Positions 1 to 64,000 of a stretch of DNA of 64,000 nt are shown piece after piece. The stretch is from positions 13,742,709 to 13,806,708 of the forward strand of contig CM057003.1 in the NCBI GenBank assembly GCA_029891345.1. Reading direction: 5' to 3'. Every line of letters starts with the position of its first letter. Positions within the stretch are counted from its first letter, which is position 1. A program made the position numbers and the translations under genes. The notes below the pieces were generated by a model. The model searched no databases. It saw nothing but the letters and a program-made list of their open reading frames with translations, and was not told where the DNA came from. Source of the DNA: Dryococelus australis (taxonomy: Eukaryota; Arthropoda; Insecta; Phasmatodea; Phasmatidae).

Positions 1-882
1 TTCGTTAATTGGCATGTGTGTGCCTTTATTTTCTCGATTTTTGGACATTATTTCAGAAACAGTATTACACACCCTGCATTTAAAAATCCACGTACAGTGA
101 AATCCATCCACTTTCTCTTTCACAAAATCCTTATCCATAAATGGCGAATCCGAGACTCCATGATGTTTCTTATATTGAATTTGCGTGAACAGATATACTA
201 TATCAATAATTCTTCGCCCAGATAAGACATTAGCCACTTCTGGCGTACGAACGAACACACTCAGAGTCTTCTTCCTTTGACATGTCGCCAGTAATCCTGT
301 GGGAGAAGAGAAGATAGGACATTTATTGCGTATCGGTGTACTAACAGGTAGAACTGGTTTCAGCAAAGCTGTGAGGAGTTATTATAATGTACTCATAACT
401 CGGTAGCAAAAAAAATTTAAACTACACTAAGACAAAATACATAGGTAATTAGATACTCTAACAGAAGTTCAAGACATTAGATTTTAGTACAAATGAACAC
501 GATTGCTGCGTAATTCTGATAGCCCCTCATAGGATATTGTACCTCTACGTTCACGGCCGAAAAGCAGAATGGCGATTTACCATAAAATAGTACTGTTACA
601 TCTTACTTTTGCGCCTGTCTTCAGAAGCATTACAAAACTGTTGTTATGTTACTGCGAAAAATATTTTAAAATTATAATTTCAGAAATTTATACTGGTGCA
701 AAAAAAAAAAAAAGGCGATTTGAAGTAGCTTACTGGGTATGTGTTTCTTCAAAATTTAAACTCTGGCGAAATGTTTGAAATTTGTGGCAATCGACTGTTT
801 GAAGACATGTCTAGATGACTGTCAATGGAAATGGTATCTCCGTACCTGAAAATTAATATTAAATCATAGCATAACAATGAAT
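1..882. other. AT-rich non-coding stretch
   Basis: I see no gene. Open frames are short and uninterpretable, and there are only short A runs (near 698-711). Confidence 0.5.
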
Positions 883-3587
883 AATGCGCATTACATTCTG
901 TATAAGATGCATAGACCTATGTATGTCAAAAATGTGATTAGGGTTATCGTAAAAGATTAAACATACAGATGAAGTTATTATAATTTTCAACTGACAAAGA
1001 CTGTGTTCGTGGACCTTGAGTTCTCTCCTCTACGTCGCGTCGCCTCGGTGGAACAGTGTTCCGAAATACCTCACGTTTGCCACAACGGGGAAAATAAACG
1101 TCTTTAAAAGTATTATAGGCCTACGTTATTTATGAGTGTGTCATGAAGGTAAAGGAATAACATCGGTGCGTAAGAAAATTGATAAAATACTTACAGTGAA
1201 TGTGGTTGCTCACTGCTACCAAATGTCTGAAAGTGGAATCAATGGATTATTTGAGGTAGTGTTTGGATCATTACCACTGGAAATTAAGTTACAGTATCTC
1301 ATGTACTGTAAATAATAATTCGTGTATTAGGAATATTTACGTAGCATCTTTATAAAAATTTCAAATTTGCGAATATACGTATTTTAAGAAGCATAACTCA
1401 ACTATTTCATTTATTAGTAAAAAAATTTTACTATCAGTGTTGACTGTATTACCATAATACAGATCATATGTAAGCATAGTTTTTTGTTGCAAAATATTTC
1501 GTTGTAAATACTTACAGAGCACAAATATTAATATTGTATCGCGCCTCGTTTATTTCCTGGGGTATTTCATAAACCGCTTTCAGAGCACTGAAAGCAGCTT
1601 TAACAGGGCTGCGCAAAAATTAAGAAAAAAAAAATACCCATTATACTTTTAAGATTAATATTTTGTATTTTCTCGTATGAGCTTTGTTTGACAAATATGG
1701 TTACCTGAAAGGTATTTTTCCTGATACGTCATCTTCACGACAGCTTTCAACACAACACGACGCTGTGTTAGTTAGTGGTGTATCCGGGGGGGGGGGGGTT
1801 CAACACAACATGACGCTGTATTATTATTTAGAGGTGTATCCAGGGGAGGGGGGAGGGGACTAAATAAACCCCAGCTATTAATTCCAGAGAATACTTAAAA
1901 TGTGCACTTTTGTGATAAGTATTTAATGCAAAACTAAGTGTGCCTGAATTTAATTATATTTATTACAGAAACGGTTACCTTTGATGTAGCGAAATCATTC
2001 ACAGCCGTGATAAAGTACCAACATTTCCCCAAAATTAATATTCTTTTAGTTAACGGTTGTCTCGTACCTGCGCCAAAACAAATAGTATGTGCATAACACT
2101 TGATATTCGCTAACAAATCTTAGTCGAGCCATCGTCCTGCGAAACTTTTCCTGAGATTCCGTGCTAATGTAGTTCACTTTTCCTGAGATTCCATGCTAAT
2201 GTAGTTCACTTTCTCTGATTTTCCATGCTAATGTAGTTCACTTTTCCTGAGATTCCGTGCTAATGTAGTTCACTTTTCCTGAGATCCCGTGCTAATGTAG
2301 TTCACTTTTCCTGAGATCCCGTGCTAATGTAGTTCACTTTCTCTGATTTTCGTTATACTCTTACTGAGTGTTGTTCATTAAATTATTGGAATGCTCGAGA
2401 AGCTATTTTGCTCTTCGATGAAACTACACACGTTTATCGCTTCTCCGGCTGGAAAAATTCTAATTGTTTTTGGATGAATTATTAGCTAGGGACGTATACA
2501 AGCAAATTCAAATCTTAGTATATTTCTTTATCTTCGTTAGTTTTTTATTTTTTTATTTTCACTTAGGAACTTCAGCATGCACATTACGCCAGAATAAATC
2601 GATTAGCTTAATTTAATTTTCGTGCCAGAAGTGAAAACATGGTTATCTTTGTAACGCACAACATGCACATCTGTGGCGTATTTATTACAAAGGAAAGTTT
2701 TTTTGCTCGTAAATTGCTAGAAACTATTTCGGCAGCCAAGCGACACGTTTTTTTTTTTTTTTTTTTTTTAAGAACAAGAATAAATTTACAGTGTACGTCG
2801 AATCCTTCCAAGGTAATACGAGGCGTTGGGTTTAATTTCCACTCGTGTCTAACATTGGACAATATCCGCATTCACTACATATACAGGCGCACAAAACAAC
2901 TGGGAAACAATCCTTACACCAACTTAGAAACCACTTTGCTTTATGCATGTGGACAAAAGTCTCCTTCAGTTAACCACAGCTATGCTGGTGGTGGCGATGA
3001 GCCTAGCAAGCGCGTATACGAAGGCCAATTGTTTCAAATGCTTAAATAATCCGAAACAAATAGTAACAACATAGCTAATTACCAACTACACGTATATTCG
3101 CACATTTGTAATTTTTATAAAGATGCTACGTAAATATTCCTAATACACGAATTATTATTTACAGTACATGAGATACTGTAATTGAATTTCCAGTGGTAAT
3201 GATCCAAACACTACCTCAAATAGTCCATTGATTCCACTTTCAGACATTTGGTAGCAGTGTGCGACCACATTCACTGTAAGTATTTTATCAATTTTCTTAC
3301 GCACCGGTGTTATTCCTTTACCTTCATGACACACTCATAAATAACGTAGGCCTATAATACTTTTAAAGACGTTTATTTTCCCCGTTGTGGCAAACGTGAG
3401 GTATTTCGGAACACTGTTCCACCGAGGCGACGCGACGTAGAGGAGAGAACTCAAGGTCCACGAACACAGTCTTTGTCAGTTGAAAATTATAATAACTTCA
3501 TCTGTATGTTTAATCTTTTACGATAACCCTAATCACATTTTTGACATACATAGGTCTATGCATCTTATACAGAATGTAATGCGCATT
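883..3587. mobile_element. Foldback element with ~500-bp inverted arms
   Basis: Positions 883-1380 and 3091-3587 are near-identical reverse complements of almost equal length (498 and 497 bp). For example, the left-arm string GTGTTCCGAAATACCTCACG returns inverted in the right arm near 3398. The 1.7 kb between the arms has no convincing coding frame; it holds a G run near 1788-1798, a 32-bp minisatellite and a T run near 2750. Two long arms around a non-coding core are the architecture of a foldback or long-TIR non-autonomous DNA transposon. High arm identity suggests a recent insertion or gene conversion. I could not identify a target duplication, so the superfamily is open. A local inverted segmental duplication is the alternative. 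Confidence 0.75.
2145..2352. repeat. 32-bp minisatellite, six full copies plus a partial
   Basis: Units begin at 2145, 2177, 2209, 2241, 2273 and 2305, with a partial at 2337. Each unit carries CTTTTCCTGAGATTCC followed by GCTAATGTAGTTCA. Two units share the variant CTTTCTCTGATTTTC. It lies in the core of the foldback element. Confidence 0.95.
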
Positions 3588-4310
3588 TTGTATGAAGCAT
3601 TATTTATTTGTTATTACGGCGTCCTATGATGAATTAAGCTTAGAATTTGTTGGTATGGTCTCAGTTACTGAGAGAATTCGACTACATACACCACTGTAGC
3701 GGAATTTCAACAAAATCATCAATGTATGGGAATGTTAATAAGAGCACACGAACACTTTTTGCGTATTCATTACGTGAGTCTTGAAATGAAAATGCCATAA
3801 ATATCTTAGAAAACTTGGCGGATATATCAGTGCAGCAAAATCATCATAACATTGATATTACAACAATGCATTTAATTTTTATTACTTATGTATAGCTTTT
3901 AAGCCTTTTGTTATTTTTTATTGTATTGCTTAAGATATCGGTGATATGCCTTCGTGATTAATTTTACTTTTATTTAAAAGAAAATACTACACTCTAACTC
4001 TGTATTAATACGATTATGAATCAGATGAAAGCTAACTTTACTATTGTAGAGTTTCGGTTTTAAACTTTCTCGTCGTTAAGGAATGCGTATTGCTGTATTA
4101 AAATACGTATTTTAATGCCATATTGCACTATTTACTAATAAATTAGAAACACTAACTGTATTTTTGCATGAGTGTTGTTAGACCTATATAAGTTATTACA
4201 TAATTTTTAGTGCACAATTTAGTTTACTTAACCCTGCCTACTGTGCCAAAATTATTTCCCTAAGGTTTTTTACGCATTTAAATCATGATTGCATACTTAG
4301 TATATATAGT
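3588..4310. other. AT-rich non-coding stretch
   Basis: No gene or recognisable repeat is visible apart from short A/T runs. Confidence 0.5.
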
Positions 4311-4620
4311 TCCCGTCAAAAGTTTAAGACCGTTAGTAAATTGTTTAAAATACCGTTCTACTGTAAAACGTTTGCTGCAATCTGCGTAACACAATTTTTT
4401 AACATTGTTACTGTCAAAACACACATTATAATTAAGTTATTGAAATTGGTCAAATAGTTTGTAAGTTATGATTTTTGAAAGGATTACGTAACTCTGGAAT
4501 TATCACTCACATTTATGTGTAGAAAGCTATGTAGACACAAATCTACAGCTATTTAAGTGTAATGCTTTTTTTAATTACCTTCATAAATACAATTGAAAGA
4601 AAAAAACAAACAGGGACCAG
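4311..4620. mobile_element. Possible Tc1-like element end
   Basis: The segment begins with GTCAAAAGTTTAAGACCG after a TA-rich junction. This style of end is known from Tc1-like elements. AT-rich untranslated-looking sequence follows and the opposite end was not found, so this is at best a truncated copy. Confidence 0.3.
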
Positions 4621-6399
4621 AATAAATTTGGAAGCAAGTTTTATATTTTAAAATGATTTCTCACTGTAAGGAAAATTAGCTATAAATTCGTCAACATTGA
4701 CAACTATATATGTTTCTTAAAAGTTGAGCTAGCGAGATGGGGTTTCCAGCGCTAGTTAGTTCTCTTTCCACTCAAATGATAACATTACAGGTTTGTTACC
4801 GAGAAATTATAAATTCACCGATAATTGCCATCCATGTTGAGAGATACAGTTGCAGGGGAAGTTTCGTGCCGTTGTGTATAAAATGGCGAAAAAAAAAGGG
4901 GTATTACTGAACATAACGTGGTAAATTTTCGGAATGAGTAAGTGCAACAAAATAACGAGAAATTGAAACCCAGCCGGGCATTTCAAAGGCATGTTTAACC
5001 AATATAAGAATTTTTTTTTAAAGTCAGGAGCATAATAAGAATGTGAAGGAAAAAAAATTTAAAATACCAACAAATATTCGTCGGTTACCTTAATTTTCAG
5101 TAATTTATTTGAGAAGTATTAAATTAGTTCACAGTGTATTCGTATTTCGGTTACTGATTTATGTCCTATACTATGTGAAGTTTTCATTTTCACTTTGCGT
5201 GGTCCTAAACGTTTGTATATGTGCTGCAAGTTTAAGAAATTCGTTCACACAAACTGGCTAGATCTTGACTGGTGTGTTTCAATAAGACCTATTACGATCG
5301 TTTCACATAGTGTAAATGTGAACAGTGATCCTGTATTGCCTGTTGCTGGCCACTCGCAAAAATAACGGAGTAGTTTTTATTTTGAAATGCCGTCTGCTCA
5401 CATAACCGAGCGCATAGACTGTCCTTTTTTTTTTTTTTTTCCTGAATGGGAGACGAATGGATTATAAAACTAGGCTACTTCATAACGGAAAATTAAATAT
5501 AGTTGTTTAAAAAAGTAGATGTACCGTACATATAGCAACGTAATGTGTTCGTACAGTGGGGAGACAAAATGAATAAATTGCATAATATAAGTACATGAAA
5601 TAAAGCGGATTATTTCATCTGTAAATTTGGTAATATTTGTACATTGCCGGAAATTTAAAACTATGTTTAATAGGCTTATCAAAGTGCTCGCATATAATGA
5701 TTAATGTATCATTAAATTGTAAACATAATTATCCAAATTAATTTAACAATTTCATTTTTTTTTTATTTGTCTCACGATTAATGAACACATATAAGAAAAA
5801 CATGTATGCATATCCCAGTTGAATTTCACTGTGGGAATTAAATTGTTGGGTGCACAAAAACATAGGAAATGTATGTAGTTTTTATTCATTTCCGATCCGA
5901 CACGGAAGACTGAAAAGTGACGTAAGTTGTGGATCCAGGCTGTGCGCAGACAAAAGGACTTAACGTTACACGGCCTATAAAACTATTATTGCACACTTAG
6001 GCAGAATGTACGAAATATTTTCAATGTATTTTTTTTTTAGTTTACTGTTAGGTGACAAATTTTTTTTTTATAAATTACGTCCCTATGAAGTATATTTAAC
6101 ATAGTATAAATTAATAGGTATAATAAGCTTACATATTAGGCTGTCTAGATAATTGCCGTGATTCCGTGAAAAAAAATAATGATGACATTTATGTAATGAT
6201 AAATAAACATATATTTGAATATATTCAAATCGGTAATTAGTGAATCATTGATTTTCAATCCGGATAGGTCACCTTGGGAGCCAACAGCCGTATCAAGAAT
6301 ATGCAGCAGTCATTCTATTGGAAACAGACGGTCAGGATATTCCCAGAATCCAGCATAAGTCACCAGTGTTTTCCCACACAAGATTATAGAGAGAGAGAA
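4621..6399. other. AT-rich non-coding stretch
   Basis: I recognise nothing here. It has T runs near 5426-5440 and 6030-6070, and no frame resembles a known domain. Confidence 0.5.
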
Positions 6400-7555
6400 A
6401 AAAACGCCGCTTCATCTCAAGAGCCGCAAAACGAAGAAAGAATAATGTAAACGCAAGTTTTGTAGAAGACGAATGTTCAACGAGTGCTGCTGCTGCTATT
6501 ACGAAACACGAAGTTGCGACACAGATAGATGTCTGTGAAACCATTCCTAGCGATTTCATTTTTTGTTGCACCATCAGTGGCTATTCAAGCGTCTGTTCCA
6601 TTGTGTGCGGAACTTCAATCACACGTGAAACGTTACGACAAGAGCTCAGGAGCAAGTAATGCTATAAATGAATTACTAGGTTTCCAGGGAAATCCTTCAA
6701 TCAGAGATGAAACAGAAATGCGAGATTTAACAGGAGTGACACTTGTGGTTTTCAACCTGTTTTTAACGTTGTTATAGGCTGTTCACGGTAAAATGAGCAC
6801 TTTTGAAAGCCCTGCTTAAGATCTACTAGTATGCCGTTGTGTATTTTTCCGCCTTATGTAAAATTAACGTTGCCATGGACCTCGTCACTTTATTCATGCG
6901 TCGGTCAATTGAAACTGTGAAATTACTAGAAAAGTAAATACTTCAAAAATCTGCTCATTTTTACACTTCGATGCATTAAAAATAACAGGAAGCGAAATAA
7001 ATAATTTAAGCTATCATAAATGGTTACCTAACGCTTTCTATTTGACATTAAGATATGGAACTACTTTCCCTCCACCGTAACCAACTTTCCTGGGCGCTTG
7101 TCACTGTGTGCCCGTTAAAATATACGCAGGTATAAGCAGTGACTCTTTTCTTAGGTTGATTTCAAAAGTGCTCACTTTATCGTGAACAGCCTTTACCAAC
7201 TGAAACTCACTCGTACAGTAAAATTAGCAAAGAAAATTGCTTGTTCATTTTTTTTTTATATTTTTTTTTTATGAAAACTGGATTGTTTTATTCTGCTATG
7301 AGAGTTATGTCCGGGGTTCATCGTACAACAGTATAGCGCATTTTTACCACAATTTGAATGTTACTAGCATCTACAATGGCTAAATACGTGTTTTGGCTTA
7401 GCAGGGAAAGTGCATGGAAACAAAGCCAGCAGCATTTAAAATAAAATACCCCCAAGTGCAGAGAGATAATTGATTGCACGTAAGTTAAGGTTGAACAGCC
7501 ACCGAGCATTGATGAAAGAGAGTTTCTTTACTCAAATTACAAGGTCACATAGAGA
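6400..7555 (+). pseudogene. Decayed DDE_Tnp_4-type (IS5/Harbinger-like) transposase, split by a MITE
   Basis: Before 6774 one frame ends in DLTGVTLVVFNLFLTLL, the pattern of the helix-turn-helix that precedes DDE_Tnp_4 domains. After the MITE (7193 onward) the same protein resumes as LPTETHSYSKISKENCLF. Further on, around 7390-7540, a frame reads VFWLSRESAWKQ, then REIIDCT, then VEQPPSIDERE and YSNYK. These match the first half of the DDE_Tnp_4 catalytic domain, where the D of IIDCT is the first catalytic aspartate. Stops lie directly after IIDCT and between blocks, several frame changes are needed, and the second and third catalytic residues were not found. The upstream frame also has an ATQ-type acidic/serine linker typical of these proteins. 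This is a dead transposase. A YqaJ-type relic faces it 300 bp away. Confidence 0.7.
6775..7192 (+). mobile_element. PIF/Harbinger-like MITE, family A copy 1
   Basis: A 418-bp element with ends TAGGCTGTTCACGGTAAA and, inverted, AGGCTGTTCACGATAAAG. It is flanked by TTA on both sides (6772-6774 and 7193-7195). Removing the element and one TTA restores the codon series ACG TTG TTA CCA ACT (T-L-L-P-T) in the surrounding transposase relic, which gives an empty-site proof of a 3-bp duplication. TTA duplications and GGCTGTT-type ends are typical of PIF/Harbinger MITEs. Confidence 0.88.
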
Positions 7556-7849
7556 TGTGCATTCAGCGAATTAGAATATCTAACATGTGAACTGAACTGC
7601 TCCCATATGTTGATGACATTGTTAATGTGTGTTGTGTTTTAGTAAATTTGCAGTCTCCCATTATTCAAGATGAGAAATCAAGTCAAGGTTTACATTATTG
7701 TGACACACTGAAATAATTTACTGTGGAATTTATACACACGACAAAACATATCCAACATATTAGTACATTACTGTACACATAAGAGAGCCACGTGGTAACT
7801 GAGATAGTCGGGCAACAATGAAAACATACGATTAATAAACTTTCTGCTC

Positions 7850-8326
7850 GCATTGGCTGTTACTTTGTTTCATTGTAATGAGCTGGAAAAAGTCTTGGTA
7901 AATAGTGAGAAAAATAAAATGTTACTTTTTTATCAATACAAGTCCGAACGTATTTTAAGTCCTGTTTGCAATGTTATGCAAACTTATAGTTTTTCACTGC
8001 AAACAAACAAGTCTTATTTGCCCATATGTGTTACTTACATAAGCATCTGGCACTGGGTGTAATGCATGTGATTTAGATTTAATTTAACATTTTTTTATTT
8101 TCGTCTAAATACAAATAATTCACGTTAGCATTGCCTGCCCCATCAACTAAGCACTTATCCTTAAATGAAACTGGACACTGTACTTCTAAAACTATTTCAG
8201 TTCGCCCTTCATTGTCAACAATGCCGTCTGGACTTCCACACCGCCATGGCTGTAATTTGTGAACTACCAAACCATAGCGTACAACTTTGGTATCACGTGA
8301 TCTTTGATAATTTTCTAGAAAAACAC
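7850..8326 (-). pseudogene. Decayed YqaJ-type nuclease/recombinase domain
   Basis: On the minus strand, 8326 to 8079 reads KVVRYGLVVHKLQPW, then GSPDGIVDNEGRTEIVLEVQ followed by CP. This is the SPDGIV...LEVKCP active-site pattern of YqaJ viral-recombinase-like nucleases. Shifting frame near 8075, it continues MHYTQCQMLM-stop-VTHMGK-stop-DLFVCSEKL, the H-YYTQVQ and cDLFV motifs of the same fold. It then reads IDKKVTFYFSHYLPRLFPAH down to about 7850. At least two frameshifts and three stops make it non-functional. It is convergent with the DDE_Tnp_4 relic. The upstream side is cut by a SINE at about 8330. Confidence 0.72.
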
Positions 8327-8329
8327 ATT

Positions 8330-8478
8330 ACGTCTTCCGTTGGTCGGCAGGTTTTCTCGGGAATCTCCTGTTTCCCCGCACCCCTTCATTCCAGTGCCGC
8401 TTCATATTCACTTCACTCACCCTCGTCGGCTCTCAAGACCTCGCTGTTAAGAGCCACCCAAATCTCTTCACACACATA
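8330..8478 (+). mobile_element. tRNA-derived SINE, 5'-truncated copy
   Basis: It matches the body of the SINE at 28507-28755: a GGTTTTCTCGGGAATCTCC block, a TTCATTCCAGTGCCGC block and a GGCTCTCAAGACCTCG block, ending AAATCTCTTCACACAC. The tRNA-like head is missing. A CT microsatellite grows from its 3' end. Confidence 0.8.
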
Positions 8479-8479
8479 A

Positions 8480-8480
8480 C

Positions 8481-8559
<79 letters not shown>

Positions 8560-8562
8560 GTA
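8480..8562. repeat. (TC)n microsatellite
   Basis: About 80 bp of nearly pure TC/CT, with one interrupting A, directly follow the SINE tail. Confidence 0.98.
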
Positions 8563-10371
8563 TGGTTACAACATAATAACATTTCAAAATGGTAACAGGA
8601 CTTACGGACTACCAGTATTGCTAACCGATATCAATTGCAGCAGCGGTGCCGGAGCCAACTCCACTCAAAAGCTAGAAAAAGCTGCAGTGGACCTAACCCC
8701 CAGCGCCACTACAAATAGAAAGCCCCAAGGATCTAGTTGTGACGAGTGTGACCTCGAAAGGTTAATGTAAGCAGAGAAAGCCGAACCAAAGTTCAGTTAC
8801 CAACACCTATTACACAAGTAATTCAACATAAGGTAACATATTACCAAAATTACATTATGTATTTAAGTGATGAAGCAAGAGTGAACTTGTACTTATAAAT
8901 GAAAGTATAAGTTATATTCAGATGACTACCTTTTATTTTTAAACTCATATGTTTTTAGTAAATATGATGTTTTTTTTTCATAATCAATAATAATAAATAT
9001 CAAAAAATAATCTCAAGGTACAAATTATCTCAACATTATTTCTCCCACCTTTTTTTCCTCCCATTTTTCTCTTTTAGGAAAATACTTTTTTTATAGGGAT
9101 CCCTAGTTTCAAATAACTAATAAAAATTACCTTGTATCGACTCATGAGCCTAGCAAGTTACATTTTCGGAAATTGAAAACTTTTCTTTCAGATCTCATGT
9201 TAAATAGCGATTCTCGTGCTAATTTAACTTTTGATTTGAAAAAGTCTTACAACTCTTGTTCCATTTGCAAATGGTCCCGTGACCTTGATTAAAAAAAAAA
9301 ACTATATTAGCTTTTATATTGTTACAGTTACAAAATTATTAGTCCATAGTAAAATATTGGTACAGTGATTTATCTGAAGCGCCACCAAAAAAGTTCATGT
9401 TGAAATTGTTAAAAAAAATAAACATTGGTGTAGTTTATCGTCGGCGATTGTTCGTTAGGTCACATGCACGTGCCAAAATTCCAAAAATGCATGGCCTGAT
9501 GTCGCATTATGTTGGAACGTGGCCCACCTCGGGACGTTCCCAGGTCGACAGGTATAGGACCGTCATGAAATCACAAGTTAACATCCAAACAAGAGTCGCC
9601 ACGCCTCGGCACGAAGTCTGGGCCAAACGGATTCAAGATCTCGTCGTCTGAGCCGGGCGGTTGGACTGCTGAGCAAAGATTTTGACACGTGGAAATAGGC
9701 ACGGGCGGCCACAAAAACGTGAACAAAAGGGCGACAAACAATAAAAACCATAAAACTCACTCGCCAGTTGCGGTGAACGAGAAGTTGTTGCACCGTAAAA
9801 CCATGAATAAGCCCAAGCAGTCGTCACGCCGTGGAGGCTAGGCGAAGAATGCGGGAGTAGGCGCGGTCAGAAAATACCACTGGTGTGAGTCGTTTCAGAA
9901 AATCAACGATCCAACCGAAATGCAGACTTCAACATTTAAACTTGAAGTAACTTATCAAGATTGTATTTCGGTTAAAATAATACCAGATGCATAGTAAGGA
10001 CGTTAATAATTTTAAATAGCAAATTTCAAATAAACATAACAGAGCAAAATTCTACCGATATATTTTAACTGTTGGCGTAACAACTGGCAACAGAACTTAG
10101 AATTTTGTTTTGTCAAGATAATAGTTCAAGAAATATCAGAATAATTGGTCACCTACAAATAATGCAAGGTATACAAAATTAGCGAAATCACAGAATATTA
10201 TTAAATCATGTAAAAACATCAATAAATGAGTTAGAGTAACACTGACCCAAAATTGATTAACCTTGCTTAACAATAAAACGAATGCAAGAAAATGTAGGTG
10301 CTGGAACAGAACACGAGTATTTTGCTATAAAAATTAACAAAATTATTCCCAGAAAGGGAAAACCAAATTAC
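8563..10371. other. Non-coding stretch with a GC-richer patch
   Basis: Mostly AT-rich. At 9430-9870 the base composition is visibly more GC-rich, with overlapping open frames on both strands, but none resembles a protein I know. I treat it as unidentified repeat or unique DNA. Confidence 0.4.
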
Positions 10372-10612
10372 TAGAGACCTGAAGAATTCGCGGATTCATT
10401 TTGGGACAAGCTAGAATTCAAAACACGAGTGTATATATAACTTCAGCCATTAGTCCACACGGTGTTTGACACCTCCTGGTGAACGCTGGCCCAATCTCGC
10501 CTTTCACTGTGACAGCAGGCAACCAATGTGCTTTTGATATCGGCATATTTGTACATAAGACTGTAGAGTCTACCTTCCAGGCCATTGTACTCGCGAATTT
10601 TTCAGGTCTCTA
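10372..10612 (+). mobile_element. hAT-like MITE, family E copy 1
   Basis: A 241-bp element with ends TAGAGACCTGAAGAATTCGC and, inverted, TAGAGACCTGAAAAATTCGC. It is flanked by a perfect 8-bp duplication CAAATTAC (10364-10371 and 10613-10620). The 8-bp duplication and TAGAGA-type end point to the hAT superfamily. There is no coding capacity. Confidence 0.9.
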
Positions 10613-10947
10613 CAAATTACGAAACACAGTTAAACAGATAAACGTGTGTCAAAAGCGGCACATTGCTTCAGTACCCTCAAAAGTCCAAACTTGTCACTGA
10701 CCTTGAAAATTATTATTTGTTGGTATGGTTATATAACACCTCAGATGATTGATTGCACAAATTTGTCAATCTCTGGTGCTGTTAAGATAATGCGAAAAAC
10801 GGCACGTGTGCATGTACGTTACGTAAAAAAGTAGTCGTATTTTTTTATTTCGTAATTTTTTAAGTGGTCCCTTTCTAAACTTTTATGAAGTTTCTGGCAT
10901 AGTCTATCAAATCTGAACTTCAAATAATGCACTCTGCCACTGTACTA

Positions 10948-11179
10948 TAGGCTATTGGCGAGGAAGTGAACACTTTTAAGGCCCTGCAAAATTTTCCTTT
11001 CAACCAATTTTATCTTTCCGGCACTTTTTAATATAACCATTGTCATGTGACTACTAAAGGCAGTGTGTATATTTAACCACTATCAGAAGTAAACGCCTAA
11101 GGCTGCAATAATATAATATTTATTAGTGGTTAATATATATTGAAAGGGTTTTAATCGTCAACTGTATCGAGAACAGTCT
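10948..11179. mobile_element. PIF/Harbinger-like MITE, family B copy 1 (degraded)
   Basis: The ends read AGGCTATTGGCGAGGAAG and GTATCGAGAACAGTCT, with a GCCCTGCAAAATTTTCC block just inside the left end. It is shorter than family A and shares its terminal plan. Similar copies lie at 27808 and 52969. Confidence 0.6.
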
Positions 11180-11464
11180 TTAACAGAGGGCTCATTCACT
11201 CGATGGGGAAAAATAAAAAGCTCAAGAAGATCTGACAATATTTGTTCTCTAAAAAAGTTAAATTATTATGACTGTTTCCCGCGTGTTTCTTCGTAAGTTA
11301 GTTTTATTGATTTCTTATCGCTTTAAGACAATAATAGAATGGCATATGCCGTGTTCTATACTTTTAACACTGAAAGTATAGCTAAACCAGGAAGGAGGTC
11401 TGTATTTTAGCATAAATATGAGTTCAACTTTGCTCTCAACAGGTCGGAGAGAGAGAGAACACGC

Positions 11465-11600
11465 TATAGTCTATTCTCAGTGTCTTCTCACTTTTTGAAT
11501 CAAACCTTTGAAAAATCACCGTTAGCATGACGCATGTCATTGTTTACTAAATAAGCCATGTATCACAATCATTTTATACCTGTGTTAAAATTAAAGTATG
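11465..11600. mobile_element. MITE family C, left-end fragment
   Basis: Starts TATAGTCTATTCTCAGTG and continues through GAATCAAACCTTTGAAAAAT, which matches the left parts of the copies at 21540, 35932 and 56925. The right end is not found nearby. Confidence 0.55.
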
Positions 11601-11949
11601 TTATTTTTTGTTACATTGAAATTTTAATCTATACATAGTCTAAAACAAAGTCGCCAGGCCGTGTGTGTCTGTGTATTCGGCTAATGCTTCAAACATGAAT
11701 ATTTAGCATCGTCATACTCTCCAGTATAGAGACTTAAAATTTGGAGGGATTTTTACCTGTTAGTTATTTCGTAACGGCAGTTTAAGTGAAGGCGCGTCAA
11801 GTTCTCCCAGGCAGTGGGTCGGAGCTGTCGCCCGAGTGCGACCCATGTGACGGGATGTGCTGCAACGTTCGTAATTGTCGACCAACTGAGTTCACCTCCC
11901 GTTCTTCTAACTATGGGCCGTGCCTACCGGCTGGCAGCTGCGAAATGTA

Positions 11950-12325
11950 ATTAGGAGATCCTATGTAAAGGAAATTTAACTATGATATCCCATGTAAAGG
12001 AAATTTAACTAGGAGATCCCATGTAGAGGGAATTTAATTAGGAGATCCCGTGTAATTGAAATTTAATTAGGAGATCCCATGTAATTGGAATTTAATTAGG
12101 AGATCCCATGCAAAGTAAATTTAATTAGGAGATCCCATGTAAAGGAAATTTAACTAGGAGATCCCATGTAAAGGGAATTTAACTAGGAGATCCCATGTAA
12201 AGGAAATTTAATTAGGAAACCCCATGTAAAGGAAATTTAACTAGGAGATTCCCTGTAAAGGAAATTTAATTAACAGATGTCATTTAAAGGGAATTTGATT
12301 AGGAGATCCCGTGTAAAGGAACTTT
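11950..12325. repeat. 30-bp minisatellite, about 12 copies
   Basis: The unit has two parts, AGGAGATCCCATGTAAAGG and AAATTTAACT, in tandem with point variants (TAATTGGAATT, TAGAGGGAATT). No spacers separate the units and the units themselves vary, so this is not a CRISPR array. Confidence 0.95.
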
Positions 12326-12627
12326 AATCATGTAAAAGAAATGACGCCTCAGGGCGTTAATTTTAAAAATAGGCGTTAAAAAAAAAAAATTATCCATCAC
12401 AAATTTTTTAGGACAAGTTCTGTACAGCGGAGACGTTTCCATGACGTGTATATAGCCTGTTTACAAAGAATTTTTAAAAGTTATATTTTACAAAAATGTA
12501 CACATTGTCTATGTATATTAAAAATATGCGTTCGTAGGGATCTTCTCCTAAAAAAATTCCTGAATAATACATCGTGTTTGAAGCACCTATCTTTAAAATT
12601 TAAAGCTTTGAGGCGAAACTTCCTTAA

Positions 12628-12923
12628 ACCCATTAAGCCCCGGTGTACGCAAATGTGTACATTACGCAAGTGTAGGTATTTTTTGGTCTGCACTGCACTC
12701 TGTGAAGCTCAATGACAAATGATCTTACGCGTGGGTAAATGATTCTCAAACCGTCGTACTGGTCTAGGTCATAATTAGTTCATATTACTGTAGCCAACCA
12801 TGTAGCCTACAGCTCATTGCCTGTGGCAACGAAACAAGTGATGTGCCGACTTAAGTACAGCACGCATCATAATTTTTTTGTTTTCAATTCCTGAAACCGT
12901 AAATTAAAGTGGATCTGAAAGGG
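12628..12923. mobile_element. piggyBac-like MITE, family H copy 1
   Basis: Left end TTAAACCCATTAAGCCCC (TTAA at 12624-12627). Right end GGATCTGAAAGGG followed by CTAA. Internal TACTGTAGCCAACCATGTAG and GACTTAAGTACAGCACGC blocks are shared with the intact copy at 42798. The TTAA site and CCC...GGG ends fit piggyBac-type MITEs. The right TTAA has mutated to CTAA. Confidence 0.7.
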
Positions 12924-13249
12924 CTAACATCGGATCTCCTGTTTCGACTTCGCAGTTGCCAGCAGGTAGGCAGTGCCCTTAAGAGGCATTAACTATTTAT
13001 GACAGAGAGGTGAATAGAAAATTCCACCGATTATATTAGCCACAAGGAAAACTCTCGTAATACTGGACACTGATGACTTACTGTGTACAGCGCCGGTCAT
13101 TAGTGTTTGCAACGTGTCCAGGATGGTGTAAATGGTGACGGATCGGGTTAATGTATATCTTTATTTCACTTATAATCGATCGGAATTAACTGTCTCGGTG
13201 TCATGTTGTTCGTAGAACGTTTGAAAATGCTGGCGTAACAAAGTAAGTA

Positions 13250-13680
13250 TAGGCAGTTCCACGGTAAAAATGGACACTTTTGAAAGCCCTGCTTAAGATC
13301 TGTTTGTATATACGTTGGGTAATTTTCCAGCTCATGCAAAATTAACATTGCCATGGGTCTCGTCACTTCATTCATGCGTCGGTCTAGCGAAACTGTGAAA
13401 TAATCACGAAAGAAAGTATCTTACAAATTTTCTCATTTTTACACTTCGAATAAAAAAAAAAAAAAAAAAAACAGAAAGTGAAAGAAGTAATTTATTTTAT
13501 AACAAGTGGTTACCTATCACTGTTTATTCGACGTTGAGATATGGAACTACATTCCCTCCATCGTTACCAACTTAACTGGGCGCATGTCACTCACTGCGCC
13601 CGCTAAAACATATGCAGGTAGGAGCAGGGACATTTTTCGAATGTTGATTTCAAAAGTGCTCACTTTATCGTGAACAGCTT
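13250..13680 (+). mobile_element. PIF/Harbinger-like MITE, family A copy 2
   Basis: Left end AGGCAGTTCCACGGTAAAAA, right end CTCACTTTATCGTGAACAGC. It has the family-A internal block GAAAGCCCTGCTTAAGATC and an A run near 13450-13470. Confidence 0.8.
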
Positions 13681-15057
13681 TCATGAAACAAAATCACCTA
13701 ATTACAAGTATGTGAATCCAGTAAGATTTGTTTTTTTAGTTCCGATTTACAGATTCTCTCTTCCACAATAATTACATTTTCGTGAATAAAAGACACTTTA
13801 GATTCGGATATGTCCATTTGTCATTCATTATATCGTTTTTTCTTAGATTCGTGAACTACTTATCCATTTACATTCAATATTTTTTTCATTACATGGGGAC
13901 GTGATGCAGACTAACAGAAGGCAACTCAGTATCCTGTTCAATAACTTGAACTACCCTAAACTTACAAATCTTCGCTAAATCCGTCCTGTATCGTTTGCAA
14001 TTTTAAATGCCTCCTTTTTAGTGCATAAATCTTACTCGATTTGGTGTATCGATAATTGATACCAGAGTGCAGATGGCGAAATCCAGGGCTCAAAGGTTTT
14101 CGCCAACTTGAAACACTTTAGGTGTAGATATATATTTTTGTTTCGTTTACATACTGACTAAGAAGTGTTTAAATTGTTTAAAAAAAAAACTGAAGACGTA
14201 AAAAAAAAATATGGTGATAAATTCTTGTCGAAAATCTAGAGAGTTTTATTTATTTATGTTATCTCTGACGCTACATGAAAAACTTATTGTATTTCGTCCA
14301 CACGTGTCGATGAGACAATGAACTTAGCTGAGATATCACATTTGCACGTATATTTTATCATCCCTTAGTCACTTATCAACAAAAAGTGACGCTATATACC
14401 TATCTCCTTATCTTACCTAATACGTTCAATTTTATACAGTCTCCGTTCGAAAGATTCCTTGCTGTAACATGCAGTTCTCCAAATTAAATATATTTGCCTG
14501 CTGTTTGTCAAATTATGTGTTGTTCTGTATTTGCAATCACGTTCCAAAGATTACTTGGAGTTAAGTGATTATAAAAGACTTAGAAAGCATACTTGCTTAT
14601 TATGGAACTAATTACATTTCCATTAAAGATGACAATCATAGGTGGGGTTTTTCAAAATTATAAAATTCATGGCGATCACTTACCTTTTTTCATTTAGTTC
14701 ATTAAATGCTGATACAGAGTGAGGAACCGTCAAAGACGGCGGTTCATTTCAGTATTTGGTGACTGTTGTAGCAGCATTCTAGCCTCGAAAGATAGGCTGA
14801 TACAATCGAAGGAATGTCTGTCTGTATGTATGTCTGTATTTCCATCTTATAGCGCTTTGACTACTGAAGATACAGTTGGGTAATAAAATTTTGCAGGATC
14901 AAAAAAAAAAAAAAAAAACCGTCACGACTCAGCAAATTTATAAAAGCAGATCTCCCGTGTTTATAAAACTTTGGCTTTTCAAACGTGCACGTATGTGTAA
15001 ATATGTATCAATCATAGATGTATCAGTTCAGTTGTTCCGTTTATAGCAAAGAAACAT
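13681..15057. other. AT-rich non-coding stretch
   Basis: No gene is seen. An A run lies near 14900-14918. Confidence 0.5.
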
Positions 15058-15155
15058 GAGGTTAGGTTAGGTAAGGCTAGGTTAGGTTAAATTAGGTTAG
15101 CTTAGCTTAGGTTCAGTTAGGCCAAGTTAGGTAAGGTTAGGTTAGGTTAGGTTTA
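15058..15155. repeat. Interstitial TTAGG telomere-type repeats
   Basis: About 18 degenerate units of GGTTA/GGTTAG occur, with variants such as GGCTA and GCTTA. TTAGG is the ancestral arthropod telomere repeat. Its degeneracy and short length indicate an old interstitial tract, not a chromosome end. Confidence 0.9.
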
Positions 15156-16399
15156 GTCACCTTAGTGGTAATAAAACTGGTGACACTAGATCAAACAAAA
15201 CAGAATGTTAAAAAAAAAAAAGACTTTAAACACATTCATTTCTTTCTTCATAATATATTAATATCAATATTTATTAATACATTACGGTAAACATGTAACA
15301 CTTCCAACAATAATTAAGAATCTTATCACCCTTCTTTCAGTATATTACATTTCATCCAGTTTAACACTAACCTAATAAGCTAGCTAGCCAACACATGTCG
15401 CACTCCTATCCATCGTTAAGTGCGACTGTTAAACTCTCAATATATGATAGCTATACAATTTTCCCACCGGTAATATCAATATTTTCAATATATAAAGACC
15501 CAGATAAAATACTTTCAGATACTAACAACAAAATCGTATATTAAACGCTTATTGTTGCATATAAATAATGGTATACTCTAGAGACAAACAAAAAAAGTCT
15601 TGTTCGTTTCTGTGAAAAATTCAACCAGTGTTGTTACTTGTTGCCAACTTTAATTCAGCAATTCATCAGACAGTGTTGTTACTTGTTGCCAACTTTAATT
15701 CAGCAATGCATTAAGTTGTAATTGAAGTTGGGATACTCAAAACGGACACTGCAGCCTAACTTTGACTTCTTTACGATAAGAGATTTTAAGTGTCGCCGTG
15801 TTCAAAATCGGCTGTAGTTTCGTATAATACGACTATCCCTTGATACGCAGTGATAATTCTGTTTCTTATCTGACTTTCGCTCTGCTTTCTTAGCGAACCA
15901 TGAATTTCGCCTCTGATCACAACATTCTGAACGTGGCTAGATTTGTTGGCCAGCACCGCGTAATCTGCACTCCCAGTATGAAAACTTAGTCCGAAAGAGA
16001 TCACATGATATCATCATGGTCTAACCTAGACCACGATTGCTGCGCTCAAAATAAGTTATCATTCCGAAAGAAAAAAAAAATTTCACTCAGTCGACAACGT
16101 TCACTTGTTTCCCTGTACGTTTTACACTACTTTAAAAAAATTAAGCAATGATGATTTTTTTTTTCTCTGCATGTCTCTGAGTTTGTGTGTCCCCTTATAA
16201 TCTTTTGAATCCGTGAAATGAATTTTACCTGTAGGTTTACTTATTTTACTTAGTAAGAACAATAGTCTTTTACACTTTTTCGACTACGTTGGACATATCA
16301 CAAGTAACTGTTGGTAGAAGCGCTTCGATCAGCCAGTGTACACATGTGACGCCTGAAAGTAGGCAACGTTCCGTTTATCATTAAATGACCGGTTGTGGA
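15156..16399. other. Non-coding stretch with a 45-bp tandem duplication
   Basis: At 15627-15711 a unit containing GTGTTGTTACTTGTTGCCAA occurs twice with a 45-bp period. Otherwise I see nothing. Confidence 0.6.
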
Positions 16400-16816
16400 T
16401 AAGCTATTCTCGGTTGATTGAGCACTTTTGAGATCAACATTTGAAAAGTGTCACCGCCCCTACCTGCATGCATCAAACAGGCGCACTAACTGGCAAAGGC
16501 TCTTGTAAAGTCGATAACCAATAAGAGGTGGTTGTTTCGTGTCTTAACTTTGAAGTCAACACGTTGGGCAAACATTTGCGAATACTGAAATTGTTTCTTA
16601 TGCTTTCCAGTTTTAATTTTTATTAGCGAAAGAATTAAAACACTTGTAAATCATTTACTTTTGTAATAGTCGCACCGTGTCACTTGACCGACGCATGAAG
16701 TAAATGATCAGGCCGATAGCCATGTTATTTTTACGTATGGCGGTGGAATAGCACTGTGCATACAAGTAGATCTTTAGCAGGGCTAAGAAATGTGCTCAGT
16801 TTACCTTGAACAGCTT
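16400..16816 (-). mobile_element. PIF/Harbinger-like MITE, family A copy 3 (inverted)
   Basis: Starts AAGCTATTCTCGGTTGATTG and ends GCTCAGTTTACCTTGAACAG. The block GATCTTTAGCAGGGCT is the reverse complement of the family-A block, so this copy is in the opposite orientation. Confidence 0.75.
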
Positions 16817-18175
16817 CCCACAAGAAGTTGCCGATGTAACTAAACAGACCACTTTCCTCTACATGTGAATGCAAGTAATTTTGATAAGGAGTGTACTCGA
16901 GGGCTTGAATATAAGAAACAGGCGTGTCAAAAAATGTCCATGCAGAATGGATTGTCTTCTATATTTAATAGTAAACCGGTAGAATGGTTGCTCGGATACA
17001 ATGGAGATAGATATTTTTTGGCCGTATCCCGCGCACCCATGCGTGTCAAACATACAAAATCAAATTTGAAGTTTTTATTATTGTTTATAAAATGTATTTT
17101 TAAAAAAATGTCTCTATTGTGCACATTTTGGCCTCAATGAAACACTTCTTTCGTTCCCAAAAACGAAATTTTTGTGTGAGATATCTGAAGCAAGTAGGTG
17201 ACTTGCTACAGTATATTGACTAAACTCACTAAGAATAGTCACAACGGCCTCTGAGTGAAAGGTCATCGGTTCGAATGCTATTTTTGAAAACTTAGTTCCC
17301 GTTCACGTAATCTCGTGCAGTCAAACATCTCCTAAGGATCTACAAACTACCCTTCAACATTAAGTTGTCAAGAAACCTTTTTTTCTTACATTTAGAATGA
17401 AACGCTGTATGTTAACATTGTATTTTTTGTATGTAAAGTTCAAAATTAATTATCTATCTTCGTGTTTACAATAAGCTTTAAATCTACTCATTTCTTTACA
17501 AAATAAAACAGTATTTGCATGTATGTTAGAGCACTGTGTTGTAGAATGATTTCTAATTCAGTTGAGGTGTTACAAAAATAATACTAGCTACTAGTTTCTA
17601 ATGAATACTGTTACCAAAATGCAATTTATTACTGTGGTAACTCTGTGAAATTAAAAACTCAGGAGTGCAATGCAACATAAAAGAATCGCTGACTCGATAT
17701 TTAATAATATATATTTCAATTATATCACTTGAAGGTGTAATCATTTATAAAATCTTCGTCTTCGTTATAAAATTAATTTTCGTGAAAACTTTGTGATATT
17801 ATTTTAATTTCAAATGGAAAATAAATAAGTATTAAACTGTATGAACTAAAATACAGTATGCGCTACAGCGCATTTCCGCGCCTAGAACTCTACTGTATTC
17901 GCTCAACTTTTCCGCTTTACTTAACAAGGACCTTTGTTTATTGGCTTCCTCTCTCATCGCTGACTGGCTTTGCTGTGCTGTGTGTATCTGACAGTTTGTT
18001 TCGTTCCTTCCCACCAAAGGTCTTCGTTTAGATAGGGCACGTGTTGGATTAAGAATTCACTTCCAGAAATACTACAAAATACTTCCCTTCTGAGTAAATA
18101 CATGCTCCGCATTTTCTTTATTTTTTCTGTTGTATTTACTGACACGGCAATACATGTTCGCTGTGTTTTCGTTAA
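16817..18175. other. AT-rich non-coding stretch
   Basis: I recognise no gene or repeat family. Confidence 0.45.
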
Positions 18176-18390
18176 CCTATTCAGGCCCAAGTACTCAACT
18201 GTGAACATTGCGCACTTGAAGGTAATTTTAAACCTATTCCGCACGCTGCGAAGCTCAGTGGCCAATCTTCATACTTGTGGGTAAATTATTCGCAAATCGT
18301 CTTACAGGTCTAAGTCGTAATTTGTCCATATAACTGTAGACGAAAATATAGCTTACAGTTTATTGGCTGTGACAAAGAAACAGCGTTTTA
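18176..18390. mobile_element. piggyBac-like MITE, family H copy 2 (3'-truncated)
   Basis: Begins at TTAA (18172-18175) with CCTATTCAGGCCCAAGTA. It shares internal AAGCTCAGTGGCCAATC and GTAGACGAAAATATAGC-type blocks with family H. The right terminus is absent. Confidence 0.6.
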
Positions 18391-18859
18391 ATGTAAATTT
18401 GTGAATATCGATAGTACTCACATGCCGATGGTCTACTTAAGAGTTTATGTAAGAGACGCTCAACTAATAGTACGCATTGTCAAAGAGTACACAGTGCCAT
18501 TTACGCAAAGTTGGTAACATGAGGCGAAAACTATTGATGCTCAACAGATGTGCATAGATTTTGTTTTAGTAACAGTTACGATCAGTATTGTGCGCGACTT
18601 GATGTAGTTACAGGCATCAACACATAGTTTGCATGTTTATTTTAACATTTAGACTTAAAAATAAGCAGTTAAGTGAATAAAGTTACATCTTACAGTAGTG
18701 CATATAAAATAGGTCCTATATGTACGGATGCATGTTGTCAATTCCGAAACAGTTTCCTTTAAAGGAGCATGCAGTGAATACTGTCGAATTTTTTTTTTTT
18801 TTTTTTTTTTAATAAGTCTGTGTTGGGCAAGAGTACTTAGCGAATAAGAGTGCCCTCTT

Positions 18860-19095
18860 ACCCGCGGCCCAATCACAGAGCAGATAAGCACAGAGAGACG
18901 GAACGGCGTGGCAGTTCCCTTGATGTGAGCGTCCCCGTCGTCTGATTGGCTGCGCGAGGCTCTGGGAACGGACCCCACGTCTGATTGGCCACCGTATGCT
19001 GCGAAAGGTTCCCTACTGGCTGGTCTGCGGGGCAATTAGGTTAGCAGGCGCTGATTGGCGAACGGCTTTTCGTTAATGTTTTGGTCGGTGGTGCC
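18860..19095. promoter_or_regulatory. CCAAT-rich, GC-rich promoter-like patch
   Basis: The patch is clearly more GC- and CpG-rich than its surroundings. Four CCAAT boxes lie within about 190 bp: GGCCCAATCAC near 18870, then CTGATTGGCTG, CTGATTGGCCA and CTGATTGGCG. A cluster of inverted CCAAT boxes in a CpG-rich island is typical of NF-Y-type promoters, but no gene can be assigned. Several MITEs here also carry ATTGG motifs, so it may be part of an unrecognised repeat. Confidence 0.35.
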
Positions 19096-19914
19096 ATTTT
19101 TCTGCCGTGTGCGGGTACCTGGAGTTCGCGATGTAAGCGCCTGCTTCACTTAAGTAACTCTATCTACCACTGCTCTGCGATTATTAAACGACTTAAATGT
19201 GGAAGGGATGAAGGGAAGGATCGAAGAAAAGAGTTTATATATATATTATATATATATGTATATATACCAACAACAAACAAACAGGTCTTGACTAGAGAGT
19301 ACATGAGGACGGCCCAAAATCTGATTCGCTTAGGCTGCAGCAAACTGGAGTCCGGCTAGGAAAGAACGAAGCCACAGTTGCCAAACAGGCGTCAATAGGT
19401 CAGTTACATTCCGTGACACGTGATTAACTGCTAAACATAAGTCGGCATTTCGATGGAGATACTAACTGATACGTGGGTACCCGCGATGAGGTCATTGTAT
19501 TGGTTTTAAGGTTGCAACGCAAAAGAGAAAATTCCAGTACTTTGGTCACAATTAAGCAAAATTAATCAGTGAACTTGCTGTAACTGTGTGATGACAAATT
19601 CCAGCAATGTTTAATATATGTGTTAAGTATATAGTTTACTGTCTTCTTTTCCACTTTCATGTAGTAATAATGTGAGTTATATATTGTTTCCCGAGAGCAT
19701 GACTTCGCCATCCTGGGGTCGTTTCCACATTACGTTCATTGAAGAACCCGAAAATGAGATTGAAAACCATGTGACGGTTTGTGCCAACACATACGGGATA
19801 AGAGGTCTTGTATCTCAATGTCTCCTCAATGAAGTTGGTAAATTGAAAATACTCGAGACCCTCCCTCAATATGTTCGAAAAATGGATTGTGTTTACTTCA
19901 GTGAAAGGTTCTTA
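19096..19914. other. Non-coding stretch before a MITE
   Basis: An 81-codon open frame at 19672-19917 ends against the next MITE but matches no family I know. A TA microsatellite lies near 19237-19265. Confidence 0.4.
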
Positions 19915-20318
19915 TAGGCTGTTCACGGAAAAACGAGCACTTTTGAAAGCCCTGCTTAAGATCTGTTTGTATGCACGTTGTGTATTCCTGCAATATATGT
20001 AAAATTAACATTGCCATGGGCCTCATCACTTTATTCATGAGTCGGCCAAGTGAAACTATGTAATTATTAGAAAAGAAATTATTTTACAAATCTGCTCATT
20101 TTTACACTTTGATCCATTAAAAAAACGGAAAGCGAAAGAATTAATTTAAATGATCACAAATGATTACCTAACACTTTTTATTCGACGTTAAGATATTGAA
20201 CTACATTCCATCCATCGTGCATGTCACTCAGTGAGACCGTTAAAATGTATGCCGGGCAGGAACAGTGCAATTTTTCAAAGGTTGGTTTCAAAAGTGTTCA
20301 CTTTATCGTGAACAGCCA
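19915..20318 (+). mobile_element. PIF/Harbinger-like MITE, family A copy 4
   Basis: A 404-bp copy with left end TAGGCTGTTCACGGAAAAAC after TTA (19912-19914) and right end TCACTTTATCGTGAACAGCC. The right flank is TTG, a one-base change from TTA. Confidence 0.85.
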
Positions 20319-20934
20319 TTGCAAAGGTTTACTCGATATATTATAGCAAATTCATATTACAAGCTTTTCCCCAACATATATACAATAAAAAAATTATATC
20401 AAAAATATACTGATTAAAATGTCTTTCCCTAGAAAGTTACATTAAATGAATAGTAATATTGGTTGCATTAAAATTGTGGCTAGATTCCCCACCGTCTTTT
20501 TTTTTTCCTAAGTTATGTCAGAAACAGCAGTTCCTCCGTGCATTAGAACCTTGAGCTGTCTCTCCGCTTCTAGGCAAGACCGCAGTATATGTACATTTTT
20601 TCAAAAGTTTCGAGAACGTTAGGAAATGTTCTTTGTCCGGGAGTTCCCTGGTGGTGGCGTCACGTTCCGAATGATGTCACGTCGACAAGGAGACGGTCAC
20701 AGCCAGGCTTCACAGGCGGCCGCGCAGCGCCATTTGCCCGAGGAGCACTCGTTCCAGCTGGACGTGCGGAGAGGTGGTCTGTCGAACGGCCCACTCTGTG
20801 TAGAGGCTCCATTTTAATGGTTCCGTAGTATTAACTTAGTACGATGTTCAGGGACAACGGCCACAGCCACATCGGAGTTCTCAACTGCACATTTTGCGGT
20901 AGTAATGGCAAACAATTCCGTGGGGTGTATAAAT
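20319..20934. other. Non-coding stretch with a GC-rich patch
   Basis: At 20620-20820 the sequence is GC-rich, with two CRE-like motifs (GCGTCACG, GATGTCACGTCG) and overlapping short frames that I cannot identify. Confidence 0.35.
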
Positions 20935-21229
20935 ACGGCCACCTGTTTTTCGCGAAAAGATTTACGCGCGTGCTGGACTTCAATATCCTATGTGCATACT
21001 TGCAGTATTCATTTAGCTGTTGGCCGCTTGTCTTTGCGTAAAGACAATTTGTTACACGATTGAGCCGATCAGAATTAAGTTTCTCTGATACTGAAAGTCC
21101 GTATTTCGCGGGAAGACGGATACGACGCGTAACAGTTCAAATGATCCAATCACCAAAGTGGTTCTGAACCAAAGGGTTTTGGAAAACAATTTGTCCTGAA
21201 ATCTTTTCGCGAAAATTCTGTGCCCCTAG
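20935..21229 (+). mobile_element. hAT-like MITE, family D copy 1
   Basis: A 295-bp element flanked by a perfect 8-bp duplication GTATAAAT (20927-20934 and 21230-21237). The ends are CCACCTGTTTTTCGCGAAAA and TTTTCGCGAAAATTCTGTGC. It carries an internal GTTGGCCGC and a CCAATCACCAAAG block. Confidence 0.9.
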
Positions 21230-21539
21230 GTATAAATATACTGAAGTAAATCATTGCACGCCCCCGTAACAAACAGAAGCAAATGGCTGGCCATGAATTT
21301 ATCGAATACTTTCTAAAACTGCGTCGTCTCACCTGGCGCTTGATCTGCGATGCGGGGTGTTTTAAATATACCTCTACTTCACAAAACTAATAAACGTGCG
21401 TCCAATGTACTGATCTACGCATCATCTGAGGGCTGTTGACAGCTTTCAAGACGTCCCTCACGTTGGAAACGCCATTTCAGAGAACTCCAGCATAACTAAA
21501 ACAACGGCTTTTACAAAGCGCTGCATCTCAATATATATA

Positions 21540-21968
21540 TAGTCCATTCACCGTTTCTTCGGCCTTTTTTTTTTGTAATCAAACCTTTTAAAAAATTCCC
21601 CATGTAAGACGTGTTTAGTTATTTCCAACATACGCCATGTGTCACAAACGTTTTATTTTTGTGTTCGTAAGTTACTTTTTTTCCTGCTAAATTGAAATGT
21701 TATTCACATTTTAACTAAAAATTATAATGCTTCATTTACAAATAATTTGAACAAAAAACAGGGAGAAAATAGGTATGTTGGTAGCGCCTATTGAGAAATA
21801 GTCCTTATACAAAATACTGTTACACTTAGTGCGCAGGAATGTGATGCGTCGTCCTTTGGTGTAATTCTCCTGACTTAGTTAAGCTTAGTTTGTACAAGGT
21901 GGAGGAATATCCTGAAAGTGGAACTTTAGCAGGGCTTTAGAAAAGGCTGAAGTAACCGTGAATGGATT
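21540..21968. mobile_element. MITE family C copy 2 (complete)
   Basis: Left end TAGTCCATTCACCGTTTCTT; right end, inverted, TAATCCATTCACGGTTACTT. It is about 430 bp and TA-flanked. The terminal motif resembles family A (TTCACGGTWA), so the two may be related. Confidence 0.7.
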
Positions 21969-22094
21969 ATACGCGTCAAGCACATACGAAAATCCTTAAA
22001 GCCCACCTTGGTACAGACTTTCCACCAACAAAATGACATAGTCATTGTTGAAAGTCTCACAGATACACGCGGCACGACGAGAACACTACACGCC

Positions 22095-22515
22095 AGTTCA
22101 GAGCCTTGTGCGTAGGAGCGAAGAGGCATAAGACGCACATGTCAGTTTCAGCCTTATCGCTCCCGCGCTTCTTGGCCTCAAACGCGGGAAAAAGTTACAT
22201 TGGGCAATGCTGGAGGATGAGGATGTTCCAGGTCCCGGTGCGATGGACCAGGTAGAGAAAGCAGTAGATTGGGCGATAAAGATATGGGGAACAGGTTGAA
22301 ATGTAGGAAAAGCATGTGCATTGGGGATGTGGTGATGTAAATATACTCGCCAGACGAACACAATAGGGTATATGTAGTTGTTCATACCATACCAACCTGG
22401 TCAAGTGTGGAAAGTTAAGAGGACATTTATAAAGAATATTAATGGAATCATAGGCCTAAGTTATTTATGATAGAATTGCCGCCCATCCTGACTGCGATAC
22501 TTGCCATGTTTGTTA
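22095..22515. other. Non-coding, partly repeat-derived
   Basis: The block GTGCGTAGGAGCGAAGAGG and the later CTTATCGCTCCCGCGC resemble the right part of the foldback element at 30107-30574 (GCGCGTAGGAGTGATGAGG, TATCGCTCCCTCGC). The rest is unidentified. Confidence 0.4.
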
Positions 22516-22935
22516 TATGCTGTTCACGGTAAAATGAGCACTTTTAAAAGCCCTGCTTAAGATCTACTTGTATGAACGTTGTGTATTCTTCCGCCTTACG
22601 TAAGATTAACATTGTCATGGGTCTCATCACTTTATTCATGCATCGGTTAAATGAAACTGTGGTATTATTTGAAAAGTAAACATTTAACAAATCTGCTCAT
22701 TTTTACACTTCAGTGCATTAAAAACCGGAAAATAAAGAAATAATTTAAGTTATTACAAATGGTTACCTAGCACTTTTTAATCGACGTTAAGATACGGAAC
22801 TACTTCTCATCCATCGTTACCATATTTACTGGGCGCATGTCACTCAGGGCGCCCGTTGAAGTTATGTGCAGGTAGGGATAGTGATTATTTTTCTAAGGTT
22901 GATTTCAGAAGTGCTCACTTTATTGTGAACAGCCT
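22516..22935 (+). mobile_element. PIF/Harbinger-like MITE, family A copy 5
   Basis: A 420-bp element flanked by perfect TTA (22513-22515 and 22936-22938). Ends TATGCTGTTCACGGTAAAAT and CTCACTTTATTGTGAACAGC. Confidence 0.9.
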
Positions 22936-23146
22936 TTAGACAAATGTATGATGGTATTCTAGTGGTGCTTCCCAGGACCCAGTAATTAACAGTACGACTA
23001 AAGGCACCAGGGTAAGCAATTTTAGAGATCGACAAAGGCTACAAGAGTAGCAAGATATGATTTTAGAGAATGAACACTATCACTTTAGATGAGACAACAG
23101 TTAAATAGTCTGCAGTATGGGAGGACTCGCCTCTCATCATTGATAG

Positions 23147-23329
23147 GGGAGGTGGAGTGGGCAAAAGTGTGGACATTGCGCCTGGCCTCTTTGTCATTCC
23201 CTGTGCCCATTATGGATAGCTGTAGAAAGTATAGGAGAGGTGGAGTGGGCAAAAGTGTGGACATTGCGCCTGGTCTTTTTGTCATTCCCTGTGCCCATTA
23301 TGGATAGCTGTAGAAAGTATAGGAGAGGT
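23147..23329. repeat. 88-bp tandem duplication
   Basis: Two near-identical copies (23147-23234 and 23235-23322) contain GGTGGAGTGGGCAAAAGTGT and TGTGCCCATTATGGATAGC. Only one or two substitutions separate them, so the duplication is recent. Confidence 0.95.
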
Positions 23330-25189
23330 ATACTGCCAGGTAATTTTATTTGAGTGACAGAAGGATAAGCCATGGAAGCGCAATGTAACGCCTGCAATTC
23401 TTCCATTTCAGAAGTATTATAATTAGTATATAGACACTATTATTTATTAATTATTATGTGATGATGACTTCTTTGATTAATCTAACGATTTATGTATTGT
23501 GTTTTGTGTAGTATGTAAATGTTCATTTTTTTTCTGTTTAATGGCAGTAATCTATTTAATTTAATTTCAAGTTTTTGCTTTGCATATGATAATTTCTATT
23601 CGTCTATGTTTCTTAATTGTTACAAAGTTGGTAATGTTAGCTGCTATGGGTTACGTTGCCATAAATAAGTTTAATGTTTATTTATTCGGTTGCCTTGACG
23701 ACGCAGTGTCGAATTATTTGAACCGAGGTTGCCATGCCGTGATTGGTTGAGAAGAAGGACGCTTTAAGTTTTTGTTGGAGCGATCACCATTGTGGATTTA
23801 GCCGCCAGGAAGGACTACGACTAGTTGTCGTAGACCTAGTAGGAATTTCCTTTTGATAAGATCCAAGTCGAGTTTCGTACCTTTAAATAAAGCAGACATG
23901 AAAAACAAAATACGGTGGTTCGTGTATATATGTTAATATAGTCTGCTCGCACTACATACGCGATTCTTTTAGGAAGTTCGCCATCCGCGAGTGACGTGGT
24001 GTACTAAATCTATAGACTGTATTCCCTTCGTGTACCCAGGCTCGTTGGCCTAAGATCACGGATCCGAACAAGACTCCACATGCGGCCGACTACCAACATC
24101 AGTGATAACGCTTCATTTAATTGCGAGTTAAATAAAACCACGTCTGTTTTGGAAAATATGTTCACTATGGCCGAAACTTTAATTATTTCACAAGAGATAC
24201 GACATCCAGCCAGCCATGTTGGAATTTGCATTATTATTATTATTTTAATTGCTGTACGCTCACAAAACCCCGATTGATTTTCTCGAGTTCTCGTTCTCAG
24301 ATTTGGTGGGAGTTTTTCAGTAATAACCAACTTGGTGATTTAACAAGATATTTTGGGGAGACATTTTAAGATTGCGATTAGGCTGAATACTGGCATGGGC
24401 AACCTCAGTTGCAGCTACGTAACTTCCATAAGATTAGTTCTAGTATATAATTGAGTAAAATAGTAATATTTCAATGTTAGACTAATTAGTCATTGTGGGT
24501 TTGCATAGTTCTCTGAATGTCCCCAGTTGTAAATATTCTAAATGGTTATCCATTCTATGTGTGAACTTAAATACTATTGCATCCTATTTCAATGTGTCCA
24601 CAGTTATACACAAGTATAACAAAATTAAACCAGTGAAATCTAAAGGGAATTAAGTGTCATCTATGACCTACCTATGGCAAAAGTTATCTCTCCTATGGTA
24701 AGCCTTTTGAGGAGAGCGATGCTGGATGTATTCTATTGTAAGCTGAGTTCCTGCTACTGGGTACATGTGTCCAGGAGGTGTAAGTTATCACAATTCTGGT
24801 CCTTATAAGCAAATACCTACCCCGGGCAAAAGTATCTCAATCTGTATTCTTTTGTTTTACTCACACCATTTACATACATGTGTCATTTCGACTACGGTCG
24901 TACGCGTCACAATAATTAATACAGTTCTAGTTGCAATTAATATAAGTGTGATTTTTAACACTTTTTAATTTACAGGATAGTTCAAAATTTTAAATGTTTC
25001 CGCCTGGACCCCATTTTAGGTTTTGTTTTGTGGGTTTTAATTTAAGTTTGAAGTAGTGTCCCTAGTATACCCTATTTTAGGGGTCAGTCCCCAGGAGTTA
25101 TGTGATGTGGCCTGGCCTGGTTCCACTGGGAACACTACTCTGTACCTTCAAAGAGCGCCAGTTAGTCGATGGCAACCTTTGACTTCACC
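23330..25189. other. Non-coding stretch beside the gypsy relic
   Basis: A CCAAT-type motif (GTGATTGGTTG near 23740) precedes an AATAAA at about 23886, which could be a decayed LTR or a 3' end, but neither can be shown. A short ATT microsatellite lies near 24230. Confidence 0.35.
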
Positions 25190-26760
25190 CAAAAGCTCTG
25201 TCGACCAATCTGGTAGACTACATCATTAGTCTGCTTCAGGATCCTGTGAGAGCCTTTCCGACATTTATGTTCCTTCGGTCAATATCAATTTCACCCTTCG
25301 GGGGTTATCCAGCCACACCAGCTGTCCTTATTGAAAAACCTCTTCAGGAATTCTCCAGTCATATCATGTTTTCATTTTATGGCCGTTAATTTTAAGGTGC
25401 TGCCAGGCAAATTCATGGTCTTCGACTAACCTGTGATGCAGTTCGCTGGCATATTCGGAGATGGTTACTTCTTCTTCCACTGTACATTTGAACAGCGAAT
25501 CACAAGGTTTGCGGTGTTCTCTATTAAACAACATCCTTGAAGATGTCACCTTTATTGACTCGTGGACTGCCGAACGATATGCCAGTATAAATAATGGCAC
25601 CAATACTTCTGGTTGTCTTTCACGAAGATCGTCAGATGCAGATACAGGGTACGGTTTAGCCCCTCGACCATCCCATCCTTCTTAGGGTGAAATGCTGTGG
25701 TACGAGTTTTTTCCTACTTTTATTTTCCATCGCACTTCAATTTTGTCAGTTGGTGGAAGCCAAGCTATTTTTTATGTGGTATTCTCGGTGTTTGTTTCAA
25801 TCCCATGGGCTGAGACAGCTTGACACAAAAAAAATTAATTACCTTTTGAAAAATGTGGCATTTTGTATGAAGTAATTTCATGTTGATTCGAGCTACTTTC
25901 TACAAAACAGAGTCTAGGCACACTTAGCAATGTCTAATTACACCTGGCTGATGTATAAATGTAGGACTTTCTCCTTCAGTCGTTCAAAGGTGGCAGGTTA
26001 ATCGCAAAGCCCGAAGGGCATATCCTATAATGGCCATGTTAATTTTCCTTGGACACAAAAGGCAGTAATTTCTTGGTATTCTTGGGCCAGTTCGCAGTGT
26101 CGGTATCCGCTCCTCATGTACACAGTAGGAAACCATTGTGAACCTGCTAAACTGTTTAATGTGTCGTCTATTCTTGGGAGTGGATAAGAATCTTTCATTG
26201 ACACATTATTAAGCTATCGGTAGTCTACACGCAATCTCGTAGAGTCAGCTTTCTTTTTAACAAGCCGAATGGGAGAATCCATGGACTGACTAATGGTTCT
26301 AACTCATCTAACTCCTTCGTCTTTTTTAGAGTATCTTCAACCACCTCATGTTAAGCTAGCAGTAGTCACCTAAGTGGCTGCTTTATGGGCCTGGCATCCC
26401 TGTGTCGATGTGATGGCACGCAACATTAGTTCGGCAAAGGTCATTTGTCTCACATGAGAAAGTATCCCTATTTCTTTGTAGTAATTCTGAGTCAGCTTTC
26501 TCTTGTCACCAGTTGAAGATTTCTCTGGTTCTTGCTAGCAGTTCCCCCAGAGTATCTGGTAGAGGACATTTGGTATTATGTAGCATCGAAGATTCGGGAA
26601 CAATTCGAAGTACCGGTAAGACATGCCTGCAAACTCTTATCGTGGCCCCCTTCTCAAGACGAACAGCACTGTCAGGGAAATTTGTAAGTGCTGATGTTGA
26701 ATGGCAAAGGTCGGTGATTCGGGGCTTTCCTTTCAACAGTCGTCGCATATGCCAGGCTCA
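25190..26760 (-). pseudogene. Ty3/gypsy retrotransposon pol relic
   Basis: Read on the minus strand from 26760, four pol pieces appear in order. First is a protease-RT linker (VRLEKGATIRVC and LPDTLGELLARTREIFN). Second is the RT start (HHIDTG, then SPIRLVKKKADSTRLRVDYR at about 26280-26215, then DSYPLPRIDDT). Third is RT continuing as YRHCELAQEYQEITAFC and MPFGLC...PATFERLKEKV to about 25950. Fourth, after a gap where RNase H and most of integrase are missing, is the integrase end: AFHPKKDGMVEGLNRTLYLH, PLFILAYRSAVHESIKVTSS and VWLDNPRRVK (25690-25230). Stops and frameshifts occur throughout. No LTRs were recognised. It is an old, internally deleted, dead copy. Confidence 0.85.
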
Positions 26761-27185
26761 CGTAGTCGGAACATGCCTCATGCGCTGTGCACTAAAAAAT
26801 CTTACACTGTACCGAGTCGTCATCGGAATACCATCAAGCACACTATTCAATTGTCGTTTTGCATTCCCAGCTTTTCTCTTGTACTTAAACGGGAAGACAG
26901 GATCATGGAAAGTCAAGAGTCGCGTACCCTTGGCCAACACAGTTCCTACTCTTGCCTTCTCAGTCGTTCAAGAGCACGCAGTGTACACTTCACTTTATAC
27001 TAAAGCATCTGTCTTTTCGCTGTAAGAACTTTTAGAACATTTACTATTTGTTCGCATTTTAAGAGTGGCTGTGTTGCATTAATTATATAGATATTATATT
27101 TCCAGTTTCAGAAGAATCGTTTGAAGTTATCATTTTTTCACCACTTCGCCAAACTTACGCTATATATATACACACACATATATAA
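26761..27185. other. Non-coding flank of the gypsy relic
   Basis: Open frames on both strands continue past the gypsy linker but I could not match them to gag, protease or any gene. This may be further eroded retrotransposon. Confidence 0.3.
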
Positions 27186-27422
27186 TAGGGACAGTGATTT
27201 TTCGCGAAAAAAATTGCATTACACAGTAGACTTCAATACTATATATACACCTCAGCTGCTGCCATACTTCGACTGGTTTCTCGTGTCGTTTCCGCATTTG
27301 ACAGAGCTTCCTTAACCCCGACACCGAACCTTCGTGATTCGTGCGCAAGCAGTTGGGCCACCCTACAGTGCTTTGAACCGTATCTCGTGTCTAGATATTT
27401 TCACGAAATATCACTACCCCTA
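27186..27422 (+). mobile_element. hAT-like MITE, family D subtype copy 2
   Basis: Left end TAGGGACAGTGATTTTTCGC; right end, inverted, TAGGGGTAGTGATATTTCGT. It lies in a TA-rich flank, so the duplication is ambiguous. The copies at 37212 and 53715 are the same subtype. Confidence 0.75.
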
Positions 27423-27807
27423 GATATATATATAACACGAGAAAATTGATAAATTGAGGGGATATTTGCCTATCGTATAAGTTTATTTCTTATTTCGGCG
27501 CGAAGACGTATTTAAACAAGATGATGTCTAAGAATTTGGTAACGGGCGTGTTTCTTGTAACACATTTTAGGATGCAGAACGTTATCGCCAAGTTTGGTTG
27601 TGTTGTACCGAACTAAGCATATCATGCAGTATAAGTCTATTTCTATCTATCTATCTCTCTCTCTCTCTTTCTCTCTTTTCGGTCTTTCAAATATGTTTTT
27701 ACCCAAACCTAATTAGGTTATCGTGATTCTGTTTTTGAGGCCGTGGTATTCTGGGTGATTTTTTATTTCTTACTTCCTAAAGAAAGCATTATTCTTAAAG
27801 TATTAAA

Positions 27808-28044
27808 TACGCTGTTCGCGGTAACGTGAGCACTGATTAAGGCCCTCCCAACAGCCATTAACCACTATTAAATATATCTTATTACAGCTTCAGGGATTGA
27901 ATTTTGATGGTGGTGAAATGTATACACTGTGTTAAATGGTCACATTGCAATGTTTATATTAAAAAACAGCCGGAAGATGGAAATTTGATGAAAGGAAAAA
28001 TTTAGAAGGGCCTTAAAAAGTGCTCACTTTATCGTGAACAGCCT
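27808..28044. mobile_element. PIF/Harbinger-like MITE, family B copy 2
   Basis: A 237-bp element with ends TACGCTGTTCGCGGTAACGT and CTCACTTTATCGTGAACAGC. GGCCCTCCCAACAG and AGAAGGGCCTTAAAAAG lie just inside, forming longer imperfect inverted ends. Confidence 0.8.
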
Positions 28045-28506
28045 ATAGTTACATGTATAGCTTTCCAAGTAAAGTTGTGATATTATTAAAAACATAATAA
28101 AGCAGACATAAAATGACTAATGAGATCAAGTTTAATTGTAAGTAACAAAGAAAAATGTCTCACTTACGTAATATTTTCTTCCCAAGAAGCAAAGATAAGC
28201 ATGGCATATATCCCCCTTATCGCTTGTAAAGAATTGTACTGATTTGAAGTGCACCCAGATGTACTCCAACTGACGAGATATGCGAGTTGTTGACAAGGCG
28301 AAGTCACAAGCAAAACTGATATACAGATGTAAGTTAAGTGGCGTGATATCTTGTTAACCAATGAAAAACCATTTTTTTATGAGAAGTAGAACGATATTTA
28401 ATCTTCTCGCTTCTTCCACACATACCCAGTATCTTATTCGCCTTCTCGCCTTCGACGACTGTTTTACTACAGGAGAGCAAGACTCTGGTTGTTTCTAAAT
28501 ATTGTC
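28045..28506. other. Non-coding stretch
   Basis: Nothing recognised. Confidence 0.4.
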
Positions 28507-28755
28507 GGGGCGCGGTGTGGTGTAGTGGTTAGACTACTAGCCTTCCTCCGTCGGGGTCGCTCCCGGATTTTCGCATGTGAGTATCGTACCGGACGATGCC
28601 GCTGGTCGGGGGGTTCTCTCGGGGATCTCCCGTTTCCTCCACCCTTGCGTTTCGGCGCTGCTCCACACTCGCCTCGCGTCACCCTCATCGGCTCTCAAGC
28701 CCTCGATGATAAGAGCCGCCAAAATCTCTTCCCTCACTCAGTCACTCACTGTGTC
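28507..28755 (+). mobile_element. tRNA-derived SINE, most complete head
   Basis: The head GGTGTAGTGGTTAGACTACT fits a pol III A box. GGGGTCGCTCCCGG sits where a degraded B box would be. The body has GGTTCTCTCGGGGATCTCC, TTCGGCGCTGCTCC and GGCTCTCAAGCCCTCG, and the tail is AAATCTCTTCCCTCACTCAG. Other copies lie at 8330, 37850, 43894, 46909 and 62921. Confidence 0.8.
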
Positions 28756-30106
28756 GCAACACGTTAAACGTTTTAGGGGGCTAATTTTTGATGACTAGTT
28801 CTTAAAAATATGCCGTAACATTTCCAATATGTTTTTTTTTATATTTGTATTCGATTTTACTCAGGTATTAAATGTGAACAAAAAATGAGACATATATTGC
28901 CACAAAGACAACAAAAATTCATAGGTATTCTCTACACTCTGCATTGTAGTAATTGTAGACTAATGGGTTCGTTCTTTTCAACTCTTAATTAAAGTAAGAT
29001 ATTACTATCACATATAAAAAAAACATCGATCAAGTGTTTGCAAACGACTACGGACATATAGCCGAATTCTGACTGTTCGATTCAAATCACGTAATACTTA
29101 CTGATAGACACAAGCGAGCGCATTTTGGTTTTCCGGTAGTGCTGAGTAATAAAAATGAGCAAACGTTACAATTGTCGGCATAGAGGATCATTGCGAATTA
29201 GAGACTAATGTAGCGCAATCCTCTCAAACCACGTAGAAAAGAATTTAGCCAAAGTGTCTTGTGCCGCAAGTGATCTTTCGCACGTGTGGAATAGTCAGGA
29301 GCAACATTCGCCTGGCATTAGTCATAGTCAATACTTTCCCACGCCTAATAATAAACCATCGTATGTTTCATGAATTAAATCATGAATCCATACTTTTGTA
29401 TGGAGTATAATTTCTGCTCTCGTAAATGTGTATTTGTGACAGGTTCGCGAAAACATCTTCGTGTATTCGCAAAAATGGGTGTAGCCGGTTATTAAAACTT
29501 CTTCTGATTCTTTCGAAAAATTCTTCATTGTACTGACTCTTCAGTGTGGGATTAAATTTCTCATTAGATCCTTAGTTAAAGCATAAATTTCTTCTGCAAA
29601 AAAAAAATATTATTTTAATCAAAAAGGTATATATGACGGAAGAAAAGAGAGAGTAAAGTGTTTGGCTTGTTTGTAGCTGCAGAAGAGAATTATGGATTTT
29701 ATTGTAAAGGGTTTTAACGTCCCCCCGGTTCTATATTTGAAAGCTTAGCAGGGGACGGCTTAAATACTAACTTATAACCTAACTTAAGTTAACACCCATG
29801 CAGTGCACATTGCTGATCGCTTTATACAAACCTTAAATATCAAAAATGGCTCCATATTATCGAAAACCATGGAAACTGGTCTAGTGGATATAGGTGGAAG
29901 ATTACTTATTATTGCCGCGGAGGAATTACGCGGATTCAGAAAGTTGTCTGCGAGCCTTGCTTAGCACCCTCTCGCTCAGTCTTGACGTCACAGAATCCTC
30001 TCTCCAGCCCTTCTTAAGAAAAAGAGAACGAAAGGGCGAGTGAAAGGTGTATACTCGCTGCTCATTCTAGCGCCCTCTCTAACCGTCATGTATTTTTGCA
30101 ACGTAC
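28756..30106. other. AT-rich non-coding stretch
   Basis: I recognise no gene or repeat. Confidence 0.45.
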
Positions 30107-30574
30107 GAGTGGGATGGACCCCCGCATTTTCTGTGAAATAGTTGTATACGCGAATACGCGTATCTCGGTAAATAAATGTTATGTAAATACGACTGTCAGA
30201 AAAAAAGAACAAATATATATGCCCCAATTTTTTTTCACTTTTTTCATATTAAGTTTATTCTTGGAGAGAAAAATTCGTGAAAATGGTCAAATATCACCTT
30301 TCTTTAAGCTTTCCTATGCAGTTTCCTTACGCGGCAAGAGAAAAGCACGGAGATACGGACGCAGTTTCATCTGCGGGCTTTCATCGCGTGTAATAAAACA
30401 CCATTGTTACAGCTCTAATTCACACAGTACAGAGCGTCACGACAGAAATACTGCACGCCATGCGCGTAGGAGTGATGAGGCACCGGGCGTGCGTGTTAGT
30501 GTCGCCCGTATCGCTCCCTCGCTCCTAGACCTTGGACGGGCGGGTCCATCCCAAGGGGGTCCATCCCACTCTTA
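30107..30574. mobile_element. Short foldback/MITE with GAGTGGGATGGACCCCC ends
   Basis: The 17-bp end GAGTGGGATGGACCCCC at about 30107 recurs inverted (GGGGGTCCATCCCACTC) at about 30556-30572. An extra GGGTCCATCCC lies just before the right end. There is no coding capacity. Part of its right half recurs near 22110-22180. Confidence 0.7.
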
Positions 30575-31419
30575 ACCTTTATCATGCAAACATATCCGGC
30601 AGTATTGCAAGTACTTTTCGCTTTTACGTATCTGTTACAACTAGCAATAATGTAGTATTAGCAATATTATCACATAATTTCGTGCTTCAAAAATCTAAAC
30701 AGTATTATTACTGACCACACACTAAACCTGAAACCGTGAGAATTGAGCCAAATCAGTGAAAACGGTGAAAATTGAGCGACTGGTAATCAGTTTAATATGA
30801 TGGCTGAATTTCACTGATATATTTGCGATTCCCACTGAATGCCGAGAATTCCACCGCCATATATCACTTTTTCCCAGTTCATCTGCTTGATTTGCCAGTC
30901 AGCAGTACTTCATCAATTGGCTTTCAGCGAAAGTAATTTCACTGATTGATATCACTGATTCGGGTTTAGAGTACATGTGTGCTTTGTATGTAACAATTTA
31001 CTTTTTTTAGCAAGTGATAAAAGTGTAGATCCACACTGTGCTAATGTTTGAGGAAACATTTTTCAGGTGTTTGGGGACTGAGGGAAAGCGGGGTGACCAT
31101 TGCCTTTATTTTCCATTATTTCTTGCTGAAGGCTCACAGAGTGTGGATGTCTCAGGTCGTTTGAAGAGGGGGTAGGGGGTTTAGTGTGCGGAAATGACAG
31201 TGAAGCGAAACATAGGCTGAGCAAGAAAATGTTTTTAAGTTGTACACGACTTTGAGGCACGCGACTTCTTGCAGGCGCAAAGAAAAAGCGCGTGCACTTC
31301 AACAGCAATAATAATTCAAACTGAGACCACTGTAACGCATTTTCAACTTTGTAGAGCACTCCACGTATACCTGACACGCAGAGTACCTTCGGCTGGGTGG
31401 CTAGTGTACAATCGCTTGA
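30575..31419. other. Non-coding stretch
   Basis: At 30720-30970 several short motifs recur, CAGTGAAAA/TTTCACTGA-like, in both orientations. This may be another degenerate MITE. No gene is seen. Confidence 0.35.
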
Positions 31420-31836
31420 AGGCTGTTCACGATAAAATGAGCGCTTTTCAAATCAACCTTAGAAGAAAGTCACTGCTCCCACCTGAACACATTTCAACGG
31501 GCGCACCGAGATTCATGCGCCCAGGAGAGTTGGTAACGTTGGAGGGAAAGTAGTTCCATACCTTCACGTCGAATCGAAAGTGCTTGGGAACCATTTGTAA
31601 TAACTTAAATTATTTATTTCGCTTTCTGGTTTTTTTATGCAGCGAAACGTTAAAAATGAGCAGATTTGTAAATTATTTACTTTCTAATAATTTGATAGTT
31701 TCACTCGACCGACGCATGAATAAAGTGATAAGGCCAATGGCACTGTTAATTTTACATAAGAGGAAGAATAAAAAAACGGGCATGCAAGTAGATCTTAAGC
31801 AGGGCTTTCAAAAGTGATCATTTTACTGTGAACATC
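31420..31836 (-). mobile_element. PIF/Harbinger-like MITE, family A copy 6 (inverted)
   Basis: Starts AGGCTGTTCACGATAAAATG. It ends GATCATTTTACTGTGAACAT after the inverted family block GATCTTAAGCAGGGCTTTCA. Confidence 0.85.
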
Positions 31837-31963
31837 ATACAGGGTTTTGACCGTGAATTCCTCCAGAATTTAATTTGACCAATTCCTACAATTTAATTTA
31901 ATTTGTTTTGGACAATACTTTTGAAGCATTATGGCGATGGCCTGTATGTACGACTATCGCTTA

Positions 31964-32070
31964 TACGCTGTTCTACTCTCGGTCGAGTACTTTTGAAAGC
32001 TCCGCTTAAAATATTCTTCCCTCATTAATTTACGGAATTCCGTTAAGTTTAAAGTTAACATTGCCCTGGT
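31964..32070 (+). mobile_element. Family A MITE fragment (left end)
   Basis: TTA then TACGCTGTTCTACTCTCGGT and TACTTTTGAAAGCTCCGCTT match the family-A left end. The remainder is lost. Confidence 0.6.
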
Positions 32071-33291
32071 TCAATGATTTGTTAAACTGTCCATAACGTA
32101 GATCTGTTAGTAATTCCAATGAAAACATATCGATGCGCCACGCCCTCGATACGACTTTGGCAATGGAAATACAGTTTTCTACCATCACAGGAGATTCATA
32201 TTCTCTGTGTAAGTGCACTGGTTCTCTGGTGTTACGTTCGTGTCAGTTCGCCAACCCAGTGGAGGCAGCTCCAAGCATATGCGGAGCAACCCAGTGCCTT
32301 TTGGGACCAGCAGAATACTTCACAGTGCTAAATAAATTGGATTTCATACTTTTGTGAGTTCCTAGTTTTAACCAAGCCGCCATAAATTAAGAGTCGATAG
32401 GATACTGATGCTAATTGTGCCTTTTCTAATACACCAACATCAAAACATAATCACACAATTAAAACTATTTATCTAATAAGTTACTTTGAAATCTAGGTAA
32501 AATTTTAGGAAACTCAAAAAAGTTTTTAATACATCTTTTTTTTTCAAAACACGAAAATTCAGGACGTTAGATTAGCAGTTATACTTCCCAGTGAGTAGTA
32601 ACAAACACGGGAAGAGGAAATTATGTTGAAGAGACTACATACCAGTATACGTAGCAATTCGTGACGTCATGGGTCTGAGACATGCTTGCTCCGACAACAC
32701 AGCAGTGATTTTGAATGCGATAAAGGAGAAAACATTATTAGGTATTGCACATGGAATATCATAGACCAAATTTACACTTAATTTTGTGTGCAGCATAAAA
32801 CCGTCATAAATGTCCTTCACCTGTGTCTATAAAAATAATAATTTGTGTAATTGCTTGAATAATTGGTGTTTGTTTATTTGAGTGAGAATGGTTTCAATAA
32901 TTTTATACATAACATTATTTTGTCTCTTAAAGTTTTTAAATAATTTTGCTGTTTGTTAGTCGTAAGCTAAGATTATTACGGTATTATTGAAAATGGACAA
33001 GCATTAATGGTTTGCTATGAAATAGTATTCCCTTTTTCAAAGGAGATCCTCCTTAATAAATGATTTCTGTTATATTTTTAAGTTTCACAATTTCCAAAAA
33101 ATAATTGTTTGTATCAACATAGGCTCAATCTCTAACGCTCTCCTATGTGATAGAGATATAGCTTCCTGATTTCGTGGCAAAAATTATCCAAGATCATTCC
33201 TAAAGTTCTCAAACAATTATTTTTATCTACCTTCACGATTCTTCTTTTTAAAAAAAATTATGATTTGTTAATTATTCTTTTTTGTTTGCAG
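32071..33291. other. Upstream/5'UTR-intron region of the JHBP-like gene
   Basis: AT-rich with no recognisable coding exon. The strong splice acceptor at its end implies that an unseen non-coding first exon and the promoter lie in or beyond this stretch. I could not pick out a TATA/Inr pair with confidence. Confidence 0.4.
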
Positions 33292-33312
33292 TCACAGAAC
33301 CGCTCATAAGCC
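33274..33312 (+). other. 5'UTR splice acceptor and translation start context
   Basis: The tract TTCTTTTTTGTTTGCAG ends at 33291. A 21-nt leader then runs to the ATG at 33313, whose context AAGCCATGGC is a strong Kozak match. This implies a 5'UTR intron upstream. Confidence 0.7.
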
Positions 33313-33409
33313 ATGGCAAGCATTTTCTTCTTCGCAGTGACTGTAGCGCTCGCAGCGTCAGTTATGGGCGCTAACGCAGACTCTCTCAATGACGATGGAC
33401 ATCTTTCAG
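33313..33409 (+). CDS. JHBP-like gene, coding exon 1 (signal peptide)
   Basis: Encodes residues 1-32 plus one base. The donor is TCAG|GTTAGT. It contains the whole signal peptide and the acidic start of the mature chain (DSLNDDGHLS). Confidence 0.8.
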
Positions 33410-36400
33410 GTTAGTTTTTCAGTTAAGGGTAGTGACTAATATTTTTTTTCCATTACCTTGTGGTTTCTGTGGAACATGTTCGATGGCAGTACCGAAGACG
33501 GGGGGGGGGGGGGCGCCTCAATCACTGAATTGCCTTTAATTAGGTTCTGTTCTCCAGAATTGTGTAAACACTATAAATGTGTCTGTATGGCCCGGACAAA
33601 CTGCTGGAACATGTCCCTCACATTCAAATGGCAAAAAATTTGGTTATAAAGCAAGTGTTTGGAAATATCATCTCCTTTAGCTGTTTGAACATCGTAAATT
33701 TATTATTTACTTTTATAAAAATGTACAGATTATTGTCGGGTATCTACGGAACTCCGAATCCCCATATTTGTTTCTCTTTCGTGATTAACTATTTGAGTCA
33801 ACTGACACACTTCGAGGGAAAAATGAACATTGAGACGTCGTGTACCCATATTCCGTACGCCGAGTCTAAGAGGGGCGTGGCCTATAACGAAGTCATCAGC
33901 CAATGTTGCATCTGCTCGGGTACCTGGGAGGCAGTGGAGATAGCATGAACACAATTCTTGCTACTTCAACGCACTGACTAAAGAATTCAAACACATGAAT
34001 GATTGAGAATTATTTCCAAACCGATCTGGACCATGCCAGCATATTTAACTGACGTGGTAGTTATGATTACAATCTCACTGGCAGTAGGAATAAATCAAGG
34101 AACTGCTCAATGTGTGGGAACTACGTATTTGTCACACTGATGCTTTGACATATTCCAAAACCTGTGTTATTCCACATTGCCAGGGAGACGTTTTTCCAAC
34201 ATCCACAAGTTTGTAGTTTTTCCATTAGGACATATTGCAACATTGCGTATTTTTGCCGTTGCCAATAGACATTTGATCGTTCCATGAGTTCATATCTGTT
34301 ACTTTTCCAGTGGTGCAGATTTCTATAGTTTCATGTTTGTCGTACTGCCTTGAGAGTATCTTTCAACAAATAGGTCTATCGTTTCGTTTGATTTTCTCAA
34401 ATGGTTTGCTTCAGAAAAGTGTTAGGAAGATGGTTGTTACTTTTAAAGTTGAAGTTTTTCATTGCTGTCGTATGCTAGACTGCGTTACATAAATTATTTG
34501 AAGGCCAATGTTCGAGTAACAAAATTTTGGCGTTTGGATATCAGATTCTTTACCTGAACGCACGGGATTCAGATACTCTAGCAGTAAATACTTATCGTTG
34601 GCTGAATGTGTTCTACAACATGTCCAGTTTACTATGTGTTGTTAAAAAAATTAGCGAAATATTAATGTCATGTAAATTGCAAAATTGCTTCCGTGTAAGA
34701 AGAAACTAAAATGATGCAGTACTCGAAAAATGCAGACGTCATTTCAACATATACGTAGGTGAATATAATCTGTTTAAATTTTTTTTTGTATTTTGAAAAT
34801 TCTCATTCATAGTCTATAAATAAATTGCTTCATCGCTGCTTTTTAGCAGTAAAATGTGTATAAAACTAAGAAAAATAAATTAATTTCATTTTTGTGCGTA
34901 AATCACAGCACGGACAAAGGATGATATATGTATTTTACGCATTAAAACTTATTCCTCACTACTTGTATCTCAATGCAGTCTTACAGTATCTAATAAAAGT
35001 GGGAAAAATTGTTTATCGTTTCTGAAAAAGGACGAGATAATGCAACAAAGCAAGTAAGAAGCAAACGGTCATCAGAATCTGTGAATATATTATATAATCA
35101 GTTTATCTATCGAGTTTTGTCTGTTTTTATTTATTTATTTTTTGCTTTGTCATACAGTACTCTCCACTTGTACTGATAAATGTACAGGTATGGAAAAATT
35201 GGGCGAGATTAAAGAATTATTGTTCCTCTGTTTTCATTGTATGTTCATTGTCCGCTGCCGTAGTAACCAGTATTGTCTCTAGAGACAATACCATTTTGCG
35301 TTTTAAGATAGCTCCAAGCTAGACTCCACAGTCCTCTACTCACTTGAGCAAAAGTCAAGTGTGCAATGGCTGCCGACACAGGCAGAACTATCCTTAAAGA
35401 CGGTGGTTTATCGCGGAAAAAAAATTGACTGTTTGCTATATTTCAACTTACTGTACACATGTCCGACAGTTTTCTTTCCTTATTGGCTGCCATGCATGTA
35501 TGAAGATACTATCCATTTTCACTGTACCAATGAGGATTGTGATTGGTCTGCAAGCAACTTAGCCGAGTCAAAACCTTTTTCATCCAATCATGAAATAATA
35601 AACTAGTTAGAGTGTTATAGAAGGTATGTTGGCTCAAAATTTTTTTTTGCGATTTTCCACCATCTACATTCACTCTGCATTTCTATACCCTGCCATAGAG
35701 AATGAAGCCACCAGAGTTGTGAGTGCTGTTGGTTCTGAGTCCTGCAGTGCTGTCGGATGTGCGGAGATACAATGGCACACGTGAAACATACTTGTATGCA
35801 GTCTACCTTGGTACCACATTGTAACTCGAAAGATAGGGAATCTAATTGGCACTGATCAGCGAACTTCATATTCGGCCCTTAGTTTAGTGCAGTATTTCTC
35901 CAGGGCGAGTCTAAAATTGTGATAAAATATATAGACTACTCGCTATTTCTTCACACAATTGGAATCAATTCTTTGAAAAATCACCCTGTGTATGACGTGT
36001 TCAGTTATGTTCTATATATCCCATGTATCACAAGTGTTTTATTCCTTCGTTAACACGAAATTATCTTTTGTTTCGTTGGATTGAAGTTTTACCTGTATTT
36101 TATTAAACACTGTAATACTCCACTAATGATAAATATGAATTCAAACAGTGATAAAACATATGTGTTGGGTAGAGCCCAGTAAGAAATAGTTATTATGCCA
36201 AATATTATTACAACTGAATGCGCATGAATTCAGTGTCTTGTCCTTTGATGTAATTTTCTAGACTTATTTCAGCTTAGTTTGTACTACACGGAGGAATATC
36301 TTGGACGTAAATCTTCAGCGGGAATTCAGAAATGTGTGTAGTTAACGTGAATGGATTACAACACTTAACTCTAACTTTCGCGTGTTTAAATTTTAGCTTC

Positions 36401-39400
36401 TTCTCGAATTAATTCGCAAAATTTACCTGTCTTTAGTTACAGATTGCACTTTACGTGCCTTTTCTACCAGACATTAGCAACTGCTTCAGGTGTGTATACG
36501 ATATTCCCCAAGTTACATTCGTTACACAGTGTTGGCCTGACAACATAAGAGATCCTTGATGAACTAGAGCCCCGGAAATTTCGCGAGCTCATTTGACGGC
36601 AGGGCTGATTTTATAAGTTCTATATACACTCCAGGGACCCTTTTGGTGGAGAGGTTACAGATGGGAACACCCGATTTCCGCGAAAAGATTTCACGACCAT
36701 TTGTATTCGATAATACTTTGGCTCAGATCCTCTTTCTTCATTGGCTGGATTTACATGTTACGTGTCTTAGGTGTCTGCTCGCGAATCACAGATAAACACT
36801 ATAGGAGTAACCTAATTCCGACTGGCTAACCAAGTAAGAAAATGTTCTCTCACAAACAACACGGCCAATAAGTAGAGATCTGAAGAATTCGCGGATTCCT
36901 TTTGGGACAAGCAAGAATTCAAAACACGTGCGTTTATATAACTTAAGCCATTGGTCCACACGGTGTTTTACATTTCCTGGAGAAGGGTGTCCAATTGTCG
37001 CCTTACATTGTGACAACAGTCAACCAATGTGCCGTTGATATTGTCATATTTATGCATAAGTCTGTCGAGTATAGCCCGCAGGTCATTGAACTCGCTAATT
37101 TTTTCAAGTCTCTACCAGTAAGTAAAAGAACACTGCTGATATACTCGTAGGTTATTAAAACCTAACATGTGGGGAAATCTTTTCCCGAAATTCGAATGTC
37201 CCTAGTATAACTAGGGACAACTAGAGCTAGTGATTTTTCGCAATAAAATATGAGTACAAGGTTTGCTTCAATACTATAAGCACTCAACATCAGTTTGCCT
37301 ATTGCCATTGTTTGCTGTCTGCTTAAGGAGGCGTTTTCGCATTTGTCTGGGCCACTCAGAATTCGGCAACATCGGCACGGCTCCTACGTGATTCATGTGC
37401 AGACAGGTAACACGTGTCAAAAAGTAATTCAGCAAATCAATATAGTTAAACGACCGAACAGAGTCTTAAAATATAATTGGTACACTGTTAAAAAATTTCC
37501 GAATAATTACAGAATGTTTTACGGAAATGTACAGTGTATATACGGAAAGGCAATTCGTAATGACGAAAAACGGAGTTTAAGTCCGTAAATACAAAATACG
37601 GAAAGTCTTCGTATTTTCATAATCTCTTTTTATTTTATCCGGAAAATACAGAAAACTAACTTGGAAATTAACGGATAGGTTCAGCGAAATTTACAGAAAA
37701 TCAGTTTCTGGAAATCAACTTGTCCGTAATTTTACGGAGAGTTCACGGACACTTCTGGATAAAATCTTACCAGCACTTTTCCGTAAAATGAAGGAAAAAA
37801 TTTTTTGTAACAGTGTATTGAAATCTTTTTCGCGAAATTTCACCACCCCTTGTTATAGCGCTCGCCTCCCAACAAAGCGGGCTGGGTTAGCTTCCCGGCG
37901 AGGGTCACTGCCCGTCCTTGCATTCCGGCGCCGCTCCATGTCCACGTCGTTCACCCCTGGTCGGCTCTCAAGAGCTCATTGCTGAGAGCAACCTAAACTC
38001 CTCCACACACTATATACACCCTGGCGCTGTTAATTATCCAGTGACTTGTGTCTTCATGCTCGACACTTCATCCTGTGTACTAGAATCTACATGAATCGCT
38101 CGGGATCTTTCTATGTGGTTATCAGTGTTTGACGGTCCTGCAGGCAGCGTCAATAAACAAATGCTCCAATTACGAAAGTAACAAGAATGTAAAAATCGGT
38201 CTACTTTATGTCCTCGTACAGCTTGTACTAGCAAAATCTACGGGTCTCTAGTTATCACTAGGGATACCCGAATTTCGCCAAAAGATTTCTGCACATGCTA
38301 TATCTCAATAGCCTACCGGCGTACCGTCAGTTTTCATATGCTTATTGGCCACCCGCCTTTAAGAGAAGACATTTTCTTCCTTGACGGGCCAATCAGAATT
38401 AGTTAACTCCGATCCTGTACGTCTGTGATTCGCGAGCACGTACTTTAGACGCGTAACACCTACATCAGCCAGCCAATCAAGAAAGGTGATCTGAACTAAA
38501 GAGTTATAAAATACAGCTGGTCGTGAAATCTTTTCTCGAAATTCCAGTGTCCCTAGTCATCACCTAACCTGAAAACGCCAACCGCAGAAATATTTCGTGC
38601 TTTCCTGTTCTGGTAGATATTGAGGAAACAAATATTTTTAACGTGAAACAAATGGTAATATCAGAAGCCGCAACCTCCAGTTTTTTTCAAAAATATTCCG
38701 CAAATTGATTTGCGGGCAAGCTAGACTCGAAACCCGTGTACATTTTACTTTCCTTTACAATTTGATCGCAGATTGTAAATCACGCGCTGGACGAGTTTGA
38801 GCCAATAATTATTCTGCAAATAAACAGAGACCGAATCTCATGCTAACAGGAATTGGGGGATATTGGAATATCGGTCAATGTAGCTAGTTGAGATTCGTTT
38901 TGCTCCTGCTGGGATTTGCTCCTGATGGCATATTTGACGATGTGGTTTCCGCAGGGCTTAGGCTGTGGCCGACCGGCAGGAAGGACATCGATCAGGCCAT
39001 CATCGACGCCTTGGAGAAACTGCGCTCGGAGATGAAGGTCGGGAATCCCACCTTGGGGATCCCTGCCCTGGAGCCGTATAAACTCGCCCGCCTCAACTTC
39101 GACATCAACGAGGAGATCGCAGTGTGAGTGAAGCTAGTTGTCTTGCTTTGTTTGTCGCATGGGAATTCAGCAAAGTCATGTGTAGAGACCTGCAAAGTTC
39201 GCATTATTGCTTAGTAACATACGAGACTTCACTACCCTATATCTGCTAAGGCGTAACTCGCGATTTCACTTTCTATCGGCTGCTATGCAGTGTCATTTAC
39301 CTGTGTGAGCATTTTACAAGAGGTTGGTGGCTCAACAATTGTGCCTTTGTTATTTCGCAAGAGGTTACTGGTTCATATCACAAAACCTTGTCCGCCAATC

Positions 39401-42400
39401 TCAGAAATTAACGAGCGTACAGTACCTTGGAGTTTAATTCGCAGTCACAAAATAGCACGAATTTTGAAAGTCACTAGTAATCTGACGACAGTACACCCTC
39501 ATAGACATTAAATTATTACGACAATTATTTCTGTCTTGTATTTTAAACCGCTTTAGTTCAGACTGCCCTCACGATTGGGTGTTTCTTTGGTGCCTGCCGC
39601 GAATCACAAACTTTCATTACCGGGATAAATCAGAACTATTTTACTCCGGTAATGATTTCCTTTAAGTGGGCGATTTTATCCCCTGCCGAATGTTCACATA
39701 CGGCAGATATCGGATCACACTAACACTATTAACGAATTTGTTGTTTCATCTCGTGCGGTTTCAGATATTTTGCAAATAACTAGCCCTTACTAGGGTAGCA
39801 TCATTTATAGTAACTCGAAAGTGGCTAAGAATGCTAACATAACATTTCTGATCTTGTATTTAAGAGTTTTTTTTTTTTTTACAATCACAATGCCAGTTTT
39901 TCTGTGGCAAGCCAAAACCTACAATTGCGTCCGGGTTTTCGCTATAAATGCTTGTGTTTGCTGTACCATCTGTCAGGATGCAACTTAAGCCAAGAGATTC
40001 TAACTGGTTCCATACATTGCGCAGGGTGAAAGGATTCCTGACGAACCTGGTGGTGACTCATCTCTCCGAGTTCAAGATCATCGCCATCAAGAACGACTTG
40101 AAGAACCTGAAGGCGTTCTTCAAGCTCTCTTTTCCGACGATACGGTTCGCGGGACACTACAACGTCAGCGGCATCGCGCTCAGTTCCATCAACGTCTTCG
40201 GCGACGGAGACTTCTGGTTGGTAGTGCTGCTTCTCCGGTACTATATCTGACCCGTTTCATTCTTCGACTTAGCACACACAACATTCCCCGGCAGACAGAA
40301 GTCGGGCCTGACCTCCCATCCAACATTTCACACAATCAATCTTCAACTGGGAGTATTACTTCGTTTCTCATAGCGAGGGAAAGTTTCACCAGTTAATTTG
40401 AGGACAAGCTAGACTTCAAACAGCTGTGTATATGAGCACCGTGACGTTTGGCTCATAGTTTGTTAGACACGCCGTGAATGACTCTGAGACAATAGCATAC
40501 CAACTTGAAAACAAGAACATAATCTCGTACTACCTTGCAAGGATGAAACTGGCTACACTCAATAAGAAGGCAACCAACGAGAAAGAAGCTGGATATCTTG
40601 TGTACAATGGACTGCGGCATACAGCTTTCTTATCATTTAACTCGCTAAATGTTTCTGCCCCTACTTATAGCGAATCTCTTCGGAATCCTACACTCTTTTT
40701 GCTTTTCCCAGGAAACCATTGACAAAAAATCAAGTAATTCCGAATCTGGGAATCTCAAACATCATTCCTCCTCTAAGAGGAAGTCATTTTTCTCTAACCA
40801 TTCTTAATACCAGCATTGAACCATTTTTCATAACTAGGGTTCTCATATTAACCCCCAATCATGCCACATCATAGCTGCTGTCACCTCCATCACATACGTC
40901 ACAATTTTGTTCACATCCTCTTTTTGTCATATTTGGCACTTACACTAAGATAAAAGTTTTGCTGAATCAAACAAGATTTGTTTGGTCCAACCAAATTATT
41001 TGTTTGTATAGGGACAATGAAATATTTTGTTGCTGAAACCAAATTATTTTGTTGTTCTCATTTTGTTGCCCCAAACTGTAAGGTTTGGTTAGTGCACCTA
41101 AGGATTTGTTTAGCTACACGTACATTAAACAGTTTGGGCGGATATAAAAAAAAAAGCCCGACCGAGTTTCGATCCTAGATCACCTAAGCCAAATCACTGC
41201 GCCTTAGTACCCTCAGCTATCGTGACAACTGGTAGTTCAGGAAAGCTTTTAAATAGATATAGTACAAATTTTGGGTAACGTGTGCAAACAAATATTTCAA
41301 GTTTTACAGCCTTGCTAGTCAATTTCTTGTTGCATTGTTTTATGAATATGTTTATACGATTGTTAAGCATCAATAGGTGTACTAATAAACACGGTCACTA
41401 CTCTAATTGTCACTAAAAAATACAAACAAATTCTCGAGCCGTATTTTCGAACGAAGGCCGTTAAATGAGTGGTCAAACAAATATATACAGTTGATTCAAC
41501 AAAATTTTTTTTTTTGATAGTCTAATATTTTTTGGCCCAACACACAGATTTTGTTTATTCAAGCATTTATTTTGTTAGACGAACAAAAGTAATTTTGTTG
41601 TTTTTCAAATTTTGTTTGCTCAACAATATATTTTGTTAGGGCAACTAAATATTTATTTGACCCTATACAAACAAATATTTTGTTCGATTTTCTCTTAGTG
41701 TAGTTTACGTAATCAAGATCAAAATTGTCGTGTGAGAAACACGCTCTTTAGCTTCAGACCTAGTAACGTTGAATAGATTACCTTGAAATAGTGGTGGAAG
41801 GTCTTAAGCCATATGAAATCTTATAAACTCTAAGCCTGAGTTAGTGATATATCAGTCTGTGAGACAACAGTTTCTGAATGACAGTTAATAAGGTACTACA
41901 GATTAGCTAGCCAAGCAAATGAACTGGGAATGAGTGAGTTATGATAGTGAACTTCTCAAAATTTTGGGAATCATACGTAAATCAGTGACATTCGGCCATC
42001 GCATTAATCATTTATCAGTATGGATAGGAAAATTTCGCGGGTTCAATGACCTGTAGGCGAGACTCCACAGTCATGTGTATACTCGAGCCAGAGATGTTTG
42101 TTCATTGGCTGCTGTCCCATAGAGTAGCCAGTGTTACTTCACACTTGGCAGTATGTCCCTCTCGCTACTTGTTTCCTTGCAAGTCTGCTATTGGCTCAGA
42201 GTCGGTCAGGGCGTGTCTAATAAACTGCGATCCAATTGCAAAGTCAACTTCAGTGCACACGTGTGTTCGACGTCTATCTGCCCCTTTCAATATCCCACAT
42301 ACACATGTGCGCCTTTCCTTTGGCCATTGGCTGCGAGTCTTTGCGTGAAGACAGTCTGTTACATGGGCAAGCCAATCGGAATTATGTTACTTCGATAATG

Positions 42401-45400
42401 ACCGTCCGTGATTAGCGGACAGAAATATAAGACGGGTAACAATTTAAATGATCCAATCACGAAAGTTGTTTTGAACTACAATACTTTGGAACACAGCTCG
42501 TCTTGAAATCTTTTAGCAAAAAACAGGTGCCCCTATTAATAGGTAGAGACCCGAGAATTCCGCGAATACATTCAACAACAAGCTAGACTCCACAGCTCTT
42601 TGTGAACTTGAGCCTCAGCTAGCTGTTCATTGGCTGTTCCTCCATTTCAATTACTGTCCAGGTAGCACGTGATTCGGTCCTTGTTTTCCCTACAGGTTCG
42701 TTATTGGTCGAAAGTCGTCCGGGGGCGTGTGTAACAAACTGTGGTCCTATAAGCGGAACTTTGTGGTACATGTGGATACAGTTTAACGTGTCCTTAACCC
42801 TTTCAGGCCCACTTTTTAAATTACCTTTTTTAGGTGTTGCAAACAGAAAAATTGATTATGTGTGCTGTACTAAAGACGACACAAATCATATTTCGTTGTC
42901 ACGGCCAAAGAGCTGTAAGCTATATGTGCGGCTATAGTTACGCGAACCAATAATGACCCAGATCAACAAGACGGTTCGCAAATCATTTAGCCACAGGTAA
43001 GATCATTGGTCGTTGAGCTTCGCTGTGTATAAAAAAGACCGAAAATTACCTACACGTGAGCAGTGTACACAGTGCGTATGCAATGGGTCTGAATGGGTTA
43101 AATATACTCGTGAAATTCTCTGGCCTCTACTAATAGACATCGGGTAGTTTACTTACCGGCCGGCGAACCACGCGACAAGGAACTCTTTTCACAGCGTGAG
43201 GTAATCTGGCAGACACAAATACGGTTACCCCAGTTAAGGTGATATTTCTCTTCTTTTTTTTTTTTGGAATTTGGTTATCTGAGAGAGGTTTCGATAAGTT
43301 GATGCAGTTGTTATTTGTCAAATCATTATAGTTTTCGAAATATAACACTCAAATTCCGACACGATAGTGTCGTAGGCAGGCTCAAAGTGTTGCATTAGAG
43401 TCTAAGCGCGGCACACTGCATTTGTGTTACAATCTGCGAAAGGAACAAAAACAACTTTTTCTCTACAGTTTATGGTTCGAACTATTTATTAAAACAATTT
43501 TAACAGTTTCGCTTGAATGAACGAAACTATATTTACAAGTCTGACCCCTACTTTCGAAAAAAATTCAGTGCCCCAATACTAGCTCACCCGTTTATAAATC
43601 GCACTCATACTGAATCTGTATGTTCTGCATACGACACATATTGCATTAAATGCAATTTGACTGGGGAAAAAAATTCTAAGAACAAAGCCTAAAATGCTGC
43701 AGAATTCGGGAAATTACGACTTTTGAGTGTTATATTTTGAAAACTATAATGATTTGACAACTTACAACTGCATTAAGCGGAAACTTTTCAAACGATATTT
43801 CTGATAGTAAAATTTAAAAAATGTAAAATATCACCTTGACCAGAGAGTGTCATTTCGTCTTTGTGTAGTGAGTTAAGAGATTTGGACGGCTATTACCAGA
43901 GTGGTCTTGATAGCTGACGACGGTGACGGAGGTGAGTATGGAGCAGCGCCGGAATGAAGGGGTGGAGGAAACGGGAGATCCCCGAGAAAACCCGTGGACC
44001 AGCGCCTTCAGTTTTCACATGTGTAAATTTGCAACTTTTTAAAATTAAAATAGTAACTAGAGATGTAGATGTATTCCAGATAAAACATATAATCCTATTC
44101 AGTGTAAATTTAAGTATGAATTTATTCAAAAATTGTGTGTATAAATGGGACATTATTTAGAAAAATCTCTGTTATAAAACTGAGGCAGCTAAGAAATGCG
44201 ATTTTGTAAGTTTCTTTCATTTCTGGGGAATGAAATAATCTGTGGTGAATTTCACAATTTCTTTTTCCTGGAACAGGATCAAATTTATAAAAAGCGCCCG
44301 GGCTCCAGCTATAAACTACACGCCGACTCCTGTTATAGCCTAATCTGACCAGCTGGTTTGTCGTGTAATCATGTTCCAGGCTGACTCTGACCAACTTGAC
44401 TACCTGGGGAAACGTGGCCCTCTCTTCAGAGGACGGCACTGAAGACTCATCTTTCACCATCAAAACCCTCGCCATAGACTTCACCCTCGCTGACATGAAG
44501 GTGAGTTGATGGCAGTGTCATATCTTAAGGCTGTTCAAAAGCTACATCTTATTCTAAATCTTGAGGATATGTTGTTCTTTAGTTACATTAAATAAATGAC
44601 TACTTTAAAACAATGCCAAATAATTTGCAAAATAATATATATATATATATATATCTGAAATAATATTTAAATATGCCTTATATAATGGGTTAGGTTAGGT
44701 TAGTTAGGTTAGGTCTGGTTAGGTTAGTAGCGAAACATCAAAACAACCTCACAGCTTTAATATATATATTATAAATTATATATTAATATATATTAAATAT
44801 ATATTAAAGCTGTGAATACGAGAATTTTAACTTATGATTTCAAAAATTATTTCATCACAATTTTTAGTATCTACTTAAACGTTTCTTTAAGTTACAGCAG
44901 TGGCATGCACCCTTTGCCCCTAGACATTTGGTTCACCTGTGGCGAAGGCCAAACGTTTGTATATTTCTGCTCTAAAATTTGATCTGGACAGTAAAAACAG
45001 AAATACGGACGAATCGCGTAACAAAGTTCTGAGATCTATTTTTCATACCATTCAAATATAAAAAAAAAAAAAAAAAAAAGCTAATTTATTATTTTGAGCT
45101 GTAGCCTAACATATTAATTTTCTTCAACTTTGAGATTTGCACAAAATTAAATATATATTTAAAATTCTTATTATTCGTTTCATTCGATTTTGAAATGCCA
45201 TTTTCTTCATTTGTCATCCTATTTTCAGTTCGTTATTTCATATGTCAGCAAAAAAGAATTTAATTTGCTAGAAACTGGTAAAATAATTTTAGCTTCTTGA
45301 AAGTCGTTTGATATACGCAGGTTTCAAGGGTTGATTTCAAAAGTTCTCACTTTACCGTGAACAGCCTGTAAGCCCCCTTGGCTGGTGGATACCGACGCAG

Positions 45401-47416
45401 ACAAAATGCTGTGTGTTCCAGCGTAATGCTATTCGCTCTTGCTGATAATGCGTTGTCTAAATTGGTGTTAGCTTCTCATCTTTCACAGCTCGCAGAAATG
45501 GCCATGGTTTTACCTAATCTGCTTCAAATCCTTTGTGCAGTAGTATATACTCGGTGCAATATGTTAATCCATTCAAAATTCAGCGTTCACAGCCGTGTGC
45601 ATAATGCACGGGAATGTTATCTTGGCCGTTCTGTACATTGCGAGGATTAACGCCTAATCTTAGCAAACAGTATTATTGTTCTAGACTTGGAGTTGTTCAT
45701 ATTACTGTAGCTTAACACACACATTCTACAGCTTACTGGTTGTAATAATGAAACAGGTGCAATGTTGTCCTAAGTACAGCACGCATGAAAAAAAATTTCC
45801 TATTTGCAACACAACCCATAAACTTCAAAAGTGTCTGAGAGGCTTGAGGAGTCTAAGCTTCCGAAATGTAATAATTTCTGACGAAAATTGCTTCAAAACG
45901 AAACAATTAAAACGCTTCTTATTAGTAACTTCTCGCACTGGATGTCCGCGAGGATTATCTGAACTTATTCCTCAAAAAGTGTACAGATGGAAACTGATGC
46001 CGGATAACTAAAGACATTGATAGATTTCGTTGCGTTTTACACTCATACGCGAATTAATAAGCTAGTCGCTGAATGTCAGTTCAACGCTGCTATGGATTGG
46101 ATTTTGCATGAACTTAATGTACGGTAGACTGAATTTCGTTTTATGCGCATGTGCCCAACATTGAATCATTCATTAATAGGGACATGCAAAATTGGCGTTA
46201 TTATTTGGCACCAGGCTGAACGTCACAGTACTGTATGCACTAGAGCCGACGTCGTTGCTCCATTGACTGCTTCATAAATGTGAGTTCACTCTCTTTCCGA
46301 CTGAACTGCACGTGATTGGGGGACACGATTGTGAAGTGTTCATTTATTGGCGCAGGTTTTACCAGAGCGTGTCACCTGAGGTTTGGGCCAATAAAAAATG
46401 TATTGCAGAGGCACACGTGTTTGAAGTTTGACATGCCCCCAGATAATAATGCGAATTTTGCAGGTATTACCACCAAAACTTTCAAAAATACTTAGTCAAA
46501 CAGTGGTATACAACTTTTATATTTGGTTTCCATAAGATACAAGCTTTTGTATTGTAAAAATACTTAGTCAAACAGTGGTATACAACTTTTACATTTGGTT
46601 TCCATAAGATACAAGCTTTTGTATTGTAAAAACACTTTAAATTTAGTATACTTTACTTTCGTTAAAATTGCGTTAGCGGTAGCTTACCAACATAAAAAAA
46701 AAAACAATATTTTTATAAAGAGTATTATAAATTATAATTCAGTCCACGTTGTCTCGGTATTGCTACTAATGAGAAAAAAAAAAGTAAATTAACGGGCGAG
46801 TCAGTAGAGTAAGCAATGATGGTAGTTTATTGCTGGAAAGGATTTCTGTTTCCTGGGATTCAACATACTGCCTGCACACATGTCCGACAGTTTTATTTTC
46901 CTATTGGCTGAGCGGTTAGCCTGCTCGCCTCCCACCAATGGGTTCCGGGTTAAATCCCCAGCCGGGTCAATCCGTATTTTCGCATGTGGGAATCGTGCCG
47001 GACGATACCGTTGATCGGCGGGTTTTCTCGGGGATCCCCCGTTTCCCCCGCCCTTTCATTCCGGCGCTGCTCCATACTCACCTCAATCACCCTCATCGGG
47101 TCTTAAAACCTCGACGTTAAGAGCCGTCCAACTCTCTTCACTCTAACTGCAGTACGTGGTCGCCGTGTGTCGAAAAGTTCTGACAGACGCCGCCTTGTGG
47201 CCGACTTTGCAGGCGAACTTCCAGAACATCCAAGGCGGCGGCTTACAGGGCGACGCCATCAACGACATCATCAACGAGAACGGCGTAGAGCTGGTGACGG
47301 AGGAGAAGAAGCCCATCGCCTCCTTAATACAGAAGACCGTCATCAAGTTCGCCGACAAGATCTCGAGCAAGTACACCCTGCGGCAGGTCCTCCAGTACCT
47401 GGGCGTCGAGGACTGA
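33313..47416 (+). CDS. JHBP/takeout-like secreted lipid-binding protein (five coding exons)
   Basis: The joined exons (33313-33409, 38955-39123, 40025-40216, 44380-44500, 47213-47416) give a 260-residue protein. Every intron is GT-AG and every phase matches (1, 2, 2, 0). Residues 1-22 form a signal peptide (hydrophobic FFFAVTVALAASVMG, cleavage likely after ANA). The mature part follows the JHBP (DUF233) pattern: helix IDQAIIDALEKLRSEM, the LGIPALEPYKL turn, GHYNVSG near 130-137, GDGDFWLTLTNL near 148-159, and the C-terminal GDAINDIINENGVEL helix. Family members are extracellular TULIP-fold carriers of juvenile hormone, terpenoids or other lipids; the ligand here is unknown. Typical takeout proteins carry an N-terminal cysteine pair, but this product has no cysteine at all. 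Sequons occur at N135 and N158. Exons are GC-richer than the transposon-filled introns. A group-7-allergen-like TULIP protein is the main alternative. Confidence 0.85.
33410..35931. other. Intron 1, 5' part
   Basis: AT-rich intron sequence with a G run near 33500-33512. I recognise no exon, and no named repeat apart from a fragment near 35400-35490. That fragment (ACACATGTCCGACAGTTTTC then CCTTATTGGCTG) recurs upstream of the SINE at 46909. Confidence 0.5.
35932..36357. mobile_element. MITE family C copy 3
   Basis: Left end TATAGACTACTCGCTATTTC; right end, inverted, TAATCCATTCACGTTAAC. It matches the 21540 copy throughout (CACCCTGTGTATGACGTGTT, GTTTGTACTACACGGAGG). It lies in intron 1. Confidence 0.7.
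36565..36640. mobile_element. Family G hAT-like fragment
   Basis: CCCGGAAATTTCGCGAGCTC resembles the left ends of family G at 42026 and 42544. Only the end is recognisable. Confidence 0.35.
36658..37204 (-). mobile_element. hAT-like MITE, family D copy 3, host of a nested element
   Basis: Left end GGGAACACCCGATTTCCGCG; right end CCCGAAATTCGAATGTCCCT. The internal order (GTGTCTGCTCGCGAATCACA, CTAATTCCGACTGGCTAACC) matches the intact inverted copy at 49078. It is interrupted at its CCAATAAG site by the family E element 36873-37114. Confidence 0.8.
36873..37114 (+). mobile_element. hAT-like MITE, family E copy 2, nested in family D
   Basis: A 242-bp element with ends TAGAGATCTGAAGAATTCGC and TTTTTTCAAGTCTCTA. 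The flanking 8-mers are CCAATAAG (36865-36872) and CCAGTAAG (37115-37122), a 7/8 target duplication of the host's own internal CCAAT motif. Confidence 0.88.
37212..37849 (+). mobile_element. hAT-like MITE, family D subtype copy 4, host of a nested element
   Basis: Starts TAGGGACAACTAGAGC with GTGATTTTTCGC just inside, and ends TTTTCGCGAAATTTCACCAC. It parallels the copy at 53715 (TAATTCAGC, GAGTCT/GTTTTGAAATAT). It is interrupted by the element at 37481-37817 and abuts a SINE at 37850. Confidence 0.7.
37481..37817. mobile_element. TA-flanked CACTG MITE nested in family D
   Basis: A 337-bp segment running from TACACTGTTAAAAAATTTCC to TTTTTTGTAACAGTGTA. It is full of short inverted motifs (ACGGAAA/TTTCCGT), so the transcript would fold extensively. 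The family D host is continuous across it. The TA duplication and CACTG ends resemble the larger elements at 40941 and 60106. Confidence 0.8.
37850..38012 (+). mobile_element. tRNA-derived SINE copy, internally short
   Basis: Has a tRNA-like head (TATAGCGCTCGCCTCCC then GGGCTGGGTTAGCTTCCC), the block TGCATTCCGGCGCCGCTCC, the block GGCTCTCAAGAGCTCATT and the tail AAACTCCTCCACACAC. Confidence 0.75.
38259..38555 (+). mobile_element. hAT-like MITE, family D copy 5
   Basis: A 297-bp element with ends TAGGGATACCCGAATTTCGC and CTCGAAATTCCAGTGTCCCT. Flanking 8-mers GTTATCAC and GTCATCAC (7/8) form the duplication. The internal motif is CTTATTGGCC. It lies about 400 bp upstream of coding exon 2. Confidence 0.9.
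38955..39123 (+). CDS. JHBP-like gene, coding exon 2
   Basis: The acceptor is GTTTCCGCAG|GG and the donor is GCAGT|GTGAGT. It encodes the amphipathic helix and the LGIPALEP motif. The frame is open further upstream (from about 38888), but there is no other good acceptor and the phase fits exon 1 exactly. Confidence 0.82.
39181..39245. mobile_element. Family F hAT-like end fragment in intron 2
   Basis: TAGAGACCTGCAAAGTTCGC matches the family F left end. The right end was not found before exon 3. Confidence 0.5.
40025..40216 (+). CDS. JHBP-like gene, coding exon 3
   Basis: The acceptor is CATTGCGCAG|G. The donor is TTCTG|GTTGGT, a weak consensus but the only frame-consistent choice, completing a Trp codon with exon 4. 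It encodes the central beta-rich segment including KLSFPTIRFAGHY. Confidence 0.8.
40941..41702 (+). mobile_element. TA-flanked CACTG element with tRNA-like insert (762 bp), copy 1
   Basis: Ends TACACTAAGATAAAAG and TTTTCTCTTAGTGTA. Much of it is built from ATTTTGTTG/CAACAAAAT motifs in both orientations. A ~75-bp block (41150-41225) reads on the minus strand as TACTAAGGCGCAGTGATTTG then GATCTAGGATCGAAACTC and then a T run. These resemble pol III A and B boxes with a terminator. It lies in intron 3. An inverted relative is at 60106-60770. Confidence 0.75.
42026..42280 (+). mobile_element. hAT-like MITE, family G copy 1 (3'-truncated)
   Basis: It runs AATTTCGCGGGTTCAATGAC, GAGACTCCACAGTCATGTGT, CATTGGCTGCTGTCCC and TCCAATTGCAAAGTCAACTT, parallel to the copy at 51883. 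It breaks off at GACGTCTATCTG and continues as a family D piece. Confidence 0.7.
42281..42535 (+). mobile_element. hAT-like MITE, family D copy 6 (5'-truncated)
   Basis: Runs CAATATCCCACATACACATG, GGCCATTGGCTGCGAGTC and TTAGCAAAAAACAGGTGCCC, the same subtype as 50343 in reverse. It is fused to the family G fragment on its left, giving a chimeric or deletion-joined element. Confidence 0.7.
42544..43129. mobile_element. hAT-like MITE, family G copy 2, host of a nested element
   Basis: Left end TAGAGACCCGAGAATTCCGC; right end CGTGAAATTCTCTGGCCTCT. Flanks TTAATAGG and CTAATAGA are a 6/8 duplication. It is split by the TTAA element 42798-43097. Confidence 0.78.
42798..43097. mobile_element. piggyBac-like MITE, family H copy 3 (intact), nested in family G
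   Basis: A 300-bp element with ends CCCTTTCAGGCCCACTTT and, inverted, CCCATTCAGACCCATTG. It has TTAA on both sides (42794-42797 and 43098-43101). The family G host resumes directly after, so insertion is clear. TTAA plus CCC ends are diagnostic of piggyBac-type mobility. Confidence 0.9.
43130..44379. other. Intron 3, 3' part
   Basis: AT-rich intron with one SINE fragment (43894-44030). A piece of 43300-43350 (AACACTCAAATT / TTATAGTTTTCGAAATATAA) recurs inverted at 43726-43752, which suggests a further foldback element of about 440 bp. Confidence 0.45.
43894..44030 (-). mobile_element. tRNA-derived SINE fragment (inverted)
   Basis: Reverse complement of the SINE body: ATGGAGCAGCGCCGGAATGA, AACGGGAGATCCCCGAGAAA and TTTTCACATGTG. 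The head and tail are missing. Confidence 0.8.
44380..44500 (+). CDS. JHBP-like gene, coding exon 4
   Basis: The acceptor is CATGTTCCAG|G and the donor is ATGAAG|GTGAGT (strong). It encodes LTLTNLTTWGNVALSS through DFTLADMK, the second long strand region of the family. Confidence 0.82.
44637..44655. repeat. (TA)n microsatellite
   Basis: About nine TA dinucleotides in intron 4. Confidence 0.9.
44689..44729. repeat. Interstitial TTAGG tract in intron 4
   Basis: About eight GGTTA units with one GGTCTGG interruption. Same repeat class as 15058-15155. Confidence 0.85.
44750..44814. repeat. AT-rich hairpin (arms about 18 bp)
   Basis: CACAGCTTTAATATATA recurs inverted as TATATATTAAAGCTGTG around a 30-bp AT loop, directly after the TTAGG tract. 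Confidence 0.85.
45311..45366 (+). mobile_element. Family A MITE right-end fragment
   Basis: GATTTCAAAAGTTCTCACTT and TACCGTGAACAGCCT match the family-A right end only. Confidence 0.65.
45600..45810. mobile_element. piggyBac-like MITE, family H fragment
   Basis: GTTCATATTACTGTAGC, ACAGCTTACTGGTTG and CCTAAGTACAGCACGCAT match internal family H sequence. Both termini are lost. Confidence 0.55.
46177..46469 (+). mobile_element. hAT-like MITE, family F copy 1
   Basis: Starts TAGGGACATGCAAAATTGGC and ends ATGCGAATTTTGCAGGTATT. It carries internal TTTATTGGCGCAGG and GGGCCAATAAAAAATG motifs. The 8-bp duplication is not clear. It lies in intron 4. Confidence 0.75.
46488..46631. repeat. 72-bp tandem duplication in intron 4
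   Basis: Two near-identical copies containing ATACTTAGTCAAACAGTGGT and CCATAAGATACAAGCTTTTG, with one visible substitution (TATATTTGG versus TACATTTGG). Confidence 0.95.
46909..47146 (+). mobile_element. tRNA-derived SINE copy just upstream of coding exon 5
   Basis: The head GAGCGGTTAGCCTGCTCGCC fits an A box and GGGTTAAATCCCC fits a B box. The body blocks GGTTTTCTCGGGGATCCCC, TTCATTCCGGCGCTGCTCC and CTCATCGGGTCTTAAAACC follow, and the tail is CAACTCTCTTCACTC. It sits immediately 3' of a CCTATTGGCTG motif in a hAT-like fragment and ends 66 bp before exon 5. Confidence 0.85.
47213..47416 (+). CDS. JHBP-like gene, coding exon 5 and stop
   Basis: The acceptor is CGACTTTGCAG|GCG, with TTCTGAC as a candidate branch point about 25 bp upstream, phase 0. 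It encodes ANFQNIQGGG through QVLQYLGVED and then TGA at 47414. The frame stays open upstream to 47153, so a longer in-frame version using the CTAACTGCAG acceptor at 47152 is possible. Confidence 0.82.
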   Translation, partial: ANFQNIQGGGLQGDAINDIINENGVELVTEEKKPIASLIQKTVIKFADKISSKYTLRQVLQYLGVED

Positions 47417-47470
47417 GTGCCGGCGAACTTACTACCCACTGACACTGTGCCTCGTCTTGCCTGCTCGTCG

Positions 47471-47476
47471 AATAAA
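47471..47476 (+). terminator. Poly(A) signal of the JHBP-like gene
   Basis: AATAAA lies 55 bp after the stop codon, followed by T-rich sequence. It predicts a short 3'UTR of roughly 75-85 nt. Confidence 0.8.
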
Positions 47477-47537
47477 CACTCTTCTTTTGCTAACAACTAC
47501 ACGAGAGTTATTTGTTTTTCCTTTTACACATTGCCTA

Positions 47538-47801
47538 GGGTTGTGCGGCATGTCAACACGTCGAGGTAGACATCGACATGTCGATGTGTCGATATTATTT
47601 TAGGAACACATTCGACATGTCGAGGTCGAGGCTAACAAGTTGAGGTCGAGGGCGACTTGTTGAGTTCTAAGTCAACATATCGAGATACGCATCGTCGAAA
47701 TCATCTTTGCTACCGTTGAGACATGCTTACATGTTGAACTTTAGTCGACATGTGAAAGATGCCACTGCTCGACTTCAAATTACAGATGTCGCACAGCCTT
47801 A
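47538..47801. repeat. CGACATGTCGAG-rich cryptic repeat, possible hAT-like MITE
   Basis: Dense copies of CGACATGTCGA/GTCGAGGTCGAG occur between TAGGGTTGTGCGGCATG and, inverted, TAAGGCTGTGCGACATC (about 13/17 matching). Self-complementary interior and TAGGG-type ends suggest a hAT-like MITE, but no duplication was found. Confidence 0.5.
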
Positions 47802-47964
47802 CCACCTGTCCACCAATGTCAAATGTGGGGATATTTCCGTTCTTTGGTCTGTGGGTAGTACTAGTGATTCTTTGCTGAAAAGTTTAAATTATTTTGGTAC
47901 CTGTTTCATAATGGTTAGTAAGTGAAACAGCAGACAAATTAGATGTTCATGAATTACTCATTTC
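47802..47964. other. Short unidentified spacer
   Basis: Nothing recognised. Confidence 0.4.
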
Positions 47965-48474
47965 TAGGGACAAGTGTTTTTCGCGAAAATATTAATTGAC
48001 ATGCTAGATTTCAATACCCTAAGTCCTGAAGAATTCGCGGATTCATTTTGGGACAAGCTAGAATTCAAAAAACGTATGTGTGAATAATCTCAGCCATTGG
48101 TCCACACGATGTTGACACCTCCTAGGGAACAGTGGCCCAATCGTCTCCTTCCACTGTGACAGCAGACAACCAATGTGCAGTTTATATCGGCATATTAGTT
48201 CATAAGTCTCTAGAGTCTAGCCTGCAGTTCATTGAACTCGCGAATTTTTCAGGTTTCTAGTTATTGGCCGCGTGTCTACGTGAGAAGACATGTTCTTCTT
48301 TGACTCGGCTAATCGAAATAAAGTACTCCGATACTGACCGTACATGATTCGCGGACAGACAGTTAAGTCACGTGACATTTAAAATCATCCAACTACGAAA
48401 GTGTATATGAAGTAAAGTGGTTTGGAGTACAACAGGTCTTGAAATATTATCGCGAAAAACACTTGTCCCTTTTT
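47965..48474 (+). mobile_element. hAT-like MITE, family D copy 7, host of a nested element
   Basis: Left end TAGGGACAAGTGTTTTTCGC; right end CGCGAAAAACACTTGTCCCT, a perfect 19-20 bp inverted match. Family E (48022-48259) is inserted at its TTATTGGCCGCG site, with loss of the host segment left of the insertion. Confidence 0.85.
48022..48259 (+). mobile_element. hAT-like MITE, family E copy 3, nested in family D
   Basis: It begins TCCTGAAGAATTCGCGG (terminal bases lost) and ends CGCGAATTTTTCAGGTTTCT. The right flank is GTTATTGG, the same host motif hit by family E at 36873 but with the host in the opposite orientation. Confidence 0.82.
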
Positions 48475-49077
48475 ACTTCTTATCTACAATCGTATGATTT
48501 CTTTTCTCCGTTAATAATAATCAAGTGAGTTCAATAACGGTCATTAAATAATGTAGCAGGAAATGTTTTTCGGGCATCTTATCGGCGATAACTTATCGCA
48601 GGATGTAAGCATACAATCACGATGGAAAATTTTGTCTTCTTTTATTATACCGCGGTGTATCTGCTGGGTAGATTTACTCATAGTTATCCTTATTAATTCT
48701 GACGTATGCAACCCGCAGGTTACAGTTAATCATGGGATATTAGGGTATGCAATATATATTGCTGTGAAATATTTCTTGCGAAAATCACATGTCCCTCTTT
48801 ATAGAAATGGTGTGCCGTATCGAAGAAATATTACGAACTGACTTGTGTTTCAGATCACTGTAGAATTTTGCTACTTTGGTTATTGTATTATTCAGGTCCA
48901 TGTAAGCTTAGCTATCTCCAGACAAATCGCAGTCGTCCGATAACAAAGAAGCGGAATTCTCATTGGCCCTGCCAAGCGATGAGATAGCATCGCGTACATA
49001 TGACAATAATGGACACGGGGTTTAGAACCTAAAAAAGCAGTCATGTTTTTCCTTTACAAACCAATAACTCTATAGGT
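48475..49077. other. Non-coding stretch with a family D end fragment
   Basis: GAAATATTTCTTGCGAAAAT then CACATGTCCCTCTTTA (48759-48801) looks like a family D right end. The rest is unidentified. Confidence 0.45.
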
Positions 49078-49372
49078 AGAAAAGGGACACCCAAACTTCG
49101 CGAAAAGATTTCACGGCCAGTTGTATTTCATAACACTTTATCTCATACCTACTGTCGTGATTGGATAGTTTTCGTGTTACTCGTCTCGGGTGTCTGCGCG
49201 CGAATCACAGCCGTACATTATAGAGGTTACCTAATTCTGATTGGCCAGTCAAGTAGGAAAATGTCTTCTCACAAAGACACGCCGCCTATAAGCAAAAGGA
49301 CTGCTGGTACCCTCGTAGGGTATTGAATTCCAGCATGTACGGAAATCTTTTAGCGAAATTCGGGTGTCCCTA
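49078..49372 (-). mobile_element. hAT-like MITE, family D copy 8 (intact, inverted)
   Basis: A 295-bp element with ends GGGACACCCAAACTTCGCGA and TAGCGAAATTCGGGTGTCCC. Flanks CTATAGGT and CTATAGGA form a 7/8 duplication. Confidence 0.88.
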
Positions 49373-50342
49373 CTATAGGATAGCAATTAATTTGCCTTCC
49401 AGCAGTACTACATATGGTACGTTCCCGATATTTCTAGGTGTTTGATGCTGTCCCATAGTCGACATTTTGCGTTACGCAAACCGTAGAAAAGTGTTTAAAT
49501 TATAAATTGTCACTAATTAACAGTGCGAGCTTTGGGGGTCTCTTCCGCAGTGTACTGAGGAACACATAGCTCAAACAGCTGCTTTCATCGCGAACTCCAG
49601 ACGCAAACGCCAGCAAAATGGCGTCGCTTGGGGAGAAAAATTTTTGGAAAGCCGTTCGTCAACCAGCGGCCTGAAATTTTCCCGCCACCCGGAAGCCCAG
49701 CAAATAGGGAACAATCTCGCAGGGCTCAGTAGCCAATCGACAGACGCAAGGCCTGTTCCCGGAGCAATCAGAGAATGCGGCACGCTCAAACAAAGGAACC
49801 CCTACGTTATTTCGCCTCTGTGAACTTTATCTACTCTGTACATGTAATAACATCAAACGAAACCACTAAATCTCCGGGTGTCTATCAATCGTCAACGAAG
49901 CTCGACCTCTGTCTTTACATATGTAATGAAGATTCAGTCAGACTCTTTGGAATTAACGCACGTGACTGCATGACTCGCGTAGAGAAAATAAAATACTGGG
50001 TTTAATTACTTCTCTGCTATCTCCACGCACTTAACAAACACTCGGGCGCGAAACAGGAAATAGGAGGACAGAGTTAAGCACGTCCGCTTGTGTATTTATT
50101 GTCATCATTCAGCTGTCGTCAAGAACATGGGAGTAAATAATGTCGTAGAGAGAGCAGAGCTATTAATGAGCACTCGGAAGTGTTGTGAGTTTATTTTGTG
50201 GTAGAGTGGCTTTTTAACACTTGTATTTTCCTGCTGCTTTCGTACTTCGGGAACAAGTCATTTTTGACACGTACGTATAGTAAAAAAAAAATGTTACCGG
50301 TGTACTAGGTATGTGCCGTGCCATGTAGAATAAACTAGTAGA
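49373..50342. other. Non-coding stretch with a GC-rich repeat (49590-49770)
   Basis: The block with AAAATGGCGTCGCTTGG, CAGCGGCCTG, AAGCCCAGCAAATAGGGAAC and TAGCCAATCG is distantly similar to 51450-51600, which suggests a diverged repeat family. No gene is recognised. Confidence 0.45.
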
Positions 50343-50628
50343 TAGGGGCACCTGTTTTTTGCGAAAAGATTTCAGGAGAAGTTGTGTTCCAAAACATTTA
50401 AGTTCAAAACCACTTTCGTGATTGGATCATTTGACTGTTACGCTTCTTATATTTCTGTTCTCTAATCACGGACGGTCAGTATCGAAGTAACATAATTATG
50501 ACTGGCTCGCCCATGTAACAGACTGTCTTCACACAAAGACACGCAGCCAATGGCCAAAGGAAAGGTGCACATGTGTACGTGGGCATATTGAAGTCTAGTC
50601 AGAGCGTAAATCTTTTCGCGAAAAACGA
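50343..50628 (-). mobile_element. hAT-like MITE, family D copy 9
   Basis: Left end TAGGGGCACCTGTTTTTTGC; right end CTTTTCGCGAAAAACGATTT. It shares CAATCACGGACGGTCAG-type and GCAGCCAATGGCCAAAGG blocks with 42281-42535. Confidence 0.78.
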
Positions 50629-51084
50629 TTTTATTTCAAGTCTTTTTTTTTTTTTTTTGTTAAGGATTCGTAGATATTTCATTTGCTGGAATAGTTCATT
50701 ACTTCAATGCTATCCGAGGAATTATTCGTTTGGTAACCTATTTCAAAATTTATTTTCATTAAAAAAATATTTACCTCGCCGAAAACATTTCTACACTGCT
50801 CAGTATTTCCTCCACACCTGCTCATTATTCGTATATCAACCACAAACCAAAAAAATAAAAGTGGGACTTATACCACTCTTACACCAACATTAACTCCTAT
50901 ATAAACAATTGCAAACCGCTGCTCTGGTCAGTCTGTCCTAGGAACCCACACTGAACACATCGATGTTGCTCCGCCAATATGACCCTTATGATATGAATAA
51001 ATGAATATACATTCTTTGATATCAAAATTCCAATTAAATTAATAAAACTTTGATATAAAACTTATTTAATTAATCTATTAATAG
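50629..51084. other. AT-rich non-coding stretch
   Basis: T run near 50642-50658. Nothing else recognised. Confidence 0.45.
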
Positions 51085-51363
51085 GCAGAGACCTGCAAAA
51101 TTCGCGTTATTATTTAGTTTCAGACTGAACTCCAATTTACTGTGCATTTGACCGACCGACTTTTGCCATAGGCTTGTAGTATGTCTAACACGCCTCGCGG
51201 GAATCTTGAGTCAATAATGTAACTTCAGCGGCGGTCTGGCCAATCTTATTTAACGAAATCAAACAGGTAGGCGGCCAATAAAACCACTGATTTTGCTTAC
51301 TTATGTACAATGCAGTGGAGTTTATCCTGTCGCCGAGCGATAACGCGAACTTTGCAGGTCTGT
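51085..51363 (+). mobile_element. hAT-like MITE, family F copy 2
   Basis: A 279-bp element with ends CAGAGACCTGCAAAATTCGC and GCGAACTTTGCAGGTCTGT. Flanks ATTAATAG and ATTAATAA are a 7/8 duplication. Confidence 0.85.
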
Positions 51364-51399
51364 ATTAATAAGTCACAGTGTGCTTTAGAATGAAGAGAT

Positions 51400-51600
51400 G
51401 AGACAGCTTCTTTTTCCGCGAAGTCAAGCCGCACGTGCCATAAAAAAAAACCGTGGCGCTGACCATCAAAATGGTGGCAGAGCGATAGTCATTCAGCGCC
51501 TAGTAACATTCTGGCCAGCCGGTGGCCCAGCTGACAGAGAACATTTCGCAGCACGTATAAGCCACTTTCAGAGCCTCGTGGAGCCAATAAGATAATGGGT
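51400..51600. repeat. GC-richer diverged repeat
   Basis: The block AAAATGGTGGCAGAGCG, then CAGCGCC, GGTGGCCCAGCTG and GAGAACATTTCGCAG is alignable by eye with 49617-49720. Function unknown. Confidence 0.4.
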
Positions 51601-51882
51601 ATGGCCACATAAAATAGAACACTTAATTTATTCCCTAGAGGGTAGGAAGTATTGAATGTTTACTAAACAAATGCACGAAAGGAAATATACTAGTTGTCTA
51701 TCGTCTCGCCATTACTGGTTGGTGGAGATATGTCACGTGGTCAGGCGGCAGCCAATTGGAGGACAGGTGACAACATAAGTAAAGGAAAGTAAAATCGAAC
51801 TTATTTTCCTTTAAGAGAAAGAATACCAACACCGTCAAGACGACATATGAGTTAGGGCGACAAGTGATAAGTAGGAGGAAGG

Positions 51883-52146
51883 AATAGTTCACGAGTTCAA
51901 TGACCTGTGTGCTAGACTCCACAATCCTTTATATAGTCGACCTCAAATGTTTGTTCATTGGCTGTTGTCCCAGTTTTACCCCACATTTGACAGTGCAGGA
52001 TTCGCTGCATGTTCCCTTGCAAATCGGTTATTGGCGCGGAGTCGTCCAGAACGTGTCTAATAAACTCTGATCCAATTGCAAAGGTGACGTCAGTGTTTGA
52101 AATCTATCTTGTCCTTAAATGAATTCACGAATGTTTCCTATACCTA
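51883..52146 (+). mobile_element. hAT-like MITE, family G copy 3
   Basis: TTCACGAGTTCAATGACCTG to GAATTCACGAATGTTTCC. Internal CATTGGCTGTTGTCCC, GGTTATTGGCGCGG and TCCAATTGCAAAGG blocks define the family. Confidence 0.75.
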
Positions 52147-52287
52147 GTGACAAGTTAGAGCAGTGGGCCCACCCACAGATCCACATACGTCTATAAAATA
52201 TTAAGAACTTAAATTTTCTGCTTATACCTGAAACACACGAATACAGACTCACATACGTCTCGTGTATTAGTATACACACTGTATTAG

Positions 52288-52566
52288 TAGGGACAAACCG
52301 AATTTCGCGAAAAGATTTCCTTACATGCTGGAATTCAATACCCTACGAGGGTACCAGCAGTTTCCTTTTACTTATTGGCGGCGTGTCTTTGTGAGAAGAC
52401 ATTTTCCTACTTGACAGGCCAATCAGAATTAGGTAACGTCTGTGATTCGCGCGCAGACACCTGAGACGAGACACGGAAACCATCCAATCACCACAGTAGA
52501 TATGAGATAAAGTGTTATGAAATATAACTGGTCGTGAAATCTTTTCGCTAAATTTGGGTGTCCTTA
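52288..52566 (+). mobile_element. hAT-like MITE, family D copy 10
   Basis: A 279-bp element with ends TAGGGACAAACCGAATTTCG and GCTAAATTTGGGTGTCCTTA. Flanks TGTATTAG and TATATTAG are a 7/8 duplication. The right flank is shared with the next element. Confidence 0.88.
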
Positions 52567-52574
52567 TATATTAG

Positions 52575-52866
52575 TAGGGACCTGCAAAACTCGCGTTATT
52601 ATTTGGCATCAGGCTAAACTTCACAGTACTGTACATACTGGAGCTGGTATCGTTTCTCCATTGGTTGCCGCCTAGATGTGAAGTCACGCCTTTTCTGACT
52701 GAACTGCGCGTGATTGGGGCACATAATTGTGAAGTGTTCATTTATTTGCTCCGGATTACCTGGGGCGTGTCAAATAAAGTACACTCCAATTACAAGCGTA
52801 TTGAAAAGGTACGTATGTTTTAAGTTTAATATGTCCCGAAATAACAATGCGAATTTTGCAGGTGTC
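52575..52866 (+). mobile_element. hAT-like MITE, family F copy 3, abutting family D
   Basis: Starts TAGGGACCTGCAAAACTCGC and ends ATGCGAATTTTGCAGGTGTC. TATATTAG lies on both sides (52567-52574 and 52867-52874), so this element inserted into the duplication left by its neighbour. Confidence 0.85.
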
Positions 52867-52968
52867 TATATTAGGCATAATTTTTAGTATTAATAGAGTT
52901 CTAATCGAGTGACATTTTTTCTGCTCCAAATGCAAGGGATGGAAAAATAAAAGTGGAATAAGTAATAC

Positions 52969-53182
52969 AGGATATTCGCGGTTAAGTGAGCACTTCTGAA
53001 AGCCCTCTCATTTGGAATAATAGTCAGTAAATATATTTTATTGTAGCCTTAGGCAGTAACTTCAGAGTGCGGTGCAATATACACACTATGTTTATTACTT
53101 ACATGGCAATAAAGAATAAAAAATGGCTGAAAGGAAATAGTAACTAGGGCCTCAAAAGTGCTCATTGTATCGTGAATGGCCT
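52969..53182. mobile_element. PIF/Harbinger-like MITE, family B copy 3
   Basis: Ends GGATATTCGCGGTTAAGTGA and GCTCATTGTATCGTGAATGG, with AAAGCCCTC and GAGGGCCTC-like blocks inside the ends. Confidence 0.7.
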
Positions 53183-53479
53183 ATATCATATGATATTAAA
53201 CGTTCTGTAGACTCTCAACCAAGAAATAGGCATGAACGCAGGAACTACTGGTAAAAGCGTTGCTGCAGTTATTGCTTCAAAAAAATGGTGTATCATGTTT
53301 TCTTACAATCCTAACAATACCACAGAGGTGGCATTGTGAAAAAAAACGCTGAAACAAAGCCATAGTTAATCCAGTCAGCCTATCGCACAACCTTCTTCCC
53401 CACGCCTTGTGACTGTGAGGATGCAAATGATAGCATGCTGCACAAACTGAAGAACGATAATGGACGATTATACTTAACC

Positions 53480-53567
53480 AGTGCCGACTTAAGTACAGAG
53501 CGCATCATAAAATGTTTTGTTTGCAAACACTTGAAACTGTAAATTTAAATGGGTCTGAAAGGATTAA
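53480..53567. mobile_element. piggyBac-like MITE, family H right-end fragment
   Basis: GCCGACTTAAGTACAGAGCG, ATGGGTCTGAAAGGATTAA. The left part is missing. Confidence 0.65.
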
Positions 53568-53714
53568 TACAGCGCGGCACGGTTGAGTGCTTTGTCGAAA
53601 CGGCGGATGATTAACTTGCACCGTCTAACTACTGAAGAAGCCATGCGAGCGTCCTACGAGATATTTCGAAAACACTGGAATTTAAGGGGCCTCGGTAGCC
53701 GTCATATTGGGCTT

Positions 53715-54004
53715 TCTGTAGGCACTCGTGTATACATTTGAGTACAGGGTAGACTTCAATACTATAAGGACCCATCAGCCGTTTGTCTACTGCCGTTGGT
53801 TTCTGTCTGGTTGAGAAGGCGTTTTCATATTTGACCGGGTCACTCAAAATTGAATAACATCGGCGCGGCTCCTACGTTATTCGTGTGCAGGCAGTTAACA
53901 CACTTTCAAAAAGTAATTCAGCCAATAAAGATAGGTAAACAGTCCTATAGTGTTTTGAAATATTATTTGTCCTGAAATATTTTCGCGGAATTTCACAACC
54001 TCTA
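53715..54004 (+). mobile_element. hAT-like MITE, family D subtype copy 11
   Basis: AGGGTAGACTTCAATACTAT to TTCGCGGAATTTCACAACCT. It aligns with the copy at 37212 (CATCGGCGCGGCTCCTACGT, AAAAAGTAATTCAGC). The left terminus is eroded. Confidence 0.65.
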
Positions 54005-54070
54005 GCTATGTATTGTAGAAGTAATGAATTTTTAATATTACAAGACAACACCAAAACACCAACACTTTCA

Positions 54071-54569
54071 AAAATAAAACAGTTGTGTGTTCCAAAGTAT
54101 TACAAGTTATAACACCGATTTTTTTTTTTTTTTTTTTTATGTTGCAATAGATGTGGGTCATTGTGGGACAAAAATTAAAATTCAGGAAAATTGTTTCACG
54201 ATTTGACTGCACATCGCTTTTTGTCATTAAATACGTGAAGGAAAAAAAAAGTATAAATTTAATTAATTTCTCGAATTTCTTCCTAGACTGTCAAGTAGTA
54301 ATCGGAGCCGATGTTATCCATATGTGTAGTCCAAGTTTTCTATACATGTTACGTATACAAGACTGTCTCCGAAACTCACCCGATAGTCTAGGAAAAAAAA
54401 TTCGGAAAATAATTAAACGTATCCCTTTTTGTCACGGATTTGATGAACGGATGTGCTATACAGTCAAATCGTTAATAATTTTCCACAATGACCCACTTCT
54501 ATTGATACGTTTACAAACGAAAATAGGTTGTAAAAATTGCAATATTTTGGAACACGGCAGTTTTTATCA
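54071..54569. mobile_element. Foldback element with ~130-bp arms
   Basis: The left arm (about 54071-54220) contains GTGTTCCAAAGTATTACAA, GCAATAGATGTGGGTCATTG and CACGATTTGACTG. The right arm (about 54430-54569) is its reverse complement with small gaps (CAGTCAAATCG, CAATGACCCACTTCTATTG, TTGCAATATTTTGGAACAC). A T run in the left arm is absent from the right. No transposase. The 140-codon frame across it is incidental. Confidence 0.8.
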
Positions 54570-54910
54570 TTAAACATGTTGGCATTTTTGGGTTGCCTTA
54601 TAACTTTATAAGTTTTAAAAAAAATACATTACTTTTACAATACACGGCCTAACCCAAATAAATCTTAGGAATGTTATACATACATATATATGTAAGGTAT
54701 GAGAAATAAATTGGCATGGCTCTTGTGGCAACAGTTTAGGTTCTGTACCCCGTTACATTCTCTTGCACCCTGGTCTTAATTTTTGACCTGCACTATGTTC
54801 TAATTTTTAAAATAACTATCGAATATTGCAAGACAGAAATGACTATCAACATTTTTTTTTTCCGATTCAATAAATTTGGATCTTGAAAAATAAACGAGGT
54901 AGTTGAATAA

Positions 54911-55072
54911 AGGCTGTTCACGATGAAGTAAACAATTTTGATGGAGCTTTAAAAAAAGTCACTGCCCCTGCCTGCATACATTTTAACGTGCGCACTGAGT
55001 GACATTCGCCCAGTAAAGTTGGTAACGATGGATAGAAAGTAGTTTGTGATAACTTAAACTATTTCTTCCCTT
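54911..55072 (-). mobile_element. Family A MITE fragment, right part lost
   Basis: AGGCTGTTCACGATGAAGTA then AAAAAAGTCACTGCCCCTGC and GGTAACGATGGATAGAAAG follow the inverted family-A order seen at 31420. It stops before the far end. Confidence 0.75.
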
Positions 55073-55104
55073 ACTATCTCTGTGCTTAGGTAAGTGCTTG
55101 TCGC

Positions 55105-55704
55105 TAGGGACCTGCAAAATTCGTGTTATTTTGTGACTGTACGATGAACTTCGCCGCCATATGTATATTCGAGCCAGGGTCATTTGTTTATTGGTAGGTA
55201 CTTGCAAAATTCGCGTGGTTTTCTGGCATCTCGCTATAATTCACCGTCGTATACATGTTCGAGTCGTTGTCATTTGTTTATTGGCTTCTGCACCAGTGAG
55301 AACCCATTTTCCCTTTAGATTTGGTTGGACGTCATTGAACCAGCCTCTCGTAAGTAGTTTTCTATTGGTCGAAAGGCGTCAAGGAAGTGTCCAGACAAAC
55401 TGTAGTCCAATTACAAATGCAATAAAAAAAGCACAAGTGTTTGAAGTCTAGTCTGTGTTGAAATATTAACGCGAAATTTGCATGTCTCTATTTATTGGCT
55501 TCCACAGCAGTCATGTGCCATTTTCCCTTTCGACTATGGTTGGACGCGATTGGACCAAGCTGTCGTTTTTTTTTTTTTTTTTGTTTCGAATAAATCCGGC
55601 ACGTGTCAGACAAAATATAGCTAAGTAAAAAAAACATCAGGAATGTGTTATACTTCAAAATCTATTCTGTCCTCAAATAATATCGCGAATTTTGCAGGTC
55701 TCTA
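55105..55704 (+). mobile_element. hAT-like MITE, family F copy 4 (outer), host of a self-family insertion
   Basis: Ends TAGGGACCTGCAAAATTCGT and CGCGAATTTTGCAGGTCTCT. Flanks CTTGTCGC and CTTATCGC (7/8). It is interrupted at its internal TTTATTGGCTTC by the element 55195-55490. Confidence 0.9.
55195..55490 (+). mobile_element. hAT-like MITE, family F copy 5 (inner)
   Basis: A 296-bp element with ends TAGGTACTTGCAAAATTCGC and CGCGAAATTTGCATGTCTCT. The duplication TTTATTGG is perfect (55187-55194 and 55491-55498). The inner element itself retains the same uninterrupted TTTATTGGCTTC site. Confidence 0.92.
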
Positions 55705-56611
55705 CTTATCGCTATGCACAGTTGTAGCCAGTCTAACTGAAAACCAGCGGGTTATATATTATGTATATCACTGCGTTGTGTTATGGTGTGCTTATTGCAA
55801 TTGTGCCTGAGCCTTTGTAGGAGGAACTAATCGTGCAAAATCATTCCTAGAGTTAAATTAATTTCTCACGTGAGCTGCCAGTGTCCAGTGAACGAAATAC
55901 ACAATCGACAGTGCTATGTCTTGACAACAGTTCACCGGAATCAAATTTATTATATTTCCTGTTACCGACTTACTTTCAGTAAACTGTGTTCTCTTAGTTT
56001 CGTCTTGGTGTTTCACAGATCACAGTCTAGGACTGTGTACTTCAAAATCAACTAATCTTTTTTCCATTCCCTGCTAGTGCAGCGAGCTACACGAAATCCG
56101 AAACAACGCATCGCGGGCAAGGCTACTTCTTCCCAATTTCTCATTTATATGAGAAAACATATTTCCACTTTGTAACGATTTCTTAAGTTATGTTGTCAAT
56201 TTAATTAATTTTTAACTAAATCTCTCGTGACGAAAGCTACGCTCGAAACGTGTCTAAGTATGTCTCACAGAAATTCAAAGCGAGAAATTTGGGTGTATTA
56301 AATCAATTACTTACCAGTGTTTTATGAAGTATAGCGAGTTAGGTAATTATGATATTGGGTAAATTTTAATTGCTGTCAACTCATTTTAACAATAATAGTT
56401 TTTTATTCAAACATCGAAAACTGGTGATGTTAAATTCAAACAAATTTAATGAAAGGGAGAATGTATATCAAAATTCGAAAAATGGTTGTGATCTTTAAAA
56501 TTATTTTAATTAACCCTCTTAACGGTAAAATACTTATTATTGTCAACGAGCTTTTTTTATGTGACACATATATACAGAGTTATCGCGGGCTCTCTCAGGG
56601 CTGTCTCTAAC
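55705..56611. other. AT-rich non-coding stretch
   Basis: No gene is seen. TTAACCCTCTTAACGG near 56511 resembles a piggyBac-type left end, but no partner end was found. Confidence 0.4.
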
Positions 56612-56882
56612 AGACTTGGAAATGTCGCGGATTCATTCAGCAACAAGCTAGACTCCACAATCCTTTGTGTACTCGAGCATCAGTCACGTGTTCATTGATA
56701 GATGCTGCAGTTTTACACAGACCAGAGGGTACGGGACTCAGTAATCTCCTTCCTTGCAGGTTAGTTATTACCTAAAATTCGTCCAGGTCATGGTTTACAA
56801 GATCCGATCTAACAGAAGAAGAATGTCAAATGTACATGTGTTTGAAGTTTAGCTTGTCCTGGAATATATACGTGAAATATTC
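56612..56882 (+). mobile_element. hAT-like MITE, family G copy 4
   Basis: AAATGTCGCGGATTCATTCA, AGACTCCACAATCCTTTGTG, ACATGTGTTTGAAGTTTAGC. The order matches 42544. The termini are eroded. Confidence 0.7.
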
Positions 56883-56924
56883 CAGCACTAACTATAGTTA
56901 ATTAGTCATAAATTTCTTCACATT

Positions 56925-57100
56925 AGTCTAGTCGCGGTATCTCTACACATTTTGAATCGAACCTTCGAAAAAAATCACCCCGTGTAAAACGTGTTTGATT
57001 GTTTCCTGAATATGACATATATTACAGGCGCTTCATAATTGGGTTAGCATAAGTGTCATATTTTTGGTTAAATTGAACGTTTACTTATTTGTATCTATAA
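56925..57100. mobile_element. MITE family C copy 4 (left part)
   Basis: TAGTCTAGTCGCGGTATCTC, GAATCGAACCTTCGAAAAAA, CCCGTGTAAAACGTGTTTG. Broken at the family E copy that follows. Confidence 0.6.
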
Positions 57101-57111
57101 ATAGTGACCTG

Positions 57112-57327
57112 AATAATTCGCTGATTCTGTTTAGGACAAGCGATTATTCAAAATAACTTTAGCCATTCGTCCACACGATGTTTGACACCGCCTGGAGAAC
57201 GCTAGTCCAGTCGTCGCCTTCCACTGTGACAGTAAACGACCAATGTGCAGTTCACATCGGCATATTTGTGCGTAAGACTGTAGAGTCTAGCCTGCAGGTC
57301 ATTGAAACCGCCAATTTTCACAAGCTT
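57112..57327 (+). mobile_element. hAT-like MITE, family E copy 4 (eroded)
   Basis: TAGTGACCTGAATAATTCGC to CGCCAATTTTCACAAGC. Internal CCATTCGTCCACACGATGTT and TCCACTGTGACAGTAAACGA match the other family E copies. Confidence 0.8.
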
Positions 57328-57900
57328 TTATTTAACTTGCCTTGTTAGTTTATTTGTACCAGTGAATTTTAACCCACTTCTATGTATTCAATCGAGCTAA
57401 AACTTGACAATGCAATAACATGGTGACAGCGATATGGTGCTGCAGCCAGGATCATCTCCTCACGAGGGAGCTCCTCAACGGTTAATAGTGTTCACTCGAG
57501 TTTGTGCTCATTAGATTGCTCTTGATGAGACCTTTGGAGGTTAATGGTCAGCAATGCCTGATGATGGATTCAGAAGGTGGTCATAGGAACTTCATCAAAG
57601 CTAAACGTGGAACCTTCGAGTTTGTGCTCATTTAACTAGGCAAGTCGACCGTTTATTTTAATTTCACTTGTATGTATGTGGATGTGTTTAGGTCAAATAT
57701 TGCAAGTAGATTTTAAACCACTTCCCGTCATCCAATTGTGCTGAAATTTCGCATACATGCGTAATTCCCATGACGATACAATGTGAAGGTACCACTGAGC
57801 TGATCTGATGATGGCGCCGGAAGTTACGAGCTTTTATGTAACTTCACGAGTATGTACTGTACATATGTTAAACCACTTCCCGTTATCCAATTGAGCTCGC
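57328..57900. repeat. Degenerate long tandem repeat
   Basis: Three diverged units begin with AACCCACTTCTATGTATTCA, AACCACTTCCCGTCATCCAA and AACCACTTCCCGTTATCCAA, each followed by TTGTGCTG/TTGAGCT-type sequence. Two also carry GATGATGG blocks. CGAGTTTGTGCTCATT occurs twice (near 57494 and 57617). Confidence 0.6.
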
Positions 57901-58272
57901 TGCAGCAATGTTGCCAGGCCTCCCTGTCTTTGACTGTCGCCCTTGTGTGGGTGGCACAAGCCTGCCTCGATCAGGCAGGTTGGCTTGGTGCGTCCGATCA
58001 GCTGTGCTCGCGCGCACGTGCACACACCGAGTAGAGTTGCGTCATTATCTAGTGTATTAATGCTGGTTTTTCATATTACGTAACTATTGCATTTTGCATA
58101 AATGATTTAGTATGCTGGGGAAATTTCATGAGGAACTTCGATGTCTTGGAAATGCTGATTTAAATTAATGTCTCTCCTCACATAGTAAATGTGTCGAGTT
58201 TGGCCTCGTTGGACTTGTCTCGATGAGTAATTTGATTGCTGTAGATGGTGACCAGGATCTGTAGCAATTATG

Positions 58273-58323
58273 TAGCAATGCACATCAACAGACATCAAGT
58301 TTGTCCCGAGATGTGCATTGCTA
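58273..58323. repeat. Perfect 14-bp hairpin
   Basis: TAGCAATGCACATC pairs with GATGTGCATTGCTA across a 23-nt loop. Confidence 0.85.
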
Positions 58324-58361
58324 TATAACATTACAAAAAAATTGGTGAAATTAAAAAGTGA

Positions 58362-58760
58362 AAAATAAAATTACTGTAAAAAACGTTTAAAAGCAAGCAT
58401 TTATTCATAAATGTATGAAAAAGAGAAAAATAATTATAGTATTTACACAATTTGTAGAACGTCTAAGATGTGGTCGAACAGCCGTCATAAACTTTACTGC
58501 ATATGAAAAGTTTGTATCAATTTATATTTAGTATTTAAAAGCTTGGCGCAATATAGAACGTATTCCTCATTTGCGTAAGCATAGTGAGCACATATCTTGG
58601 GTAAGGTTTTTGACTATTTGTAGCAATGTGTATTACTGCTGTTCGGTCACATCTTACAAGTTCTACGAATTGTGTAACTACTATAATTATTTTTCTCTTT
58701 TTAGTACATTTATAAATAAAAGCTTGGTTTCAAAATATTTTTAACAGTTATTTTATTCAG
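58362..58760. mobile_element. Foldback element with ~140-bp arms
   Basis: The left arm (58362-58505) contains GAGAAAAATAATTATAGTA and ACACAATTTGTAGAACGTC. The right arm (58617-58760) is the imperfect reverse complement (AGTTCTACGAATTGTGTAAC, TATAATTATTTTTCTCTTTT). A non-coding core of about 110 bp lies between. Confidence 0.8.
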
Positions 58761-58819
58761 CTCTCTAGCTATAAATTATTTTATCTCATCTTTATAATCA
58801 CTATGAATAAGAACAGTAG

Positions 58820-59499
58820 GTATACAGGATGTATCTAATTTCGACCGACAAACTTCGGATGCAGGTTAATCACGGGAAGATAAGTTGAAAACATATATAC
58901 AACCTATGGTCTAAAGTGAATAGTAAAGGTGGTACACATTTTTTAAGTTGGGCCTCGAACACTTTTTAAATGCAAATACTGGAGACAATATTTAAGATGA
59001 AACACTGACGGTCTGGATAATGGTTGACTGAACAAAGATCTTCATTCACCACAACACTTGTCGCTGTCATCAAATTATTTCATGTAAATAATCATTGTTA
59101 CTACCCCTATTTCGAACTTACATCCACGTCGCGGTAGCATATTCGGGATTTAAAAGATGTCACAATAAACAAAAATTTAACCTTGTGTAAATACCCTATG
59201 CCTCACCGTTTTCGAGTTACTCGTGTTTTACTTTCAAAATAATATTTACCAATACCCGGCAGGTGAGGCACGCACAATACCCAATAACACACTTTTGTGG
59301 TTATTAAAGGGAGGGGAAGATCCCAGAGAGAGGAACATTACAGTGGTGCTGTAATAAACATTTTCTTCTACTACAACTTCAAAAATGTGTACGTGCCTTA
59401 GGATTAATTTTACACCATATGTCGTATATATGTTTTCAACTTCTTTTTTCGTGATTAACCTACACCCGTAGTTTCTCGGTCGAATTTAGACACAAGTAT
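58820..59499. mobile_element. ~680-bp element with ~85-bp imperfect inverted ends
   Basis: The left end has TCTAATTTCGACCGACAAAC, GGTTAATCACGGGAAGATAA and GTTGAAAACATATATACAAC. The right end inverted reads TCTAAATTCGACCGAGAAAC, GGTTAATCACGAAAAAAGAA and GTTGAAAACATATATACGAC. No transposase. Superfamily not determined. Confidence 0.78.
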
Positions 59500-59517
59500 A
59501 GGTCTATTGCTCGTAAT

Positions 59518-59690
59518 AAATCGTTATTATGTGGAATATTATGAAACTGAGAGCTCACAAATGCTGTACGTTGTCTTTTTGTTGTAATTTTCGAGACTTA
59601 GCGAAGCTGTATCGGCATGATGTGGAGGAATAGTCTGAATGTAGTTATTTAGCATGGCTACAACATTTGGAAGTAGCCGTGAATGGGCTG
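59518..59690. mobile_element. MITE family C right-half fragment
   Basis: GTGGAGGAATAGTCTGAATG and GTAGCCGTGAATGGGCT match the right half of the copy at 21540. Confidence 0.55.
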
Positions 59691-60105
59691 TAGTTGCCAG
59701 GCGTTCGTTTGCGGGTCATTTCTGGCGACGGCGTGCCAAGGTATGCTTTGTCACGGTAAGTACGCAGGCCTTGATGGAGTCCGCGAGGCAATGTCATGTT
59801 GGATGCAGTGCGCGTGCGCGAGAGCGACTGCATGTGCCGAGGACGCCAACCGACGATCGCAGGGACTCGACACAAAAACGGCATTCATCTACTCTGCACG
59901 CCACACCTGCACGAGCCGTAGAGGTCAGCTCGGGTGCTTTTGTTCACTGCGTTTGGTATTGCTTTCCGCGGTAATGAAGGTCAGTGGGAAACCGACAGGA
60001 TTTTCTGAATACTTTGAGTGAGGTACATACTGGCTGAACATTGAGACAAGTAAGAGGTGGGTCACCTATATACACGGTTGCATGACCATCAGTGCTGTTG
60101 GTCTC
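59691..60105. other. GC-richer non-coding stretch
   Basis: Two overlapping open frames of about 100 codons (59654-60021) have no family resemblance and overlap a MITE end, so I do not call a gene. Confidence 0.35.
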
Positions 60106-60770
60106 TACACTGAGAGAAAATAGAACAAAATATTTGTTTGTATAGGGGCAAATATATATTTAGTTGCCCTAACAAAATATATTGTTGGACAGACAAAATT
60201 TGAAAAAACAACAAAATTACTTTTGTTCGCCTAATAAAATATATGTTTGAATAAACAAAATATCTGTGTTGGGGCAAAAAAAAACTAAGACTGCCAACTA
60301 AATATTTTGTTGAATCAACGATATATATATTTGTTTGGCCACTCATTTGACTACCTTCGTTCGAAAATACAGCTCGAGAGTTTGTTTGTACTTTTTGTGA
60401 CAATTAGGATAGTAACCATGTTTGTTAGTGCTATTGATGCTTAACAATCGCATAAACACATTAATAAAACAATGGAACAAGAAACTGACAAGAGATTACT
60501 AAGGCGTAGCGGTCGGACGCAGGTGATCTAGGTTCTCAGAACACGCGCGATCTTGTAAATTTTTTATATAGGCCCAAACTATTTAATGTACGTGTAGCCA
60601 AACAAATCTTTGGTTGCACCAACCAAACCTTACAGTTTGGGGCAACCAAATGAGAACAACAAAATAATTTGGTTTCAGCAACGAAATATTTCATTACCCC
60701 TATACAAACAAATAATTTGGTTGCACCAAACAAATCTTGTTTGATTCAACAAAATCTTTTTCTCAGTGTA
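60106..60770 (-). mobile_element. TA-flanked CACTG element with tRNA-like insert (665 bp), copy 2
   Basis: An inverted relative of 40941-41702. Ends TACACTGAGAGAAAATAG and AAATCTTTTTCTCAGTGTA. It contains the tRNA-like block on the + strand (ACTAAGGCGTAGCGGTCGGA, then GTGATCTAGGTTCTCAGAAC) at the same relative place, so that block is an ancestral part of the family. Confidence 0.75.
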
Positions 60771-61020
60771 CATTGCAATTTAGAACCGCCCTATTGGTTG
60801 GAAGCAAGTAACAGGGTACAGCACACAGCTAACGCCAGCTTACCTTGCAACAGTCTATCACACGCCACTGACACCTAGGTATTGTTCGCTTTGCTGGAGG
60901 CGAGTCCGAGGGGGCCGGGTTAACTGGATGGATGGTCGGGCAACCAAACTGTAGTGGAGGTAAGGCTACAGTGGGTCGCACCGAAAATACACCCCGAAAT
61001 AGCAGTGTCTGCCGTAACGA

Positions 61021-61158
61021 GTGTGCGTACTGGTGCACAGAGCAAGTGCCCTACCCGAAACCGAATAAAGTATGGCCCAATGACAAACATGTTGCGAAGG
61101 TACACGTGTTTGAAGTTTAAGTTGTCCCCGAATAACAACGCGAATTTCGCAGGTCCCA
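61021..61158. mobile_element. Family F right-half fragment
   Basis: GTACACGTGTTTGAAGTTTA then CAACGCGAATTTCGCAGGTC. The left part is lost. Confidence 0.65.
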
Positions 61159-61793
61159 AACCAAGGCCTACAGTGGTGAGTAAATCTCTGAGTGGTGGAG
61201 CTCCTGTGAAGGGATTGTCTGGCTCCAAATCAAAACCCTGTGTGGATTGAAAAAAAAAGTCTGTATTTGTATAAAAGAAATTATTTGGCAACTGGTTGTC
61301 AAAGCTATTCTTGTAACACTGCAAATAATGTAGACTAAATTTCTCAAGATATTAGCGGGGGGAATTCGTGGAACTAATATTGAAGTCTAGCTAGCAAGTG
61401 ACGTAGACTTCGAGTTTTGTATGTTGGCTATAATAATGTGTTGTAAATGTGCAATATTGCGTCTCTACAGTTTCAAGAAAATCTTTGGTAACTAGTTTTC
61501 TAAGAATTATTTGTAACAAGTACAGAAATTTTTTACTGTGTGCATGGTATAGTCGTAGGGACCCAGGGGATCGATGAGAAGATTCGGCCTCTGGCCGAAC
61601 CGATCGCGGGCCGGACTCTGGGTGGCATTATTCGAATCTCCTGCTTGGAGGAGGACTGGAAGTGTGTTCTTACCTGGGAATGCCATACACTGGTGGTTAG
61701 TACTTCGGCCGGAGTAGGTGGTAACACGTGCGGCTTAGTACACAGGAAGGGAAAGTGCCTGGGAACCATAAGACTACCTTCCTGTGGAATAAT
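61159..61793. other. Unidentified, partly GC-rich stretch
   Basis: At 61545-61780 a GC-rich block (GGCCTCTGGCCGAACCGATC, CGGCCGGAGTAGGTGG) looks unlike its flanks but matches nothing I know. Confidence 0.35.
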
Positions 61794-62098
61794 TAGAGAC
61801 CTGCGAACTTCGCGTTATTATTTGGGGACACATTAAACTTAAAAGACGTGTACCTTTGTAATACGTTTGTCATTGGAGCATAATGTATCTGACACGTCCT
61901 GGGTAATTCTGTACCAAAAAAAAATGAACACTTCACAATTGTGTGCCCCAATCACGTGCAATTCAGTCATAAAGGGCGTGGCTTCATATATATATATATA
62001 TGCAGCAGCCAATGGAGAAACGACGCCGGCTCCAGTATGTACAGTACTGTGAAGTTTAGTCTAATGCCGAATAACAACGCGAATTTTGCATGTCTCTA
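61794..62098 (-). mobile_element. hAT-like MITE, family F copy 6 (inverted)
   Basis: A 305-bp element with ends TAGAGACCTGCGAACTTCGC and ACGCGAATTTTGCATGTCTC. Flanks GGAATAAT and GGAATAAG (7/8). It contains (TA)n and an internal GCCAATGGAG. It sits at the edge of a Tc1-like relic. Confidence 0.88.
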
Positions 62099-62099
62099 G

Positions 62100-62460
62100 G
62101 AATAAGAGGAGCATCATCCGTGCTAGTGGACGGCCACGAAGGGTTGGCGCTCACCTGAGAAGGGATGACAGACTTGTCCGCCTATCATTAGGACCAGTTC
62201 ACGAAACGCGTTCGTATGTTAGAGAGGCATCAGCCCAATCAAGGTGGCTCGTGTGAGTTCAGCCCCTGTGTGTTGCTGTTGACAGATGAGGCGGTATCCA
62301 CGTCAACCCACCGCGTTTGGAAAGGACGCATCTCTTTCTAGCAGACTGCATTCAGCTACAGCTGATAATCATAGTCTGGTTATAGACGCTGTAATGGTAT
62401 GGGATGCAAATAATGCCTCTCTGGTACGGCACAAAAGAATGATTCTGTTTTGGAGCTAAT
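62100..62460 (+). pseudogene. Tc1/mariner-like transposase relic
   Basis: In shifting frames: SGRPRRVGAHLRRDDRLVRL (the GRPR linker and following helix), then LLLTDEAVSTSTHRVWKGR (the D-E-s-f...VW segment around a catalytic aspartate), then VIDAVMVWDANNASLVRH (the SVMVWG..S motif). Stops and frame changes separate the blocks, and the C-terminal catalytic part is absent. The identification rests on these three motifs. Confidence 0.62.
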
Positions 62461-62468
62461 GTAATGGC

Positions 62469-62761
62469 TAGGGACACCCTAATTTCGCGAAAAGATTTAC
62501 TCGTAGGCTAGATTTCAACACGCCACGGGCGTATCAGCAGTTTTGTTATGCTTATTGGTGGCGTGTCTTTGTGATAAGACATTTTATTACTTGACTGGCC
62601 AATCATTATTGATTAACTCCGATAGTGTAGATCTGTGATTCGCTTGCAGACGGCTAATTGGCGTTATACGGGAAACGTCCAATCACGAAAGTGTATTTGA
62701 TCTAAAGTGTTATGAAATACAACTGGTCTTAAAATCTTTTCGCGAAATTCGGGTGCTTCTA
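62469..62761 (+). mobile_element. hAT-like MITE, family D copy 12
   Basis: A 293-bp element with ends TAGGGACACCCTAATTTCGC and CGCGAAATTCGGGTGCTTCT. Flanks GTAATGGC and ATAATGGC (7/8). The internal CTTATTGGTGGCG site is intact. Confidence 0.9.
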
Positions 62762-62920
62762 ATAATGGCTATATAATGTCTAGGAAATTATATGTGCAGA
62801 CCTGCTGTCCTCTGTACTGTTGTGTTTTAAGATCTGGAATGGTAATGTTCTTGCAATACCGTTAGAGATCAGGCGTAGGAGGTTATTTGCATACCAGAAT
62901 TGCTGAACTAAGTTCAGATT

Positions 62921-62970
62921 AACGTGGTGGGAGGCGAGTAGTTCGACCACTACACCATCGCGACTTCCCA
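62921..62970 (-). mobile_element. SINE head fragment (inverted)
   Basis: On the minus strand GCGATGGTGTAGTGGTCGAA then CTACTCGCCTCCCACC corresponds to the tRNA-like head of the SINE family. Confidence 0.65.
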
Positions 62971-63058
62971 TTTGAAACGAACTGGCGGTAATATTTTATA
63001 AAGGGAGAAAGAATTCAGTTCAACTCTTCTGCTATTACGGTGATAGCACATCTGTATA

Positions 63059-63386
63059 CAGGATGTTCACTGTTAAATCTTAAGATCTACTTGTATGCAC
63101 GTTGTGTATCCCTCTGCCTTAAGTAAAATTAACATTTCCATGGGCATCGTCACTTTATTCGTGCGTCGGTCAAGTGAAACTGTAAAATTATTATAAAAGG
63201 AAATACTTTACAAATCTGCTAATTTTTACACTTCTGTGCATAAAAAAAGACAGAAAGCGGAAGAAATAAATTTAAGTTATCACAAATGGTTACCTAACAC
63301 TTTTTATTCGTCGTTAAAATATACAGCTACTTTCCATCCATCGTTACCAGCTTTACTGAGCGAATGTCACTCAGTGCGCTCATTAA
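63059..63386 (+). mobile_element. Family A MITE, right-truncated
   Basis: GGATGTTCACTGTTAAATC, CTTAAGATCTACTTGTATGC and CAAATGGTTACCTAACACTT. It stops at TCACTCAGTGCGCTCATTAA without the right end. Confidence 0.8.
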
Positions 63387-63845
63387 CCCTTTGAGGAGTA
63401 TGCACGTATATACTAGGGCAACGTTTATTTGAAAATTTCTTTGCTCTTGAAGACAAATCTTACACTCCTATGGTTTTTCTGTTTCGCTGGACTCTATGGG
63501 AATCTAAGTAAAAAAATTACAACTAGTCGACATTTAAATCTAAAAGAATAAAACTGTTAATTTTAATAATTTCTCACATGAACACGATCGATTGTGAGAC
63601 ATGTTACATTGTTACGAGACATTGATTGGCACATAGTCAACAAGTGACTCCACTGGCCGATGGACAGACAATAATAAACGTTGCAGAGTATTGTGAGCGT
63701 GTCCGGCGTAGCCAGGACCAATAGGAAGAGGGTAAGTAGAAATACAGAGACCAACACATCTCATATTGGTGTAGTGGAGAATATAGGCAGCTTACTTCAA
63801 CCTTGTCTTCAGTGACAGTGAATCTGTGCCTTCCTAAAGGTTTAA
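63387..63845. other. AT-rich non-coding stretch
   Basis: TTAACCCTTTGAGGAGTATG at 63383 resembles another piggyBac-type left end, but no right end is visible. No gene. Confidence 0.4.
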
Positions 63846-64000
63846 CCCTTTCAAACCCAATTTAATTTGCGGTTCCTGGTATTGCAAACAAGAAATGTTA
63901 TGATGCGTGCTGTACTTAGTAGACACAAAACTTGTTTTGTTGTCACAGCCAATGAGCTGCAGGCTATATGTTCGGTTGCAGTTATGTGAACCAGTTATGA
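63846..64000. mobile_element. piggyBac-like MITE, family H, cut by the window end
   Basis: TTAA (63842-63845) followed by CCCTTTCAAACCCAATTT and internal GATGCGTGCTGTACTTAG and CACAGCCAATGAGCTGCAGG matching family H. The right part lies outside the window. Confidence 0.75.

Follow-up and report, generated by a model that had tools for sequence, protein, structure and literature searches.

A stretch of 64,000 nucleotides of Dryococelus australis DNA, which we refer to as the window, holds at positions 55105-55704 a hAT-like MITE of family F into which another family F element has inserted. Two further cases in the window involve family E elements inside family D copies, at an equivalent position of the host. 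Why should new copies arrive at the same base pair of their own relatives? An earlier note on this DNA suggested targeting of an internal motif, possibly bound by a CCAAT factor, and nesting that could act as a safe haven. We find that the hotspot inside relatives is real and recurrent, and that it is very probably set by the transposase's own 8-bp target preference. Neither a CCAAT factor nor a safe haven is needed, ordinary target choice being the most likely explanation.

Nested insertions in the window

The outer element at 55105-55704 (forward strand) is bordered by the 8-mers CTTGTCGC (55097-55104) and CTTATCGC (55705-55712). It carries a second family F element of 296 bp at 55195-55490, also on the forward strand and 70% identical to the rejoined host. 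The target duplication TTTATTGG, at position 83-90 of the host, flanks the inner copy on both sides (55187-55194 on the left, 55491-55498 on the right), which confirms an F element inside an F element with a perfect 8-bp duplication. The inner copy also retains the same site, as had been claimed, with an unoccupied TTTATTGG at 55277-55284. No open reading frame of at least 120 aa overlaps 55105-55704.

Family E elements were found in two family D hosts. The first host, on the reverse strand at 36660-37204 (left edge approximate), is split by a forward-strand E element at 36873-37114, flanked by CCAATAAG (36865-36872) and CCAGTAAG (37115-37122). The second, on the forward strand at 47965-48472, bears a partial deletion to the left of its insert, an E element at 48013-48259 (forward strand, left edge approximate) with a damaged left tip. 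Because the left duplication, part of the D host and the tip of the E element were all deleted, the duplication of this second insert is not demonstrable, but its right flank GTTATTGG (48260-48267) is the homologous 8-mer of the D host. The proposal that E elements hit an equivalent motif in two D copies therefore holds with its duplication for the insert at 36873-37114, and by the right flank, without the left duplication, for that at about 48013. All three targets in the window share one host register, lying at position 83 in the two rejoinable hosts and in the same alignment columns in the two D hosts.

These events are independent, since the two D hosts run in opposite directions, with 70% identity over the parts that can be compared, and identity between the E inserts is 82%, in agreement with the earlier view that they are not amplified from one composite. 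A single duplicated composite was rejected because of the opposite D orientation, the divergence of hosts and inserts, and the differing duplications. On the same evidence it is scarcely credible that the cases descend from a single copied composite or from errors of assembly, and further nested copies on other contigs (C7, C8, C9 and C11) also speak against this.

A fourth case had been seen in a tRNA-like SINE at 46905-47143 (forward strand), which adjoins a D-like fragment at 46846-46910, a 65-base BLAST piece that ends at 46910. The SINE letters TTGGCTGAGCGG can be aligned to the head of another SINE copy. The string TGGCTGAGCGG there fits the A box of a tRNA and likewise aligns to the head of the SINE copy at 28.5 kb. 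ARAGORN called no tRNA gene. There are no D-profile hits between 46459 and 47965, and D sequence does not resume past the SINE. The common letters overlap the tRNA-like head of the SINE, which was not inserted by the MITE enzyme. Four hits on one motif thus become three in the window, and the motif itself recurs, being used at 8/16 host sites in the genome sample described below.

The D/E/F family and its CCAAT boxes

D, E and F are related hAT-like MITEs. Profile searches, whose first-round profiles mixed strands and subfamilies and were later replaced, detected many copies in the window, mostly at 35-63 kb. Uninterrupted elements are about 230-305 bp long and end in TAGGGAC or TAGAGAC. Their terminal inverted repeats of about 20 bp are similar and of the TAGGGACCTGCAAAATTCGCG type; among the 10 window elements listed, between 11 and 19 of the 20 terminal bases match. 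The copies are numerous also in the assembly, in which a search listed 41 matches of 3314 candidates, with 40 scored. As expected of MITEs, the elements are short, have no coding capacity, carry terminal inverted repeats and occur in many copies; as expected of hAT elements, they have 8-bp target duplications and short terminal inverted repeats, which are given as 5-27 bp for hAT in the excerpted text of PMC3517528. Nothing in Rfam matched at the gathering threshold, and the 19-base terminal pattern found no match among IMG/VR viral contigs. A hand-made list of 40 D/E/F pieces amounts to 8,947 bp, or 14% of the window.

Many of these MITEs lie in the introns of a juvenile-hormone-binding-protein-like gene with exon-like stretches at 38957-39127, 40025-40219 and 47216-47416. 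Only the first stretch matched Pfam JHBP (PF06585, E=3.8e-9), the second giving no match, and a query joining all three found two proteins with 52-54% identity, both of them belonging to the stick insect Bacillus rossius. Elsewhere the window contains an inverted repeat (883-1380 and 3090-3587) with 498-nt arms, 98% complementary and 1709 nt apart, and tandem arrays at 11942-12328 and 2144-2340 with units of 29 bp and 32 bp, respectively. Short AGGTT and GGTTA arrays, units of the arthropod telomere motif TTAGG, occur at 15059-15153 and 44688-44727, internal to the contig.

The MITE pieces contain 73 CCAAT pentamers against 19.6 +/- 4.3 expected from 300 dinucleotide shuffles, counts that are not independent because the copies share ancestry; another 78 lie in the 55 kb of the window outside the pieces. 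This density would suit a model in which an NF-Y-like CCAAT-binding host protein tethers or exposes the boxes in the germline and nesting is a selected safe haven. The boxes also have preferred places. In 15/19 near-complete copies a CCAAT stands 78-89 bp from the 3' end, and 10/19 have an ATTGG at a distance of 78-90 bp from the 5' end. When the 6-mers of a 24-copy alignment are ordered by conservation, CATTGG comes 12th and ATTGGC 14th, mostly behind terminal 6-mers. Subterminal and conserved boxes might point instead to an enzyme that, bound at the CCAAT boxes or ends of a resident element, steers new copies to the resident's target copies. According to the excerpted text of PMC10368747, the Hermes transposase binds subterminal repeats via BED domains, which would fit such guidance.

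Target preference in the window and in a genome sample

A target model for the window was built from 12 non-nested insertions, with orientation chosen by likelihood. Its leave-one-out score was 44.3, compared with a maximum of 20.1 across 60 random sets. Under this model the nested sites take rank 1 of 289, 2 of 288 and 2 of 206 positions, the last host being open to scanning only from the site rightwards, and the three sites exceed chance under uniform placement. Each nested site receives 7-21% of the target mass of its host, depending on the pseudocount, and the joint P of all three hits is 0.0009-0.006 (about 0.002-0.006, with 0.0009 at the heaviest pseudocount), far above uniform placement yet low. 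It rises to 0.009-0.06 when other nested sites are added to the training set. A CCAAT lies within 40 bp of 1/12 non-nested window insertions, compared with 9.1% of random stretches, which argues against a host factor bound to CCAAT.

The sample was drawn from the 3.415-Gb, 646-contig assembly and consisted of 30 search loci together with 200 kb from contig C9. After removal of overlaps it held 329,975 bases in 28 pieces, namely the window, 7 blocks and 20 loci; L026, a partial overlap, was left out. Because the query used to rank the search loci held the F-in-F composite, copies next to TTATTGG-like letters may have gained a slight advantage in this similarity ranking (L006, for example), whereas the C9 sequence was picked around F hits and not by nesting. 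Structure and profiles together supported 100 elements with 8-bp duplications, 32 of them perfect, 45 with one mismatch and 23 with two; some may be false, because random flank pairings pass the same criterion of at most two mismatches in 9.1%. The symmetrised target of the 87 first-pass non-nested insertions reads C/G, T (0.53), T (0.47), A (0.90), T (0.90), A (0.47), A (0.53), C/G.

With tandem neighbours removed, 18 of the 100 copies are nested in D/E/F relatives, and merging two tandem pairs leaves 16 host sites. These comprise D81-88, D51-64 and D241-255, three times each, E181 twice, and E120, E210, F83, F212 and F267. The nested insertions of the sample are therefore uneven along their hosts, an even spread having been named as the observation that would count against a hotspot. 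The C9 blocks by themselves contribute 11 nested copies at 9 host sites, of which 4 are in the CCAAT register, or 5 with the tandem pair. Host scores run from 40 to 207 bits, two D hosts (40 and 50) being weak. Both the nested and the non-nested counts leave aside two one-sided cases (C9:18990000 block 9655 and C9:15960000 block 13207) and the window E element at 48013, the latter because its left duplication is absent; a split-host listing was not used for counts.

The CCAAT register accounts for 8/16 host sites, or 9 when one tandem pair at D81-88 is counted, in which 1 of 3 target copies is in that register. The sites away from CCAAT number 7/16, or 8 if the tandem pair is taken by its first copy, and these 7-8 hits count against a CCAAT-binding host protein. 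We trained a model on 80 strictly non-nested copies and scored each nested site by the better of its two duplication copies. The true site came first in 11/16 hosts and among the top three in 14/16.

Is there a CCAAT excess beyond what this target preference predicts? On present-day hosts, 8 CCAAT hits stand against 3.8 expected (P=0.014), or 2.9 with CCAAT-free training (P=0.0022). Non-nested insertions hit CCAAT in 7/80 cases (5.0 per copy), with 3.6 expected, or 2.5 with CCAAT-free training. Both results lean towards the factor-directed reading, for which the residual excess on present-day hosts is one of the two supports. However, present-day hosts are decayed and have lost boxes, whereas the target is read from the duplications, and a second test used consensus hosts as an approximation of young hosts. 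On these, 6.9 CCAAT hits are expected (P=0.38 for at least 8, 0.21 for at least 9), or 5.6 with CCAAT-free training (P=0.16 for at least 8, 0.066 for at least 9). The top consensus sites are D81-88 in D and E120-127 in E, and F267, F212 and F83 rank second to fourth in F; D51-64 and D241-255 were used as targets yet are weak in the D consensus.

The TTATTGG 7-mer was used at 3/15 MITE sites and 0/8 sites elsewhere (Fisher P=0.26), an underpowered comparison that gives the host-factor model no help. A first-pass contrast of 7/13 nested against 12/87 other insertions in the CCAAT register (Fisher P=0.0026) was discarded as an artefact of method, because a tandem neighbour had hidden the nested state of several copies counted as non-nested.

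Given the power that 16 sites allow, target preference is enough, and a mild CCAAT excess is possible. If a factor were bound at the motif, hits should probably be scattered about it; the fixed 8-mer register argues against such a factor. With 11/16 true sites ranked first by the target model and P=0.38 on the consensus hosts, the claim that a CCAAT factor is the cause is not supported, and we regard an NF-Y-like tether combined with a selected safe haven as very unlikely.

Nesting share and tandem arrays

Of the copies with duplications, 2/12 are nested in the window (MITE cover 0.14), 11/61 across the C9 blocks (cover 0.22) and 5/27 at the search loci (cover 0.25), shares of 17-19%. Three nested of 15 insertions in the window against 14% cover give P=0.35, and a mild nesting excess is possible because cover was lower at the time of insertion. 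The mean target weight per position is 0.64, 0.66 and 0.95 for the D, E and F consensuses, 0.82 outside the elements and 0.86 for present-day copies. Dinucleotide shuffles reached the consensus weights in 100/200 cases for D, 73/200 for E and 21/200 for F. By target weight, D/E/F elements are not decoys. Since nested shares are not clearly above DNA cover and the consensuses are no better targets than their surroundings, the safe-haven proposal gains no clear support; the lack of a clear nesting excess and the weights of 0.64, 0.66 and 0.95 against 0.82 likewise weigh against the host-factor model as a whole.

Elements of this family also stand in tandem. Among 211 ends and 219 starts with profile support, 16 pairs have an end-to-start spacing of exactly 8 bp, whereas no other spacing between 0 and 60 is seen more than twice. 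Thirteen of the pairs lie elsewhere in the sample and three in the window, all on the forward strand. At 52288-52868, a D element (52288-52566) and an F element (52575-52868) share the 8-bp spacer TATATTAG (pair 52566/52575). At 42286-43129, a D element (42286-42535) is followed by an F-like element (42544-43129) after the 8-bp spacer TTAATAGG (pair 42535/42544). At 38110-38555, an F-like tail with an approximate left edge ends at 38250 and is followed by a D element at 38259-38555, with the spacer GTTATCAC (pair 38250/38259). A case of 7-bp spacing was seen at 37204/37212.

The simple reading of the 8-bp spacing is insertion into the resident's own duplication. With today's copies, 9.5 such pairs are expected (P=0.034), and with half of them present on average 4.8 (P=3.9e-5), so that the observed pairs exceed the model 1.7-3.3 times. 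Either model error or self-guidance could lie behind this gap. The 16 pairs against 4.8-9.5 expected are what an enzyme bound at the resident's boxes or ends would tend to produce; yet the nested share shows no clear excess, and the 1.7-3.3-fold gap may be model error because the model rests on 80-87 sites and treats its columns as independent. We therefore consider guidance by a bound enzyme unlikely, and retain the transposase's own target preference as the most likely explanation of the hotspot.

The F-like element at 42544-43129 itself contains, at 42794-43101 (forward strand), an element that begins and finishes with TTAA. Its termini are inverted TTAACCC repeats, by which it is piggyBac-like. 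It is nested at a different position and obeys its own target. Related pieces match at 12620, 18167, 45562, 53472 and 63842.

Discussion

The D, E and F elements are most likely non-autonomous hAT-like MITEs, about 240-300 bp long, which depend for movement on a transposase from another locus. This enzyme probably integrates across an 8-bp target that reads C/G-T-T-A-T-A-A-C/G, A4 and T5 being almost invariant, and the preference read from the non-nested insertions presumably belongs to such a hAT transposase. Targets of the form nnnATTGG or CCAATnnn meet much of it. The MITEs carry conserved CCAAT boxes, several of them some 80-90 bp inside either end. The 5' box of D copies, and of some F copies, is xTTATTGG, among the best targets within the element. 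Because the box fits the target preference, new copies entering a relative would often land there in a fixed register; because the resident's own duplication is a good target, tandem arrays with exactly 8 bp between elements would arise in the same way. The CCAAT boxes themselves may be conserved on other grounds, for instance because the transposase or a host protein binds them.

The target resembles and departs from those of known hAT elements. Hermes and other hAT transposons are described, in the excerpted text of PMC10368747, as making 8-bp duplications at 5'-nTnnnnAn-3'. The duplication length is alike, and T2 and A7 are the commonest bases here too, but at only 0.53 each; the strongest positions are A4 and T5 (0.90). 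Mar, a hAT MITE of the Buster family in Drosophila, targets nnnTAnnn and ends in CAGRGGTAGGC, as far as the excerpt of PMC3517528 goes. On that description, Mar and the present family are both short non-autonomous insect hAT elements with 8-bp duplications, but the core here is nnnATnnn, with ends TAGGGAC or TAGAGAC, and the nnnTAnnn target of the Buster group is replaced by A and T at positions 4-5 (0.90 each).

Nested MITEs and the safe-haven idea are already in print. The excerpt of PMC3695323 credits Jiang and Wessler (2001) with nested MITEs within the same family in maize and rice, for which limitation or a 'safe haven' was proposed, and reports that DcSto Stowaway MITEs of carrot are nested and clustered, with independent insertions at one position. 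Nesting and the repeated position are alike in carrot and here, whereas DcSto, as described there, are plant Stowaway elements with TA targets. Compared with the maize and rice cases as summarised in that excerpt, the present elements are hAT-like and from an insect, with 8-bp targets, a recurrent CCAAT-containing 8-mer and tandem arrays linked by target duplications, and the position of nesting is explained here by target preference.

It is also conceivable, though unlikely, that transposase held at subterminal CCAAT boxes or at the ends of residents guides copies both to xTTATTGG and to the residents' own duplications. If this were true, the family would create an array of landing sites for itself in a region poor in genes, its tandem copies linked through single shared 8-bp targets. 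Elements in tandem with 8-bp spacing offer a clean signature, countable genome-wide, by which to ask whether transposons attract their kin. For the hotspot itself, the D/E/F family illustrates that striking insertions at the same base pair of relatives can stem from the target preference of an enzyme acting on a motif that the family carries.
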